In this document: one piece after another, positions 1-60,388 of the stretch
Layout: each line of letters starts with the position of its first letter
How positions within the stretch are numbered: the first letter of the stretch is position 1
Assembly: GCA_012270065.1 (NCBI GenBank)
Contig: JAAXJB010000032.1
Location: 1 to 60,388, forward strand
Reading direction: 5' to 3'
DNA: 60,388 bases
DNA from: Rubripirellula sp.
Lineage (GTDB): Bacteria; Planctomycetota; Planctomycetia; Pirellulales; Pirellulaceae
Program-made: the position numbers and the translations under genes
The notes under the pieces: model-generated
The model's input: only the letters and a program-made list of their open reading frames with translations
Told to the model about the DNA's origin: nothing
Databases searched by the model: none

Positions 1-1
1 T

Positions 2-1693
2 GCTTCTCTTGAGTCGACTTACCAGGTGGAGGTTTCGGACGGTCAGCTGACGCTGCTGTTTGACACATCCAAGAATGCCCCGATTCAGGCCTTGAGAATT
101 GCGGATGCTGGATCATCCGTTCTGGTCAACATGGGAAGTGGTCAGATCGTAGAGGGAGGTGCTACCGATTCCTACAGCTTGGCGCTGAGTGATTTGCCAA
201 CGGGTAATGTTGAAGTCACGATTACGGCAGATGCAGAATCGGAGGTCAGTGTTGACGGTGTGAATTTTGCGTCTTCTGCGATCGTAACGTTCAGTGAGAC
301 AAATGGCACAACACCCCAGGAAGTGACAGTTCGGGCAGTGGATGACGCAGACGTAGAAGGAACCCATTCCAGTACGATCTCGCATGTAATCAGTTCGACT
401 GCAGATCCGAACAGTTTTCCAACGACGCTTGCGATTGACGATCTTGTATTGACAGTCATTGATAACGACAGCATCAACTTTGTGGCGAATTATCAGGACG
501 GGCCGAATGAGGGATTCTTTGACCCTGCATTGGGACAGCAGCGCCGTGATGCTCTGGAAGCAGCATTGGATGTCTGGGAAAGCTCGCTGATGGCTTCCTA
601 TGCCGGTGAAACAATTCATGTCGATGCAAAAATGGACCCTCAGAGTTCTGGTGTACTTGGTTCAGCAAGTTCACTCTCCTTCTGGAATGTTGCTGGCGTA
701 GGGGGAGCAGGGGCCGCTTTGGCGAATCACCTCGTTGGGGAAGATCTCAACACTGGTCAATCAGAAATTGGAATCACACTGAATTCGAATTTTGCAAGTT
801 GGTATTACGGCACTGATGCTTCCACACCATCAAACCAGTGGGATTTCATGACAGTTGTGATTCATGAAATCGGGCATGGTATGAATTACTTCTCCGGAAT
901 TCAGACCGATGGTAGCACTGGCTGGGGAAGCGGGATCTGGGGGATCTATGAGTCATTCCTTGAATTGGGCGATGGCACAAGGCTAACGACCATGGCAACG
1001 GATGCAGAGCGGGCAGCTGCCATCATCAGTGATGATTTGTATTGGGGAGGTGCTAATGCATCTGCTGCCAACTCGGATACTCGTGTGCGAATCTATGCTC
1101 CTGACCCGTTTGAGCCAGGTTCAAGCGTCAGTCATGTCAATCAGGCTGATTACGCTGGCATCGCGATCATGACCCCCGCGTTGGTCAATGGTGTTGCTGT
1201 GCACGGTCCTAATGCTTTTGAATTGGGAATGATGAAGGATATGGGCTGGACGATCACTGCCGGTGGTGGTTCATCTTCAATGGCGGGTGGCAATGGTGCG
1301 GCTTCGGCGACGTCTGATTCGCTTGCCAATGGTGGCGAGCTGAGCGGAGCAATGAATGAGATGAGGGCGGTAAGTTCCGAAGAGGTTGCTGCTGAGTACT
1401 CTCCGGATAACGCTCACGGGCAATTACGCTCCATTTGGGATGACGAGTCAATCTTGCATCCAATCGGGAGAGACGAGAATTCATCAACTTTACTATCTCA
1501 GGAAACCGAAAAAGCCTTGGCGGCGGGTTTTGATTACCCTGAACGAGCAGCCGATGACTTCTTTGATTTATTGGGAAAAATTGATGCAGAGAGGGAGACC
1601 GGTTCTGCAGATGAACCGAGTCTGGAACTCGATCCTCTTGCTGCCAATGAGCAATGTTTCAACTTTTCACGGAAGGTCGTCCGTAAGACATAG
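2..1693 (+). CDS. Secreted Calx-beta/HExxH metalloprotease-like protein, 5' end outside window
   Basis: The reading frame is already open at base 2, so the N-terminus lies to the left. The first ~150 visible residues look like a Calx-beta-type beta-sandwich (VEGG near the start, VTVRAVDDADVEG later, ending IDND), common in large exported proteins. A catalytic-type domain follows with HEIGHGMNYFSGI at 863-901. HExxH is the zinc-binding and catalytic motif of zincin proteases, but the astacin/matrixin third His is not at the usual place, so it fits the loose 'HELGHGL' group of secreted planctomycete proteins better. The C-terminus after a Gly/Ser linker looks disordered. Probably extracellular or envelope-bound; substrate unknown. 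Confidence 0.75.
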   Translation, partial: ASLESTYQVEVSDGQLTLLFDTSKNAPIQALRIADAGSSVLVNMGSGQIVEGGATDSYSLALSDLPTGNVEVTITADAESEVSVDGVNFASSAIVTFSETNGTTPQEVTVRAVDDADVEGTHSSTISHVISSTADPNSFPTTLAIDDLVLTVIDNDSINFVANYQDGPNEGFFDPALGQQRRDALEAALDVWESSLMASYAGETIHVDAKMDPQSSGVLGSASSLSFWNVAGVGGAGAALANHLVGEDLNTGQSEIGITLNSNFASWYYGTDASTPSNQWDFMTVVIHEIGHGMNYFSGIQTDGSTGWGSGIWGIYESFLELGDGTRLTTMATDAERAAAIISDDLYWGGANASAANSDTRVRIYAPDPFEPGSSVSHVNQADYAGIAIMTPALVNGVAVHGPNAFELGMMKDMGWTITAGGGSSSMAGGNGAASATSDSLANGGELSGAMNEMRAVSSEEVAAEYSPDNAHGQLRSIWDDESILHPIGRDENSSTLLSQETEKALAAGFDYPERAADDFFDLLGKIDAERETGSADEPSLELDPLAANEQCFNFSRKVVRKT

Positions 1694-2172
1694 TTTTCCT
1701 TGCCGAGCGATGTGGTTGTTGTTTGTCAGCATGAGCAATGAGGGCTCCGATCCTGACGCATCAGGTTCATCGTGTAAAAAGTCAATCCAGCAATTCGGCT
1801 GATCGCCAGTTCAAAGTGTTTTCACAGGAATGCACCTGAGGGAGATCATGGTGATCGGGGGCATTGAGAATCACTCGTTTCGCCCACATTTTTTGGTCTT
1901 CAGAGGCCGTGAACATCAACAGCAAAGCGGCTCTTGGGCTGTTCCTGAACCATGACGCGGCTGCCCGATGCTGCAAAGAAGGTCGGTTTTCCCCCGTGAG
2001 GCCTGATATTTTCTGGATTTCTGTTTTTGGGCCATCAATTCCTGTATTCCTGGTTGCCCGTTCGGTTTCACTGGACAGCAGTGTCGAATGAAGTCAGCAA
2101 ACAAGTACGGTCGACGAGTGGAGAAAAAACATCTAAAACATGCATCTCACAGACGGCGTTTCTGCCGTTGTT
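1694..2172. other. Intergenic, no gene recognised
   Basis: About 480 bases between the metalloprotease and tRNA-Ser. Short open frames exist on both strands but none has a recognisable domain or a convincing ribosome binding site. It must hold the promoter of the tRNA, which I cannot place confidently. Confidence 0.5.
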
Positions 2173-2259
2173 GGATGGGTGGCCGAGTGGTCGAAGGCAC
2201 CAGTCTTGAAAACTGGCGTACGTTTGCGCGTACCGTGGGTTCGAATCCCACTCCATCCG
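2173..2259 (+). tRNA. tRNA-Ser(UGA)
   Basis: An 87-nt cloverleaf. The acceptor stem GGATGGG pairs with TCCATCC (last pair G-T), with discriminator G at 2259. The anticodon arm CCAGT-CTTGAAA-ACTGG carries anticodon TGA at 2207-2209. A long variable arm (GTACG...CGTAC) marks the serine class, and the T arm is GTGGG-TTCGAAT-CCCAC. CCA is not encoded. It reads UCA and related serine codons. The uracil phosphoribosyltransferase gene begins about 40 bases downstream on the same strand. Confidence 0.95.
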
Positions 2260-2301
2260 CTGCTTTTTCGCTGGTACCCGTTTTTGCAGGATGGTGTGGC
2301 T

Positions 2302-2937
2302 GTGGGGCATGTCATTGAAATTCAGCACCCGCTGATTGAGCACCACCTGTGCACTGTGAGAGAGAAATCGACTCTTCCGAGCCATTTTCGTGCTGCGGTA
2401 AACCGACTCTCTGTTCTGGTTGGGGTGTATGCGACTGACGACCTTGCAGTTGAACCGGTATCGGTGCAGACGCCCCTTGCTCCGGCAGATTGCCACCAGG
2501 TGACCCAGCAAATTGCGTTGGTGCCGATTCTAAGAGCCGGTTTGGGCATGGTTGACCCGTTGCTCAACCTGTTGCCCGACGCGGCTGTCTGGCATTTGGG
2601 CTTGTATCGGAACGAAGAAACTGCCGAGCCGGTCGAGTATTACGATAAGCTTCCCAAGTCAGGAGCACCCAATACGGCTTTGGTGCTTGATCCCATGTTG
2701 GCAACCGGCGGGTCGATTGAATTGGCCGTGAGGCGATTGATGGAGTGGGGAGTTGAAGAAATACGAGTCCTCAGCATCATTGCCTCAAGAGATGGGGTGG
2801 AACGTGTGCAGCGGGATTTCCCCAAAGTCAAGCTTTACGTTGCAGCGATTGATCCCGTTCTGAATGAGCAGTCATACATTGTGCCCGGTCTGGGTGATGC
2901 AGGTGATCGAATTTTTGATACACCTCAGCCGGGCTAA
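2302..2937 (+). CDS. upp: Uracil phosphoribosyltransferase
   Basis: Converts uracil and PRPP to UMP in pyrimidine salvage; cytosolic. The translation begins VGHVIEIQHPLIEHHL, matching the family N-terminus (IxxVxHPLxxHxL). It has ILRAGLGMVDP and the PRPP-binding loop LVLDPMLATGGS, and ends with the uracil-binding YIVPGLGDAGDR region. About 211 residues, the usual length. The frame stays open back through the tRNA, so the start must be downstream of it. AGGA at 2288-2291 supports GTG at 2296 or 2302; I chose 2302 by alignment to the family N-terminus. It is followed after 41 bases by a nucleoside transporter, a natural functional partner. Confidence 0.9.
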   Translation: MGHVIEIQHPLIEHHLCTVREKSTLPSHFRAAVNRLSVLVGVYATDDLAVEPVSVQTPLAPADCHQVTQQIALVPILRAGLGMVDPLLNLLPDAAVWHLGLYRNEETAEPVEYYDKLPKSGAPNTALVLDPMLATGGSIELAVRRLMEWGVEEIRVLSIIASRDGVERVQRDFPKVKLYVAAIDPVLNEQSYIVPGLGDAGDRIFDTPQPG

Positions 2938-2978
2938 TCAGGTTTCCACTTCAAATCCATCCACCAGAGCAGGTAGGC

Positions 2979-4223
2979 ATGCAGGCACGTTTCATTTGTG
3001 TATTGGGCCTATTGATCTTCATTCTTCTGGCCTGGTCGATCAGCAGTGATCGACGACGCTTCCCGGTCAGAGTTGTGGTGGGTGGGCTATTTCTGCAGTT
3101 GTTGCTGGGGTTTCTTGTGCTGCGGACGTCTGCAGGCCGTATGGTCTTCGAGAAGATTGGTGATGTATTCACATCGGTTCTCGATACGGTTAAAGAAGGC
3201 AGTGGGTTTTTGTTCGGCGCTGGCGGTGATGAATCATTGCTGGGCACTTTCGCGTTTGGTGTTTTACCGACTGTGATCTTCTTCTCTTCGCTGATGAGCA
3301 TTCTCTATCATCTGGGGGTGATGCAGCGGGTGGTGTGGGGAATGGCATGGGTGATGCGATTTACACTCGGCACAAGTGGCGCTGAAACGCTTTCGGCTGC
3401 AGCCAATGTTTTCGTCGGTCACACAGAAGCGCCTTTGGTGGTCCGCCCCTACCTGTCAAAAATGACACGCAGTGAACTCTGTGCCATGATGACCGGCGGG
3501 TTCGCGACCGTGACTGGTGGTTTACTGGGAGTCTACGCTGGCATGGGAATTGATATTTCCCATCTGCTGACAGCTTCTGTCATCAGTGCACCTGCTGCAC
3601 TGTTGATCGCCAAAGTCATGGTGCCAGAAACGGAACCTGAGAAAGTATCGGCTGAAATGAAGCTGTCTTCCTCATCCGAGCATGTCAATTTGATTGCAGC
3701 AGCTGTTGAGGGTGCCAGTGATGGATTGAAGCTGGCGATGAATGTTGGTGCGATGCTCATCGCATTCCTGGCGTTGCTCGCTCTCGTGGATCTGATTTTG
3801 GGTTTTGTTTCCCAACAAATCGGCTTTGTCGATACAGCGGGTGACCCGCGATTAACACTGGGGCTGATTCTGGGGTATTTATGCTGGCCCATGGCATGGC
3901 TGATGGGAATACCGGCCGGAGAGTGTCTTGAAGCCGGCAGGTTGATAGGACTCAAGACTGTCGCCAACGAGTTCATCGCTTATGACGCTTTGGGTAAAGC
4001 CGAGGTTGGCGTCGGAAAGACGATCAGTGAGCGAACAGCGATCGTCATGACCTATGCTCTGGCTGGATTCAGTAATTTTGGAGCGATCGGAATCCAAGTG
4101 GGCGGAATTGGCGGTTTGGAACCGGCACGCAAGAAAGATCTGGCCCAACTGGGTTTACGTGCCATGTTCGGAGGCCTGTTGGCCTGCTGCATGACAGGTG
4201 CGATCGCTGGACTTTTGTTGTAG
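2979..4223 (+). CDS. Concentrative nucleoside transporter (CNT/NupC family)
   Basis: Imports nucleosides across the inner membrane by ion symport. It has 414 residues with about ten hydrophobic segments, the family length. The order is an N-terminal CNT domain (residues ~10-85), a gate-type region (SGAETLSAAANVFVGHTEAPL, the signature NxFxGxTEAP around residues 130-150), and a C-terminal domain with NEFIAYDAL and ALAGFSNFGAIGIQVGG near the end. Both hairpin motifs carrying nucleoside- and sodium-binding residues are present. The ATG follows an AGGTAGG-type ribosome site. It probably forms an operon with upp, so imported nucleosides and uracil feed salvage. Confidence 0.92.
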   Translation: MQARFICVLGLLIFILLAWSISSDRRRFPVRVVVGGLFLQLLLGFLVLRTSAGRMVFEKIGDVFTSVLDTVKEGSGFLFGAGGDESLLGTFAFGVLPTVIFFSSLMSILYHLGVMQRVVWGMAWVMRFTLGTSGAETLSAAANVFVGHTEAPLVVRPYLSKMTRSELCAMMTGGFATVTGGLLGVYAGMGIDISHLLTASVISAPAALLIAKVMVPETEPEKVSAEMKLSSSSEHVNLIAAAVEGASDGLKLAMNVGAMLIAFLALLALVDLILGFVSQQIGFVDTAGDPRLTLGLILGYLCWPMAWLMGIPAGECLEAGRLIGLKTVANEFIAYDALGKAEVGVGKTISERTAIVMTYALAGFSNFGAIGIQVGGIGGLEPARKKDLAQLGLRAMFGGLLACCMTGAIAGLLL

Positions 4224-4404
4224 AGCGTTGCGTGTAGCGAAAACCCAGTCGGTCGGATTCTCATCGCCTTGAATAGGAGGCCGACGTTCTGCGTTGTTGA
4301 ATCGCAGGCTTGCTCAAATTACCCACGCTTCGGGCGTCATCCACCCGAGATGTTGACGCCATCTGTTGCAACCAGGGTCTGATCGAACGCCAATCAATCG
4401 GCAA

Positions 4405-5721
4405 TTAGCGTTTTTCGATCGGAATGAAATCACGTTCGGTGCTGCCGGTATAGACCTGACGGGGGCGATTGATTCGCGTTGCCGGGTTGCTGTGCATCTC
4501 GCTCCAGTGAGCGATCCAGCCAGGCAAGCGTCCTATTGCGAACAGGACTGTGAACATCTGAATTGGAATTCCAAGAGCACGGTAAATCACTCCTGAATAA
4601 AAATCCACATTGGGGTAGAGCTTGCGTTCGATGAAGTACTCATCCTTCAGTGCGACCTCTTCCAGTTTCTGTGCGACCTCGAAGAGTGGGTCATCAAGAT
4701 CGAGCTTTGCCAGCAGTTTATCGCAACTGGCCCGGATGATCTTTGCTCGGGGATCGAAGTTCTTGTAGACGCGGTGACCAAAGCCCATCAAGCGGAAGCC
4801 GTTTTCCTTGTCCTTGGCCATGTCGACGTATTTCTGGACGTTGCCGCCGTCTTTGGCGATTGTGTCAAGCATGTTGACACATGCCTCGTTGGCTCCCCCG
4901 TGAAGCGGTCCCCAGAGAGCGCCAATCCCGGCTGAAATAGATGCGAATAGATTCGCGTTGCTACTGCCGACCATTCTCACTGTTGATGTGCTGCAATTCT
5001 GCTCATGATCCGCATGGACAATCAGTAGCAGGTTCAACGCCTCGGCGAAATCCGGGTCAACCAGATACTCGTGAGCAGGCGTGGCGAACATCATGTGCAG
5101 GAAGTTTTCGCAGTAGCTCAGTTCGTTATTGGGGTAGATGAACGGTTGCCCCATCGATTTTTTATAACTGTACGCTGCAATCGTTGGCAGCTTGGCCAGG
5201 AGCCGATAAATGGAGATTTCAACCTGAGCCTGGTCATGCACATCCATTGCGTCCTGGTAGAAGGTTGACAGTGCACCAACCACGCTGCTCAGGATTGCCA
5301 TGGGGTGAGCATCACGCGGGAATCCGTTGTAGAACGAACGCATGTCCTCGTGGATCATGGTGTGTTCGCGAATTCCGACACGAAAATCCTCTGCCTGTTT
5401 GACGTTAGGCAGTTCACCGTTGATCAACAGGTAAGCCGTTTCGATAAAGTCGGATTTCGCTGCCAATTCTTCGATCGGGTAGCCGCGATACCGCAGGATT
5501 CCTTTTTCGCCATTGAGAAATGTGATGGCACTGCGTGTGCTGCCTGTATTCACGAAACCTTCATCAAGCGTGATCAGCCCGGTCTGCCCCCGGAGACGGC
5601 TGATGTCAATGGCCTTCTCGCCCTCACTGCCCTCGACGACGGGCAAATCGAACTCCTGGCCGTCATAGGCCACCTTGACTGTATCGGCTTCTCGGACTTC
5701 AAGGTTTGATGTGGGGTTCAT
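4405..5721 (-). CDS. gltA: Citrate synthase
   Basis: Condenses oxaloacetate and acetyl-CoA to citrate, the entry step of the TCA cycle. It has 438 residues, close to the E. coli enzyme. Visible signatures are the N-terminal GxxTLDEGFVNTGS (hexameric type II-like form), catalytic His in LWGPLHGGANEA, second His in GFGHRVYKNFDPRA, and Asp in NVDFYSGVIYRALG. The frame extends 35 codons upstream, but ATG at 5721 is preceded by GGAA at good spacing and starts where family members do. Single gene, with about 270 bases of upstream DNA before the next gene. Confidence 0.95.
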   Translation of the reverse strand: MNPTSNLEVREADTVKVAYDGQEFDLPVVEGSEGEKAIDISRLRGQTGLITLDEGFVNTGSTRSAITFLNGEKGILRYRGYPIEELAAKSDFIETAYLLINGELPNVKQAEDFRVGIREHTMIHEDMRSFYNGFPRDAHPMAILSSVVGALSTFYQDAMDVHDQAQVEISIYRLLAKLPTIAAYSYKKSMGQPFIYPNNELSYCENFLHMMFATPAHEYLVDPDFAEALNLLLIVHADHEQNCSTSTVRMVGSSNANLFASISAGIGALWGPLHGGANEACVNMLDTIAKDGGNVQKYVDMAKDKENGFRLMGFGHRVYKNFDPRAKIIRASCDKLLAKLDLDDPLFEVAQKLEEVALKDEYFIERKLYPNVDFYSGVIYRALGIPIQMFTVLFAIGRLPGWIAHWSEMHSNPATRINRPRQVYTGSTERDFIPIEKR

Positions 5722-5990
5722 CGGCAATTCCAAAGTAAAATCAGGCTTCTTCAACAACATTTCCGAGCGTTTTCCGGGAGTCGGAGCATGTTGTACAGGC
5801 TTTGGGACAACGTCCAGTCTGTGCACAGCAGTTTAGCGGTGTGTAAACCTTCGGACAATCAGACGTACCCACGCATTACAGCCGTTTCACAGGGTTAATT
5901 GTCGTTTCATGGCAGGAATTATCGGTGAACCCGACCGCCGTTTTGCTGCTGGGCTGCCGAGTTGAGCCGGCTTTACCAGAAGCAGCAGGC

Positions 5991-7280
5991 TCAGCCCGCC
6001 TTTTGATCCTGCTCATCCGTTCGTTGGATCCGCATGGATTCAATTTTTCTCGTGCTGGCCTTGAGAATTTCAATTTCAGTGTTTTCGATGACCAATCGTT
6101 CTCCAGTTTTGGGGATTGCACCAATGTGGAACAGTACATAACCAGCGATCGTTTCGTAATCGTCGCTTTCCGGGAGCTCCCAGTCGGTCATTTCGTTCAG
6201 ATCATCCATCATCACTCGACCGTCGACTTCGACAGTATTCAGATCGATAACCTCGATACCAAATTCTTCGTCTTCATCAGATTCATCAACGATCTCCCCT
6301 ACGATTTCTTCGAGCACATCCTCGATGGTCACAACTCCCGCGGTTTGCCGGAATTCGTCGATCACGATAGCCATGTGGCTTCGACTGTGCAGAAATTCCC
6401 GAAGAATGATTTCCACCGAGCGGTCAATCGGCACCGTCCATGCGCGTCGGCATATTTCACGCAGGGATTGATCGGGGATTGTCTGGCTGGACAGGTACGG
6501 CAGCAGATCCTTCACGTAAAGAATGCCAATCACGTGGTCCAACGTTCCCTCGTAGACCGGGAAGCGTGTTCTACCAGCCTCAACGACTCTCGCCAGCGTC
6601 TGCGTCCAGTCGGTGGTGACATCAATGGCGTCGACGTCGCTTCGGGGAGTCATGATGTGGCCTACGGTATCTTCGTGCAGAGTCATCACCCCTTGGATCA
6701 TTTCTCTCACACCGGGCCCGAAAAAACCCTCTCGGGTTCCTGCTGTCACGATGGTGCGTATTTCATCTTCCAGTAATTCGACTTCTTCATCTTCTTTTTC
6801 TGCGGTGCCTGTCAGTCGGCGAGTCACCAATTCAACCAGTTGGGCAGGTGCGGAGAAGGGACTCATGAGTATTGAAAGGCTCCGCCAGAACGGCCATGTG
6901 TGGTAGAGCACTTGCGTGGAGGCAAAGCGTGTGACAGCGGCAGGCAGCCATACGTGTACCATCATCATCAGCACGCTTGCCAACACTCCCCACAGGATCA
7001 GGCGACTTGGCGAGGGGCCTATCCTGTCGATGAAAATGGCCGCTGTACCAGTGATCAGAAAGAGCACTGTCCCCATGAGACGCAGGTATTCACTGCCTCG
7101 AATCGCAGCGTCCTGATTATCAAGCACAGCACCAAAGCGTTCGCGGTTTTTTTTCAATCGGCAGTAAGCTTCCAGTGGTCGTCCCGCGAAACGATCGAGT
7201 AATTCGCCGCCCAAACCACCGACACTACTCAAGACGAAGCCAATGAGTGAAATCGTTCCCCAGATCCACGGGTTGTTCAC
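5991..7280 (-). CDS. CNNM/CorC-HlyC family membrane protein with CBS domains
   Basis: A 429-residue membrane protein. Residues ~1-125 hold hydrophobic segments of the CNNM (DUF21) type. Next comes a CBS pair (about 205-325, including HIMTPRSDVDAI and GVVTIEDVLEEIVGEIVDE) and a C-terminal CorC_HlyC domain (about 345-425, with ETIAGYVLFHIGAIPKTGE). The family is linked to magnesium/cobalt efflux and is often annotated as hemolysin; the actual substrate here is unproven. The GTG start overlaps the ybeY stop (GTGA), indicating translational coupling in the phoH-pgpH-ybeY-corC order seen in many bacteria. Confidence 0.88.
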   Translation of the reverse strand: MNNPWIWGTISLIGFVLSSVGGLGGELLDRFAGRPLEAYCRLKKNRERFGAVLDNQDAAIRGSEYLRLMGTVLFLITGTAAIFIDRIGPSPSRLILWGVLASVLMMMVHVWLPAAVTRFASTQVLYHTWPFWRSLSILMSPFSAPAQLVELVTRRLTGTAEKEDEEVELLEDEIRTIVTAGTREGFFGPGVREMIQGVMTLHEDTVGHIMTPRSDVDAIDVTTDWTQTLARVVEAGRTRFPVYEGTLDHVIGILYVKDLLPYLSSQTIPDQSLREICRRAWTVPIDRSVEIILREFLHSRSHMAIVIDEFRQTAGVVTIEDVLEEIVGEIVDESDEDEEFGIEVIDLNTVEVDGRVMMDDLNEMTDWELPESDDYETIAGYVLFHIGAIPKTGERLVIENTEIEILKASTRKIESMRIQRTDEQDQKAG

Positions 7281-7897
7281 GATCTGTCCTCCGGTTTCTG
7301 GTGGGAATCCTGATGCGGAGCACTTTCCTGCTGCGTTTTTCCTTCGGCTTCTTTGGGAGGCGTGTCTGTTTCGTTCCTGTGGTTTTCCATTTGCAAGCCG
7401 TCAGCTGCATAGCGATCAATATCACCTACACCAAGCTGCAGCATGACCGCACGTTCGGCTGAACGCATCAACTGGCGGTCGTCCGTATTCAGATCATCCA
7501 TGCCTGTCAGATGCAGTGTTCCGTGGACGACATACAGCAGGATTTCATTCTCAAATGGCCAGCCAAGTTCATTTGCCCGTTCTGTGGCGGTGTCGACACT
7601 TACGACCAGTTCCCCCTCAATCCGGCGTTCGCGTGCTGAGTAGGGAAAGCTGATGACGTCGGTCGGGTAGTCGTGTCCCAGGAATTCACGGTTGAGCTGA
7701 TGGATTGCCTGGTCGGTCGTGACACGGATCCCAATCTCACCCTCATCAAAGTTGCGATGTGAAGCTGCGGCAAGACAGCCAGCACGCAATTGCTGGTGGT
7801 TCACACGACACGTCACGTTTTCGTCGACAATGATTTCGATATTCAGCAAGGTCGTCTGCCCGGCCCTAGGCCGTTTGTTGTCCGGGGTATTTGACAC
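7277..7897 (-). CDS. ybeY: Endoribonuclease YbeY (rRNA maturation factor)
   Basis: A metal-dependent RNase acting in 16S rRNA 3'-end maturation and ribosome quality control. About 206 residues, with the family core (LNREFLGHDYPTDVISFPY, then GELVVSVDTA) and the metal site HGTLHLTGMDD. The usual H-x3-H-x5-H has Asp in place of the third His. A Pro/Thr/Glu/Lys-rich tail of ~40 residues follows the core. The given GTG start overlaps pgpH by 32 bases; a TTG at 7849 would be non-overlapping and is a real alternative. It sits between pgpH and the CorC gene as in many genomes. Confidence 0.9.
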   Translation of the reverse strand: MSNTPDNKRPRAGQTTLLNIEIIVDENVTCRVNHQQLRAGCLAAASHRNFDEGEIGIRVTTDQAIHQLNREFLGHDYPTDVISFPYSARERRIEGELVVSVDTATERANELGWPFENEILLYVVHGTLHLTGMDDLNTDDRQLMRSAERAVMLQLGVGDIDRYAADGLQMENHRNETDTPPKEAEGKTQQESAPHQDSHQKPEDRS

Positions 7898-10226
7898 GGG
7901 CGTGGTAAATTGCAGTGAGGGACTTCACGAGACTGCTTCGTATTTTATGGAGTTGCTGGAACGTAAGGCCACACTCGTCGAATTGTCCGTCACTCATTTT
8001 TTTCTGTGCAATCGAATCGACAAGTCCCTGGATCCGTGAAGGAGTCGGATCCACCAGCGTGCGACTTGCGCTTTCAACCGCGTCTGCTAGCATCATCACT
8101 GCAGCTTCAAGCGTCTGGGGCTTGGGGCCCGGATAACGGAAATCTTTATCCAGTACCGTTTCCGAGTTGGGGTCTTCTTCACTGCGTTTGGCAGCCTCCC
8201 GGTAAAAATACTCGACAAGAGTCGTTCCATGGTGCTGGAGGATGAAATCAACGATTGGCTGCGGAAGATGGTGGCTTCTGGCAAGATCAGCACCGTCTTT
8301 GACATGCGCAATGATGACAAGCGTGCTCATGGCCGGCTGCAGCGAATCGTGCTGGTTTTCTCCCGACATCTGATTTTCGATGAAGTACTCGGGTTTGAAC
8401 ATTTTTCCAATGTCGTGAAAGTAGGCACCAACCCTGACCAGCAATCCATTTGCGCCTATTTCGTCCGCAGCCGCTTCTGCAATGGAAGCGACATTGATCG
8501 AGTGGTTGTAAGTGCCCGGGGCTCTTTGTGCCAGTCGACGCAGCAATGGATGGCTTGCATCGCCCAGTTCCAGCAGACTGAGGTCGGTTTGTACTCCAAA
8601 ACCTTTTTCGACCAGCGGCAGTAGCCCAGTCATGGCTAACGCCGACACGACAATGCAAAATCCCGCCCACGTCGCATTGCCGAACAGGTTTGTGATCACG
8701 GTTTCGAATACCGCTCCTGTGTAAACAATTTCTGAAGCTTCGCTGGATACCGGAGGTGTCAGAGTCTGTCCGGCGACGATGCCTACACCGATGACCGTCA
8801 TCATTGTGATTACTGCCGAACTGACACCAACATAGAGCAAGTGGGTTCGGCTGCGGATTCTTCCCAGCAGGAGCGTGCAGCTTGTGCATGCCGCTGCCAA
8901 CATGACCAGTTCAGGCAGCCCGGCACCAAGAAACAGTGACAGGCTGAGGCTTGCCGCTGCCATCAGCAACAATGCAAGTTCCCGGCCATAGACGATTGCC
9001 GCGGTGATGGACGCCAGTACCAGCGGTATCAGTTCACCACGCCATTCATCACGTGCCGCAAAGTACGCCAACGCGATCGCACCTACCATCAATGTCAGCA
9101 GTTTGCCAAGTTTCCAGCGATCCTGCAAAAGTTCGCGATCATCGACAAAGAAGATGTAACTACCGCACAGAAGATAAAAGGCGGTTAGCATGCCGGCATA
9201 GGAAAGGAACCTTACGATCATGTCATTGACATGCATGTTTTGAGACATCAATTCCCACTCCTTGCGGAGCAGACTCAGTTCCGCTTCTGTCAGTGGTGTT
9301 CCCGCTGACGCTAGCACCGATTTGCCACTGGATAGAACGTCCATCGAAATTTCCACCGCATCAAGCGCGGCTGCTCTGTCGATTTCGTTCTGTTCGGTCA
9401 TGTAAGTGAGGGTTTGATGATCGGCCAGACGTTCCCGGATCCAGTCGCTGATCATCGTGGCAACTTTCTGACTGTCCTCCGAGGGAAAGCGTTGCCGGAA
9501 TTGTTCTTTCAGACGTGTTTCAATGCCATTTGCGGCCACTGCTGTCCGACATTGGTCCATCTCTACGAATTCAATTCTGTCGGGGTTTCCACTGGGGGCT
9601 ACCCTGATGCGTTCCTTGCTTCCCTGGTCGTCCCGGTGGGATAGGGTTTCGATGAGCCCGTATCGGCGATTTTCCTGGGTGGCTACGTTGACCGCTTCGT
9701 CAAGTGTTTTCAGTTCCGGGTCGTCCGCGAATACGGCTTTCAACGCGTTGAATCGCCGGGCAGGCGTATCTTCACTATCCGTTTCATCACCCACAAAGAA
9801 ATTGGAAAAAGCCGTCAGTTCTTCACCCTTCAACTCATCAAAGGATGGAACCGGTAAAACCAGAAAGAGATCATTCTTCAATGAGGCAATCAGTTCATCA
9901 ATTGGCTGCGTGTTGTTCTGATACAGGGTGACGTAGCTCTTTCTCTCCTGTTCCCGACGCGCGTCTGTTTCTGCTTCATTGGGAACCTGCATATCAACCC
10001 GGGTAATCAATTCCCTTGCCGGAATTTGATCTTTGCGAAAAGCAAACGGTGGTTGCCACGCCTCGCATATCACCAGCAATGCGATGGCGGATGTGATCGC
10101 CATCCCGATACGGATCGAAAAATCCGTTTTGTCACCATTCTGCCACCACTGAATCAAACGTGGTTTTTGAATGCCAAGCGAATCAATACGTTCTTGACGC
10201 GTTCGTGTCTTGCTTGCACCACTCAT
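7866..10226 (-). CDS. 7TM-HD phosphohydrolase, PgpH-type c-di-AMP phosphodiesterase
   Basis: A 786-residue membrane enzyme. It has one N-terminal transmembrane helix (about 35-55), a long extracytoplasmic domain (about 60-340, the 7TMR-HDED type), seven hydrophobic helices (about 345-540), and a cytoplasmic HD domain. The HD motifs are HSINVASIAEAAADEIG, GAYFHDIGKMFKPEYFIENQ, IIAHVKDG and LQHHGTTL. In this family the HD domain hydrolyses cyclic di-AMP to pApA. Activity here is inferred from the complete metal ligands. It is located directly after phoH and overlaps ybeY, the widespread gene order. Confidence 0.9.
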   Translation of the reverse strand: MSGASKTRTRQERIDSLGIQKPRLIQWWQNGDKTDFSIRIGMAITSAIALLVICEAWQPPFAFRKDQIPARELITRVDMQVPNEAETDARREQERKSYVTLYQNNTQPIDELIASLKNDLFLVLPVPSFDELKGEELTAFSNFFVGDETDSEDTPARRFNALKAVFADDPELKTLDEAVNVATQENRRYGLIETLSHRDDQGSKERIRVAPSGNPDRIEFVEMDQCRTAVAANGIETRLKEQFRQRFPSEDSQKVATMISDWIRERLADHQTLTYMTEQNEIDRAAALDAVEISMDVLSSGKSVLASAGTPLTEAELSLLRKEWELMSQNMHVNDMIVRFLSYAGMLTAFYLLCGSYIFFVDDRELLQDRWKLGKLLTLMVGAIALAYFAARDEWRGELIPLVLASITAAIVYGRELALLLMAAASLSLSLFLGAGLPELVMLAAACTSCTLLLGRIRSRTHLLYVGVSSAVITMMTVIGVGIVAGQTLTPPVSSEASEIVYTGAVFETVITNLFGNATWAGFCIVVSALAMTGLLPLVEKGFGVQTDLSLLELGDASHPLLRRLAQRAPGTYNHSINVASIAEAAADEIGANGLLVRVGAYFHDIGKMFKPEYFIENQMSGENQHDSLQPAMSTLVIIAHVKDGADLARSHHLPQPIVDFILQHHGTTLVEYFYREAAKRSEEDPNSETVLDKDFRYPGPKPQTLEAAVMMLADAVESASRTLVDPTPSRIQGLVDSIAQKKMSDGQFDECGLTFQQLHKIRSSLVKSLTAIYHARVKYPGQQTA

Positions 10227-10332
10227 GGCTTTGATTCAAAACGTCATTTGTCCCAAAATCGTTGAGGCCGGATCTGATTCATGCTGCGGTTGGGCGACCC
10301 ATCCACAGATACTGCAGAACGGCAGACAGGGG

Positions 10333-11334
10333 TCATGGTCGTTCGATTGCGTCCCCGTGCGTGGAATTTGGTTGTCGCTGGTCGAGGTCTTCGTAGGCCT
10401 CAACAATCTTCTGTACCAGTCGGTGACGCACAATGTCACTGGCCTGTAATTTGACAATGCCGATGGCTTTGATATTTCCCAGCCGCTGGATCGCATCGCG
10501 CAGTCCACTCGTTACTCCACGCGGCAGATCCTGCTGGGTAGCGTCGCCACTGACAACCATTTTGCTCCGTTCACCCATGCGGGTCAGGAACATCTTCATT
10601 TGCGCGATGGTTGCGTTTTGGGCCTCATCCAGGATGATGAAGGCGTCATTCAAGGTACGACCACGCATGTAGGCGAGCGGGATTACTTCGATCACGTCCT
10701 GCTCCATCAGGTTACGAGCCTGGTCATAGTCGACCATTTCGCCCAACGCGTCCATCAAGGGACGCAAGTAAGGATTGAGTTTTGCACGCAGGTCTCCGGG
10801 CAGGAAGCCAAGGCTTTCGCCTGCTTCGACCGCAGGACGAACGAGCACGATTTTGCGGATGGTGCCAGCTTTCAATGCTTCGACAGCAGTGGCGACCGCC
10901 AAGTATGTCTTGCCGCAACCTGCGGGACCTGTTGCAAAGGTCAGGTCATGGGAACGGATGGCTTTGACGTACTCGTGTTGGCCAGCTGTGCGTGGCTTGA
11001 TGCGCCGCCCCGCATGCTGAATGTCAATTTCATCTCCGGTATGAGTAAGACCAACCCCGTTTCCGACGAGTTGGGCACCCTCCTCAGATGCTGCGACATC
11101 GACATCCGCCGGACTCAATTCACCCTTTTGCCGTGACAGACTTCGGAGCTTCTCGAGCGTGCGGGTTGCACGCTGAACGTCCTGTTCACCCTCCCCCGAA
11201 ATACGGATACGGCCGTCCCGCTGCGTGATGCGGACATCAAACAACCGACGTAACTTTCGCAGGTGCTGGTCGCGAGGCCCGAACAGCGTCAGGATCTCAT
11301 CGGGATTGCTGATCGAAAGCGTGGTTTCGGTCAT
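10333..11334 (-). CDS. PhoH family ATPase
   Basis: A 333-residue cytosolic ATPase. The N-terminal ~100 residues form a KH-like RNA-binding region (IRISGEGEQDVQRATRTL). A PhoH domain follows with Walker A GPAGCGKT, Walker B FIILDEAQN and the conserved RGRTLNDAF. The family is associated with RNA metabolism and is usually next to ybeY, as here. The name derives from phosphate-regulated E. coli PhoH, but phosphate control cannot be inferred. The ATG start lies about 100 bases downstream of cdsA and may begin a separate transcript. Confidence 0.92.
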   Translation of the reverse strand: MTETTLSISNPDEILTLFGPRDQHLRKLRRLFDVRITQRDGRIRISGEGEQDVQRATRTLEKLRSLSRQKGELSPADVDVAASEEGAQLVGNGVGLTHTGDEIDIQHAGRRIKPRTAGQHEYVKAIRSHDLTFATGPAGCGKTYLAVATAVEALKAGTIRKIVLVRPAVEAGESLGFLPGDLRAKLNPYLRPLMDALGEMVDYDQARNLMEQDVIEVIPLAYMRGRTLNDAFIILDEAQNATIAQMKMFLTRMGERSKMVVSGDATQQDLPRGVTSGLRDAIQRLGNIKAIGIVKLQASDIVRHRLVQKIVEAYEDLDQRQPNSTHGDAIERP

Positions 11335-11436
11335 TCACGGACCTGCAAGGAGCATGGGGACAACAAACAGTATTCTATACATTTACGGTCAAATCACAGG
11401 AACAGGCGTCAAGAAACCGCCAAATCACCGTTTTAA

Positions 11437-12381
11437 TCAGGCGGCCACTCCGGCGACGAAACAGAGGAAAGCTGGCATAACCGCTGCGATCAGAGAATCT
11501 GTGACATCCCAGACGCCCCCGAGTCCCGGCAGAAGATTGCCACTATCTTTTGCTCCGGAGTCCCGTTTGACGAGGGATTCCGCCAAATCACCGAGCATTC
11601 CGCTGATTGCCAGCATTGGGCCAAGGCAGAGAGCGCCCCATAAAGGGGCCTCCAAACCGGGGATGGTGGATGCATCCACTGGACCGGAAGCCTCACCCGC
11701 GATTGCAGGAAAAAGCCACTTCAGACAGACGAATGCAACGATCGTGGCGGTTACAATTCCGCCCACGGCGCCCTCACGTGTCTTGCCCGGACTGAGTCGT
11801 GGAATGAGCTTGTGCTTTCCGAAGGCTTTGCCGCTGAAGTAAGCTCCCGCGTCGGTCGATTTGGTGACCGCAATCATCGTCAAAATAGCAGCCAATCCCC
11901 AGTTGCCATCACCCAAAGAACGGACCGAAACAAGCAAGGCCATTGGTAAGCCGACGTAGACTGAGACAAAAGCACCGTGACAGGTTCGCTCAATTGCTTT
12001 TGTTGGTCCTTTCCCGTAATCCGCCATCTCGGCGAGCAGCAACAGGAAAACCGAAGCCACAGTGGCGATGGAGATCCACCCCAGCCTGCCGACAGGACAG
12101 TTGGCCGGGTATTCGGCTCCGAAAAGTGGCCAGACCATTGGCAGGCACGCCGACAAGGTAATCGTGGCTGTTGCAAAGAGAGTCATCCTGCGACGGATCG
12201 GGCGATCGCTTTTGAGAAGCAGTCCAGAAATATCCGAAGCCGTTCCCAGAGAGAAAAACAGCAACAGTGGCAGCAGCCAGATTCCCTCGGCACCCGTTCG
12301 AGACATGTTTGCATCCAAATACAGCAGGAGTGCTGTAATGGAAATCAACACCGATGATGTTTTCAAACGATCAATTAACAA
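11437..12381 (-). CDS. cdsA: Phosphatidate cytidylyltransferase
   Basis: Makes CDP-diacylglycerol from phosphatidate and CTP, the branch point of phospholipid synthesis. An integral membrane protein of 314 residues with about eight hydrophobic segments. The family signature is clear: KSTDAGAYFSGKAFGKHKL, then SPGKTREGAVGG and a C-terminal GMLGDLAESLVKRDSGAKDSG with the metal-binding DLxESxxKR-D-KD. A TTG start at 12381 is supported by AAAGGTG eight bases upstream. It lies downstream of uppS, a classic pairing in envelope lipid synthesis. Confidence 0.92.
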   Translation of the reverse strand: MLIDRLKTSSVLISITALLLYLDANMSRTGAEGIWLLPLLLFFSLGTASDISGLLLKSDRPIRRRMTLFATATITLSACLPMVWPLFGAEYPANCPVGRLGWISIATVASVFLLLLAEMADYGKGPTKAIERTCHGAFVSVYVGLPMALLVSVRSLGDGNWGLAAILTMIAVTKSTDAGAYFSGKAFGKHKLIPRLSPGKTREGAVGGIVTATIVAFVCLKWLFPAIAGEASGPVDASTIPGLEAPLWGALCLGPMLAISGMLGDLAESLVKRDSGAKDSGNLLPGLGGVWDVTDSLIAAVMPAFLCFVAGVAA

Positions 12382-12605
12382 GAGACAGACACCTTTGTGT
12401 GATGAAGCTCAGATCACTTGGCCAGCCTAACTGACTTTGGTGTGCCACAACGCACCGTTCTTCGAGTGGATGTGGGGGAAGGTCGTGAAGGAGATTACGG
12501 AAACGCTGTCGCTTGGCGCGATTGCAGTACGTGACTTGCCAATTCTTGCAGTTGGCTGAGTTGAGCTGATGCTTCCTGAACGAAAACGCTTCGGCAAACC
12601 ATGAA

Positions 12606-13388
12606 TCATTCATTGACATTCAAGCCCCCGAATCGTCGTTGGCGTGAATTGAATTCTCGAATTGCGTGCAGAAAATCCTGGCGTGTGAATTCCGGCCAGC
12701 ACTTCTCGGTAATCCACAGCTCCGCGTAGCTCAATTGCCAGAGCAGAAAATTGCTGACTCGCATGTCACCACCGGTTCTGATCATCAGGTCGACTTCAGG
12801 AAGTTCGGCTGTGTAAAGTCTTTCATTGATGGTGTCTTCATCGACGTCCTTCAGGTCCAGGGTACCCTCGGCGACATCACTGGCGATGTCTTGCGCAACC
12901 TTCGTGATTTCTGCGCGGCCTCCGTAGTCGATTGCCAGAACCAGCGATGTTCCGGGATTATTCGCTGACAGTTCAAGAGTCATGTCCATTTCTTTGAGGA
13001 CATTTTCCGGGAGTCTGTCCCGACGCCCGATCACGCGAAGTCGCAACCCCTGGTCCATGATCGTGCGACGTTCTTCAATCAGGTACTGTTCAAGCAGGTG
13101 CATCAGGAAGTCGAGTTCCGCCTGGGGACGCTTCCAGTTCTCACTCGAAAGGCAATACAGCGTGATGGCCTCGATACCGAGCTCAGATGCAGTTTCGCTG
13201 ATCGCACGAACAGTGTTGACGCCTCGTCGGTGTCCTTCAATCCGGGGCAAACCCTGATTTTGGGCCCAGCGGCCGTTGCCATCCATGATGATCGCGATGT
13301 GTTGGGGGCGATCATCGGCAGAGATGTCTGCTAATGCGTCGGTTTCGCAAGCATCGGTTTCGCAAGCATCGGGCCCCTGATCGGTCAT
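12606..13388 (-). CDS. uppS: Isoprenyl transferase (undecaprenyl diphosphate synthase)
   Basis: Condenses isopentenyl diphosphate units to undecaprenyl diphosphate, the carrier for peptidoglycan and polysaccharide precursors. A 260-residue cis-prenyltransferase with IAIIMDGNGRWAQNQ (catalytic Asp), GHRRG, LYCLSSENWKRP, and C-terminal RTGGDMRVSNFLLWQLSYAE. The N-terminal ~25 residues are acidic and include a duplicated ACETD pentapeptide produced by a 15-bp tandem repeat. It starts three bases after the purA stop, so it is probably translated from the same message. A 224-base gap separates it from cdsA. Confidence 0.93.
   Translation of the reverse strand: MTDQGPDACETDACETDALADISADDRPQHIAIIMDGNGRWAQNQGLPRIEGHRRGVNTVRAISETASELGIEAITLYCLSSENWKRPQAELDFLMHLLEQYLIEERRTIMDQGLRLRVIGRRDRLPENVLKEMDMTLELSANNPGTSLVLAIDYGGRAEITKVAQDIASDVAEGTLDLKDVDEDTINERLYTAELPEVDLMIRTGGDMRVSNFLLWQLSYAELWITEKCWPEFTRQDFLHAIREFNSRQRRFGGLNVNE
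13336..13371 (+). repeat. 15-bp tandem repeat inside the uppS N-terminus
   Basis: Two adjacent near-identical copies of a 15-bp unit (plus-strand units at 13336-13350 and 13351-13365, one base different) and a partial third. In the uppS frame they encode a repeated ACETD. The unit length is divisible by three, so copy number can change without breaking the frame. Confidence 0.85.
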
Positions 13389-13391
13389 CTT

Positions 13392-14717
13392 TCAGGCCAT
13401 GGGCTGGAGTTCTAATTCGGATGCTGCTTTGGTGAAGATCGTTTGAGCACGATCAGGACCCACGGACAGCACGCCCACCGGAATGCCAACCAGCTCTTCG
13501 ATTCGTTTGACGTATGCCAACGCGCCAGCCGGAAAATCATCTTCCCGCCGGACATCGTCCACAGGTTCTTTCCAGCCGGGAATCGTTTCGTAGATCGGTT
13601 TGCAACGCCGCAGTTCTTCTGCATGACTGGGTACCGTTTCGATCCGTTCGCCATCCAGTTCGTAAGCAACACAGACCTTCAACTCATCCAGATGGCTCAG
13701 CACATCCATCATCATCAGAGCCAGGCGTGTGACGCCACTCAAGCGGGATGTGTAACGCACAGCAACGGCGTCAAACCAGCCACATCGGCGCGGTCGTCCT
13801 GTGGTGGTTCCAAATTCGTTTCCGAGTTGCCGGATTCGTTCGCCTATCTCGTCGTCAAGTTCCGTTGGAAACGGACCTCCTCCAACTCTTGTGCTGTAAG
13901 CCTTGCAAACACCCAGCACCTGATGGATCCAACGCGGTGGAACGCCTGCACCGGCACATACCCCCACACCACTGCTGTTGCTGCTGGTGACAAAAGGAAA
14001 TGTCCCGTGGTCAATGTCCAGCAGTGCGCCTTGAGCGCCTTCGAAAAGAATGCGTTGATCAGCCTCGCATGCATCCAGCAGGTAATTGGTCGTATCCCCA
14101 ATCATGCCATCCAGCCGTTCGGCCCATGAAGCCGCCATTGCGACAACCTTCTCGGGTGCGATCGATTCAAGATCTTCCTTGGGGGCTCCCATGTTGCGGA
14201 GCAGGTCTACTTTCTGCTGGGCAACGGTGGAAATGCGATCATCACGTGTCTTCTGCACCAGGTCCGCCATGCGAATGGCGTGAGTGCGACCGACCTTATC
14301 TCGATAGCAAGGACCGATGCCACGATTGGTTGTGCCAATGGACTCGCCGCGGACAGCGGTCGCATTGATGAACTTGTCCTCTGCCATGTGCCACGGCATG
14401 ACCAGGTGGGCACGTTCACTGATGCGGAGGTTTTCACGGCAAATGACTCCGCGTTTTGCCAAACCGTCAATCTCATCCAGCATGGTTGCCGGGTTGATCA
14501 CAACACCGGGTGTGATCAGGTTTTGCACCTTCGAGTGAAGAATTCCGCTGGGGATGTGGTGAAGCTTGTACGTTTCGTCCCCTGCCACGACAGTGTGCCC
14601 GGCATTGGCACCGCCTTGGTAGCGAACGACCAGATCAAACTGAGGCGCCAGCAGGTCGACAAGCTTTCCTTTGGCCTCATCGCCCCACTGAAGACCGATC
14701 ACACAGGTACCAGACAC
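13392..14717 (-). CDS. purA: Adenylosuccinate synthetase
   Basis: Joins IMP and aspartate using GTP, the first committed step to AMP. It has 441 residues, the family length. Motifs are [16 protein letters not shown] (P-loop and catalytic Asp), NAGHTVV with the catalytic His, [30 protein letters not shown], and [13 protein letters not shown]. The frame can be extended seven codons to a TTG. GTG at 14717 has GGAG seven bases upstream and places the N-terminus as in relatives, so I start there. First gene of a likely purA-uppS transcript. Confidence 0.93.
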
Positions 14718-14873
14718 CGCAAAACTCCAGAAATTCAATTCTCAATGCCACACGATTCATGGTGGCGCAAACGGAAGAGCGTAAGCCCGAGCACCGGAAC
14801 TGGCAATGACCAAGCCAGAAGAATGCCAGCCCCGGGTTGCAGCATTTCTTTGTCCTGGCTGTTTCTTGAGGGT

Positions 14874-15752
14874 TCAGGACCCGGATGCACGCCAGATGGC
14901 CTCGTCAGCCGTTTTGATCAATGGGTCAAACTGGGGGATTTCTACCGCATTGTTACCCTGCTCATGCTTTCGGAACAGATACAGATAAGTCTCGTTCTGC
15001 GGGCGATATCGGTGGAAGAACAGCCTGTTTTTGCGGTTGATCAAGCTTTTGATCGCGATTTTGTCAGAATCCTTCACGGGATCAGCGTCGCTGTCGCCCA
15101 CCAATGCATTGGCGACCTCGTCTGCATAAGCTGCATAGCCGGCCGCGTTGGGCAGCAGTTGGTCGTGCGTCAATTGTTCTGCTGTTGGCAACCACTGAAC
15201 AGAAACGACGGGAATGCTCCGGTCCTCGCCCACACGCTCAATCACCGAGCGGCATTGGCTCAGCCACTGATCATAGCCGGAGACTTTGTACCCGGGCATC
15301 GCCACCGGTGTCAGCAGAATGAGTCTCTTCCCCTGTTTCTGAAGACTGTCGGCCAACTTGGTCAAACCGGGCCCAAACCGGTCAACCGCAGGCTGACCGT
15401 CGGATGCCTCGGCAAATCCGTAAATCAGCAGAACGACATTCGCCTTGGCGGTTTCCACATCCTGCAAAATCCGTTTGAAGCCATCGGCGGGACTGTCAAA
15501 ACGTTTCCGTCCGATCCCGTGAACGTCATCGCCGGACCAGCCGAGGTTGCGAAAACTGAGGTTCCAGGCCGGCTTCCGCAGTTGGATTGCTGCTTCAAAT
15601 TCGCCAGATCGCTGCATTCTCTCGACAAACGTACCACCCAGAATCGCGATGCGATCATTCGGTTTCAGCAACGGTTCCTTGCTCATTACAGAGCGGTCTA
15701 ACAGCGGGAGTGTCAGGCAAATCAGCAGGCAAGACAGAAGAGTGGATCGCAT
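14874..15752 (-). CDS. Exported SGNH/GDSL-hydrolase-like protein, catalytic residues apparently missing
   Basis: 292 residues with a signal peptide at ~1-25. The SGNH fold is suggested by IAILGGTFVERM (block I), RNLGWSGDDVHG (block II Gly), VVLLIYGFAEA (block III) and DQLLPNAAGYAAYADEV (block V). The usual GDS nucleophile position reads GGT (residues 39-41) and the block V DxxH reads DQLLPN, so neither catalytic Ser nor His is at the expected place. Similar GG-T forms occur in planctomycete exported proteins, as I recall, so it may be a binding rather than a hydrolytic protein. Weak context: it lies downstream of the hairpin-rich region and upstream of purA. Confidence 0.7.
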   Translation of the reverse strand: MRSTLLSCLLICLTLPLLDRSVMSKEPLLKPNDRIAILGGTFVERMQRSGEFEAAIQLRKPAWNLSFRNLGWSGDDVHGIGRKRFDSPADGFKRILQDVETAKANVVLLIYGFAEASDGQPAVDRFGPGLTKLADSLQKQGKRLILLTPVAMPGYKVSGYDQWLSQCRSVIERVGEDRSIPVVSVQWLPTAEQLTHDQLLPNAAGYAAYADEVANALVGDSDADPVKDSDKIAIKSLINRKNRLFFHRYRPQNETYLYLFRKHEQGNNAVEIPQFDPLIKTADEAIWRASGS

Positions 15753-15883
15753 TGATTTGGAAGGGAGTGAGTTTCATTCTCGGATGTTGATTTTGTTGAT
15801 TTCTCGCCAACATGACGAAAAAATGCCCGTGCACCATCGGCGTGTGGACATGCCGCGGAGATTCATGACAACTCCTGAAAAGG

Positions 15884-15919
15884 CCTTCGCAAAAAGTCCT
15901 TCGCAAAAAGTCCTTCGCA
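15884..15919 (+). repeat. 14-bp tandem repeat, 2.6 copies
   Basis: Unit CCTTCGCAAAAAGT at 15884-15897 and 15898-15911, then a partial CCTTCGCA at 15912-15919. The copies are identical and intergenic. The unit length is not a multiple of three, and no gene crosses it. Confidence 0.9.
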
Positions 15920-15949
15920 GTATTCGGGCCTTGCCCTATGTCCGCCGCA

Positions 15950-15969
15950 GGATGGTGTGACCACCATCC
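15950..15969. other. Perfect hairpin, intergenic
   Basis: GGATGGTG (15950-15957), loop TGAC, CACCATCC (15962-15969): an 8-bp perfect stem with a 4-base loop. There is no T-run on either side, so it is not a typical intrinsic terminator. It lies in the 464-base gap between the glutathione peroxidase and SGNH-like genes. Confidence 0.7.
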
Positions 15970-16015
15970 GCAGCAAATCTCCGAGCCAGATTCTACACCG
16001 ATTCGAAATGACCTG

Positions 16016-16070
16016 CCTGTTCGGATTCGCCTTTTCGGACTGGCCATTTTCAACGGCCAATCCGAACAGG
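16016..16070. other. Nested inverted repeat, intergenic
   Basis: The outer arms CCTGTTCGGATT (16016-16027) and AATCCGAACAGG (16059-16070) are perfectly complementary over 12 bp. An alternative inner stem pairs TTCGGACTGGCC (16034-16045) with GGCCAATCCGAA (16055-16066), with one mismatch. The two pairings share the right arm, so they are mutually exclusive, reminiscent of a switch or of a duplicated half-site. No T-run follows. The rest of the gap 15753-16216 contains no recognisable gene. Confidence 0.7.
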
Positions 16071-16216
16071 GGCGAATTGGTCAGGCGCGAAGCGGCGGTA
16101 CCGTTCCCCTCGCGTGTGGGAATGACGCCGCCAAGACTGACAAGCTTGTTGGTGCAACAGACTGAATTCGTCACGGTTTGAAAGTTAAAACCATCAACAA
16201 ATCCAAAGCTTTCAAG

Positions 16217-16780
16217 CTACTTCTTACCCAGCTGCGTCTTGATCTGAGTGACGAGCTCTGAATCATCCGGGCTGGTTCGTGGGGCGAATCGATTGACGAG
16301 ATTCCCCTCGCGGTCGATCAGAAATTTCTCGAAGTTCCAGCTGACGTTGCCTTTTCCAGCGGGTTTTGCATCCTTGCTGGTCAGGAACTTGTAAATCGGG
16401 GCGGCGTCATCACCGTTGACGTCGATTTTGCTGAACATTGGGAAGCTGACGTTGTACTTCGAAGTGCAAAACTGCTTGATTTCTGCATCGGTGCCGGGTT
16501 CCTGGCGACCAAACTGGTTGCAGGGAAAGCCGAGAATGACAAGTCCATCATCCTTGTACTCCGAATAGAGCTTCTCAAGTCCCGCATATTGCCGGGTTAG
16601 CCCACATTGACTGGCTGTGTTGACCACCAGAACCACATTTCCCTCGTAATCTTCGAGGTCGACGGTTTTGCCATCGATCGTTTTTGCCTTGAAATTCAGG
16701 GCGCATTCGTGTTCATCAGCGGTTGCCATCGTCGTGAGTGCTCCAAAGGCCAGGGCAAGAGTAAGTAAGAAACGCATCAA
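16217..16780 (-). CDS. Glutathione peroxidase family protein, exported
   Basis: A thiol peroxidase reducing hydroperoxides. 187 residues: a signal peptide (about 1-22, ending near TADEHE) then a GPx thioredoxin fold. Visible are the peroxidatic cysteine in NTASQCGLTRQY, the catalytic Gln in GFPCNQFGRQEPG, and the Trp/Asn in VSWNFEKFLIDREG. This is the cysteine form, which often uses thioredoxin rather than glutathione. The signal peptide suggests periplasmic action. Divergent from the MFS gene across ~330 bases. Confidence 0.9.
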   Translation of the reverse strand: MMRFLLTLALAFGALTTMATADEHECALNFKAKTIDGKTVDLEDYEGNVVLVVNTASQCGLTRQYAGLEKLYSEYKDDGLVILGFPCNQFGRQEPGTDAEIKQFCTSKYNVSFPMFSKIDVNGDDAAPIYKFLTSKDAKPAGKGNVSWNFEKFLIDREGNLVNRFAPRTSPDDSELVTQIKTQLGKK

Positions 16781-17114
16781 TTGATCTCCAGGGAGTTTGA
16801 GAGTCAGAAAGGACCGAAAGGGTATTTTTCTATTATTAGGGAGAGTATAGGGGGCATGACAGTGGCACTGGGAGCCTCGGGGAATTAGGTTTTCTTTTCT
16901 TGAGAGAGGTTGTTTTGGACACTTGACGCATTTTCAGGGGCTTGGCAGCATTTGACTGCGTTGCTTCGGTAGTTGTTCACGGTCATCCGTTGGCGAGCAT
17001 GCAGGCGTTATTCAGCGAAACAAAAACGCTTGTCCAGCATTTCGCCACGCATTCCGACAGGATTTGTGGGGCCCGCCTCCGCCGGTTTATTTTATTTATC
17101 AGGAAACAATAAGA
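16781..17114. other. Divergent intergenic region, no gene seen
   Basis: Separates glutathione peroxidase (minus) from the MFS transporter (plus) and must hold both promoters. An A/T-rich patch lies at about 16820-16850. I see no recognisable operator, riboswitch or small gene. Confidence 0.45.
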
Positions 17115-18686
17115 ATGTCAGATACACCCGCGAGTCAGCCCGACAACAAGGCAAACATGTTTTTGTTTTGGGGTTGTTTCATTGCACTCATTACAACCGC
17201 GTTCGGATTCATCACCCGGATGTTTCTCTTGGATGATCCCGAAATCATCGGCACGTTGGGGCTCGATCCAGCGCAGGTCGGTGCGTACAAGGGGATTCAG
17301 GTTTGGCCATTTGCTTTGAGTATCATCATTTTCAGCCTTATCATCGATAAGGTTGGTTACAAGTTCTCGATGATCTTTGCGTTTTCCTGTCAGTTTATCT
17401 GGGCCGTGATGGGGGTTTTTGCCTTAACAACCATTGAGTCAGATCCCGATCGTGCCAAGCAGTTGATCTACTGGGGTGGTCTGATTCTGGCATTGGGTAA
17501 TGGAACTGTCGAAGCCTTCATCAATCCTGTTGTCGCGACGATGTTTGACAAGGATAAAACGAAATGGCTGAACATTTTGCATGCAGGTTGGCCGGGTGGT
17601 CTGGTTGTCTCAGGCATCTTGACCATTTTGATGAGTGGTTTTGACTGGAACATCAAGCTGGCAACGATTGCCATCCCAGCGGTGCTTTATTTTCTGATGT
17701 TGCTCAAGGTTCAGTTTCCCGAACAGGAGCGTGTTGCTGCCGGGGTAAGCTACCGGGATATGCTCTCTGAGTTCGGTATTTTGGGGGCAGCTGTAGTAGG
17801 CTTCCTCGTAACTTTGCAACTGATGGATTTCTTTCCTGAGGGCAACAAAATGCTGTTCATCGGAATTGGAGTCGCGATGGTTGTCTCCTTCGGTGCCTAT
17901 ACCAAGAGTCTGGGACGTCCACTGATGTTTGTCCTGATCCTGATCATGATGCCTCTTGCTACCACCGAAATCGGAACTGATGGATGGATCTCGGGAATCA
18001 TGGCGAATGCCGTTACGTTCGATGCGGGCTGGATTCTGGTATATACATCATTCATCATGATGGTCTTGCGGTTCTTTGCAGGGCCAATCGTTCATCAGTT
18101 GTCTGCTCTTGGGCTTCTGATGGTCAGCTGTGTTCTCGCGATTGCCGGGCTTTGGTGTCTCTCGTTTGCAGAAGGTGTAGCGATCATCTTTGCCGCTGCG
18201 ACCTTGTATGCTCTTGGAAAAACTTTCTTCTGGCCAACGATGTTGGGAATCGTTTCCGAGCAAACGCCGCGTGGTGGTGCATTGACCCTCAACGCCATTT
18301 CGGGAATTGGCATGTTGGCGGTGGGGACGCTTGGTTTTCCATACATTGGTGCGCTTCAAGCGGATAAGGAAATTCAGGCGGTCAAGCCGTTTATAACCTC
18401 TGTCTCGGAGGATCAGGTTCTGAAGGAGAAGAGCATCTATGAAATCATCAAGTACAAGACTTTGGATAAAGACAAGGTTGAGGAGTTGGTTGTTGATAAG
18501 GCGCCCGAAGCAGAGCAGGATCAAATCAAGTCAAACATTGAAGAGGCAAGTGCCGGTAGCGGACAAAAAGCCCTTGCAAGCATGACGATTTTCCCATTGA
18601 TCATGCTGATCTGCTACGTTGTGATCTGGTTCTACTTCAAGTCCAAAGGTGGCTACAAACCGGTTACTCTCAACGACGAGGGCTAG
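17115..18686 (+). CDS. MFS transporter
   Basis: A 523-residue inner-membrane protein with about 12 hydrophobic segments. The N-terminus has MFLFWGCFIALITTAFGFITRM, a first half ending in the IDKVGYKFSMI loop typical of MFS motif A, and a second half from about residue 230. Between the last two helices (around residues 415-500) is an unusually long charged segment of about 85 residues (KEIQAVKPF to GSGQKALAS) before the final helix. Substrate not predictable. ATG at 17115 has AGGA about 11 bases upstream. A strong terminator follows. Confidence 0.85.
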   Translation: MSDTPASQPDNKANMFLFWGCFIALITTAFGFITRMFLLDDPEIIGTLGLDPAQVGAYKGIQVWPFALSIIIFSLIIDKVGYKFSMIFAFSCQFIWAVMGVFALTTIESDPDRAKQLIYWGGLILALGNGTVEAFINPVVATMFDKDKTKWLNILHAGWPGGLVVSGILTILMSGFDWNIKLATIAIPAVLYFLMLLKVQFPEQERVAAGVSYRDMLSEFGILGAAVVGFLVTLQLMDFFPEGNKMLFIGIGVAMVVSFGAYTKSLGRPLMFVLILIMMPLATTEIGTDGWISGIMANAVTFDAGWILVYTSFIMMVLRFFAGPIVHQLSALGLLMVSCVLAIAGLWCLSFAEGVAIIFAAATLYALGKTFFWPTMLGIVSEQTPRGGALTLNAISGIGMLAVGTLGFPYIGALQADKEIQAVKPFITSVSEDQVLKEKSIYEIIKYKTLDKDKVEELVVDKAPEAEQDQIKSNIEEASAGSGQKALASMTIFPLIMLICYVVIWFYFKSKGGYKPVTLNDEG

Positions 18687-18753
18687 GCGGATCGGACCGT
18701 TGCCAGCTTTTCCTGATGAGAAAACCGTGGTGAATTTGCCGCAGAAAATTTTG

Positions 18754-18783
18754 GGGACTCCGAGTGAATCGGAGTCCCTTTTT
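18754..18783 (+). terminator. Rho-independent terminator after the MFS gene
   Basis: A perfect 10-bp stem GGGACTCCGA / TCGGAGTCCC (18754-18763 and 18769-18778) with a GTGAA loop, followed by TTTTT. It ends the MFS transcript about 70 bases after the stop. The remaining ~360 bases up to aspS hold no gene that I recognise. Confidence 0.92.
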
Positions 18784-19141
18784 CAATGGCTGAAGGCTAA
18801 TTCCGGCTTTTCTGGTCCATCTGTGCGGAGCGGGCGGTAGAAGCAATGGAACCTGATGTTGGCCATTGGTTCCGATTCGGTACGGTTTTGTCATGGAATC
18901 CGGGATAGAACGTCTTGAAAAACACTGCTTTCGTTTGGTGCGGGATCCCATGCCGAGTCGCCGAACCAGCCTTCGAGCAGGAGTTTGGTCGCTCTGATTG
19001 ATGTCTGTTTCCAGACGGTCGATCTCTAGGCAATCCTGTCTTCCAGCGGTGAATTTCGACCCAACCTTACGATTCAGCCACGTCACGATATGATGTTGTC
19101 TAGTTTTTTTCCTCTTTCCACTAACTGATTGTTCTGCCCCC

Positions 19142-20920
19142 GTGCTACGCTCCCACACCTGCGGCCAGCTCCGCAAATCCGACGTTGGAACTGAAGTGAC
19201 CCTCTGTGGATGGGTCGAAAGCAAACGCGACCATGGTGGCGCTGTCTTCATCGACTTGCGCGACCGGTATGGAATCACGCAGGTTGTGATCGGTCCCCCG
19301 GAAGCCAATGGGGACCTGATTGATGAGGCGGGGCGCGTGGCCGCCGAAAGTGTCATTCTGATCAGGGGAACGGTGACCGAAAGGCTTGAGGGCAAAACCA
19401 ACGAAAAACTTGATACTGGAGAAATTGAGGTTCGCAGCGAGCATTTTGAAATTTTGAACAGCTGCGAAACTCCCCCCTTCACGCCAAGCCAAGCCGACCT
19501 TCCTGGGGAAGACCTGCGACTCAAGTACCGCTTTCTGGATCTGCGACGCGGTGAGATGCAACGCGCAATGGTGCTGCGCAGCACCATTGTCAAAACGATG
19601 CGCGACTATTTTGCCGAACATGATTTCATTGATGTTGAAACACCGATTCTGGGGCGTAGCACCCCAGAGGGCGCTCGAGATTATCTGGTGCCCAGTCGAG
19701 TGCACCCGGCCAACTTCTATGCTCTTCCGCAGTCTCCGCAGCTGTACAAGCAGATCCTGATGGTCGCTGGCTTTGATCGCTACATCCAAGTGGCGAAGTG
19801 TTTCCGCGATGAAGACTTGAGGGCTGATCGACAGCCGGAGTTTACCCAGCTTGACCTCGAAATGTCATTCGTTGACGCCGATGACGTGATGGGGCTGATC
19901 GATGGGTTGGTTGCCAAGACCGCAAAGGAAGTGCTCGGGAAAGACGTCAAGACTCCGTTGCCTCGTATGACCTTCGATGAAGCCATGCGGCGTTTTGGAT
20001 CCGATGCCCCGGATCTGCGTTTTGGGATGGAGATCGTTGACGTGACTGAGGTTGCCAGGAAGACCGAATTCCGGGTCTTTCGTGGAACTGCTGACGCGGG
20101 CGGCTTCGTCCGTGGGATCGCGGTCAAAGACGCTGCTGCCAAGTATTCGCGACGTCAAATCGATGAATTGACGGAGTACGTCAAGGCTGATTTTGGCGCG
20201 AAAGGTCTGGCGTGGTTCCGGGTCGAAGAAGATGGATCGCTGTGGAGTCCCATCAGCAAGAATTTCGAGGCTGAACATCTCGGCGAGATCAAGGAACTGC
20301 TTGGCGGTGAAACCGGTGATCTGCTGATGTTCCTTGCTGACTCATGGGAAGTTACCTGCAAGGGTTTGGCAGGTCTGCGAAAGCGACTTGCCGGCGAGCT
20401 TGGATTGATTGATCCTGAAGAGTTGAATTGCAGTTGGGTCACCGAGTTTCCAATGTTTGAGCAAGACGAGGAAACCGGCAACTGGAACGCAATGCATCAT
20501 CCGTTCACTGCACCGTTAGCGAGTGATCTGCCATCTCTGAAAGAGAATCCAAAGGCCTGTCGTGCTCAAGCCTATGATTTGGTCATCAATGGCAGTGAAG
20601 CTGGCGGTGGTACGATTCGAATTCATGATCAGGCGACCCAGTCGGACGTTTTCGAGTTGCTAGGCATCGATGCTGAGACGGCTGAAGATCGGTTTGGCTT
20701 CCTGCTCAATGCGCTCAAGTACGGTGCCCCACCGCACGGTGGCATCGCTCTTGGTGTCGATCGTTGGGTGATGCTCTTCGCTGGTCTGGAGAATATTCGC
20801 GAAGTGATTGCTTTCCCAAAAACGCAGAAGGCAGCTGATTTGATGACCGAGGCACCTGGTGTTGTGGACCGCGAGCAGTTGGCTGAGTTGCATCTTCGCT
20901 CAGCGAAGACTGGAAAGTAA
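19142..20920 (+). CDS. aspS: Aspartyl-tRNA synthetase
   Basis: Charges tRNA-Asp. A 592-residue class II synthetase of the long bacterial type. The N-terminal OB-fold anticodon domain (LRSHTCGQLRKSDVGTEVTLCGWV) is followed by catalytic motif 1 (near DFIDVETPILGRSTPEGARDYLVPSR), motif 2 (KCFRDEDLRADRQPEFTQLDLEMSF), a GAD insertion (about 290-420) and motif 3 (GGIALGVDRWVMLFAG). It starts with GTG at 19142. Whether it also charges tRNA-Asn cannot be judged from this window. Confidence 0.96.
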   Translation: MLRSHTCGQLRKSDVGTEVTLCGWVESKRDHGGAVFIDLRDRYGITQVVIGPPEANGDLIDEAGRVAAESVILIRGTVTERLEGKTNEKLDTGEIEVRSEHFEILNSCETPPFTPSQADLPGEDLRLKYRFLDLRRGEMQRAMVLRSTIVKTMRDYFAEHDFIDVETPILGRSTPEGARDYLVPSRVHPANFYALPQSPQLYKQILMVAGFDRYIQVAKCFRDEDLRADRQPEFTQLDLEMSFVDADDVMGLIDGLVAKTAKEVLGKDVKTPLPRMTFDEAMRRFGSDAPDLRFGMEIVDVTEVARKTEFRVFRGTADAGGFVRGIAVKDAAAKYSRRQIDELTEYVKADFGAKGLAWFRVEEDGSLWSPISKNFEAEHLGEIKELLGGETGDLLMFLADSWEVTCKGLAGLRKRLAGELGLIDPEELNCSWVTEFPMFEQDEETGNWNAMHHPFTAPLASDLPSLKENPKACRAQAYDLVINGSEAGGGTIRIHDQATQSDVFELLGIDAETAEDRFGFLLNALKYGAPPHGGIALGVDRWVMLFAGLENIREVIAFPKTQKAADLMTEAPGVVDREQLAELHLRSAKTGK

Positions 20921-20933
20921 GTTCGCGGAACCA

Positions 20934-20955
20934 GTCGGCTTTCCCCGACCTTTTC
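20934..20955. terminator. Possible weak terminator between convergent aspS and DUF1501 genes
   Basis: A short stem GTCGG / CCGAC (20934-20938 and 20945-20949) with a 6-base loop, followed by CTTTTCC. The stem is only 5 bp and the T-run is weak, so this is tentative. Confidence 0.3.
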
Positions 20956-20989
20956 CGGAACTGTTGGGGGTGTTGATTTGCCGCTCGCG

Positions 20990-22471
20990 TCAGCTGAGCA
21001 CGTCTTGCACGACCTGAGCCGGTTTCACACCGGTGAGACGCTGGTTCAGGCCTTTGAATGGAACTGACATGGTTTTGTGGTCGAAACCGAGCAGGTGCAG
21101 CATCGTCGCGTGCAAGTCTCGGAGCTGAACCGGATTCTCTGCGGGTGTGTATCCCACCGGATCAGTGACTCCATGGCTGTGACCGCCTTTAACACCGGCA
21201 CCGGCCATCCAGATGGTGAACGCGTTCGGATTGTGGTCACGACCCATGAACGCCATCGTGCCACCCATCCGATTCTCCCGCATGGGGGTTCGCCCGAATT
21301 CGCCACCCCAGACGACGAGGGTATCTTCCATCAAGCCACGCTGGCGGAGATCTTTGAGTAAAGCCGCAATCGGTTTGTCGGTTTGTGTGCACTTGTTGCG
21401 AAAACCATGATTCAGCGACTCGCCCTGATTCGAGCCGTGTGTATCCCAGCCCCAGTCAAACAGCTGGACGAAACGCACGCCCTTTTCAACGAGTCGGCGT
21501 GCAAGAAGGCAATTGTTGGCGAATGACTCTTTGCCGGGCTCCGCACCGTATGCCTTCAGCGTATCAGCTGTCTCTTGCGACAGGTCCATGGCCTGTGGTG
21601 CGGCGGTTTGCATGCGAAACGCCATTTCATATTGTGCTATCCGGGTCAACGTTTCAGGATCACCAAATCGTTGATGAGATTCCCGGTTCAGGTGGTCCAG
21701 AGTATCGAGTACCTGACGACGACGATGACTCGATACACCTTCAGGATTGGAGGCATTGAGTACCGGGTCACCTTGGGACCTGCATTGGACTCCCTGATAG
21801 ACCGAAGGCAGGAAACCCGAACTCCAGAGCGCTTTTCCAACACGTGGCAGACGTCCGCCTGAAAGTAGTACGATGAAGCCAGGCAGGTCGCTGTTTTCGC
21901 TGCCAAGTCCCCACGTCACCCAGGAGCCAATTGAGGGAGATCCCATCTGTGCTGCCCCGGTGTGCACCATCAGTTGTGCCGGGCCATGATTGAATTGTTC
22001 GGTTTGCATCGTTTTGATGAAACAGATTTCGTCAACTGTTTCAGACAGATGGGGCATCTGTTCTGACACCCACATTCCCGATTCCCCGTGTTGCTTGAAT
22101 CTGTATTGATGGCCCAGCATTTTGGGTGTGCCATTGATAAAAGCAAATCTTTTGCCTTCGAGAAAAGACGCGGGACAATCCTTGCCGTTGAGCGCATTGA
22201 GTTCCGGTTTGTAATCAAATAATTCGAGTTGGCTTGGGGCACCCACCATGTGCAGATAGATCACCCGCTTGACTTTTGCGGGCAAGGGGGGCGATGAGAC
22301 ACTCAGGGGGCTAGCCGAGGCTTTCGTCGCGTCCGTAGGGAGTTCGGCTTGCGCTTGAGTCGCCAACCACAAGCCACCAAGACCGGTTGCACAGTTCTGC
22401 AGGAAATGACGCCGCGTACGCGTGGCCAGCGTCTGGCGTGCAATTTGTTGTTCAATCGTTTCGCGTTGCAT
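20990..22471 (-). CDS. DUF1501 domain-containing protein (exported, sulfatase-fold-like)
   Basis: 493 residues. The N-terminus has a Tat-like signal (RTRRHFLQNCATGLGGLWLATQAQA), typical for planctomycete DUF1501 proteins. The body matches the family: RVIYLHMVGAPSQLELFDYKPEL, VHTGAAQMGSPSIGSWVTWGLG, RFVQLFDWGWDTHG, TLVVWGGEFGRTPM and a final region with LHLLGFDH. Distantly related to alkaline phosphatase/sulfatase folds; biochemical role unknown. The start lies one base after the stop of the DUF1553 gene, the hallmark paired arrangement of this phylum. Probably co-translated. Confidence 0.93.
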   Translation of the reverse strand: MQRETIEQQIARQTLATRTRRHFLQNCATGLGGLWLATQAQAELPTDATKASASPLSVSSPPLPAKVKRVIYLHMVGAPSQLELFDYKPELNALNGKDCPASFLEGKRFAFINGTPKMLGHQYRFKQHGESGMWVSEQMPHLSETVDEICFIKTMQTEQFNHGPAQLMVHTGAAQMGSPSIGSWVTWGLGSENSDLPGFIVLLSGGRLPRVGKALWSSGFLPSVYQGVQCRSQGDPVLNASNPEGVSSHRRRQVLDTLDHLNRESHQRFGDPETLTRIAQYEMAFRMQTAAPQAMDLSQETADTLKAYGAEPGKESFANNCLLARRLVEKGVRFVQLFDWGWDTHGSNQGESLNHGFRNKCTQTDKPIAALLKDLRQRGLMEDTLVVWGGEFGRTPMRENRMGGTMAFMGRDHNPNAFTIWMAGAGVKGGHSHGVTDPVGYTPAENPVQLRDLHATMLHLLGFDHKTMSVPFKGLNQRLTGVKPAQVVQDVLS

Positions 22472-22472
22472 T

Positions 22473-25379
22473 TCACTTGCTCATGATTTCATCGAGGTTC
22501 AGCAGAACACTGGCGACAGCAGTCATGGAATCGAGTTCGCTGGCTTGCTCACGTTGACACTGCTGGTAGAGATCGGTCAGTGCTTTCAATTCTGTTGGAT
22601 TTGGGTTGCGCGAGGTGACTGATAGAAAACCGTAATTCAGACGCGAATTGAGGTTGTCGCTGACACGGATCAGTTTTTCCGCCAAATGCTTGCTACATTC
22701 GACGAACGTCACATCATTCAGGGTCATCAATGCCTGCAGCGGAGTGTTCGATCGCAGGCGACGGGGGGCGCAGAACTCCCGTGATGGTGCATCAAAGGCT
22801 GCAAACATTGGGAATGGGATGCTGCGTTTGGTGTAGGTATAGATCGATTTTCGGTAGCGGTTTGGATCATCTGCCTTGGGCGTGTTCCATTTGTCCCCGC
22901 CCTGGAATGGCTTCCAGATGCCTGCTGGAATGGGCGGGTGTACAGGCGGGCCATGCATTTGAGGCGAGAGGAGCCCGGAAACGAAGAGTGCATTGTCGCG
23001 AATCATTTCTGCAGGCATCCTGAAACGCGGTCCCCGAGCCAACAGACGGTTCGCTGTATCGGTTTCGGCGGTACCGGTTTCGGCAGTTCCGGCAGGTATC
23101 CTGTTGTCTTGGCGGTAAGTACTCGACAACACAATGGTACGAATCAGTTTTTTCAGACTCCACTGGAATTCATTCTGGAACTGCAGGGCAAGATCATCCA
23201 GAAGGTCGGGATGTGTGGGGGCCTCTCCACTCGATCCAAAGTCCTCTTCGGTAGCAACAATTCCAACCCCAAACAGTCTGGCCCAGACGCGATTGGTTGT
23301 GACTCTTGCCGTGAGTGGATTGTTGCCGTTCACGAGCCAGTTCGCCAGGTCGAGACGGTCAGGTGTGCGTTTTGTCTCCTTATCGCCACCTTGGGATACA
23401 TGCAGAGGTGGCAGTGCTTCTGGCACCCCCGACTGCACTTCTTTGCCCTTGGTCAGAAACAGGCCACGCGTGAATACATGGGTCGGACGTTTCAGGTGGG
23501 TTGGACGCTCGGAAAGTACGGGGACCCGACTGCTCGGGATATTTGACCGTTCCTGCTGGAAGCCTTTCAGCTTTTGACGATCGGAGAGAAGTTCAGGAGA
23601 ATTCAAGGCAGCAGTGAAAATCGGCTGGTTGCTGAGAGCCACATGCCCACGTTTTGCGATCAGTGGAAAAGCACCCAGTTCTGTCACCCCATTGCGGATT
23701 CTGATTTCCAGCTCGCCTGCTTTGGCAAGGTTCATGGGTGAGTCGACAACAAAAACAGCAGTCCGTGGATAGTGAATCCGGCTGTACGCGGCGAAGCCAT
23801 CATTTGTTTTGTTGTTGAGGCTATCGTCCGGATTCTTGAATGGAACAGGTTCGTCACCAATCACTCGTGTGAAGTTGAGGGGCGTCGATTTGCCATCTTC
23901 TGTGTTCAGGAACGCTTGAACGTGAGAGAGCACGAAGCCCCATTCGGAATCAGACTTGGCAGTTGCCGGGTTGCCGGGGCTGATGGTGAGCCGGATCGCA
24001 GTCAATTGATTCATGCCCTGGTCCAGTGGAATCGAGAGTTTGATTTCCGTATTGGATGAGAGCGTGTCTACGGTGTAGTACTCGGCGTGATCCTGTTGTC
24101 GTTCGATAGCCACTTCTGTTTCTTTGCTGGCTGACGCGGTCATGTTCGTGACAGGTCGCCATTTGGCCGCTGGTGTATCCAGGAGGATGGATTCTTTCTG
24201 CCAAACAAGATTCTGCAAACGCAGGATTTCATTGTCCAAACGGCTGGCCATTGCATTGTCGGCGGGATCGAGTGGCACGCTCAGCAGGGGGAGTTCCGAA
24301 TTCAGGTCGCAGTCGGCCGTGTTATTGAAAAATGCGGCGAAACGATAGAAATCTTCATGCTGTAACGGGTCGTAAGGATGTGCGTGGCATTGCACGCAGC
24401 CAAACGTGATTCCCTGCCACGTTTGCCACACCGTACTTACTCGATCAAGGATCGCGTTGATGCGAAATTCTTCGTCATCAGTACCGCCCTCTTCATTGGT
24501 TTGCGTCAGGCGATGCACGGCGGTTGCCAACCGGTCTTCTATGTTGCTCGAGGGAAGCAGATCCCCGGCGATCTGTTTGATCGTGAATTCATCGAACGGC
24601 ATGTCGCTGTTGATGGCATCGATGACCCAGTCCCGATACTTCCAGATTTCGCGACGACCATCTGCCCCCAGACCCCGGGAATCGGCGTAACGCACCTGGT
24701 CGAGCCATACAGACGCCCAGCGTTCACCGTATCCCGGAGATTCCAACAGTTCGTCCGCTTTTCTGGCGTAAGCTTCATCCCCGTGTCGTGTTACCGCCTG
24801 CTGAAATCGCTGGATCGCTTCGGGTGTCGGGGGCAAACCTGTGATGTCCAGCGTTGCTCTCCGCAGCCATTGTGATGAATCAGCATCATCAGCCGGTTTC
24901 AGTTGTTCCTTGTCGAGTCGGGCGAGTACATGATGATCAAGGCGTTGGCGACACCATGCTGCAGAGGAAACAGTCGGCAAAGCCTTTCGAAGTGGAGGCT
25001 GGTAAGCCCAGGGTTGTTGCCATGTGGCCCCCTGTTCAATCCATCGTTCCAGTAGGTCAATCTCTTCATCGCTGAGTGCTGAACCGTGCTCAGGTGGTGG
25101 CATGATCTCGTCAGGATCCTTCGAGCGAATCCGCTTCATCATTTCAGATTGCTCTGGCTTTCCTGCAACAATCACATCGAATGCCGTATCCCGGTGTATG
25201 AAGGACAGGTCCGCAGTCTGCTTCACACCTCCGTGGCAGGACAGGCAGTGCTTTTGAAGGATCGGGCGTATGTGTGACGTGAAGTTGACAGTTGCCGGTC
25301 CATTGCAGCACGCCGTTGATCCACTCAACAGGTGAGCAATCAGGCAACCGGCGACAGCGATGCAAATCCTGAATTCCAT
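22473..25379 (-). CDS. DUF1549/DUF1553 protein with planctomycete cytochrome c domain
   Basis: 968 residues from ATG 25379, with a signal peptide (MEFRICIAVAGCLIAHLL). Order: PSCyt1 domain with CXXCH (LQKHCLSCHGG), MPPP motif, a linker, DUF1549 (TLDITGLPPTPEAIQRF... with FGCVQCHAHPYDPL, a second CXXCH), a carbohydrate-binding-like middle region (about 410-560), and C-terminal DUF1553 (DLANWLVNGNNPLTARVTTNRVWARLFGVGIV). Heme binding is implied by CXXCH; the enzyme function is unknown, though polysaccharide degradation has been proposed for the family. A longer frame extends to 25463, but the signal peptide favours this start. It contains a 15-bp tandem repeat. Confidence 0.92.
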   Translation of the reverse strand: MEFRICIAVAGCLIAHLLSGSTACCNGPATVNFTSHIRPILQKHCLSCHGGVKQTADLSFIHRDTAFDVIVAGKPEQSEMMKRIRSKDPDEIMPPPEHGSALSDEEIDLLERWIEQGATWQQPWAYQPPLRKALPTVSSAAWCRQRLDHHVLARLDKEQLKPADDADSSQWLRRATLDITGLPPTPEAIQRFQQAVTRHGDEAYARKADELLESPGYGERWASVWLDQVRYADSRGLGADGRREIWKYRDWVIDAINSDMPFDEFTIKQIAGDLLPSSNIEDRLATAVHRLTQTNEEGGTDDEEFRINAILDRVSTVWQTWQGITFGCVQCHAHPYDPLQHEDFYRFAAFFNNTADCDLNSELPLLSVPLDPADNAMASRLDNEILRLQNLVWQKESILLDTPAAKWRPVTNMTASASKETEVAIERQQDHAEYYTVDTLSSNTEIKLSIPLDQGMNQLTAIRLTISPGNPATAKSDSEWGFVLSHVQAFLNTEDGKSTPLNFTRVIGDEPVPFKNPDDSLNNKTNDGFAAYSRIHYPRTAVFVVDSPMNLAKAGELEIRIRNGVTELGAFPLIAKRGHVALSNQPIFTAALNSPELLSDRQKLKGFQQERSNIPSSRVPVLSERPTHLKRPTHVFTRGLFLTKGKEVQSGVPEALPPLHVSQGGDKETKRTPDRLDLANWLVNGNNPLTARVTTNRVWARLFGVGIVATEEDFGSSGEAPTHPDLLDDLALQFQNEFQWSLKKLIRTIVLSSTYRQDNRIPAGTAETGTAETDTANRLLARGPRFRMPAEMIRDNALFVSGLLSPQMHGPPVHPPIPAGIWKPFQGGDKWNTPKADDPNRYRKSIYTYTKRSIPFPMFAAFDAPSREFCAPRRLRSNTPLQALMTLNDVTFVECSKHLAEKLIRVSDNLNSRLNYGFLSVTSRNPNPTELKALTDLYQQCQREQASELDSMTAVASVLLNLDEIMSK
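23061..23090 (+). repeat. 15-bp tandem repeat inside the DUF1553 gene
   Basis: Two 15-bp units (23061-23075, 23076-23090) differing at two bases. In the minus-strand frame they encode GTAET repeated, followed by a degenerate third (DTANR). The length preserves the reading frame. Confidence 0.8.
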
Positions 25380-25844
25380 GTTCTTAATGAAGCACGTAAG
25401 GTTGAACGGGATCGTCCCGGCAAACATGTGCCGAGAGCAAAGTAGGTTTTTGTGGCCGTGCAAAACGCCTCAGACAAGTCAGGCGTTTCGATTGTGTGAG
25501 CGTTTCGATTTTGTGGGCATGGATATGACGAAAAACTGATGTCGCGACTGTCGAATCTGCGCGAATGCCGGTACCCGCCGGGCTGCCGCAAAATGATGGC
25601 TTTCCAGCCTCCTTCATGATACCCGCCGGGGCAGCATTGCAAACTCACCTGATGGTGCAAAGTCACGGAGGGCAGTACGCGAAAAACTCGGGTTTTGACA
25701 TGAATCTGCGTGACCGGCGGTTAATTTTTAATTTTGCATTCCACATCGAACCCGTATCACGCAGTTGGCCGGCAGCGACTATCCTAGAGACAGATTCATG
25801 AAACAGTATCCCCGGTCATTCATCTTCTGCCCCGGACGAGTCAG
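25380..25844. other. Divergent intergenic region with repeats
   Basis: Separates the DUF1553 gene (minus) and the SelA-like gene (plus). It contains a 17-bp near-tandem repeat (25483-25499, 25500-25516, unit starting GCGTTTCGATT) and two copies of TACCCGCCGGG (25572-25582 and 25620-25630) 48 bases apart. Either could be regulatory, but there is no direct evidence. No gene recognised. Confidence 0.5.
25483..25516 (+). repeat. 17-bp tandem repeat, 2 copies
   Basis: GCGTTTCGATTGTGTGA followed directly by GCGTTTCGATTTTGTGG, with two bases differing. Intergenic, upstream of the DUF1553 gene on the minus strand. Confidence 0.8.
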
Positions 25845-27164
25845 ATGGCGCTACCACCTTGGACGATTGAGCTTTTGCGACGCGGAATCAATGATGTTGC
25901 CCGCAAGGCCAGCGAGCCGGAAACAATTGAGAAGATCAAAAAACAGGCCACCGAAATTCTGAATGATCTTCCTCAAACTGCGGCAAAAAGTATCGATGCC
26001 ATGATGCGGACAGCTGAGGCAGGTAAGAAAACAGTCGAACGCTGGTCGCGAAAGCACACCACACTTTCTGTTCCGTTACTTAATGGAAGTGGTGTCTTGA
26101 TGAATGAAAATGGATCGGGTGTTCCATTGACGCCGGAGATAAGTGAGGCGGGTTACGAGTTGATGTTGGGTGACGGAGTGACCGGTGCAGTCATGGAAGA
26201 ACGTTTGTCCCAACGACTTCAACGCCTGCTGCCTGCGGGTGGCGATCATTCCATTGCTGTTACCTCGAATTTTTCATCCGCATTGACTGCTCTTGCATTG
26301 CTTGTCGAGGAACGACAGCTGGTCGTGCATCGTTCTCAGGCTGTCCGGCTACCCGACGGCAGAGCGTTGCCGGATGCCTTTGGGATGTTTCTGCCAGTCG
26401 TGCAGGAAGTGGGCAGTCGTGACAGTATTCTGCCTCAGGATTTTGAAGGACTTGACTCTTTCTGTCTCGTCATGGCTGATGTTGGTGAAAAACCACTGGA
26501 ATTGCTGGATCTCGCTGGCAGAGATGCCATGCAGGCAGCCGTTCTGCCTGTGGCCACTTTGGGACAAGCGGCATCGACTGTGTCCGGTGACGTTGATATT
26601 CCCTCGGCAGAATCCATGCTTGCGGCTGGTGCTGACTTTGTCGTCCTTTCGGGGCAAGGGATTCTTGGTGGCCCCGAGTGTGGCATTGTCATTGGTCGAA
26701 AAGTACAAATCGAAAACATCAAGGCCTCGAGTGTTTGGCCCTCGCTTGTTGCTTGCGATGCGGTTCAGGCCATGTTGGCAATGACGCTCGAAGTTGCGGC
26801 GTCCAAACCCGATCAAATCCCCGTGTTGGCATTGCTTGGTACCAGCGAGGAAAATCTGCGAGGACGTGCCGAAAGACTGGCTACCAGACTGGGCGGCAGC
26901 GATGACATCCGCAATGTCCAGATCACCGCAGAAGATGCCCGTCTAAGCCCGGATGGGCGTTGGAGAATTCCATCCAGACAGATTTGCGTGACTCATGATT
27001 CCCTGTCGTCGGTGGATTGGCAGAAAAAGCTGATTGATGAATTGCCAGCAGTTGCAGCGAACTGCCGTGGCGATGCAATCTGTGTTGACCTTCGATGGAT
27101 TGCCGCATCCGACGATAGCCGTCTTGCAGAGGCGTTGGGCGGAACCATTGCAACCGAGCAGTGA
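25845..27164 (+). CDS. SelA-like (selenocysteine synthase fold) protein lacking the PLP lysine
   Basis: 439 residues. The N-terminal ~70 residues are helical and charged. Residues ~75-330 resemble L-seryl-tRNA(Sec) selenium transferase: LLNGSGVLMNENGSGVPLTPE corresponds to the 'INATGVVLHTNLGRAPL' region, and ADFVVLSGQGILGGPECGIVIGRK to the SelA segment DxVxFSGDKLLGGPQAGIIxGKK. At residues 271-272 it has Gln-Gly where SelA has Asp-Lys, the Schiff-base lysine. PLP catalysis by the SelA mechanism therefore seems impossible. Function unknown; no selB or tRNA-Sec is in the window. Monocistronic, convergent with the sulfatases. Confidence 0.75.
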   Translation: MALPPWTIELLRRGINDVARKASEPETIEKIKKQATEILNDLPQTAAKSIDAMMRTAEAGKKTVERWSRKHTTLSVPLLNGSGVLMNENGSGVPLTPEISEAGYELMLGDGVTGAVMEERLSQRLQRLLPAGGDHSIAVTSNFSSALTALALLVEERQLVVHRSQAVRLPDGRALPDAFGMFLPVVQEVGSRDSILPQDFEGLDSFCLVMADVGEKPLELLDLAGRDAMQAAVLPVATLGQAASTVSGDVDIPSAESMLAAGADFVVLSGQGILGGPECGIVIGRKVQIENIKASSVWPSLVACDAVQAMLAMTLEVAASKPDQIPVLALLGTSEENLRGRAERLATRLGGSDDIRNVQITAEDARLSPDGRWRIPSRQICVTHDSLSSVDWQKKLIDELPAVAANCRGDAICVDLRWIAASDDSRLAEALGGTIATEQ

Positions 27165-27212
27165 GCGTCACGGTTTTGCCATGAGACATTTTGGCGGTGA
27201 CCGGCTGACACG

Positions 27213-28766
27213 TCAGAATTTTTCCATCCAGATCAGGTGGTCCCACCATGGAGTGTCATTTGATTGTGGTGTGCCAGGTGTCGATCTTCCTTCGAGTACA
27301 ATCTGTTTGATCTTTTCGTGCAGTTCTTCCGCAGTATCGAGGTTCTCCTGCAGCACGTCATTCTGTTCGCGTGGATCTTTGGCAAGATTGTAGAGCTGAC
27401 GCCTTGAATTGCGGGTTTCCATCACCAATTTCCAGTCACCATCACGAATTGCAAATCCGCCTGAAGCGCTGTGGTGAATCATTGGGCCACGATTCATCCT
27501 TGCGTTGGGGTCGGTCAAGATGGATGCAAAACTGAAACTGTCTTCCCCTTCGTTGGCCGCAAGCTGGTTTTTGGTGATGGCTGCCAACGTCGCGAGAAGA
27601 TCTGTTTGACACACTGGCTGATTGCATTGACTGCCCGCAGCAACTTTCGCCGGCCATCTGATGAACATCGGAACGCGATGTCCGCCTTCATAGATGGAAC
27701 GTTTGCCGTCACGGTAGATTCCGTTGCTGTGGTGGGCGAATCGTTTGGCACGTTCTTTCCACGTCGTTTCGGGACCGTTGTCACTGGTGAAGATGATCAT
27801 CGTATTTTCGGTAAGCTTTTCTTCGTCCAGCATGTCGAGGATCCGACCCACATGCCAATCGGTTTCCATCATGAAATCACCATACGCGCCCGCCTCACTT
27901 TTGCCACGGAATTGGTCCAATGGAATGACCGGCTTGTGGGGCGACGTATATGGCAGATACAGGAAGAATGGCTCGCCCTTGCGAGATGCCGCCGCCCGTC
28001 CACGGACCCAGTCGATGGCTTTGTCTGTGAATCTTGTCAAGCATTCTGAATCAACGAAGTCCGGGGCGATTTCAAGTTGTCCGCGAACAACCCCAAGCTC
28101 GTTGGTGGTACCTGCCTTGGTCAGGCGGCGCTCATAGGGAGGCTTGATGCGGTAGTCAGCAAGGGCGATTGAGTTCGGCTTTTTTTGTGTGTACTGGGTT
28201 GGGGGAACCTTTGCAAAACGTCCCTCAAACCATGCCAGAACCCCGTAGTTCATCGATGCCGGGATGCCCCAGAAATAATCAAAGCCTTTGTCCAGTGGCA
28301 TGTCCTGGACAGGTTGCGACCAGTCCCGGTTGCCACGTTCTCCGGGAAAGTCCATCCCAAGGTGCCACTTGCCAACCATTGCAGTTGCATAGCCTCGCTG
28401 CTTCAGCAGGCTGGCAAGAGTGGTGCGGCCTTCGGCAATCAGACATTTCTTTTCCGCTCCGTAAACCCCCTTTTTCAAAGTCGTTCGCCAACTGTAACGA
28501 CCCGTCAGAAGCCCGTAGCGACTGGGTGTGCAGACGGTGTCACTGCAGTGGGCATCAGTGAAGGTCATTCCCTCCATCGCAAGCCGGTCCAGGTTGGGGG
28601 TCCGGAACTTGGCACCGGGATTCAAGCAGCTTGCATCGCCAAAACCCTGATCGTCCGTGTAGATCACGATTACATTGGGGCGACTGTTGGCCATGACCGG
28701 GGCAGAATGTTCAACGGCCTGAAACCATATGACGCTGACGATGAATACGTATTGAATCAATTTCAT
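27213..28766 (-). CDS. Exported sulfatase (formylglycine-dependent arylsulfatase family)
   Basis: 517 residues with an N-terminal signal peptide. It has [12 protein letters not shown] (metal-binding Asp pair), the formylglycine motif [13 protein letters not shown] (Cys to be oxidised to formylglycine by a sulfatase-modifying enzyme), GKWHLG, TSDNGPE and [18 protein letters not shown]. It probably removes sulfate esters from a polysaccharide or similar extracellular substrate. The start overlaps the stop of the next sulfatase by 4 bases (ATGA), so both are translated together. The specific substrate cannot be predicted. Confidence 0.93.
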
Positions 28767-30262
28767 TGGGAGTCAAGTCTCTGGAAGTGGGCACCAAACT
28801 TACGGTAATTGTGATAGGGCACAGCATCCTTTTGCCATGCTTGCACCGCTTTGTCATAAATCTGCCGCATTCGAATCAGGTCACCCGCAGCCGATGCAAT
28901 GCCGGAAAGGTCAGTCAACTCTCCCGGGTCATTCCCGGTGTCGTAGAGTTCCTCGGTCGGTGACATCTGTTCATCCTGATAGGGCCAGTAGATGTACTTC
29001 CATGTTTCTGTTACGACGGCGTAGCTGTGCGCCTGCTTCGGCCCCCAGACATTGATCAGAGGCAGTGATTCGTGAATCTTGGACTGTGGGTCCTGGTAAA
29101 GTTGCATCAGGTCCTTGCCGTCCATGTTGTCGGGTGTCGGGAGACCTGCAAGTTTCAAGATCGTTGGCGCGAAATCAACATTGCCAGTCAATGCATCGCA
29201 ACGCAGTTGTTTTCCGCTGTTGCTGTGGCGAGGGTCGAACATGATTAATGGGACTCGCGACGATTCCTCGTAAGGAAGGACCTTGGATCCATATCCATGA
29301 GAACCGCAGAAAAAACCATTGTCCGACGTGTAGATGATGACGGTGTTCTGCTTCACTCCCGCTTTGTCGATGGCGTCCCGGATCATTCCCAAGGCAACAT
29401 CGATCGCGTAAATCTGCTGGTAGTAGACGGCCATCACTTCGTCATATTTGTCACTGTAGTTCCAACTGTGGAATCTTTCGAATTGTCTTCCTGTTCTGCT
29501 CTGTAGAGAGAAATGTTCTCCGTATTCACGTCCATAGTTTGCCGGGCGCGTGAATGTTTTTCCCTTGTAAATGGAATCGAACTGGGGATCCGGAGTGGCA
29601 GGTTTGTGGGGTGCTTTGAAGCTGATTGACAAGCAGAAAGGACGCTCGCCCTTTGCAGCATCGGCGATGAAATCACTTCCAAACGCTCCGTAGGAGACCG
29701 TCGAGTGTGGATGCTTTCTGGCGTATTCCATCATCGATTTGTTGCGTTTGGTTTGGTAGTTCGTCTGTCCCGGGCCCCCGCCCCAGCGATCAAAACTTTC
29801 CTCAGGCAATTCACCTTGGGTGTCAGGTTGCTCGGTTACTTCGAAACCAAACTTGCCCGCGAATGCTGTTTGATAGCCTGCGGCCCGCAAGAGCATCGGG
29901 TACGAACGGTGCCAATGTTCCGAGAGGAGTGCACCATGCTCGAAATTGCAACCCGTTTTGTACTCGTACATTCCAGTCATGATGTTGGCGCGACTCGCCA
30001 TGCAGATCGCCGTCGTGTCGTAGTGGCAATCGAATATCATGCCCTCTTTTGCCAGTTGATCCATGTTTGGGGTTTGGACACCGGGCGTACCGTAGCAGCC
30101 CATTGAATACGTGCACTGATCATCTGCCAGTAGAAATACGATGTTGGGACGTTCGTCAGAACTTCGGACGCCGGATGTGGATTCATCAGCATTTGAAACG
30201 TTAAAAAAACCAGCCAGGATGAGGCAGACAATTGTGACGGTGAGCTTCGGGAACATTGTCAT
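28763..30262 (-). CDS. Exported sulfatase with C-M-A-S-R active-site motif
   Basis: 499 residues, signal peptide at ~1-25. Sulfatase signatures: [38 protein letters not shown] (formylglycine motif CxAxR, alanine in place of the usual proline), [32 protein letters not shown] and [13 protein letters not shown]. First gene of a two-sulfatase operon. The CxAxR form is seen in a subset of sulfatases. It resembles heparan/iduronate-type sulfatases in the SFKAPHKP segment, but this is only suggestive. Confidence 0.92.
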
Positions 30263-30418
30263 CAGTGTTATCAGGAGAAGAAGGCAAAATGAATTTGTGA
30301 TCCGGCAACAGATCTGGTTTGACCAGTCAGGTGATCAATGCACCGCTGGGTGCCGGTAGCTCAGGTGAGATGAATGAAGGCGGAGCGGTAGAATGGAACG
30401 CAAAGCGGTTTGCTTTGC

Positions 30419-30447
30419 AAAAAGCCGGCAATTGACTTTTCCGGCTT
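30419..30447 (-). terminator. Rho-independent terminator for the FHA gene
   Basis: On the minus strand: AAGCCGG, a 12-base loop, then CCGGCTT running into a T-stretch (the A-run at 30419-30423 on the plus strand). A second perfect 7-bp hairpin, GCAAAGC/GCTTTGC (30400-30406 and 30412-30418), abuts it. It ends transcription from the FHA gene before the sulfatase operon. The gap 30263-30628 holds no other recognisable feature. Confidence 0.7.
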
Positions 30448-30628
30448 GCATCCAGTCTAGCAGAATTCGCTTCGCTATACCCTGCAAATTGCATGAGTCA
30501 CGACGGGACTGCCTGGCCCGCGAGCGTCTCCTGAGAGCAGACTGTGACCAGTTGAGATGACTCGTCCGGCAGTTTTCTTTTGAGACGCAAGCAAGTCAAT
30601 TACACCCATCATTGACGGAGCACTGCGT

Positions 30629-31087
30629 TCAATCGATTGACTTGCGTTGGGACGAATCAGAACGCTTCTGGTCCCGTTTTTTCAAACCCGCCCGGTCCAT
30701 CAGTGAACTGCGCATCAACTCTTCCATGTAGTCATCATCAGCTGGCGGTGGACCATAGGCACCGAGCGACTGGGGATCATACTCGATGATGTACTCGTGT
30801 CGCGCAAAAGCAACTTTGCTGTTCGGATCGACCCGCTTCCGGGTAACAGTTCTGTTGTCCACCTTGATGCCGTTGCGACTGTTGAGGTCTCGGATAAACC
30901 AATAACCCTGCTCGAGCGTCAAGCGGCAATGTTGAGTTGAAATATTCTTGAATCCCAGTTGGATATCGGCTTGCCCCCGACGTCCAATCATCAGACGTTT
31001 TTTCAGGAGGGGGATTGGGTCGCCACCACCGACGGGTGTGAGTTGTCCATATTCTCCGGCGAATACATGTTCTTCGCTGCTACTCAC
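30629..31087 (-). CDS. FHA domain protein
   Basis: 152 residues. A forkhead-associated domain spans about 20-105: LMIGRRGQADIQLGFKNIS, then QHCRLTLEQGYWFIRDLNSRNGIKVDN, with the conserved G-R, S-x-x-H-like (STQHC) and N-G residues that bind phosphothreonine peptides. The C-terminal ~45 residues are charged and end KKRDQKRSDSSQRKSID. Presumably an adaptor in Ser/Thr kinase signalling, which is abundant in planctomycetes; no kinase is nearby. The start appears to be GTG at 31087 with a weak ribosome site. Confidence 0.9.
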   Translation of the reverse strand: MSSSEEHVFAGEYGQLTPVGGGDPIPLLKKRLMIGRRGQADIQLGFKNISTQHCRLTLEQGYWFIRDLNSRNGIKVDNRTVTRKRVDPNSKVAFARHEYIIEYDPQSLGAYGPPPADDDYMEELMRSSLMDRAGLKKRDQKRSDSSQRKSID

Positions 31088-31180
31088 AATGTTTTCTCAA
31101 TAATCCGAGGGAGAGGAATTCTGTCGTCAGGAATCCACGATACACTGGTTCCGAACGCTCTGACTGGTTACGAGAACGCG

Positions 31181-31231
31181 TTCGAGTACCAGGTGTGTCC
31201 GAGTGCCAAATGTGTTCGAATACCAGGTGTG
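31181..31231 (+). repeat. 17-bp tandem repeat, 3 copies
   Basis: Three adjacent 17-base units (31181-31197, 31198-31214, 31215-31231) of the form T(T/C)CGA(G/A)T(A/G)CCA(G/A)(G/A)TGTG. Intergenic, upstream of the FHA gene, in the 450-base gap 31088-31535, which has no recognised gene. Confidence 0.85.
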
Positions 31232-31282
31232 TTTGCTAGTGTTCAGGGAACGAATGGCTGATTCAAGTCGGCGATCCGGATC

Positions 31283-31314
31283 AAGGATCAACCAAGGATC
31301 AACCAAGGATCAAC
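31283..31314 (+). repeat. 11-bp tandem repeat, about 3 copies
   Basis: Unit AAGGATCAACC at 31283-31293 and 31294-31304, then AAGGATCAAC at 31305-31314. Identical copies, about 50 bases after the 17-bp repeat. Confidence 0.88.
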
Positions 31315-31535
31315 GTCGGGTTGAACCGGGTTGATTGATTCAAGCTGGGGAGCAAAACCCACCATTTTTGGGGTGAAGCAATCCAAAGCAGGACATAACT
31401 GCCGCTTCAACCAACTCGTTCGCTGTACGCCAAGTGTACCCTATTTTGGCTCATGACCCTCATTTGGCAACTGTTGACGTGTCCTCAACCTCGAATTTTG
31501 ACTCACGATTGGCCTGGCAACAGGAAGATTTGCTG

Positions 31536-32552
31536 ATGAATTCGTTTGGCGCGTTTTTGAAGCGTAAATTCGGTGGTCGGACGCAGCGTGTCAGCATTGA
31601 TGCTGGTTTTACCTGTCCCAACGTGGATGGGGCTGTGGCTCGTGGAGGCTGCAATTTCTGCGACAACCGTTCATTCAGTCCCTCCAGACGCGTGAGGCTG
31701 CGTCGGGTCAGTGAGCAGCTGCAATCTGGAATGGAAACCGTGCGGGCGAGGTATGACAAAGTGTCGAGCTTCATTGCCTATTTTCAGCCTGCAACCAATA
31801 CCTATGCGCCTGTTGAGCAGTTGCAGGAAGTTTACGAGCTTGCCATGTCCTTGGATGAGCAAGTGGTTGGTCTGGCCATTGGAACCCGGCCTGATTGTGT
31901 GCCGGAATCGGTTTTATCGATGATTCAGCGACTGGCAGATCAGACTTATGTGTCTCTGGAATATGGCATGCAGACCATGCATGACCCGGGCCTGGTCTGG
32001 ATGAATCGTGCTCATACCCACGCCGACATGGTCAATGCCATGGACCGCAGCCGGGGGCGTGGATTTGAGTGCTGTGCCCATGTCATTCTGGGCATTCCCG
32101 GTGAAACACATGAAATGATGATGCAGACGGCCAACGAAATCGGAGTGCTGGGTTTTGATGCCGTAAAAATTCACAACCTTTATGCCGTCAAAGGGACACC
32201 CTTGGGGCAGCAGGTGCTCGACGGCGATATCAAGATGATGGAACGCGATGATTATGTCGCAACGGTGGTCGACTTTTTGGAGCGGATTCCTCCCGAAGTG
32301 GTTGTCGAGCGTATTAGTGGAGATGCTCCGAAGAATTTTCTGATCGCACCCCAGTGGTGTCGTGAAAAGTCAAAATTGCGAATCGATATCGAAGCTGAAT
32401 TCAGACGGCGAGGAACCGTGCAGGGTAGCCGTTTCGTCAAGCCTCAAGTGGAACCGGCCGAGCGTCCAGTACCTGTGGATTTGACGCCGCAAAGCATTCG
32501 AAATCAGATAGAAACGCGGGGGCGACTGCCCGTTCTGAAAATTCAGCAATGA
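31536..32552 (+). CDS. TIGR01212 family radical SAM protein (YhcC-like)
   Basis: 338 residues. The cluster motif CPNVDGAVARGGCNFC (C27, C39, C42) is the unusual C-x11-C-x2-C spacing of the YhcC/TIGR01212 family. Other family signatures follow: YFQPATNTYAPVEQL, GLAIGTRPDCVPESVL, HVILGIPGET, KIHNLYAVKGTPL, RISGDAPKNFLIAPQWC. The molecular function of the family is not established. ATG at 31536 has AGGAAG eight bases upstream, which outweighs a longer frame beginning near 31434. It is followed by two small genes on the same strand. Confidence 0.92.
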   Translation: MNSFGAFLKRKFGGRTQRVSIDAGFTCPNVDGAVARGGCNFCDNRSFSPSRRVRLRRVSEQLQSGMETVRARYDKVSSFIAYFQPATNTYAPVEQLQEVYELAMSLDEQVVGLAIGTRPDCVPESVLSMIQRLADQTYVSLEYGMQTMHDPGLVWMNRAHTHADMVNAMDRSRGRGFECCAHVILGIPGETHEMMMQTANEIGVLGFDAVKIHNLYAVKGTPLGQQVLDGDIKMMERDDYVATVVDFLERIPPEVVVERISGDAPKNFLIAPQWCREKSKLRIDIEAEFRRRGTVQGSRFVKPQVEPAERPVPVDLTPQSIRNQIETRGRLPVLKIQQ

Positions 32553-32713
32553 AATACCGGATGGGAGAATCCCCAAGGCAACGCCCGAAGTGAAGCTTGA
32601 TGTAAGCAAGAGTCCCCCTCGCGGTGGAGAAGCGGGCAAGTTAACCTCTCGGTATCAAAAACATGTTGTTGACGGGTCGTGTTTCTTGCGAATTCCTTGC
32701 GAAGATTTTCACC

Positions 32714-33178
32714 ATGGCAAGAGTTGGAATCGTTTTCGGACTGCTGTTATGTGGTTTGACCTACGCGGCCATGGTTTGGGATCCGGAAAAGATTCCTGCG
32801 CAATTCATCCCCATGATGTTTGGAATTCCACTGCTGTTTTGCGGGGTGGTGGCGTTGAATCCTCATCGACGAAAAGCATCCATGCAGGTTGCAACCACGG
32901 TTGCCGGCTTGGGGGCGGGCGGAGGAATGTTGTGGTGCATGACCCGTGGGGTTCGATTGGCGACGGGAAAGCAGGTCAGCATGCATGGTATGACTGTTAT
33001 CGGAATCATGTCACTTCTCTGCGTTGTTTTTGTTGCTCTCTGGTTGAGCGGGCTATTTCAGATGCGTCGTCGACAGGCTGCAGGTGGTCCTTTCCCGAGT
33101 GGGACGAGACCGGTGGGTTCCAATGCGGGCAAATCGATTGATGAAGCGGCTGGCAACAAAAGTGATCCTGAAGAGTAG
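32714..33178 (+). CDS. Small membrane protein of unknown function
   Basis: 154 residues from ATG 32714, with four hydrophobic segments (about 3-20, 30-50, 58-75 and 90-115), a short cytoplasmic-looking RRRQ stretch, and a polar tail ending KSDPEE. There is no recognisable domain. It follows the YhcC gene by ~160 bases and precedes the small HExxH protein by 33 bases, so the latter two may be cotranscribed. An in-frame start 17 codons upstream is possible. Confidence 0.65.
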   Translation: MARVGIVFGLLLCGLTYAAMVWDPEKIPAQFIPMMFGIPLLFCGVVALNPHRRKASMQVATTVAGLGAGGGMLWCMTRGVRLATGKQVSMHGMTVIGIMSLLCVVFVALWLSGLFQMRRRQAAGGPFPSGTRPVGSNAGKSIDEAAGNKSDPEE

Positions 33179-33211
33179 CGTCTTTCACAGCATGAGCTTT
33201 CGTGAGCATCC

Positions 33212-33610
33212 ATGACCAAAGCCCCAAGTGACCTGGAAAACCTGTTGGTTTCCTTTGATCTCACTGACCCCTTGCGGGATCGGTTGTACCTCGTCCTCGC
33301 CGCATTGCCATCTGAAGTGCAACGCGACTTCATTGAAGATGACCGTTTTTGCATCCGCCCGTTGAGTCGTGAGAAATCCTGCGAGACGCTGCTTGCTTTG
33401 CCGGCTCCGGATGGATCCGGCAGCCGTTGTGTTGTCCTCAAGAAGCGTCTGGCCAGTTGCTCCCAGGCCTTTGGGCTTTATGTGATCGCCCATGAATTGG
33501 CGCACGCATATCTTCGCAATGGTTCATGGGAGCAATTCACGGATCCCGAGGAAGCCGCTGATGCGCTTGCTGCCAGTTGGGGATTCGATAAACCGGCCAG
33601 TTGGTTCTGA
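33212..33610 (+). CDS. Small cytoplasmic HExxH metallopeptidase-like protein
   Basis: 132 residues, no signal peptide. The C-terminal half contains YVIAHELAHAYLR followed ~15 residues later by DPEEAADALAASWGF, matching the gluzincin layout HExxH...E-x-x-A-D with two His and one Glu as zinc ligands. This resembles minimal gluzincin or SprT/ImmA-type small peptidases, with no substrate domain beyond ~80 N-terminal residues. Function unknown. Ends 28 bases from the convergent rdgB. Confidence 0.7.
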   Translation: MTKAPSDLENLLVSFDLTDPLRDRLYLVLAALPSEVQRDFIEDDRFCIRPLSREKSCETLLALPAPDGSGSRCVVLKKRLASCSQAFGLYVIAHELAHAYLRNGSWEQFTDPEEAADALAASWGFDKPASWF

Positions 33611-33638
33611 ATCGACCGTTTCCGGATCCGCTGTCCGG

Positions 33639-34247
33639 TCAGGTTTCCTGTTCTATCAGACGCAGCAGGCGGGGAATGAACTTCCGAAGTGCCCGCGAAC
33701 GATGACTGATCGCTCGCTTGACCGTCAGATCCAGTTCTCCAAACGTCCGATGGTATTCCCGGATGATGAAAAGCGGATCATAGCCAAAGCCAGCCACGCC
33801 GCTTCGCTGATGGGCAATACGTCCACCGCAGCGACCATTTTCCTCGAGACGGACTTGACCGTCAGGATCAGAGAGGCAGAGGTAGCAATTGAAGTAAGCG
33901 TCACGCCGTTCATCCGGAACCGCCTCAAGTTCACGCAGCAGTTTGTCATTATTGGCTTCGTCATCGCCATGCGTACCTGCATAACGTGCTGACATGACTC
34001 CAGGTTGACCCTTCAGAGCATTGACTGACAGACCACTGTCCTCAGCGAGGACCCACCGGTTCAGATGCTTTGCCTGTTCAGTAGCCTTCAAGGCCGCGTT
34101 GGCCTGAAAAGTAGTTCCGGTTTCTTCGACTTCGATGGACTCGGGAATCTCTGCCAGTGTTGTCAGTTGAACCTGATCTTCGGGCAGTAGAAGGCGAAGT
34201 TCGATCAGTTTCTTCGCGTTGTTGGTGCCAAGAACAAGTTCAAACAT
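33639..34247 (-). CDS. rdgB: XTP/dITP diphosphatase (RdgB/HAM1)
   Basis: Hydrolyses dITP, XTP and ITP to monophosphates, cleansing the nucleotide pool. 202 residues. Signatures: LVLGTNNAKKLIEL at the N-terminus, GTTFQANAALKA, VLAEDSGLSVNALKGQPGVMSARYAG, and C-terminal FGYDPLFI and KRAISHRSRAL. It starts two bases after the stop of the exported protein gene upstream, implying an operon. Confidence 0.95.
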   Translation of the reverse strand: MFELVLGTNNAKKLIELRLLLPEDQVQLTTLAEIPESIEVEETGTTFQANAALKATEQAKHLNRWVLAEDSGLSVNALKGQPGVMSARYAGTHGDDEANNDKLLRELEAVPDERRDAYFNCYLCLSDPDGQVRLEENGRCGGRIAHQRSGVAGFGYDPLFIIREYHRTFGELDLTVKRAISHRSRALRKFIPRLLRLIEQET

Positions 34248-34249
34248 GA

Positions 34250-35377
34250 TCAGCGATTTCCAAAGGTCGCGCCGTACAGGCTGCGTCGGGTTGGCTTGGG
34301 GACGGAGATAGGGGTGGGTTCCACATCAAAGGGGATCATCGCAACATTGTTGCTGGCGACACCCTTGGTTCCTGCCGGAACCTGTTGTGCCAATTCTGGC
34401 CTGACATTGAAAGCACTGAATTCCTTCATCACTTTACGGATTTCAGCGTCGTATTCAAAACGGCCATCAGGAAGTTCCCTGCCCAGCGTATCAAAACTGC
34501 CGATCGTTACCAAGGAGCGGGAACGGTCATGGAATTGGTACGCTTCTACCCCCTCGGCCCTCAACTTGCGGGTCATTTTGTCGGCATCAGCAGCGAACTT
34601 GTCCAGTCGGGCCATGCTGGGCTCAATGTCATCTTTCTTTTTCATGTCGATAATCTTGCCAAGGCCTTCAAATGTCTTGACGACAACCGTGTATTTGCCT
34701 TCGCACTTCATCAGGCTGTATTCCGTGCCCTCGTTGAGTTGATGCACGAATGAATCAACTTGCGGAGCAGCAAAGTATTGTTCAGGAAGCATTGGGTTGC
34801 GGGTCACAAAAGCATTGCCCATCGGTCCCCGTGACTTGCTTGCGCCTGCTGTCAGCAAACGATGGGTGATCGCTTTGACCGTTGTGACGGGATTGCTACG
34901 GTTGGTTTCCGCTTCCATGTCATCGGTGTTCTCGTAAACCTTGGGCTTGGCAGTACGTATCTTTTTCAAATCCCGCTCCACGCTGGGATGTGAGACCGAA
35001 TCGTATTCACCGACGAGAACAGCATAAGCATCGTATCGATAGCGGTTGGCGTAACGGACAGCGCGGGATGTTGTGGCATCCCGGCCAATCGTTCCCGTGA
35101 AGTCGAACTTCTCTTTGTAGATATACGCGGGAAGATTCAACTCGTCACGAATCTCCAACGCAAGCCGCTCTGCACGTTCCTTGGAACCCGCTCCCACGAA
35201 ATTGGTTGCCAGAATCAACCACGGCCCGTCTTCTTCGCTGAGTTCATAAGTCTTCGAAGCATCGGCTTCGACGGCAGGTGCGCGCTTGAACATCTTCAAC
35301 AGGCTTGGGGTGTCTGCTTTCGCAACACCTGTGCACAAGAACATCAGAGACAGGGAAAGTACAGTTGCTAATTTCAT
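34250..35377 (-). CDS. Exported protein of unknown function
   Basis: 375 residues from ATG 35377, with a signal peptide (about 1-22). Two segments look like SPOR-type alpha/beta units: residues ~45-115 (PWLILATNFVGAGSKERAERLALEIRDEL...AYIYKEKF) and ~205-305 (YTVVVKTFEGLG...KMTRKLRAEGVEAYQFHDRSRSLVTIGSF). This is only a weak resemblance. No catalytic motif is visible. It is cotranscribed with rdgB but shows no evident functional link. Confidence 0.7.
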   Translation of the reverse strand: MKLATVLSLSLMFLCTGVAKADTPSLLKMFKRAPAVEADASKTYELSEEDGPWLILATNFVGAGSKERAERLALEIRDELNLPAYIYKEKFDFTGTIGRDATTSRAVRYANRYRYDAYAVLVGEYDSVSHPSVERDLKKIRTAKPKVYENTDDMEAETNRSNPVTTVKAITHRLLTAGASKSRGPMGNAFVTRNPMLPEQYFAAPQVDSFVHQLNEGTEYSLMKCEGKYTVVVKTFEGLGKIIDMKKKDDIEPSMARLDKFAADADKMTRKLRAEGVEAYQFHDRSRSLVTIGSFDTLGRELPDGRFEYDAEIRKVMKEFSAFNVRPELAQQVPAGTKGVASNNVAMIPFDVEPTPISVPKPTRRSLYGATFGNR

Positions 35378-35674
35378 GACGAATCCGTGAATTCCGCAGG
35401 TTTGCGACAAAATTGATTCAAGAAATCGTGTATTAGCAAATCAGAGCCATTTGGCGAAAGACAGGTTTGTAGCGGGACAGTGGTTTGTGAAACTGGCCGA
35501 ATTCGTTCCTCGTTTTACCCGCTGTTCGAAAACTGCGATGCTGAAATCGACGAACACGTAGATTCAGCGCAAGGTCGACATGCCCGTTGCATCAGCCGGT
35601 GATCCGGCTGGTTTCGGGATGGAATGCGGGCACGGCCGGGCAGCACTTCCTGTCCACAGCGTCGAGATCCCAGG
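35378..35674. other. Intergenic with a small hairpin
   Basis: Lies downstream of the FAD-dependent oxidoreductase gene (minus strand). Contains a perfect 7-bp hairpin CAGCCGG-TGAT-CCGGCTG (35593-35610) without a T-run. Could be a weak transcription end; no gene seen. Confidence 0.4.
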
Positions 35675-37186
35675 TCATTTGGTTGCAGTGTATGCGTACC
35701 GGTTTTGAACGCCTGGATCCATCAATCCTGCAGTGTTCCAAGGTAAAAGACCGTCGCTGATCATGTCTTGATAATCCTCCTGGTGATCTCGCAACGCCGC
35801 ACACGCTCGTGTCACGAAATTGGTAAATGCTGGATCATCTGTGTTCCAGAGGTGAGAAGGGACTTCACCCTGTTGATAGCGTTCCTCACAAGCAATTGCA
35901 CCGGCGAAATAGAGCATGCAGGCTGCTGTGAAACGTTCGAAATCGCCCATCGTCAGGTAGGCAGTGTTGACGAGTTCATCCAGAATTCTGCTTTCCTGCA
36001 GAAATGACGTTTCATATTGCTGCATTGCAAGCATTTGCTCTTTGCCTTGCGATCGGACCAAAATGATGTCGAGAATTCGCTCGACGCCAGCCAATGCATG
36101 CGCGATGCCTGTGCTGTGAAGAGGATCCAGTGTCAGGGCCGCCGTGGGCAGCATCAGATACCGCGGCGACAGCAGCGGATTGAAGAAACGCTGTAAGCGA
36201 CCAGTTGATTGAACCCCGTTGGGGGGACCCACGAAGGAGGCGGTTGCGGTCATTTCCGCAAGTGAGGGGTAATCTTCGACGAGGCGAGGAAGGGATTGAG
36301 ACTCGTTGGTGCGAGGTGCGCATTGGTTGAGATGATGGCTGGAATTCTCAGGCCACGTTGGCATCTCGCCAATCCATTCAGTCAGCCCCACGCTGGTAAT
36401 TCCATTGTTGAAACGAAGCATCCACAACCAACCCGTTTCCGTCAGATGATGCTGCGCGGCATCATCTGCATCGAAGGGATTCTGTTGGATGTCCTGTCCA
36501 AGTTTGCAAAGTTGCTGTGTCCACGAACCAATGCCTTTGTAATGGGCATAAGTGCTTCTTGTCTTTGTCTGTAGCTTGTGTGTCAAGTCAGGCTGGTTCA
36601 TGATTTTGGCGGAGACACCAGCGGCCCCGGAGGCATCAATGACCCAGTCGCTACGAATGGTGCTTTCTCCTGAAGCATGAATGGAATGCAGCGTATAACT
36701 TCCCTCGGCAGAACGATCCACTGCAACTATTCTGTGGCCAATGAATTCAAGGACTCCCAGATTGAGCGATTCTTGAAACAGGAACGAATCCACTTCCTGA
36801 CGATACCAGTGCGTGTCAGCAACGTCGTCGTTGGCACTGGCTGCCACCAGGAGACTTTGTTCCCCAAGTTGGTGCTCAGAGAAAACATGTCCGCGTTGGT
36901 GCCGGTAATAACTGAATCCGCGTTTGCGACCGCAAGTCAAACGGGGATGGTTTTTCTGCCAGGTTCCCCAGGTCGAAAGAGCTTCCAGCGAAGGGAGTTG
37001 ATGAAGCCTTGCCAGTCGCCTCAAAATCATGTCTGCGAGCGGCGTTGATGATTCACCGATTGCAAAACGGGGGTGAGGCATGCTGTCAATCAAAGCAATG
37101 CGAAGTCCAGATTTTGCCAGGATCATCGCAAGGATCGATCCGGCAAATCCCGAGCCGATGATCGCTACATCAACCTTGTTTTTCAT
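35675..37186 (-). CDS. FAD-dependent halogenase-like oxidoreductase
   Basis: 503 residues. Rossmann-type FAD site VAIIGSGFAGSILAMILAKSG (residues 7-27), then FAIGESSTPLADMIL, the GESxxP motif of flavin-dependent halogenases and tryptophan-halogenase-like proteins, WVIDASGAAG (~181-190), and a C-terminal FAD contact near DPLHSTGIAHAL. The halogenase WxWxIP motif corresponds to WLWMLR (253-258), so Ile-Pro is not conserved and halogenation is doubtful. The start at 37186 overlaps the upstream radical SAM gene by 17 bases, suggesting a joint pathway. Substrate unknown. Confidence 0.8.
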   Translation of the reverse strand: MKNKVDVAIIGSGFAGSILAMILAKSGLRIALIDSMPHPRFAIGESSTPLADMILRRLARLHQLPSLEALSTWGTWQKNHPRLTCGRKRGFSYYRHQRGHVFSEHQLGEQSLLVAASANDDVADTHWYRQEVDSFLFQESLNLGVLEFIGHRIVAVDRSAEGSYTLHSIHASGESTIRSDWVIDASGAAGVSAKIMNQPDLTHKLQTKTRSTYAHYKGIGSWTQQLCKLGQDIQQNPFDADDAAQHHLTETGWLWMLRFNNGITSVGLTEWIGEMPTWPENSSHHLNQCAPRTNESQSLPRLVEDYPSLAEMTATASFVGPPNGVQSTGRLQRFFNPLLSPRYLMLPTAALTLDPLHSTGIAHALAGVERILDIILVRSQGKEQMLAMQQYETSFLQESRILDELVNTAYLTMGDFERFTAACMLYFAGAIACEERYQQGEVPSHLWNTDDPAFTNFVTRACAALRDHQEDYQDMISDGLLPWNTAGLMDPGVQNRYAYTATK

Positions 37187-38099
37187 TGTTGTCCATTGTT
37201 TTGATCGGGTTTGCCTTCCAGCCCTGCTGATTGAGGTTCGCTTGTTGCAAAAGATCATGTTCCATGTCAGTCATCGGCAAATCCCACAAGTCCATGGTGA
37301 CTACCGTTTGCTGATCTGCATCACGCAGCAAATCCTGGTGAATCTCCCCAAGGTTGGTCGGCGAGAATTCAGGAAGCTCGTGGGCTCGTCCCTTCCAGCC
37401 ATGACCGGTCCGCGCCGGAATGACACTGACATGTCTTGCTCCACAAGCGATTGCATGCCTGAGTGAGAGGCGGGTCCAGCGGACTGCTTCGGTCACATCA
37501 CATCCTGGAACACCGAGAATCAGGAAAACACGTAGCCCCGCTCCGATGTTTTTGAGTTCCGATGCGTAACGACTGAAGTCATCTCGGGACATCTGTTTTT
37601 CGAGGCGTTTGAGCCATCTGGGCTGTACGGTTTCCAGGCCGACTGCGATTTCCAGATCACAGTCAATCAGGTCCATGAATTGCCGTAGTCGATGGTTGCC
37701 AAAGCGAGGATGGTTTTCCACGATCACGCGAGAGAAATGCCGGCATCGATCAGCAATTGCCGGATAGTCCACAGGTGGAATACTTTTGGGGTCAAAAAAA
37801 TTACCGCTGTTGTAGAGTTTCAGCCAATCTGCCTGCGAGTCTTTGAGTGCAACATCGATTTGTCGTGTGATCGCGCCGGGAGGTGTTGCTGTGGGGAGTG
37901 TGTTCACGTGCAGGTCACACATGTTGCAACCGATGGGGCAGGTTGAGGCAGTCAGGAAGACTGTTGTGGTGTTGACCGTATTTCCCAGACCATCGGGTTC
38001 CGGTTCATGCACAACAAGATAGGGCTGATTTACCGAGAGTGGCACGAGATCGATGGTCCTGCGAGAGTAATGCGGCCTTGGTAATTGACCGCGAATCAA
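37170..38099 (-). CDS. Radical SAM protein of unknown function
   Basis: 309 residues. The 4Fe-4S motif CPIGCNMC (C54, C58, C61; CxxxCxxC) is followed by SAM-binding-type segments: LKLYNSGNFFD (GGE-like position), VIVENHPRF, LEIAVGLETVQPRWLKRL (an Elp3/MiaB-like feature) and VFLILGVPGC. The start may be TTG at 38099 or GTG at 38045. Coupled to the halogenase-like gene by overlap. Neither tRNA modification nor peptide modification can be assigned from sequence alone. Confidence 0.8.
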   Translation of the reverse strand: MIRGQLPRPHYSRRTIDLVPLSVNQPYLVVHEPEPDGLGNTVNTTTVFLTASTCPIGCNMCDLHVNTLPTATPPGAITRQIDVALKDSQADWLKLYNSGNFFDPKSIPPVDYPAIADRCRHFSRVIVENHPRFGNHRLRQFMDLIDCDLEIAVGLETVQPRWLKRLEKQMSRDDFSRYASELKNIGAGLRVFLILGVPGCDVTEAVRWTRLSLRHAIACGARHVSVIPARTGHGWKGRAHELPEFSPTNLGEIHQDLLRDADQQTVVTMDLWDLPMTDMEHDLLQQANLNQQGWKANPIKTMDNNEKQG

Positions 38100-38240
38100 C
38101 CTCTTGGCTCAACTGCACGGGAAAGTGAAATCCATTGATTGCTTTACCCCGCCGCAAGCATTCGATTGAGCGGATTGATGCGTTCAAGTCATTTTCTGGC
38201 CGAGCCAGCTTGGCAACCTGTCTGGTGAAAGGGCGTGATG

Positions 38241-39878
38241 TCAGGCCGAAAGTCCAAGTCGCGATTTTAGGCGAGTTACCATCGCCACGGTGGCAAACGC
38301 GACAATGGCGAGACTGGTCAAAAAATAACCAAATACCACCCTCAGGTCTCCGACATTGGCGGGTTGTTCGTTGAATTCCTCTCGGAGCATCTCGTCCAGT
38401 GGAATCGCGAACAGGGCCGAAAATGGACTCGTGATCCCGAGCCATTCCATCGAACTGATGCTTTCGGGGTTGAAGTCAAGAATTCTCATCAGAGCCAAGG
38501 TCGTCGGTGGACCGATGTAAAGCAGCAGCAGGATTATGTAAGTCGTTAATAGAGCGATGGATGTTTTCTCCGTGAACAGCGAGCAAGTCAGTGCTACCGT
38601 TGAATTGACCAGACACACCAGAACCACAACCATGAACATTGCAATCACGGCTCCAATGTTCGACCAGAACAGGTTGTTGAGTCCCGTGCCCAGAAGCAAT
38701 GGCCAAAGCAGGAATGAGGTCAGGACGGCGGAAATTCGGAAGCCGACAATGAACTTGCCCCAGAGAATCTGCCATGGAGTCAGGGTTGTGGTCAGTAACA
38801 GATCGAGCGTTTGGCGTTCGCGTTCACTGGTCATGCTTCCGGCCAGGAATACCGGTCCGACAAGCATGCTGAAAACCACGACATACACGGGGAACCACGC
38901 ACACTGTTCCTGTTTCCAGAAAAGAAAAATGCCCATCAATGGAATAGCAAGCAGCATGCTGATCTGGATGACCAGACGGAGCATCAGGGTGCCCTGGCTG
39001 AAGATCTCGCTGTGGATTTCCTTGTCGTAAACCGGGTTGGTACCGTCGGGCATCAGTTGACGTTTCTTTGGGGGGGCAAACAGTCGGTCCGGGAATTGAT
39101 CCGGCTGAATGACCAGACCCACTGCTTCTTCCGCCTCTTTTTCCAGGTCAATCACCTCTTTCCCCTCACTTCCAACGTCGGGCGGGTAGAGCATCCGTCC
39201 CGCCGCCGCGGAGCACATCAAAATGGCTGCGGTCAGAGCGAATGCGGGGAAAATCAGAAGTGCAATCTTCAGACGTAATTCACCAGAATCTGTAAATGCC
39301 ATCCACGTGCTGATCGCTGCGATCACCAGCGGCAGAATGATCAGATAACTGACGACCAACGAACTGCTCGTGCGTGAAAAGTAGCTGCTGCAAAGTACGC
39401 CGATCGAACCAAACAGAATTACCGAAACGATCAGTCCGGTATAAGCTGCCAGTACTTCATACACACTGACGCCCCCCAAGGGCAAACAGAGTACGATGAT
39501 CGGCAGTGACCCCAGAATCAGCATGCCCAAATGCGTCAGCGACGCCACCATTTTTCCAAGAATCACGGCGCCGGGACGCAACGGGCTTGCCAGCAGCATC
39601 TCGTAGGTCAAACGCTCCTTTTCGCCAGTGATCGCACCAGCAGCAAAGCTGGGAGCCATCAGCGATGCAATGACATATTGCCCCAGAAAGAAAAGATCCA
39701 CCAGTTGCTTTGCAGATTGGGGATTGGATGTCAGGTCAAGAACGGTGTCTGATGGCCAAGCTACGATCACAACAGCGGATAACAGCATCTGATACAACGC
39801 CAGCAGCACGAAAGCGCGAAGCGTTCGCAGGTTGACGAGCAACTCACGCTGAAGCACCGGATTTTCAAATACATACAT
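38241..39878 (-). CDS. ABC-2 type transporter permease, internally duplicated
   Basis: 545 residues with about 12 hydrophobic segments in two homologous halves. The first begins ENPVLQREL (residue ~5) and has APSFAAGAITGEKERLTYEMLLASPL. The second begins NPVYDKEI (residue ~281) and has VFLAGSMTSERERQTLDLLLTTTL. Between them is a soluble acidic linker (about 235-275). It belongs to the ABC-2 exporter family (Gld/Nos-type permeases). No ATPase gene is adjacent in this window. A start at 39878 (MYVFENPVLQ) is preferred over a 34-codon extension that would overlap epmB. Confidence 0.85.
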   Translation of the reverse strand: MYVFENPVLQRELLVNLRTLRAFVLLALYQMLLSAVVIVAWPSDTVLDLTSNPQSAKQLVDLFFLGQYVIASLMAPSFAAGAITGEKERLTYEMLLASPLRPGAVILGKMVASLTHLGMLILGSLPIIVLCLPLGGVSVYEVLAAYTGLIVSVILFGSIGVLCSSYFSRTSSSLVVSYLIILPLVIAAISTWMAFTDSGELRLKIALLIFPAFALTAAILMCSAAAGRMLYPPDVGSEGKEVIDLEKEAEEAVGLVIQPDQFPDRLFAPPKKRQLMPDGTNPVYDKEIHSEIFSQGTLMLRLVIQISMLLAIPLMGIFLFWKQEQCAWFPVYVVVFSMLVGPVFLAGSMTSERERQTLDLLLTTTLTPWQILWGKFIVGFRISAVLTSFLLWPLLLGTGLNNLFWSNIGAVIAMFMVVVLVCLVNSTVALTCSLFTEKTSIALLTTYIILLLLYIGPPTTLALMRILDFNPESISSMEWLGITSPFSALFAIPLDEMLREEFNEQPANVGDLRVVFGYFLTSLAIVAFATVAMVTRLKSRLGLSA

Positions 39879-39894
39879 GGCGTTTTCCGTCGCG

Positions 39895-41031
39895 CTATGA
39901 ACTGCCGTTCGTGGTGAATGTCTGAATAGGAGACTTTGATTTTTCTCCCGGTTTCTCGACAACGTATTGTGGTACTGCAAAACCGGGTAACTCTGAACGC
40001 AGATCCTCGATGATCTTCATCCCCGTTTCGATGGGGACTTCAAAATGAGTTGCTCCACGGACACGGTCAAGCTGGTGCAGGTAGTATGGCTGAATTCGAT
40101 GATTCACCAGCAGGCGGCAAAGTTCGATTAGCGTTTCTGACCGGTCATTCACACCACGCAACAGAACCGACTGATTCAAGACCGGGATGCCAGCGTCAAT
40201 CATTGCCCCCATGCCCGAAAGGACCGAATCAGAAAGCTCGTGTGGGTGATTGGCATGTATCACCATCCAGGTCGCAAGCCGGCTGGACGATAGCATGTCC
40301 AGGAGCTGCCCAGTGACCCGTTGTGGAATCACCACTGGCATTCGGGAGTGAATGCGTAGTCGTTTCAGATGGTGGATTTTCTCCAGAGCAGACATGAGTT
40401 CCTGCAATTTTTCGTCGCTGGTGGTCAGTGGATCACCCCCACTGAGAATCACCTCTTCAATATCTGGGTGCTGCTCAATGTACTCGATTGATGGCAACCA
40501 GTCGTTCTGGCGGGATCCGGCTTCCCGATAAGGAAATTCTCGACGAAAGCAGTAACGGCAGTGAATTCCGCAGGCCGCCGTGGTCAGGATCAAGGCTCGA
40601 CCCTCATATTTGTGCAATACCCCGGGGGACACCAGAGAGTTCAGGTCGCCAACCGGATCAGCTCCAAATCCCGCCTTCTCGGTTTGCTCATCCGTGACTG
40701 GCAATATCTGCCTTAAAAGAGGATCCTCAGCATCACCGGGGCGGATGCGGCTGATGTATTCAAGAGGGGCAAACGTGGGAAAGTCACGCTCACCAGCCAG
40801 TTTCCCGGCGGCATCCAGATCCTCTGCCGGGTCAGGCGGCAATCCAACAGTTTTCCGGAGCTCTGATCCCGACCGAATCGCACGTTTCATCGCCAGTTGC
40901 CATGAAACAGGTTCGACCATTGAGCCAGAGCCGTCTCCAGGAAGGTGAAAAGCGGTCGGGACAAACTCGCCGCTTGTCGCTAGAATCTTCTCGGATTGGT
41001 TGGTCGACCCGTTCCGCATTGCTCGAATCAA
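39895..41031 (-). CDS. epmB: EF-P (R)-beta-lysylation protein, lysine 2,3-aminomutase family
   Basis: 378 residues. Radical SAM motif CGIHCRYC (C154, C158, C161) with FRREFPY, EEVILSGGDPLTTSD, RLRIHSRMPVVIPQRV and LNQSVLLRGVNDRSETL, all family-typical. The C-terminal VPQYVVEKPGEKSKSP includes candidate PLP-lysine positions. EpmB isomerises lysine to beta-lysine for attachment to elongation factor P. It is divergent from efp across ~55 bases, which strongly supports the EF-P-specific assignment over a free lysine aminomutase. Confidence 0.92.
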   Translation of the reverse strand: MIRAMRNGSTNQSEKILATSGEFVPTAFHLPGDGSGSMVEPVSWQLAMKRAIRSGSELRKTVGLPPDPAEDLDAAGKLAGERDFPTFAPLEYISRIRPGDAEDPLLRQILPVTDEQTEKAGFGADPVGDLNSLVSPGVLHKYEGRALILTTAACGIHCRYCFRREFPYREAGSRQNDWLPSIEYIEQHPDIEEVILSGGDPLTTSDEKLQELMSALEKIHHLKRLRIHSRMPVVIPQRVTGQLLDMLSSSRLATWMVIHANHPHELSDSVLSGMGAMIDAGIPVLNQSVLLRGVNDRSETLIELCRLLVNHRIQPYYLHQLDRVRGATHFEVPIETGMKIIEDLRSELPGFAVPQYVVEKPGEKSKSPIQTFTTNGSS

Positions 41032-41085
41032 CGATCATTCCTCTCGTTCTACTTCACAGACTCGTACGACGGAGCCATCTTTTAT

Positions 41086-41655
41086 ATGGCTACTTATAAC
41101 ACAAGCGACTTCCGAAAAGGACTCAAGGTAGAAATTGACGGCGAACCCTACCTGATGACCGAAATGCAATTTGTAAAGCCGGGCAAAGGAAATGCGTTTT
41201 ACAAGTGCAAAATGAAGAATCTGGTACGTGGCACCACGTTGGATCGAACCTACAAAGGCGGGGATTCGCTTCAGTCGGCAGATGTTGAGACCACTGATGT
41301 CTCGTTCCTGTACCGGCAGGGCGAAGACTATGTATTCATGCACCAGGAGACTTTTGAGCAATACGAGGTCAGTAAGGCCGTTGCAGGGGATATCTGGAAA
41401 TATCTCAAGGATGGCATGATCTGTACGATGACGCTGTACAACGGTAACGCGATTATCGTCGAGGCTCCCAATCAGGTTGAATTGGAGGTGATCGACTGTG
41501 CACCTGGGGCCAAGGGTGACACAGCAACCAATGTCACCAAACCGGCCAAGGTAGAAACGGATGCTGAATTCATCGTCCCTGGGTTCATCAAGGTCGGCAA
41601 TGTGATCAAAGTCGATACAAGAACCAGCGAATACGTCGAACGCGTCAGCAATTGA
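41086..41655 (+). CDS. efp: Elongation factor P
   Basis: 189 residues, three-domain EF-P. It relieves ribosome stalling at polyproline stretches. The N-terminal KOW-like domain has FVKPGKGNAF with Lys34, the position modified to beta-lysyl-lysine in E. coli. The middle and C-terminal OB domains include YVFMHQETFEQYEV and a conserved C-terminus (GFIKVGNVIKVDTRTSEYVERV). ATG at 41086 is supported by a CGGAG ribosome site. The divergent epmB neighbour suggests modification of Lys34. Confidence 0.96.
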   Translation: MATYNTSDFRKGLKVEIDGEPYLMTEMQFVKPGKGNAFYKCKMKNLVRGTTLDRTYKGGDSLQSADVETTDVSFLYRQGEDYVFMHQETFEQYEVSKAVAGDIWKYLKDGMICTMTLYNGNAIIVEAPNQVELEVIDCAPGAKGDTATNVTKPAKVETDAEFIVPGFIKVGNVIKVDTRTSEYVERVSN

Positions 41656-41679
41656 CGTTAGCACAACCGGCACGCAAAG

Positions 41680-41707
41680 GCAGAACAGCCAGCGATGGCT
41701 GCTCTGC
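41680..41707 (+). other. Hairpin after efp
   Basis: GCAGA-A-CAGCCA, loop GCGA, TGGCTG-C-TCTGC: 11 paired bases with one internal mismatch. No T-run follows, so it may be a poor terminator or an RNA structure in the leader of mgtE, which starts about 190 bases downstream. I see no M-box or YkoK-type consensus that I can defend. Confidence 0.45.
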
Positions 41708-41899
41708 GTCGGGGGACGGTAGTGACACGAATGAAGTGATCAGATGCAGGCGAGGCGATTGCCAGCTTTGTCGCGGAACTTCTGTTGCCAGGCATCGGTT
41801 GAGCGACATCCATGAAGTAAAATGTTGATGTCTGATGGAAATAGGATCTTCTGGCAGCCATGATCTTTCGACCCCGGTTTTGCAACCTTTGGTGCAACG

Positions 41900-43252
41900 A
41901 TGGTCATCAATACACTCCTTCTTCCTGAATTGCGTGAGATGCTGGCTGATGAGAATCAGTCTGAGCTGCAGGAGTTCTGTGTAGCTTTGAATCCTGGCCG
42001 GACGGCAGAATTCATGGAGGGACTCACGGATGTCGAGGTGTGGACGGTTCTGCAGTATGCCGAACCGGATCGCCGAGCCGAAATCTTCGGTTATTTCCCG
42101 GAAGAGCGGCAGCTGGCTATGCTTCAGGCCCAGCAACCGGATCAGGTTGCTGAGTTGGTTGAGGAAATCCCCGCCGATGATCGTGTTGACCTGATTCAGG
42201 AACTGCCGGATGATCGGGTCGACCAGATCCTGCCTTTGTTGCCCTTGGAAGACCGGCGTGATATCCAGCGTCTGCAATCCTACCCGGAAGGCACGGCCGG
42301 CGCGCTGATGACCACCGAAGTGGCGATGCTCAGCGAGAACCTCACCGCCCGCGAGGCACTCGAGGAACTCGGTCGTCAGGCAAGTGAACTGGAAACCATC
42401 TACTATCTCTATGTGGTGGACGAGAATCGCCTGCTGCGTGGCATTGTTTCAACGCGGCAGCTTGTCTCTTCTCTGGTCCGGCCGACGCGGAAACTCGGTG
42501 AAATGATGGAATCCGATCTGGTTGTCGCTCTGGCAAGTGATGATCAGGAAACGGTTGCGCAGGCGGTCGAGAAGTACAACCTGCTGGCTATTCCGGTGGT
42601 CGATAGCGGCCGGCAATTGTTGGGAATCATCACGCACGATGATGTGATTGATGTCGTTCGTGAAGAACTGGCAGAGGACGCCCAGCGGATTGCGGCGGTT
42701 GCACCACTGGAGGATGAGTATCTGAGAATCGGTCTGTTGAAGCTTTCGTGGAAACGCGGAATCTGGTTGACCATTCTTTTCTTTGCTGCCTTGCTGACAG
42801 CTTTCGCACTCCGGCATTACGAACTCGAGTTGGAGAGATTCGCATGGCTGGTGTGGTTCATCCCATTGATCATCAGTGCTGGTGGAAACTCGGGCAGTCA
42901 GTCTGCAACTCTTGTGATCACTGCCATGACGAGTGGTGAGGTTGAATTCCGGGATTGGCCCAGAGTGATGTATCGAGAAGTGCTCGTATCCCTCATGCTC
43001 GGTGGATTTCTTGCTCTGATCGGTTGGGTCGTCGCGGTTTTCATCGCTCCGAACTATCAGGATGCGATGGTCATTCCCCTGACGCTCCTGTCCGTGATCG
43101 TCTGTGGCTGTCTGTGCGGGGGAGCGTTGCCCATTCTCTTCAAACGCCTTGGGCTTGATCCCGCCATGATGAGTAACCCATTCGTGGCTGGGATTGTTGA
43201 TATTCTGGGAATTGTGATTTACATCAACATTGCCCGCTTCGTTCTCGGTTGA
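41900..43252 (+). CDS. mgtE: Magnesium transporter MgtE
   Basis: 450 residues. N domain (about 5-130, repeated LLPLEDR/ELPDDR helices), a CBS pair (about 135-260, with YPEGTAGALMTTEVAMLS and GIITHDDVIDVV), a connecting helix, and five transmembrane segments (about 285-450). Pore-lining signature IPLIISAGGNSGSQS and the selectivity-type Asp in AGIVDILGIVIYINIA are present. A channel for Mg2+ gated by intracellular Mg2+ through the N and CBS domains. ATG start in a 240-base leader; single gene. Confidence 0.95.
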   Translation: MVINTLLLPELREMLADENQSELQEFCVALNPGRTAEFMEGLTDVEVWTVLQYAEPDRRAEIFGYFPEERQLAMLQAQQPDQVAELVEEIPADDRVDLIQELPDDRVDQILPLLPLEDRRDIQRLQSYPEGTAGALMTTEVAMLSENLTAREALEELGRQASELETIYYLYVVDENRLLRGIVSTRQLVSSLVRPTRKLGEMMESDLVVALASDDQETVAQAVEKYNLLAIPVVDSGRQLLGIITHDDVIDVVREELAEDAQRIAAVAPLEDEYLRIGLLKLSWKRGIWLTILFFAALLTAFALRHYELELERFAWLVWFIPLIISAGGNSGSQSATLVITAMTSGEVEFRDWPRVMYREVLVSLMLGGFLALIGWVVAVFIAPNYQDAMVIPLTLLSVIVCGCLCGGALPILFKRLGLDPAMMSNPFVAGIVDILGIVIYINIARFVLG

Positions 43253-43446
43253 GTCAAATTCAAAACGCCATCTCTGGCTGGTTCGGAAACAAGAGCGTCC
43301 GGTGGAGAGCCTGTTTTCCGCCGATAGCATGTGTGTTCTTCTTGCATTCCGGGATTGGCATGCAAGCGACAGGTCTCCCGGCGTATTTGGCAAGCTGCGT
43401 TTTTTGATTTGTGGACGTTAGCTCGTTTGCGGCTGAGTCATGGCGC

Positions 43447-43478
43447 AAAAAAAGGCGACCAACTGGGTTGGCCGCCTT
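43447..43478 (-). terminator. Rho-independent terminator after groEL
   Basis: On the minus strand AAGGCGGCCAAC, 3-base loop, GTTGGTCGCCTT then a run of seven T (A-run at 43447-43453 on the plus strand). The 12-bp stem has one G-T. It lies 35 bases after the groEL stop and ends the groESL transcript. Confidence 0.9.
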
Positions 43479-43512
43479 CGTGATTGACGCTATCTGTCAC
43501 CAGGGGTCGGGA

Positions 43513-45159
<1,647 letters not shown>

Positions 45160-45201
45160 TCAGTGGGACAAAAGACAGGAATTGCTGGCGGGCGGCAAAC
45201 T

Positions 45202-45519
45202 CTACCCGACAACCGCGAGAACGTCGTCCTCACGCATCAGCAGATACTCGACATCGTCAATTTCGACCTGTTCGCCGGCATAGCTGCTGAACAGGACGAC
45301 GTCGCCATTGTTCAACTGGCTTTCTGCACGAGACCCGTCGTCAAGCAAACGACCGCTGCCAACAGCAACGACGGTACCTCTGGCTGGCTTTTCGCGAGCG
45401 GAATCGGGAAGAACGATTCCGCCGGCAGTGGTCTCTTCACTCTCGACTCGCTTGACGACGATTCGCTCGCCCATGGGTTGAAGTCGAATCTTGGACTGTT
45501 TTTTGGTGGCCGTTGCCAT
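45202..45519 (-). CDS. groES: Co-chaperonin GroES
   Basis: 105 residues from ATG 45519 (MATATKKQSKIRLQPMGERIVVKRVE...). The mobile loop ESEETTAGGIVLPDSAREKP binds GroEL; GDVVLFSSYAGEQVEIDDVEYLLMREDDVLAVV is the conserved C-terminus. AGAGG lies about 11 bases upstream. A longer frame to 45621 is unlikely. I looked for a CIRCE inverted repeat upstream and did not find one, so HrcA control is not evident. Confidence 0.96.
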   Translation of the reverse strand: MATATKKQSKIRLQPMGERIVVKRVESEETTAGGIVLPDSAREKPARGTVVAVGSGRLLDDGSRAESQLNNGDVVLFSSYAGEQVEIDDVEYLLMREDDVLAVVG

Positions 45520-46216
45520 CGGTGGAGTACCTCTCTGTGAGAGCGGGAAATTTAGGTCTGTCTTATCGAATATCTCGTGCCCGGAATGCCACCAGGTCCC
45601 AGAACGCGTCTGACCCGGCAAACAAGCCGCACCAGACCATCGCCGGGTTGAACTGGACGTTCAGCGCACGATTGGCAGTCAACTGCAATGCCTGCCCCTG
45701 TGTAGCAACCCGCGTGCCATTGGTGAAAATGTTTTGCAAGTCTTTGCTATCATTGGGTTTGCTGCGATCGGTGCGTGGCCTGTCTGAAAGCCGCGTTCCA
45801 AATTGGCAGGCAATGAACCGTTTTCGAACATGGTCGTTCGAGCACAGTTGCGGGCAGTGCTGGGGTATCCCGGCCCGGTTGTGTGCTCCGAAATGTTGCA
45901 CCAATGCGGCTCTGGCCAGCGACGTGACTCGCTTGGGCAGGTTAGCAAACCGTGTTCAAGCCAGGCGGGAATTGCGTTTTTTGTCAGATTGAGGTGTCCG
46001 GGGTACCTCGCAGTCTGGCAATCGACGATTTGATTGTCTTTCCTGACTTCAGGGTCACCGACGCAAATTCGGTCGGCGGCAAACGGGGCTCCAGGCGAAC
46101 GGGGCTGCAGGCCAACCGTAACCGGTCAGAACGCCTGAAGAGTCGGAGTCACCATGTGCCAAGCGGTTTGAAGAGGCTCTCCGGCAGAGCGAATTCTGCC
46201 GGTATCAAGCGTCTGT
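45520..46216. other. Long intergenic gap, no confident gene
   Basis: About 700 bases between groES and transketolase (both minus). It contains a 16-bp tandem repeat at 46082-46113. A plus-strand segment at 45967-46060 translates with a CVFCQIEVSGVP start resembling a HIT-family N-terminus, but it has no completion and may be coincidence or decay. Promoter of groESL presumably lies near 45520-45620. Confidence 0.45.
46082..46113 (+). repeat. 16-bp tandem repeat, 2 copies
   Basis: AACGGGGCTCCAGGCG followed by AACGGGGCTGCAGGCC, with two mismatches. Intergenic. Confidence 0.75.
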
Positions 46217-48262
46217 TCACGCTTTGGCTGCCTTAACCACAGCCTCGCTGGTGATATTGAAATGCTTGTAGACTTCACTGTAGGGGCCGCTGGCACCGTA
46301 CCCATGCATGCCGACAAATTTTCCGTCAAGTCCCAGCCATCGGTCCCAGGACATGCGTAGGCCTGCTTCCACGGCAACGCGATTTGTCACTTCTTTGGGC
46401 AGGACTTGCTGCTGGTATTCAGGGTCCTGATCCGCGAAAAGGTCAAGCGAGGGCATGCTGACAACACGCACTTTCATGCCATCGTCGGCAAGGGTTTGAG
46501 CTGCTTCGACGCAAAGTCCCAATTCGCTACCACTGCCCATCAGGATGACGTCGGGCGTTCCCTCGCAATCGGCGAGGATATAACCGCCTTTGCTGCAGAG
46601 TGCGGCTGGGGCGTAAGTGCTTCGATCCAAGGTTGCCATGTTTTGTCTTGAGAGTACAAACGCGCTGGGATGGGAATTCATTGCCATCGCCGTCCGGTAA
46701 CATTCCGCAACTTCATTGGCATCACCGGGGCGGAAAACGTAGAGTCCGGGGATGGCGCGGCAGGCGGACAAATGCTCAACCGGTTGGTGCGTCGGGCCAT
46801 CCTCCCCCACACCAATGGAATCGTGCGTGAGAATGTAGATCACAGGTTGATGCATGATGCTGGCCAAACGCATGCCGGCACGCATGTAGTCGGTAAATAC
46901 GAAGAAAGTGGCCGCATAAGATCGCAGGCCGGACAGTGACAAGCCGTTGGCAATTCCGGCCATGGCGTGTTCGCGGATACCAAAATGGAGATTGCGTCCA
47001 CCATAGTTGCCGGGGAGGAAATCACCCGCATTTTCGAAAGTCAGATTTGACTTGTTGCTGGGCGCCAAGTCGGCTGATCCACCGATCATGAAGGGGATCT
47101 TTGCAGCAATTGAGTTGAGGACTTTTCCGCTACTGTTGCGAGTAGCATCGCCTTTTTCGCTGGCTTCGAAAGATGGAATGTCAGCATCCCAGCCTTCGGG
47201 TAGTTCACCATCAAACATCGATTGCAGTTCTTTGGCTTTTTCTGGATGGGCAGCCTGATACGCGGTCCAGACTTCTGACCACGCTGCGTAGGAATCGGCG
47301 CCACGCTGACCGACATTGTCAGCGAAATGTTCGCGAACACCCTCGGGAACGTAAAACTTTTCATCTGCAGGCAGGCCGTAATTCTCCTTGGCAAGTGCAA
47401 TTTCGTCCCATCCCAGGGGGGCGCCGTGTGCACCGTGGGTGTCCTGCTTGTTTGGAGCACCAAAGCCGATGATGCTTTTCACGATGATCAGGGTTGGTTT
47501 GCTGCTGCATGCTTTGAAGTTGTCGATTGCGGCTTTCAGGGCAGCAAGATCATTTGCATCATCAACCGTGACCACATTCCAGCCGAGGCCTTCAAAACGT
47601 TCGCCGACGTTTTCGCTGAAAGCAAGGTCCGTGTCACCTTCGATGGTGATGTGGTTGTCGTCGTAAAGCCAACAGAGGTTGTCGAGTTGCAAGTGTCCAG
47701 CCAGAGAGGCGGCTTCGCAGGCAACACCTTCCATCAAATCACCGTCACTGCAAACAGCGTAAACGTCGTAATCAAACAGCGTGTGTTCATCGGTGTTATA
47801 GTTTTCGGCCAGCCACTTCTGAGCCATGGACATGCCCACAGCATTGCTGACTCCTGCGCCCAGCGGTCCCGTGGTCGTTTCTATCCCGGCTGCTTCACCG
47901 AATTCGGGGTGTCCTGCACATGGGCTGCCGATCTGTCGAAAATTCTTGATGTCATCGAGCTTGATTGCCAGATCGCTGGTGGGTTGTCCCTTTTGGTCGG
48001 TTGCCTTGACCGAGCTCAGGTGCAGCACGCTGTAAAGGAGCATGGATGCGTGACCGCAGGAGAGGATGAAGCGATCACGTGCCGGCCAGTTCGGTTGCGC
48101 CGGATCATATTTCATCGAGTGGTTGAAGAGCTGGTAAGCCACCGGTGCCAACGCCATCGGCGTGCCTGGATGTCCGCTGTTTGCTGTCTGTACAGCGTCC
48201 ATGCTGAGGGTGCGGATGGTGTCGACGGAAAGTTTTTCGATGTCGGTCGATGCTACGCTCAT
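46217..48262 (-). CDS. tkt: Transketolase
   Basis: 681 residues. A thiamine diphosphate enzyme transferring two-carbon units in the pentose phosphate and Calvin-type pathways. Motifs: TANSGHPGTPMALAP, the ThDP site CSDGDLMEGVACEAASLAGHLQLDNL, KSIIGFGAPNKQDTHGAHGAPLG, HFGIREHAMAGIANGL, THDSIGVGEDGPTHQPVEHL, and C-terminal FGASGP-like YGASGPYSEVYKHFNIT. ATG at 48262 (MSVASTDIEKLS) chosen over an upstream in-frame start by similarity to the family N-terminus. It lies downstream of surE. Confidence 0.96.
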   Translation of the reverse strand: MSVASTDIEKLSVDTIRTLSMDAVQTANSGHPGTPMALAPVAYQLFNHSMKYDPAQPNWPARDRFILSCGHASMLLYSVLHLSSVKATDQKGQPTSDLAIKLDDIKNFRQIGSPCAGHPEFGEAAGIETTTGPLGAGVSNAVGMSMAQKWLAENYNTDEHTLFDYDVYAVCSDGDLMEGVACEAASLAGHLQLDNLCWLYDDNHITIEGDTDLAFSENVGERFEGLGWNVVTVDDANDLAALKAAIDNFKACSSKPTLIIVKSIIGFGAPNKQDTHGAHGAPLGWDEIALAKENYGLPADEKFYVPEGVREHFADNVGQRGADSYAAWSEVWTAYQAAHPEKAKELQSMFDGELPEGWDADIPSFEASEKGDATRNSSGKVLNSIAAKIPFMIGGSADLAPSNKSNLTFENAGDFLPGNYGGRNLHFGIREHAMAGIANGLSLSGLRSYAATFFVFTDYMRAGMRLASIMHQPVIYILTHDSIGVGEDGPTHQPVEHLSACRAIPGLYVFRPGDANEVAECYRTAMAMNSHPSAFVLSRQNMATLDRSTYAPAALCSKGGYILADCEGTPDVILMGSGSELGLCVEAAQTLADDGMKVRVVSMPSLDLFADQDPEYQQQVLPKEVTNRVAVEAGLRMSWDRWLGLDGKFVGMHGYGASGPYSEVYKHFNITSEAVVKAAKA

Positions 48263-48456
48263 CAGCGTGTTCACTCGCGTGGTGAGGGGCGGTTGATAGT
48301 TTTCTTTCTCGCAAAATCGTACTGTCACCGGCGATTTGTCGAAAGGGGCAAGAGGAAGTCGGAGGCCTCATCTGAATCCCGAACATCGCCCCTTTCCGCC
48401 TTGTCCGGATCTTGGGCCGGACCCGTTCCCCTCAGCGGAGGCGTTTGATCGGATTT

Positions 48457-48615
48457 TCAGCTCTTGAGATTCCAGTGGGGCATCGTTTGAAGCAATTTTT
48501 GTTCGGTCAAATCGAATTTCAATGGCGTCAGAGTTGCGTTGCCCCGGCGCAATTCGGTCACGTCCGCCGGTTCTTGCGGCGGTTCTCTTGGTTGGGAAGA
48601 GAGTGCCCAGATCTA
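48457..48615 (-). pseudogene. surE: SurE C-terminal continuation beyond the amber codon
   Basis: Same frame as surE: TAG, then 51 sense codons and TGA. It includes PPQEPADVTELRRGNATLTP and LKFDLTEQKLLQTMPHWNL, matching the SurE C-terminal tail (TDxxAxxxGxxxxTPLxxDLT). The TAG replaces a residue that is probably Tyr (family context GREYYWAL), so one base change from TAC or TAT suffices. TAG also serves as a normal stop in several neighbours, so a general reassignment is unlikely. Options are sequencing error, a recent nonsense mutation or readthrough. Confidence 0.85.
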
Positions 48616-49218
48616 TTCCCTCCCTTCCGGATGCTTTCGTAGGTCGTAGCTGTGTCCGTACTGAGCAAGCCCCATCGGCACAATTTTAAGGTCTCGCGGA
48701 GCTTCGGTTGCGGCGGTGGGAATATTCAAGTTGAACAGGCCACCATTGGATTCGGGTTGTTTGACAATTCCGCCGATGACGTTGCGTGCGATCACTGCTG
48801 CGGACTGGAAATCCGGGTCCTCTGAGTACTCGAGAGATACTGCCACGCTGGTCAATCCAAAAAATGCGCCCTCAATTGCTGCTGCAACGGTTCCGCTGTA
48901 AAGCACGTTAATGCCGGCATTGAGGCCGTTGTTGATCCCGCTGACGACGAGGTCGACCGGGGATTCTCTGAGTAATTCACCAATGGAAAGCTTGACGCAG
49001 TCGGCTGGGGAGCCATCGACCGCCCAGGCCCAGTGTCGTCCATCACGATGAATCGACTTGCAGGTGAGCGGGGTCAGGAAGGTGATCGAGTGACCAACGC
49101 CGCTCTGTTCGGTCGCGGGAGCGACCACAATTACCTCTCCCAAGTGACGCAGTTGCTGTTCAAGCGCCGCCAGTCCGGGGGCGAAAACGCCGTCATCGTT
49201 GGTCAGCAGGATGCGCAT
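48613..49218 (-). CDS. surE: 5'/3'-nucleotidase SurE, interrupted by an in-frame TAG
   Basis: Dephosphorylates nucleoside monophosphates, acting in survival and nucleotide balance. From ATG 49218 (MRILLTNDDGVFAPGL, metal-binding DD) the family motifs are intact: VVAPATEQSGVGHSITF, VDGSPADCVKL, VVSGINNGLNAGINVLYSGTVAAAIEG. Translation hits TAG at 48613-48615 after 201 residues (ending KHPEGRE). The same frame then continues 51 codons as IWALSS...TELRRGNATLTPL...WNLKS to TGA at 48457-48459, clearly the SurE C-terminus. Together 253 codons, the length of E. coli SurE. See the separate entry for the tail. Confidence 0.88.
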   Translation of the reverse strand: MRILLTNDDGVFAPGLAALEQQLRHLGEVIVVAPATEQSGVGHSITFLTPLTCKSIHRDGRHWAWAVDGSPADCVKLSIGELLRESPVDLVVSGINNGLNAGINVLYSGTVAAAIEGAFFGLTSVAVSLEYSEDPDFQSAAVIARNVIGGIVKQPESNGGLFNLNIPTAATEAPRDLKIVPMGLAQYGHSYDLRKHPEGRE

Positions 49219-49684
49219 TTGGTTTCTCCCTCGGGAAGTTCGTTCTCTGGGTTTGCAAGCCGTTTTTCTCGATCGGTTTGAGATCGGACAGGTTCGGGCA
49301 GGATACTGGCTGGAGACGCAGCAGCAATGGATGCAGATCGCCCAGTGGTTTTTCCTGAATCCTGATTCTGAGTTCCTTCTGCTCCTGAACTCGGGCGTGA
49401 GCCACAAGTGATTTTGGCAAGTTGGGAAGCCGTTCCGGGGGTTAGCTGGCCGGGGGTTAGCTGGCCGAAATGTCCTGATGGGCCGCACATCTCTTGATAT
49501 CTTGTGGAAATATCCTACCCACGCGATCGAGCCGGGTGGTGATCCATGCGTTTGCTTTCACGTGGTCGAATCGTCCCCTTGGGGATTTATCCTTCATTTT
49601 CTAAACTTCGGGATTGATTCCTGCGACACCTCTGACGACAGCGGTGATTGGCACGTGCGATCTAACTACTCAGCGGAGAGCATC
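49219..49684. other. Divergent intergenic region between surE and guaA
   Basis: About 465 bases. The surE frame runs open upstream to 49488, and the guaA frame to 49478, but neither extension resembles its protein family, so they are taken as non-coding. Contains a 15-bp tandem repeat at 49435-49466. Both promoters must lie here. Confidence 0.5.
49435..49466 (+). repeat. 15-bp tandem repeat, 2 copies
   Basis: Unit CCGGGGGTTAGCTGG at 49435-49449 and 49450-49464, identical, followed by CC. It lies between the surE and guaA starts. Confidence 0.88.
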
Positions 49685-51250
49685 TTGGCAGATAGTCCAG
49701 CCCAGCATTTGACTGAACAGAAGATCGTTGTACTTGACTTCGGTTCCCAGTATGCACAGCTGATCGCAAGGCGTGTTCGCGAGCAGAATGTGTATTGCCA
49801 GATCCTTCGCCACGATATTCCTGCCCAGCGTCTGGCAGAACTTGCCCCGAAAGGCATCATCCTGTCGGGTGGACCTGCAAGTGTGTACGAAGACAACGCA
49901 CCACGGTGCGATCCTGAATTGTTCCGCCTCGGAATACCCGTGCTCGGCATCTGCTACGGAATGCAGCTGACATGTGATGCTTTGGGTGGCAATGTGGACA
50001 ACGCCCCATCGCGGGAATATGGCCCAGCGACCTGTCAGATCGAGAAGGCAGCAGAGTTGTTTGATGGCCTGCCTGACGAGATGGATGTGTGGATGAGCCA
50101 CGGCGATCAGATTTCGTCAGTGAGTTCCGATTTTGAGGTGCTCGCCAAAACCAGTACCTGTCCATTCGCTGCGATTCGGCATCGTGAGTTGCCCGTGTTT
50201 GGATTGCAATTCCACCCGGAAGTGACGCACACACCTATGGGCGGCAGATTACTGGAAAATTTTGTGATCGGTGTTTGTGGTTGCAAGCAGACCTGGCACC
50301 TCGGCGACTTTGCGGCTGCGAGCATCGATCGGATCCGGGAACAGGTTGGTAATCGTCGCGTGATTTGTGGCCTCAGTGGAGGTGTTGATTCCAGTGTGGT
50401 TGCGGCTTTGCTCTACAAGGCGATCGGGCCACAGCTTTCCTGCATCCTCGTTGATAATGGGCTGCTGCGAAAAAATGAACAGGCGATCGTGATTCGCGAG
50501 TTCAGCGATCACTTCAAGACGGATCTGCATGTCGTTGATGGCGAAGACAGATTCATGTCGACACTCGCGGGAATATCCGAACCGCAGGAAAAACGTCGAC
50601 GCATCGGTCACGCTTTCATTGAGTGTTTCAAGCAGGAAGCCGAAGCCATTGAAGATGCCGCTTTTCTTGCACAGGGGACGTTGTATCCTGACGTTATCGA
50701 AAGCGGTGCGGACCCTGATGGTCCTGCTGCGACCATCAAACTGCACCATAATGTTGGTGGCCTTCCTGAGGAACTCGGGTTTGAACTGATCGAACCTCTG
50801 CGTGATCTGTTCAAGGACGAAGTGCGCCGTCTTGGGCTCGAACTGGGACTGCCAGAATCACTCGTCTGGCGCCACCCGTTCCCTGGTCCCGGGCTGGCAG
50901 TCCGCTGTCTGGGCGAGATCACGCGTGAGAAGCTCGATGTGTTGCGTGAGGCTGATGCAATCGTTGTGGAGGAGATTGAAAACGCTGGCCTGTATCGCCA
51001 GACAAGTCAGTCCTTCGCTGTTCTGTTGCCGGTGCAAAGCGTGGGCGTGATGGGTGATGCACGTACCTATGAAAACGCGGTTGCTATCAGGAGTGTTGAT
51101 ACAAACGATTTCATGACAGCTGACTGGAGTCGATTGCCATATGACCTGCTTGCTCGAATGAGTTCCAGGATCATCAACGAGGTCAAAGGAGTCAATCGAG
51201 TCTGTTATGACATAAGCAGCAAACCACCAGCAACGATCGAGTGGGAGTGA
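49685..51250 (+). CDS. guaA: GMP synthase (glutamine-hydrolysing)
   Basis: Converts XMP to GMP. 521 residues from a TTG start at 49685 with GGAG six bases upstream; the longer frame to 49478 is not family-like. An N-terminal glutamine amidotransferase ([21 protein letters not shown], nucleophile in GICYGMQL, His/Glu in [10 protein letters not shown]) is followed by the ATP-pyrophosphatase P-loop [15 protein letters not shown] and the dimerisation domain ending [17 protein letters not shown]. Close to the E. coli length. Together with purA elsewhere in the window it completes both purine branches. Confidence 0.96.
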
Positions 51251-51368
51251 TCGGGTTGACGCGGATGTTACCCACTCAAATCATCCAAAATGCATTCCGC
51301 TGTCATCGTTGCAAGTGAATCACTGATTTCAAATCCCCGCTTTCAATTACCTACTTGATGGTTGTTCC

Positions 51369-53054
51369 ATGTCCCGTCAATACATTTACCAAGTCGAGAA
51401 TCTGACCAAGAAGCACGGCCAAAGAGTTGTGTTGGATGATATCTGGTTGGCCTTCTACCCAGGCGCAAAAATTGGTGTCTTGGGACCCAATGGAGCCGGT
51501 AAGTCGACGCTGTTGAGAATCATGGCGGGTCAGGATACCGAGTTCGAGGGCGTTGCGCGGTTGGGAAATGGTTTTACAGTGGGTTACCTTGAACAGGAGC
51601 CGCCGCTGGACGAGACCAAAACTGTCTTCGAGAATGTCCAGCTTGCGGTTGCCGAGCGACAGGCGATTCTTGATCGCTACAACGAAATCAGCATGCTGCT
51701 TGGTGAAGTCACTGACGATGAACAAATGCAGAAGCTTTGCGACGAAATGGCAAAGCTGCAGGACACCATCGATGCAAATAACTTGTGGGAGTTGGACCGC
51801 CAAGTCGAAATGTCCATGGCGGTCATGAATCTGCCGCCGGGGGACTCGGACGTCACCAAACTTTCCGGGGGAGAGCGGCGCCGGGTAGCACTTTGCCAAT
51901 TGATGATTCGGCAGCCTGACCTGTTGTTGCTCGACGAACCTACCAACCATCTTGATGCCGAAAGTGTTTCCTGGCTCGAACAGCACCTGGCTCAGTATCC
52001 CGGAACAGTTGTGGCTGTGACTCACGATCGCTATTTCCTCGACAATGTTGCCCAATGGATCCTTGAGATTGATCGTGGTCAGGGTATCCCTTTTGAAGGG
52101 AATTACACGGCGTGGCTGGAAGCTCGAGAGAAACGGATGAAAATCGAGCAGAGGCAGCAACAGGCCCGGCAGCGGACGTTGGCTCGCGAATTGGAGTGGA
52201 TTCGAATGAGTCCCAAAGCCCGGCAGGCCAAAAGCAAGGCGAGGATTCGTTCATACGAAGAATTGTCAGCCCAGACATTTGAAGATCGCCCCGATGATCT
52301 GGAAATCCAGATTCCCTCTGGAAAACATCTGGGAGAGCTGGTGATCGAGGCGAATGGAATCCACAAGGCCTTCGGAGATAAGGTTTTGATGGATGATTTG
52401 AGTTTCCGGCTGCCAGCTGGGGGGATTGTGGGCGTGATCGGGCCCAACGGCGCTGGCAAAACGACACTCTTCAGAATGTTGACAGGTCAGGAACAGCCGG
52501 ATCGGGGCCAGTTCCGAGTCGGGGATACCGTTGATCTCGGGTATGTGGACCAGAGTCGCGATTCCCTGTCACCCGACAACACCGTGTTTCAGGAAATCAG
52601 TGGCGGCACCGAAACCATTGTGATGGGCGGTCGCAACGTCGCTTCCAGGGCCTATGTCGCGCGATTCAATTTCAAGGGGTCAGATCAGGAAAAAAAGGTC
52701 GGCACCTTGTCCGGTGGTGAGCGGAATCGAGTGCATCTGGCAAAGTTGCTGCGGCAGGGCTGCAACGTACTGCTGTTGGATGAGCCGACGAATGATCTTG
52801 ATGTTGATACGTTGCGGGCGCTCGAAGAAGCGATCGCCAACTTTGCCGGTTGCGTGGTGGTCACAAGTCACGACCGCTGGTTCCTGGATCGACTGGCGAC
52901 TCATATCCTTGCGTTTGAAGGAGATGGGAAACTGCCCTGGTGTGAAGGGAATTTCGATACCTATGAAAGAAATCTACGTGAACGCATGGGAGACGACCCC
53001 GACGATGACAGTGTTTCCAGACGTGCCAAATACAAAAGTATCCACGCGGGATGA
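51369..53054 (+). CDS. ettA: ABC-F ATPase EttA (energy-dependent translational throttle)
   Basis: 561 residues, the EttA length. Two nucleotide-binding domains: Walker [10 protein letters not shown] and GPNGAGKTT, signatures [12 protein letters not shown] and [12 protein letters not shown], Walker [16 protein letters not shown] and [15 protein letters not shown]. The basic linker PtIM (about 240-300: [38 protein letters not shown]) contacts tRNA/rRNA. EttA binds the ribosomal E site and couples initiation to the ATP/ADP ratio. No transmembrane partner, as expected. Followed 36 bases later by an 18-bp tandem repeat. Confidence 0.94.
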
Positions 53055-53090
53055 TTGGCATGAAGGACAGACTGAGACTTGCCCATTTCA

Positions 53091-53176
53091 AGAAATGCAC
53101 ATGGCTTTAGAAATGCACATGGCTTTAGAAATGCACAGGGCTTTAGAAATGCACAGGGCTTTAGAAATGCACAGGG
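53091..53176 (+). repeat. 18-bp tandem repeat, 4.8 copies
   Basis: Unit AGAAATGCACA(T/G)GGCTTT at 53091, 53109, 53127, 53145 and a partial copy at 53163. The first two copies carry T and the next two G at the variable position, so the array grew by duplication of variants. An 18-bp unit keeps any frame: plus-strand translation would give repeats of MHMALE/MHRALE, minus-strand repeats of FLKPCA. No credible gene covers it; the ettA stop is just upstream. Confidence 0.92.
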
Positions 53177-53333
53177 GTGACCTGAGTCCGGTCCTTCGCG
53201 ATAAGATGTAGGATCAGCCACAATTGTCGGACTCGCATTTGCAGGCCAAAATCCTTGAGACGGTTTTGCCAATTCCTTCCCTTTCAATCATCAACCGAAT
53301 ATCTGAATTTTACTCCAACGGAACTAGAGAACC

Positions 53334-53513
53334 ATGACGATTCTTCGTATCGGAACCAACGAAAAATACTCAGAAGGCTGGGCTGCTGCCTTTGGTAGCG
53401 GCAAAAAGAAGACGGGAAAGAAGGCCGCCAAGAAGACTTCAAAGAAGGCCGCCAAGAAGACGTCTAAGAAAGCCGCCAAGAAAAAAACAGCTGCCAAACG
53501 AGGTAAAAAGTAA
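53334..53513 (+). CDS. Small lysine/alanine-rich histone H1-like protein
   Basis: 59 residues from ATG 53334. The N-terminal ~22 residues (MTILRIGTNEKYSEGWAAAF) are conserved-looking and not low complexity. The rest is repeated KKAAKKTS octapeptides, nearly all Lys/Ala/Thr/Ser, ending AAKRGKK. Such tails bind DNA non-specifically, as in H1-like bacterial histones (Hc1-type C-termini). Probably nucleoid-associated, or nucleic-acid-binding by its tail. Underlying DNA has 24-bp imperfect repeats. Followed after 66 bases by the 1404-residue protein. Confidence 0.75.
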   Translation: MTILRIGTNEKYSEGWAAAFGSGKKKTGKKAAKKTSKKAAKKTSKKAAKKKTAAKRGKK

Positions 53514-53579
53514 TCTTTGGCTGGATGCTGTTGATGAGTTCATGCTGACCTTGCTTCCTACCCTCACTCATTTTGTTTG

Positions 53580-56500
53580 ATGTCAAACACCCCGCCACCC
53601 GAAAAATTGAGCGAAACGCTTCATCGCTTGGCGGGGTACATGAATTTTTCATCAGGCGCCAGTGATCCTTCGATCATGGCTGCCTGGAACACGGTCTTCG
53701 ATATCGCCAGTGCCGGTGATCCATTGACTGGGCCTGCGGCTTGGTTGGTTGTCAAAGATTGGATTGAGGAGACGCTGCAAAAGCTTCAAGAGGATGAAGT
53801 TGCGTTTCGGGATTGCGAGCAGGCTTCGCGGCTTGCTTCTCTGTTGTGGAGTGAATTGCTTCCTGCGTATCTCGATTTCCATCGGGACCTGTTGTTCCAT
53901 CAGGTGCCTGAGATGTTGTTCAATGGTTTCTTCATGGCCAGAGCGGCAGATGCACTCTTGGCGGTTGGTTTGAGGGGTGATGATCAGCAGGTTGTTCGCG
54001 CAGCGATTGATCGACTTGATGATTTTGTCGGGTATCGCCCGGTTGCGATGTTGGAAAATCGCACTTGCCAACCTTACCGGCATGAATTTGTATGCCCTGT
54101 TCCACTCTATGTAAAAGATGCTGGCATTTCGGCTGGGCCTTATCGCGAGATCATTGAACTGGCGATCGGGAAATTGGCAACGACTGCAGACGATGTGTTG
54201 CGTTCAGCTTCTTTCGATTTGGAACGTGTCGAGGAGATCGCCATTGATCCCCGGGCTTATGACTTCGACCATCCCGTCAACCGCCGGCCAAATTATCATT
54301 TCGGGGGGTGGGATGAACGTTCGATTTCACAGGATGGGTTCTATCACCGGTTTGTTCTCAGGCAAGTTACGCTCGATTCGCTTTTGAAGCGTGCAGCCGG
54401 CAAGACCGGTGTAGAACGTCGTGAAAAGGTTGACGAAGCAGCGTGTGTGCTGGCGGGAACCATGCTGATGGCATCGGGGATCACTGGTTGGGGGCCGGGA
54501 GCTTACACCAGTGATATCACGTTGGGCGGATTGATGAAGCCGATTGCGGCTTATCGCGATGCGTACTACGAAGATTCCATGAAGCAAATCGGCGGTGAGC
54601 ATGCTGAGCGTCTCGAGAGTGAGCAGAAGCTGCGACGCCAGCCTTTTGGCGCAGCAAGGCAACACTTGAACGCCGCTCTCGCTGAGCGTCGCGCTGCTCA
54701 ACTGCAGCATGTGCAGTTGGCTCGACTTTATGCCCGCATGGGCTATCCTGATGCAGCCAAGCGGCAAACTGATACGGTCTCGGCAGCATCCGCCCGAATG
54801 ATGTGTCGCATCGACTGTCTCATGACCTTGGGGCTGCGAGCGATCAGAGCGGGCGATTTGGATGCTGCTGTCAAGGTGCCCGCTGTCGCCTTCGATCTGA
54901 TGAAACGGGCAATTGAATGCGGAGCGTTGATTGATCCGTGGGACATTCTTGCCAATGGAGGCAATTTCAGTCTTTATGCCGGACCCGAGAGCGGTGTGCA
55001 CGATTCCCGCGTTGATGACATGCTGTATCTCGTTGAGCAGGTTTTCGGCTACACGGCCAGAGTCTGGAGCGAGGCAGCGGCACGCAATGACCAGGCTGCG
55101 TACAGCGAAATGGATAACCGCTATCGGGAGATGGCCGAGTGGTGGCGTGTTTACGCGGCACACACGGTCGAGTCCATCGAAGCCGCTGATCCATTGGAGT
55201 CGTATGAATCGGCGAAGTTGGTTGCTCGTGCTTTAAGGCTCTGGCACGAGGGCGGAGCAGAAGCAGGCAATGTTGCTTTTTGGGCGCCCCATGCCGATCT
55301 TTTTGATTCTCCCAGAGCGTATGCGCTGGTGATTTCAGCATTGCTGGAACGTCGCGATTTTGTGCCCGCGATGGCTTTGCTCGTGCACTGGCTGAGTAAT
55401 GCTGAGCGTGTGGGGCTGCGGCTGGGTGGGAGTTCTTTGCCGAGGCTTTCCGAACGCTGGCTATTGCATCTACGTCAGTCTGCCAGCGGTGAGCCTGATG
55501 AGTTTGGGGAATCTTCGCTCAACCAGGATGTTGATGGAGACACGGCTGCCATCTGGCCACTGGTCCGGAAGATGTTTGATTATTTTGAGGCCAATGCCGA
55601 GGAATTCTGGGCCGCTCCGAGTTTCATGCTTGGTGAAAAACAGAAGAAACCACGAGATTGGGATCGGGAGTTGACCGCGGCTGATTCCGAAGATGGAGAC
55701 GCTGGCGAAGGTCTTTATGACGCGGCTTACGAGGGTGTCACCTATCGAGACACCACCGATGATGGCAACGAAGGGTCAGTGTTCGGTTTTGGGGAAGAGC
55801 CTGGGCATGATGCGCTGGAGGCAGAGTCCAAGAGGCTGATTGAACATCTCAATTTCATGCAGTCGCTGGCTCGGATGTGGGCAGTCGCAGCAGACATTGC
55901 AGTGGCCGACCAGGATGAGTCTGATCTGCAGGATCGTCTCGGTTCGCTTCAGTCGTGGGCAAGACGGGCAAAAGAAAATCGCATCGGTTTGCTGGAGTTG
56001 CTTGATTCCGTGCGTGAGTTTCCCATGGCGCCAGCAGGTACCGACAAGGAATCGATGCGCAGCTACGACCGTCGCAGGGTGCTGCGTGACTCATTGATGG
56101 AACGGATCATCGGCACGGCTGTCGAAATGTCAGACTCGCGGCGTCTGATCAGCGGTGCCCTGCTTGCTTTGTCGGGTGAGAAATCGAACCCACTCGCCGA
56201 AGAAGAAATGGTGGAAGACGACGCACAGGCAGTTCGTATGTTCGGCGCTCTGATTGCCAGTGATCAGGATCGGGTTCGTGAGTTGTTTCCCCCGTTTCTG
56301 GATGCGTTGCGTGATAAGAACCTTCTCTATATCCCGCTCTCCAGAGGAGGAGATCCTGTCAAGATTTATGTCGCCCGGCTACGGCAACGGGTGCTGCGAC
56401 ACCTGATGCACTGGTTGCCCCGCCGCGGTTTGCTTGTTGAGACCTGCCGGTTGATCGAGACGGCACGAGAGATGGAAACAAGTAACCCGATCGGAGCAGG

Positions 56501-57794
56501 GGCTGTAACTGAATTCGATGGTCTGTTTCGTGCCGGATTCCGTTCGCTTGTTGCATCGCTGGTCGAGTCGGTCCGGCAAAGTGCATTGAATGACCTTCGG
56601 GCGGCAGCCCAGGAAGATTCCACGACGGAAGAAATCGATGCTTCTGGAAGTGATGATAAACAGGTTCAGGATGAGCGGACCAAAAAGCTTCCGCAGGAAG
56701 AAATTGTCACGGGGGCTGGAAAAAGTGATGGCAAGGACCGGGCTGATCAGTTGGACGTCGTTCAAACCTCCGGGCCCGATGAGGTCGATTGTGCCGAAAC
56801 GCTCGTGCCGTTTCTTGAAAGAGTGGCTGAGACCATGCTGGGAAGCTGGTTGGCACACAGCCAGACCCTGCGATTGTCTCCATTGGAATCTGTCATTGAT
56901 CCACAAAAATGGAAACAGCTTGTTGCCTTTGTCAAGGATTATGGAGATCCGGTCTTTACGCAGATGTTTCTCCAGTTGGGCAATGTTCGCGCGATTTTGC
57001 ATCAGGGGGTGTCGCAATGGCTGACACGTGCCATGGAAGAAGGCGAAGATCATCTTGCTGATACGAGATTGGTTGAGGATCTCGAGAATGGATTTCTGCA
57101 GGTTGCAGAAGCAGATCGATGGATGACGCTCGTTTATGAAGCTTTGATTGATCACCATACCGAGTACCTTGATTACAACAGTACGACAACCCAGAGTGAT
57201 CGTGGTGAACTGGTTTACATGTTTCTCGATTTCCTGCGGTTGCGTGTCAAGTACGAACGCATTGCCTGGAATCTGAAGCCAGTGATGTGGGCGCACGAAG
57301 TGCTGGTGCGAAGCGGTTTGGAAAAAGCGGCGATCATGTGGCGGCGCAGCCTGAGTGAACGCATTGGGGCAGAAGCAGATGTTTACGTCCAGCGGCTCCG
57401 ACAGTTGCAGACAGAGTATGCGATGCGAATGCCCACGGTAGCGGATCGCATTCTGGAACGGTTCGTGCAGCCCATGACCATCGACCGCATGCGTGCCCTG
57501 GTGGGACCCGCGATGCGGGATGCCGAAGAGAATCGGGATAGCCGGTCCTTTGAATTGTTGGAACAGGAGGCTGAATTGTTGACACGACATCCCACCGGTG
57601 TTGGCCTCGATGTTCCTGCGTGGTTGGATGCGCTTGAGGAAGAGGTCGAGCAGCTAGCAAAACGCAGAGCCAGTAGCGAAATCGACCCGCAGTCGCTGAT
57701 GACCATCTCGATTGTCCCGCTTTCACTCGATGAATTGAATGAGCAGCTCAATCAAGCTACCCGTCAGGGACGCCGTTTGCCGCACATGAAATGA
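53580..57794 (+). CDS. Very large cytoplasmic protein of unknown function
   Basis: 1404 residues with no signal peptide or clear membrane helices. Mostly helical, rich in Ala/Leu/Glu/Arg. The N-terminal ~350 residues look globular (e.g. PYRHEFVCPVPLY, NYHFGGWDERSISQDGFYHRFVLRQVT). The middle resembles helical repeats. Two acidic low-complexity linkers occur around residues 700-745 (EDGDAGEG... FGFGEEPGHD) and 1000-1060 (EEIDASGSDDKQ... KSDGKDRADQ). No recognised enzyme motif. ATG 53580 has no obvious Shine-Dalgarno. It is followed by a sugar isomerase-like gene. Function unknown; it resembles no family I can name. Confidence 0.8.
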   Translation: MSNTPPPEKLSETLHRLAGYMNFSSGASDPSIMAAWNTVFDIASAGDPLTGPAAWLVVKDWIEETLQKLQEDEVAFRDCEQASRLASLLWSELLPAYLDFHRDLLFHQVPEMLFNGFFMARAADALLAVGLRGDDQQVVRAAIDRLDDFVGYRPVAMLENRTCQPYRHEFVCPVPLYVKDAGISAGPYREIIELAIGKLATTADDVLRSASFDLERVEEIAIDPRAYDFDHPVNRRPNYHFGGWDERSISQDGFYHRFVLRQVTLDSLLKRAAGKTGVERREKVDEAACVLAGTMLMASGITGWGPGAYTSDITLGGLMKPIAAYRDAYYEDSMKQIGGEHAERLESEQKLRRQPFGAARQHLNAALAERRAAQLQHVQLARLYARMGYPDAAKRQTDTVSAASARMMCRIDCLMTLGLRAIRAGDLDAAVKVPAVAFDLMKRAIECGALIDPWDILANGGNFSLYAGPESGVHDSRVDDMLYLVEQVFGYTARVWSEAAARNDQAAYSEMDNRYREMAEWWRVYAAHTVESIEAADPLESYESAKLVARALRLWHEGGAEAGNVAFWAPHADLFDSPRAYALVISALLERRDFVPAMALLVHWLSNAERVGLRLGGSSLPRLSERWLLHLRQSASGEPDEFGESSLNQDVDGDTAAIWPLVRKMFDYFEANAEEFWAAPSFMLGEKQKKPRDWDRELTAADSEDGDAGEGLYDAAYEGVTYRDTTDDGNEGSVFGFGEEPGHDALEAESKRLIEHLNFMQSLARMWAVAADIAVADQDESDLQDRLGSLQSWARRAKENRIGLLELLDSVREFPMAPAGTDKESMRSYDRRRVLRDSLMERIIGTAVEMSDSRRLISGALLALSGEKSNPLAEEEMVEDDAQAVRMFGALIASDQDRVRELFPPFLDALRDKNLLYIPLSRGGDPVKIYVARLRQRVLRHLMHWLPRRGLLVETCRLIETAREMETSNPIGAGAVTEFDGLFRAGFRSLVASLVESVRQSALNDLRAAAQEDSTTEEIDASGSDDKQVQDERTKKLPQEEIVTGAGKSDGKDRADQLDVVQTSGPDEVDCAETLVPFLERVAETMLGSWLAHSQTLRLSPLESVIDPQKWKQLVAFVKDYGDPVFTQMFLQLGNVRAILHQGVSQWLTRAMEEGEDHLADTRLVEDLENGFLQVAEADRWMTLVYEALIDHHTEYLDYNSTTTQSDRGELVYMFLDFLRLRVKYERIAWNLKPVMWAHEVLVRSGLEKAAIMWRRSLSERIGAEADVYVQRLRQLQTEYAMRMPTVADRILERFVQPMTIDRMRALVGPAMRDAEENRDSRSFELLEQEAELLTRHPTGVGLDVPAWLDALEEEVEQLAKRRASSEIDPQSLMTISIVPLSLDELNEQLNQATRQGRRLPHMK

Positions 57795-57912
57795 GGCCAG
57801 ATTGGGTGATTTCATCGGATATTGGGCTGCTCAATCTTTACAACCGACGCCATACAAAACATACTGCCGCCTCCGGGTTCCAAACTTTTCCTGTTCACGC
57901 AGCCAGCCACGG

Positions 57913-58731
57913 ATGAATACGCTTGCAATCAGTCAGCTCTCCACGCTTCGTTGGGCATTCGAAGAAGATGTTCATGCTTACGCTGGACGGGGGTTTGATG
58001 GTATCGGAATTTACCGCCCCAAGTTGGAAGATTTCGGCATTGAACGCGCCGTTGATTTATTGGCAGAATCTGAGCTCGAGGTGACTTCACTGTCATGGGC
58101 AGGCGGTTTCACTGGCAGCGATGGTCGTGCCTATGAGGAGGCCGTGATCGATGCTGTCAATGCGGTGCGCGATGCAGCAACTCTGCGGGCAGAAACATTG
58201 ATTGTGCTTGCTGGTGGTCGTAACAACCACATTCGCAATCACGCCAAAAGAACTCTTTGTGATGCGTTGAAGGAGATTGCTGAAGTCGCTGAGGATTTTG
58301 GTGTTCGCCTTTCGATCGAACCCATTCATCCTGGCTGCGGGCATGAATGGTCGTTTGTGAACGATCTGCAATCCACGCTCGACATTATCGAAGCAGTCAA
58401 TAGCCCACAATTGGGGATTGTGCTTGATACCTATCATGTCGGCATGGATGAAGAAGTCGTTCGTTGGTTGCCTGATGTGATCCCCTACCTTCATCTGGTG
58501 CAACTTGGAGATGCACGGCATTCGCCATTGGGCGAGATGAACCGTTGTCTTCTGGGAGAGGGATGTGTGCCTTTGCGAACCCTTCTTGGGACGCTCCGCG
58601 ACTACGATTACCGAGGGCCGTTTGAGGTGGAGTTGATCGGGGAAGATGTTGAGACACTCTCGTACGAGCAGTTGCTTGATCATGCGAGAGATTTCACCGA
58701 TCAGGCTTTGGGGCCAGTTGAGCAGAACTGA
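57913..58731 (+). CDS. Sugar phosphate isomerase/epimerase family TIM-barrel protein
   Basis: 272 residues, xylose-isomerase-like/AP-endonuclease-2 fold. Metal-ligand positions are recognisable: Glu in LSIEPIHPGCG, Asp and His in LGIVLDTYHVGMD, His in YLHLVQLGDARHSP, and Glu in PFEVELIGED. The N-terminus reads MNTLAISQLSTLRWAFEEDV. Members include hydroxypyruvate and inosose isomerases; the substrate here is not predictable. A 37-codon upstream extension is rejected as non-family. It follows the large gene by ~120 bases. Confidence 0.88.
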   Translation: MNTLAISQLSTLRWAFEEDVHAYAGRGFDGIGIYRPKLEDFGIERAVDLLAESELEVTSLSWAGGFTGSDGRAYEEAVIDAVNAVRDAATLRAETLIVLAGGRNNHIRNHAKRTLCDALKEIAEVAEDFGVRLSIEPIHPGCGHEWSFVNDLQSTLDIIEAVNSPQLGIVLDTYHVGMDEEVVRWLPDVIPYLHLVQLGDARHSPLGEMNRCLLGEGCVPLRTLLGTLRDYDYRGPFEVELIGEDVETLSYEQLLDHARDFTDQALGPVEQN

Positions 58732-58928
58732 AAGTCATTTCAGAGTATTGTGGTTTGCCAGCCGTCGCAGGGTGTGTAAGCCGCTCATGAGTTGCTCCCT
58801 AACCCCATCTGATGAGCTGATGATCAGTCTGGCACCCTGGTTGCATGACGGAAGTAACCCATGCTGAAGTGGCACAGTGGCGCCGCGGATCCACGTCGTC
58901 TTGAGCAGGCGTCATTGAAGCTTTGGGG

Positions 58929-59396
58929 TCATCGACGCGTTGCGTTTTCGCTGCTGCGTCCCGAAGCATGGTCAGGAACCGAGCGTGCGCGAGCGGGGAA
59001 CAGCGGAATCCGCTGATCTTCCGGCAGAAGCTTGCGATTGACGCGTTCAGGGTCCTCTCTGCTCCATGTTTCTCGCATTTTGGGCGCGTGGACTTGTCGT
59101 AGCAGCGGGCCGTCATGCCACGTACACTGGAAGCACTTGGGTTTCCAGCGTCGAGTCGGAAGCTGGTGTTCGTGTTTGATCAGACGCCATGCCCGTACGT
59201 GGAAGCGTTGCTTGACTTTACACCAGTCATAGAAGATCACCTGTTGAAACACTTCACGGCCGTTTTCGTCCAGAAAGTGGTTCAATTCGATAAGATCAAC
59301 TTGGGCTCTTGTGATGTTCGGGTCATGCGTACCACTTGTCCCTCCAGAGCCTGCCCAGAGTAACAACACCGGAACGAATCTGTAGGACAACACCAT
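58929..59396 (-). CDS. Small exported protein of unknown function
   Basis: 155 residues from ATG 59396 (AGGAAAT nine bases upstream), starting MVLSYRFVPVLLLWAGSGG, a signal peptide. The mature part is rich in aromatic and basic residues (AQVDLIELNHFLDENGREVFQQVIFYDW, FHVRAWRLIKHEHQLP) and has Cys and His clusters (FQCTWHDG). The run VNRKLLPEDQRIPLF looks like a conserved core. It resembles small exported planctomycete proteins, from memory. Divergent from the next gene across ~105 bases. Function unknown. Confidence 0.7.
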   Translation of the reverse strand: MVLSYRFVPVLLLWAGSGGTSGTHDPNITRAQVDLIELNHFLDENGREVFQQVIFYDWCKVKQRFHVRAWRLIKHEHQLPTRRWKPKCFQCTWHDGPLLRQVHAPKMRETWSREDPERVNRKLLPEDQRIPLFPARARSVPDHASGRSSENATRR

Positions 59397-59501
59397 GGCA
59401 CGATTTCCTGGAGCGGAGAGTACTTTTGGTCTGTGACAGAGGTGCCACTGGGCTTTTGCGCAATGACTCCACATTGGTTACCGGTAGCAAGGTTTGGTGT
59501 G

Positions 59502-60254
59502 ATGGGTAAAGACCACTTTTTTAAAAACGCTGATTGGCCGGTTGTCCTGGGGATACTCCTTGCGTTGGCTGTGAATTACGCCTGCAGTCGATCGGCTGAT
59601 GGGCAGGTTCCTCGCAAGCTAGCGTTAAGCAGGCTTCCTGCGCCACCAGCTGAGCTTCAGAAGTTGTTGGCAGCCGGGCGTGTCCGGTTTGAGGTGGGGC
59701 CGAGGAAAACATCTGGTGATGCCCGCATCATTGGCGAAACCCGTTACGAAATTTCGTACCGCTACAAGAGTCAGGCGACGTGGCGTCTGTCTCAGGATCC
59801 GCAAGGCATGAGAGTTCTTGCCGTGAACGTTGTTTTCAGAGATGTGCAATGGTATCCAAAGCATGTGATTTGGTTGCGTAATCAGCCGGATACCGAACTC
59901 TTCTGGTCGGATCCAATCTTGCTGCATGAAATTGACCATCTGCGGATTTCGACTGATCCCGGATTCGCCAAGCGATTTGCTGAGTTACTTGAGAAGCGGC
60001 GCGTCATTCGTCATACACTGCTTGCAGGCGAATTCGCGGGGCGCGAGTTAACTGACCGGCTTGTTGAGCAGGAGGTTCAGAAGGTATTCGAAGAGGTGAC
60101 TGACTTGATCGCTATCCGATACCGTGAGTTGGATCGCGAAACACTTCATGGTCGCAAGCCATTGCCAACCAGTTCACGCCTTTATGATCTGTTACGGTCC
60201 AAGGCAGAATCTGGCTCATTGAATTCGGATGGAAACACATCAGGTAACCAGTGA
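59502..60254 (+). CDS. Exported HExxH-containing protein of unknown function
   Basis: 250 residues from ATG 59502 (MGKDHFFKN...), with a hydrophobic segment WPVVLGILLALAVNYACS that is a signal peptide or membrane anchor, possibly a lipobox-like AC. The body has a beta-rich domain (about 70-140: ETRYEISYRYKSQATWRLS) and SDPILLHEIDHLRIS with HEIDH near residue 145, then a helical segment EEVTDLIAIRYRELD. This looks like a zincin domain of DUF922 type. No other ligand is certain. Divergent from the 155-residue exported protein. Confidence 0.7.
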   Translation: MGKDHFFKNADWPVVLGILLALAVNYACSRSADGQVPRKLALSRLPAPPAELQKLLAAGRVRFEVGPRKTSGDARIIGETRYEISYRYKSQATWRLSQDPQGMRVLAVNVVFRDVQWYPKHVIWLRNQPDTELFWSDPILLHEIDHLRISTDPGFAKRFAELLEKRRVIRHTLLAGEFAGRELTDRLVEQEVQKVFEEVTDLIAIRYRELDRETLHGRKPLPTSSRLYDLLRSKAESGSLNSDGNTSGNQ

Positions 60255-60369
60255 TCTTCTGGCAGTGCAGGAAGACTTTTGGTCGGCTGCGGATTGGAAT
60301 GCGAAGGGGGATGACGCGGGGCGTGTCCGTGACGGCAGATGGCAAATGATTCAGCCATTCAGTCACTGA
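60229..60369 (+). CDS. Possible 46-residue protein at the right edge
   Basis: ATG 60229 overlaps the previous gene by 26 bases and runs to TGA at 60367. The translation METHQVTSDLLAVQEDF...WQMIQPFSH is not low complexity but matches nothing I know. Only the overlap supports it. The last ~20 bases of the window are otherwise unassigned. Confidence 0.25.
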   Translation: METHQVTSDLLAVQEDFWSAADWNAKGDDAGRVRDGRWQMIQPFSH

Positions 60370-60388
60370 GCGGTAGCCAGAGTCACTG

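Follow-up and report, generated by a model that had tools for sequence, protein, structure and literature searches.

The locus examined here raises the question of whether an amber codon inside a conserved bacterial gene is a real mutation, an error of sequencing or assembly, or a codon that is still translated. The gene is surE, located on the minus strand of a 60,388-nt stretch of DNA of Rubripirellula sp. (assembly GCA_012270065.1, contig JAAXJB010000032.1, positions 1 to 60,388), referred to below as the window, and the TAG is placed about four fifths of the way along a frame that is otherwise intact. Of these three options, which were left side by side in a preliminary description of the sequence, we favour mutation, while readthrough by a suppressor and a simple one-base error did not stand. 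In our best explanation, to which we assign a probability of about 0.58, the TAG is a real nonsense change, recent and specific to this lineage, in an oligomerization hairpin of SurE that either was altered beforehand or mutated together with it. This would be an ordinary loss of the enzyme, not a novel use of the genetic code.

The interrupted surE frame

Translation of the window showed that the frame runs from start to end as MRILLTNDDG...HPEGRE-TAG-IWALSS...GNATLTPLKFDLTEQ...NLKS-TGA and is composed of 201 codons, the TAG and 51 sense codons followed by TGA (Table 1), which bears out the total of 253 codons proposed earlier. The same length, 253 residues, is given for Salmonella SurE in a structural report (PMC3567009). 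The 201-residue head matches the Pfam SurE model (PF01975) with residues 3–187 (197.9 bits, with a cut-off of 22.1). Residues D8, D9, S39 and N96 are invariant in all 40 aligned sequences, including the present one, and N96 presumably has a role in the active site of SurE. For D8, D9 and the loop 39–51, metal-site or active-site roles are described in the same report (PMC3567009).

The distal frame alone gave no match to any Pfam model, since the SurE model matches no further than residue 187, whether the head or the read-through protein is queried. It is nonetheless a SurE tail, because the full-length SurE of a relative aligns across the TAG over residues 1–252 (86%, with one TAG inside). 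The read-through protein was also aligned to solved SurEs up to residues 242, 247 and 250 (three alignments). Translation and these cross-TAG alignments confirmed the central observation of the preliminary description, i.e. an in-frame amber codon in surE with the SurE tail behind it.

Table 1. Features of the surE locus, in window coordinates.
Feature	Position	Strand	Remarks
surE, whole frame including the TAG	49218 to 48457	(-)	253 codons counting the TAG
surE frame ahead of the stop (predicted truncated product, N-terminal Rossmann-like catalytic part)	48616..49218	(-)	201 codons
In-frame TAG (codon 202)	48613..48615	(-)	Tyr codon in relatives
Distal surE frame	48457..48612	(-)	51 sense codons and TGA (48457-48459)
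Codons 190-215, patch of fast change surrounding the TAG; the hairpin appears to match the tetramerization loop of solved SurEs	48574..48651	(-)	
Codons 216-253, core strand (228-233) and C-terminal helix (240-249)	48460..48573	(-)	change on the lineage no higher than elsewhere
GGAGG, Shine-Dalgarno-like, just ahead of the TAG	48619..48623	(-)	
34-nt quasi-palindrome, centre AGATCT adjoining the TAG	48595..48628	(.)	12/17 pairs

Codon 202 in relatives and the genetic code

The closest named records belong to Rhodopirellula, Rubripirellula and other planctomycetes. Opposite the TAG, TAT or TAC is found in 29/29 relatives, whose loci were fetched from a search of 60 genomes (59 with a match to some SurE), and a Tyr codon occupies the same position in 80/80 named loci, a set that overlaps with the 29. 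The surrounding residues are GRDYYWAL in the closest relatives and GREYYWAL in one of them, in agreement with the "GREYYWAL-like" context suggested previously. In an order-wide search (396 genomes, 331 with a match), a stop inside the gene was present, among the matches listed, only in the source genome and in one other (G229), in which it is the normal terminator at codon 251. As far as these data go, the TAG is private to the source genome. A TAG conserved in sister genomes, which the preliminary description had named as a sign of readthrough, was thus seen in 0/29 and 0/80 relatives.

The supposition that amber is an ordinary stop in this genome held: among 36 ORFs picked from those listed for the window, the stop codon is TAG in 6, TGA in 29 and TAA in 1, and TAG is the terminator of surE itself in 9/29 relatives. 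Release factor RF1 is encoded, scoring above its curated cut-off. The anticodon CTA (CUA) was absent from the 41 distinct tRNA genes found with ARAGORN (42 loci and regions scanned); the covariance search covered 150 of the 283 tRNA candidates of a first look, and an unusual tRNA could therefore have been overlooked. A direct pattern search for a suppressor tRNA returned only one Glu and one Leu tRNA. For PylS, there was no match to TIGR03912, a model of the N-terminal domain only, which was controlled on 14 genomes with Methanosarcina acetivorans positive. Given that no CTA tRNA and no PylS N-terminal match were found and that RF1 is present, the dependence of SurE on a suppressor, considered earlier, is unsupported. 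One of the 41 tRNAs named by ARAGORN is a selenocysteine tRNA on contig 29 (32378–32469, locus L155), which reached only 19.9 bits with the Rfam tRNA model.

A fast-changed patch around the TAG

The distribution of changes along the gene was analyzed in 30 SurE frames of exactly 253 codons, i.e. the source frame and 29 relatives, which are only partly the same as the 29 of the Tyr-codon count. Frames with any other codon count were excluded, as was one locus of the right length that was out of register without gaps (L030). The tree was built from codons 1–190 only and the measure was the share of the terminal branch in the total tree length. This analysis revealed that the source branch takes 2.9% of the tree in codons 1–189 (rank 11/30), 20.3% in codons 190–215 (rank 1) and 3.2% in codons 216–253 (rank 8). 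At finer resolution, the shares were 23.9% (codons 190–201), 14.3% (203–217), 2.3% (218–235) and 2.8% (236–253), so the raised part starts before the TAG and spans both sides of it. The numbers of private residues in the three parts were 3, 7 and 4, respectively. The hairpin boundary was set after viewing the sequence, and a scan for the densest 26 codons, which is independent of that choice, gave 8 private residues for the source frame versus at most 5 in any of the 29 others, a maximum reached by 6/20,000 flat and 69/20,000 variability-weighted shuffles.

Four codons that are invariant in the 29 relatives (192, 196, 202 and 207) changed within 16 codons and with no indel, and the altered invariant or near-invariant neighbours of the TAG are codons 192, 196, 203 and 207. 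The preliminary description proposed base calls at 48613–48615 as a check for an assembly error; a simple one-base miscall there is rejected, as these neighbouring codons are altered too. Differences at codon positions 1, 2 and 3 amounted to 29.6, 27.0 and 55.6% in the patch (codons 190–217) versus 10.6, 3.9 and 55.9% in the head. The value for position 2 compares with a maximum of 7.4% among 21 near-relative pairs, while that for position 1 is little above the near-relative maximum (25.9%). The hairpin-to-head ratio was highest in the source genome (3.58; the next being 2.55). Raised positions 1 and 2 with a flat position 3 look like changed selection, in a comparison of 27 codons in which position 3 is near saturation. 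Beyond the patch (codons 218–253), position 1 differed at 19.4%, versus a near-relative mean of 11.2% and maximum of 22.2%, and a leave-one-out Fisher comparison of changed invariant sites gave 2/109 for codons 1–201 versus 2/15 for codons 202–253, with the TAG counted (p = 0.07).

Private changes were also compared across 11 window genes with at least 5 relatives each (12 for surE). In the source genome, the surE patch was the densest of all (12 in 26 codons, the next having 7). In other genomes there were four denser patches (13–21 in 26), all in the gene at 53577–57794, and three that equal 12. The gene at 53577–57794 (plus strand) is a 1405-residue ORF whose divergence between relatives is very uneven. 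The minus-strand gene at 38241–39980 has, from codon 479, 7 private residues in 26 codons in the source genome, with as many as 4 in 26 codons falling on sites that do not vary among the five relatives compared.

Two mechanisms that could have produced such a patch were considered and rejected. For gene conversion within the genome, the 121-base patch matches only itself, apart from nine chance matches of 14–19 bases; the SurE paralogue on contig 57 was rejected as well, as it is without the GRxYYW hairpin, and this rejection covers the source genome only. Templated mutagenesis was suggested by the quasi-palindrome adjoining the TAG, whose centre forms 3–9 pairs in the 29 relatives; 9 of 60,354 window centres reach 12 pairs, as does one of the 29 relatives elsewhere in surE. 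By eye, neither arm copies the opposite arm of the relatives, RNA folding here is nothing out of the ordinary, and the test was picked after the patch had been seen, so the quasi-palindrome is kept only as a curiosity.

The main rival of a real nonsense change is a local error, in which some 80 bases surrounding the TAG would be wrong in the assembly and the true surE intact; we consider this rather unlikely. In its favour, the interruption was read from one assembly of one strain, the head and distal tail look as normal as those of an intact gene, and a surE match is present in 238/253 good genomes of the order, so that a loss would be unusual. Moreover, 28 of 73 re-sequenced interrupted genes of M. 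smegmatis turned out to be errors (PMC1852416). However, none of the 28 was a miscalled base, with a method that favoured frameshifts (PMC1852416), and the cluster of four changed invariant codons without an indel is not a single-base miscall. The excess at codon positions 1 and 2 but not 3 also speaks against an error, weakly, for the reasons of saturation and length given above. The assembly (6.99 Mb in 122 contigs) is 99.53% complete and 0.96% contaminated, and the TAG lies inside a 165-kb contig. The surE neighbourhood, in which Pfam recognized GMP synthase, transketolase and GroES/GroEL, is syntenic with that of the one relative compared (G006), whose frames gave 16 alignments with the window (identity above 66%, more than 150 columns). 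Stops occurred in 5 of these: three lie just upstream of a window gene start, one is antisense to the ORF at 53577–57794 and one is the surE TAG, and in the other 15 alignments no stop falls inside a window gene on that gene's coding strand.

Predicted consequence and competing readings

The read-through protein, with the TAG taken as Tyr, was modelled from 40 sequences (mean pLDDT 86.5, pTM 0.85). The model contains a hairpin of strands 191–195 and 201–205 (pLDDT 62–74), located in its less certain part (block means of 62–75 for residues 181–220), followed by strand 228–233 and helix 240–249. Each of the 50 listed PDB matches is a SurE or carries a name that refers to SurE, with query TM-scores of about 0.71–0.78. 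In Salmonella SurE, residues 179–210 constitute a swapped tetramerization loop and 227–253 a swapped C-terminal helix, and the hinge mutants H234A and D230A/H234A are mostly inactive (about 5% activity for H234A), as stated in the report on that enzyme (PMC3567009). Judging from the order of elements and the D-x-T motif after the core strand, the fast-changed patch appears to correspond to this tetramerization loop.

Under the standard code, the complete tetramerization hairpin and the swapped helix are encoded only via the frame beyond the TAG. If the stop is real, ribosomes would halt at codon 202, within the second of the two strands of the hairpin by which, judging from the model and the solved SurEs, SurE dimers and tetramers would be joined, and would release a 201-residue protein. 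According to the model, half of the hairpin would be missing from this product, together with the core strand and the swapped C-terminal helix; it would keep the catalytic, metal-binding half, and without those elements it is probably unstable or inactive. The loss of oligomerization elements anticipated in the preliminary description is thereby backed by the model and by the Salmonella report (PMC3567009). Compared with the solved SurEs (PF01975; 4zg5, 2wqk, 5ksq, 1j9j, 2v4n), the source protein is alike in the catalytic part and, when read through the TAG, over the full length, and differs in the stop at codon 202, the altered tetramerization hairpin and a predicted product without the swapped helix.

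The gene bears one mark of a pseudogene, an early stop that interrupts a frame conserved in other respects, and surE resembles interrupted coding sequences and young bacterial pseudogenes in having one in-frame stop in a conserved gene of one lineage. Unlike in these, its changes are not scattered over the dead part but cluster within a single hairpin, before as well as after the stop. Counted against loss are the head, which has no sign of relaxed selection, and the distal tail, which shows no clear decay, unlike what is expected of a long-dead gene. A long-dead tail would drift throughout, and this one has not; hence either the stop is of recent date or translation of the tail continues. With a recent nonsense change, the well-kept tail is explained by the late appearance of the stop on a long branch, at a time when the hairpin was already free of constraint or as one of the same cluster of changes. 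Interrupted bacterial genes are already well known and are documented to comprise both true mutations and errors (PMC1852416); the present interruption was not found in a limited search of open-licence papers. A young nonsense allele is ordinary, but this one is in a gene matched in 238/253 good genomes of the order, and it suggests that the tetramerization hairpin was the first part of surE to change.

The alternative by which the tail is still made is a leaky amber, with near-cognate decoding of the TAG yielding a little full-length SurE and selection keeping the tail, and it is decidedly unlikely. It would account for the tail that is not decaying, and it agrees with a dN/dS argument of Belinky et al. 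that bacteria frequently read through in-frame stops over short periods (PMC7918605). Nevertheless, a late stop accounts for the tail equally well, and the tRNA, PylS and RF1 results and the absence of the TAG from every relative read stand against it. RNA folding around the TAG is no stronger than in shuffled sequences (z −0.16; 76/200 at least as good). With no unusual RNA structure and no stop in common with relatives, a programmed readthrough element was rejected. The surE frame resembles the stops under purifying selection of Belinky et al. (2021) in being conserved past the stop, but in that large-scale study the stops are common to at least 2 species, and the surE TAG is private (PMC7918605).

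The tail could also be made separately: the stop would open the hairpin, a second start would give a tail protein, the pieces would assemble and the hairpin would drift. Such a split SurE is most improbable. It fits a change confined to the hairpin, and the GGAGG stands 6 bases ahead of the codon after the TAG, but the codon at that spacing is ATC, unusual as a start, and one relative (L016) has the same GGAGG and an intact gene. The first in-frame ATG, GTG or TTG is the GTG of codon 220, 51 bases past the stop, and a distance of about 20 nt reportedly nearly abolished reinitiation in six gene pairs tested in H. volcanii and E. coli (PMC10666635). Overall, leaky or split translation is unlikely, with nothing specific in favour of either. 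A broader proposal is that SurE functions although its tetramerization hairpin is open, with the TAG retained and the tail supplied either through leaky decoding or as a separate piece; this is very unlikely. If true, it would mean that the hairpin alone drifts while the catalytic part, the core strand and the swapped helix remain constrained, and SurE would be a naturally cut, domain-swapped enzyme. A tail that is still translated would be a natural test of the need for a covalent link between the catalytic half and the swapped helix.

Irrespective of the fate of the interrupted gene, the genome contains a second SurE-family gene on contig 57 (approximately 65136–65885; locus L002:1480-2229). 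It has 249 codons from an upstream ATG, no internal stop and a shorter tail ending in GNITISECERPFAL, and it may cover part of the SurE function. More than one SurE match was found in 14/21 genus-mates, too.
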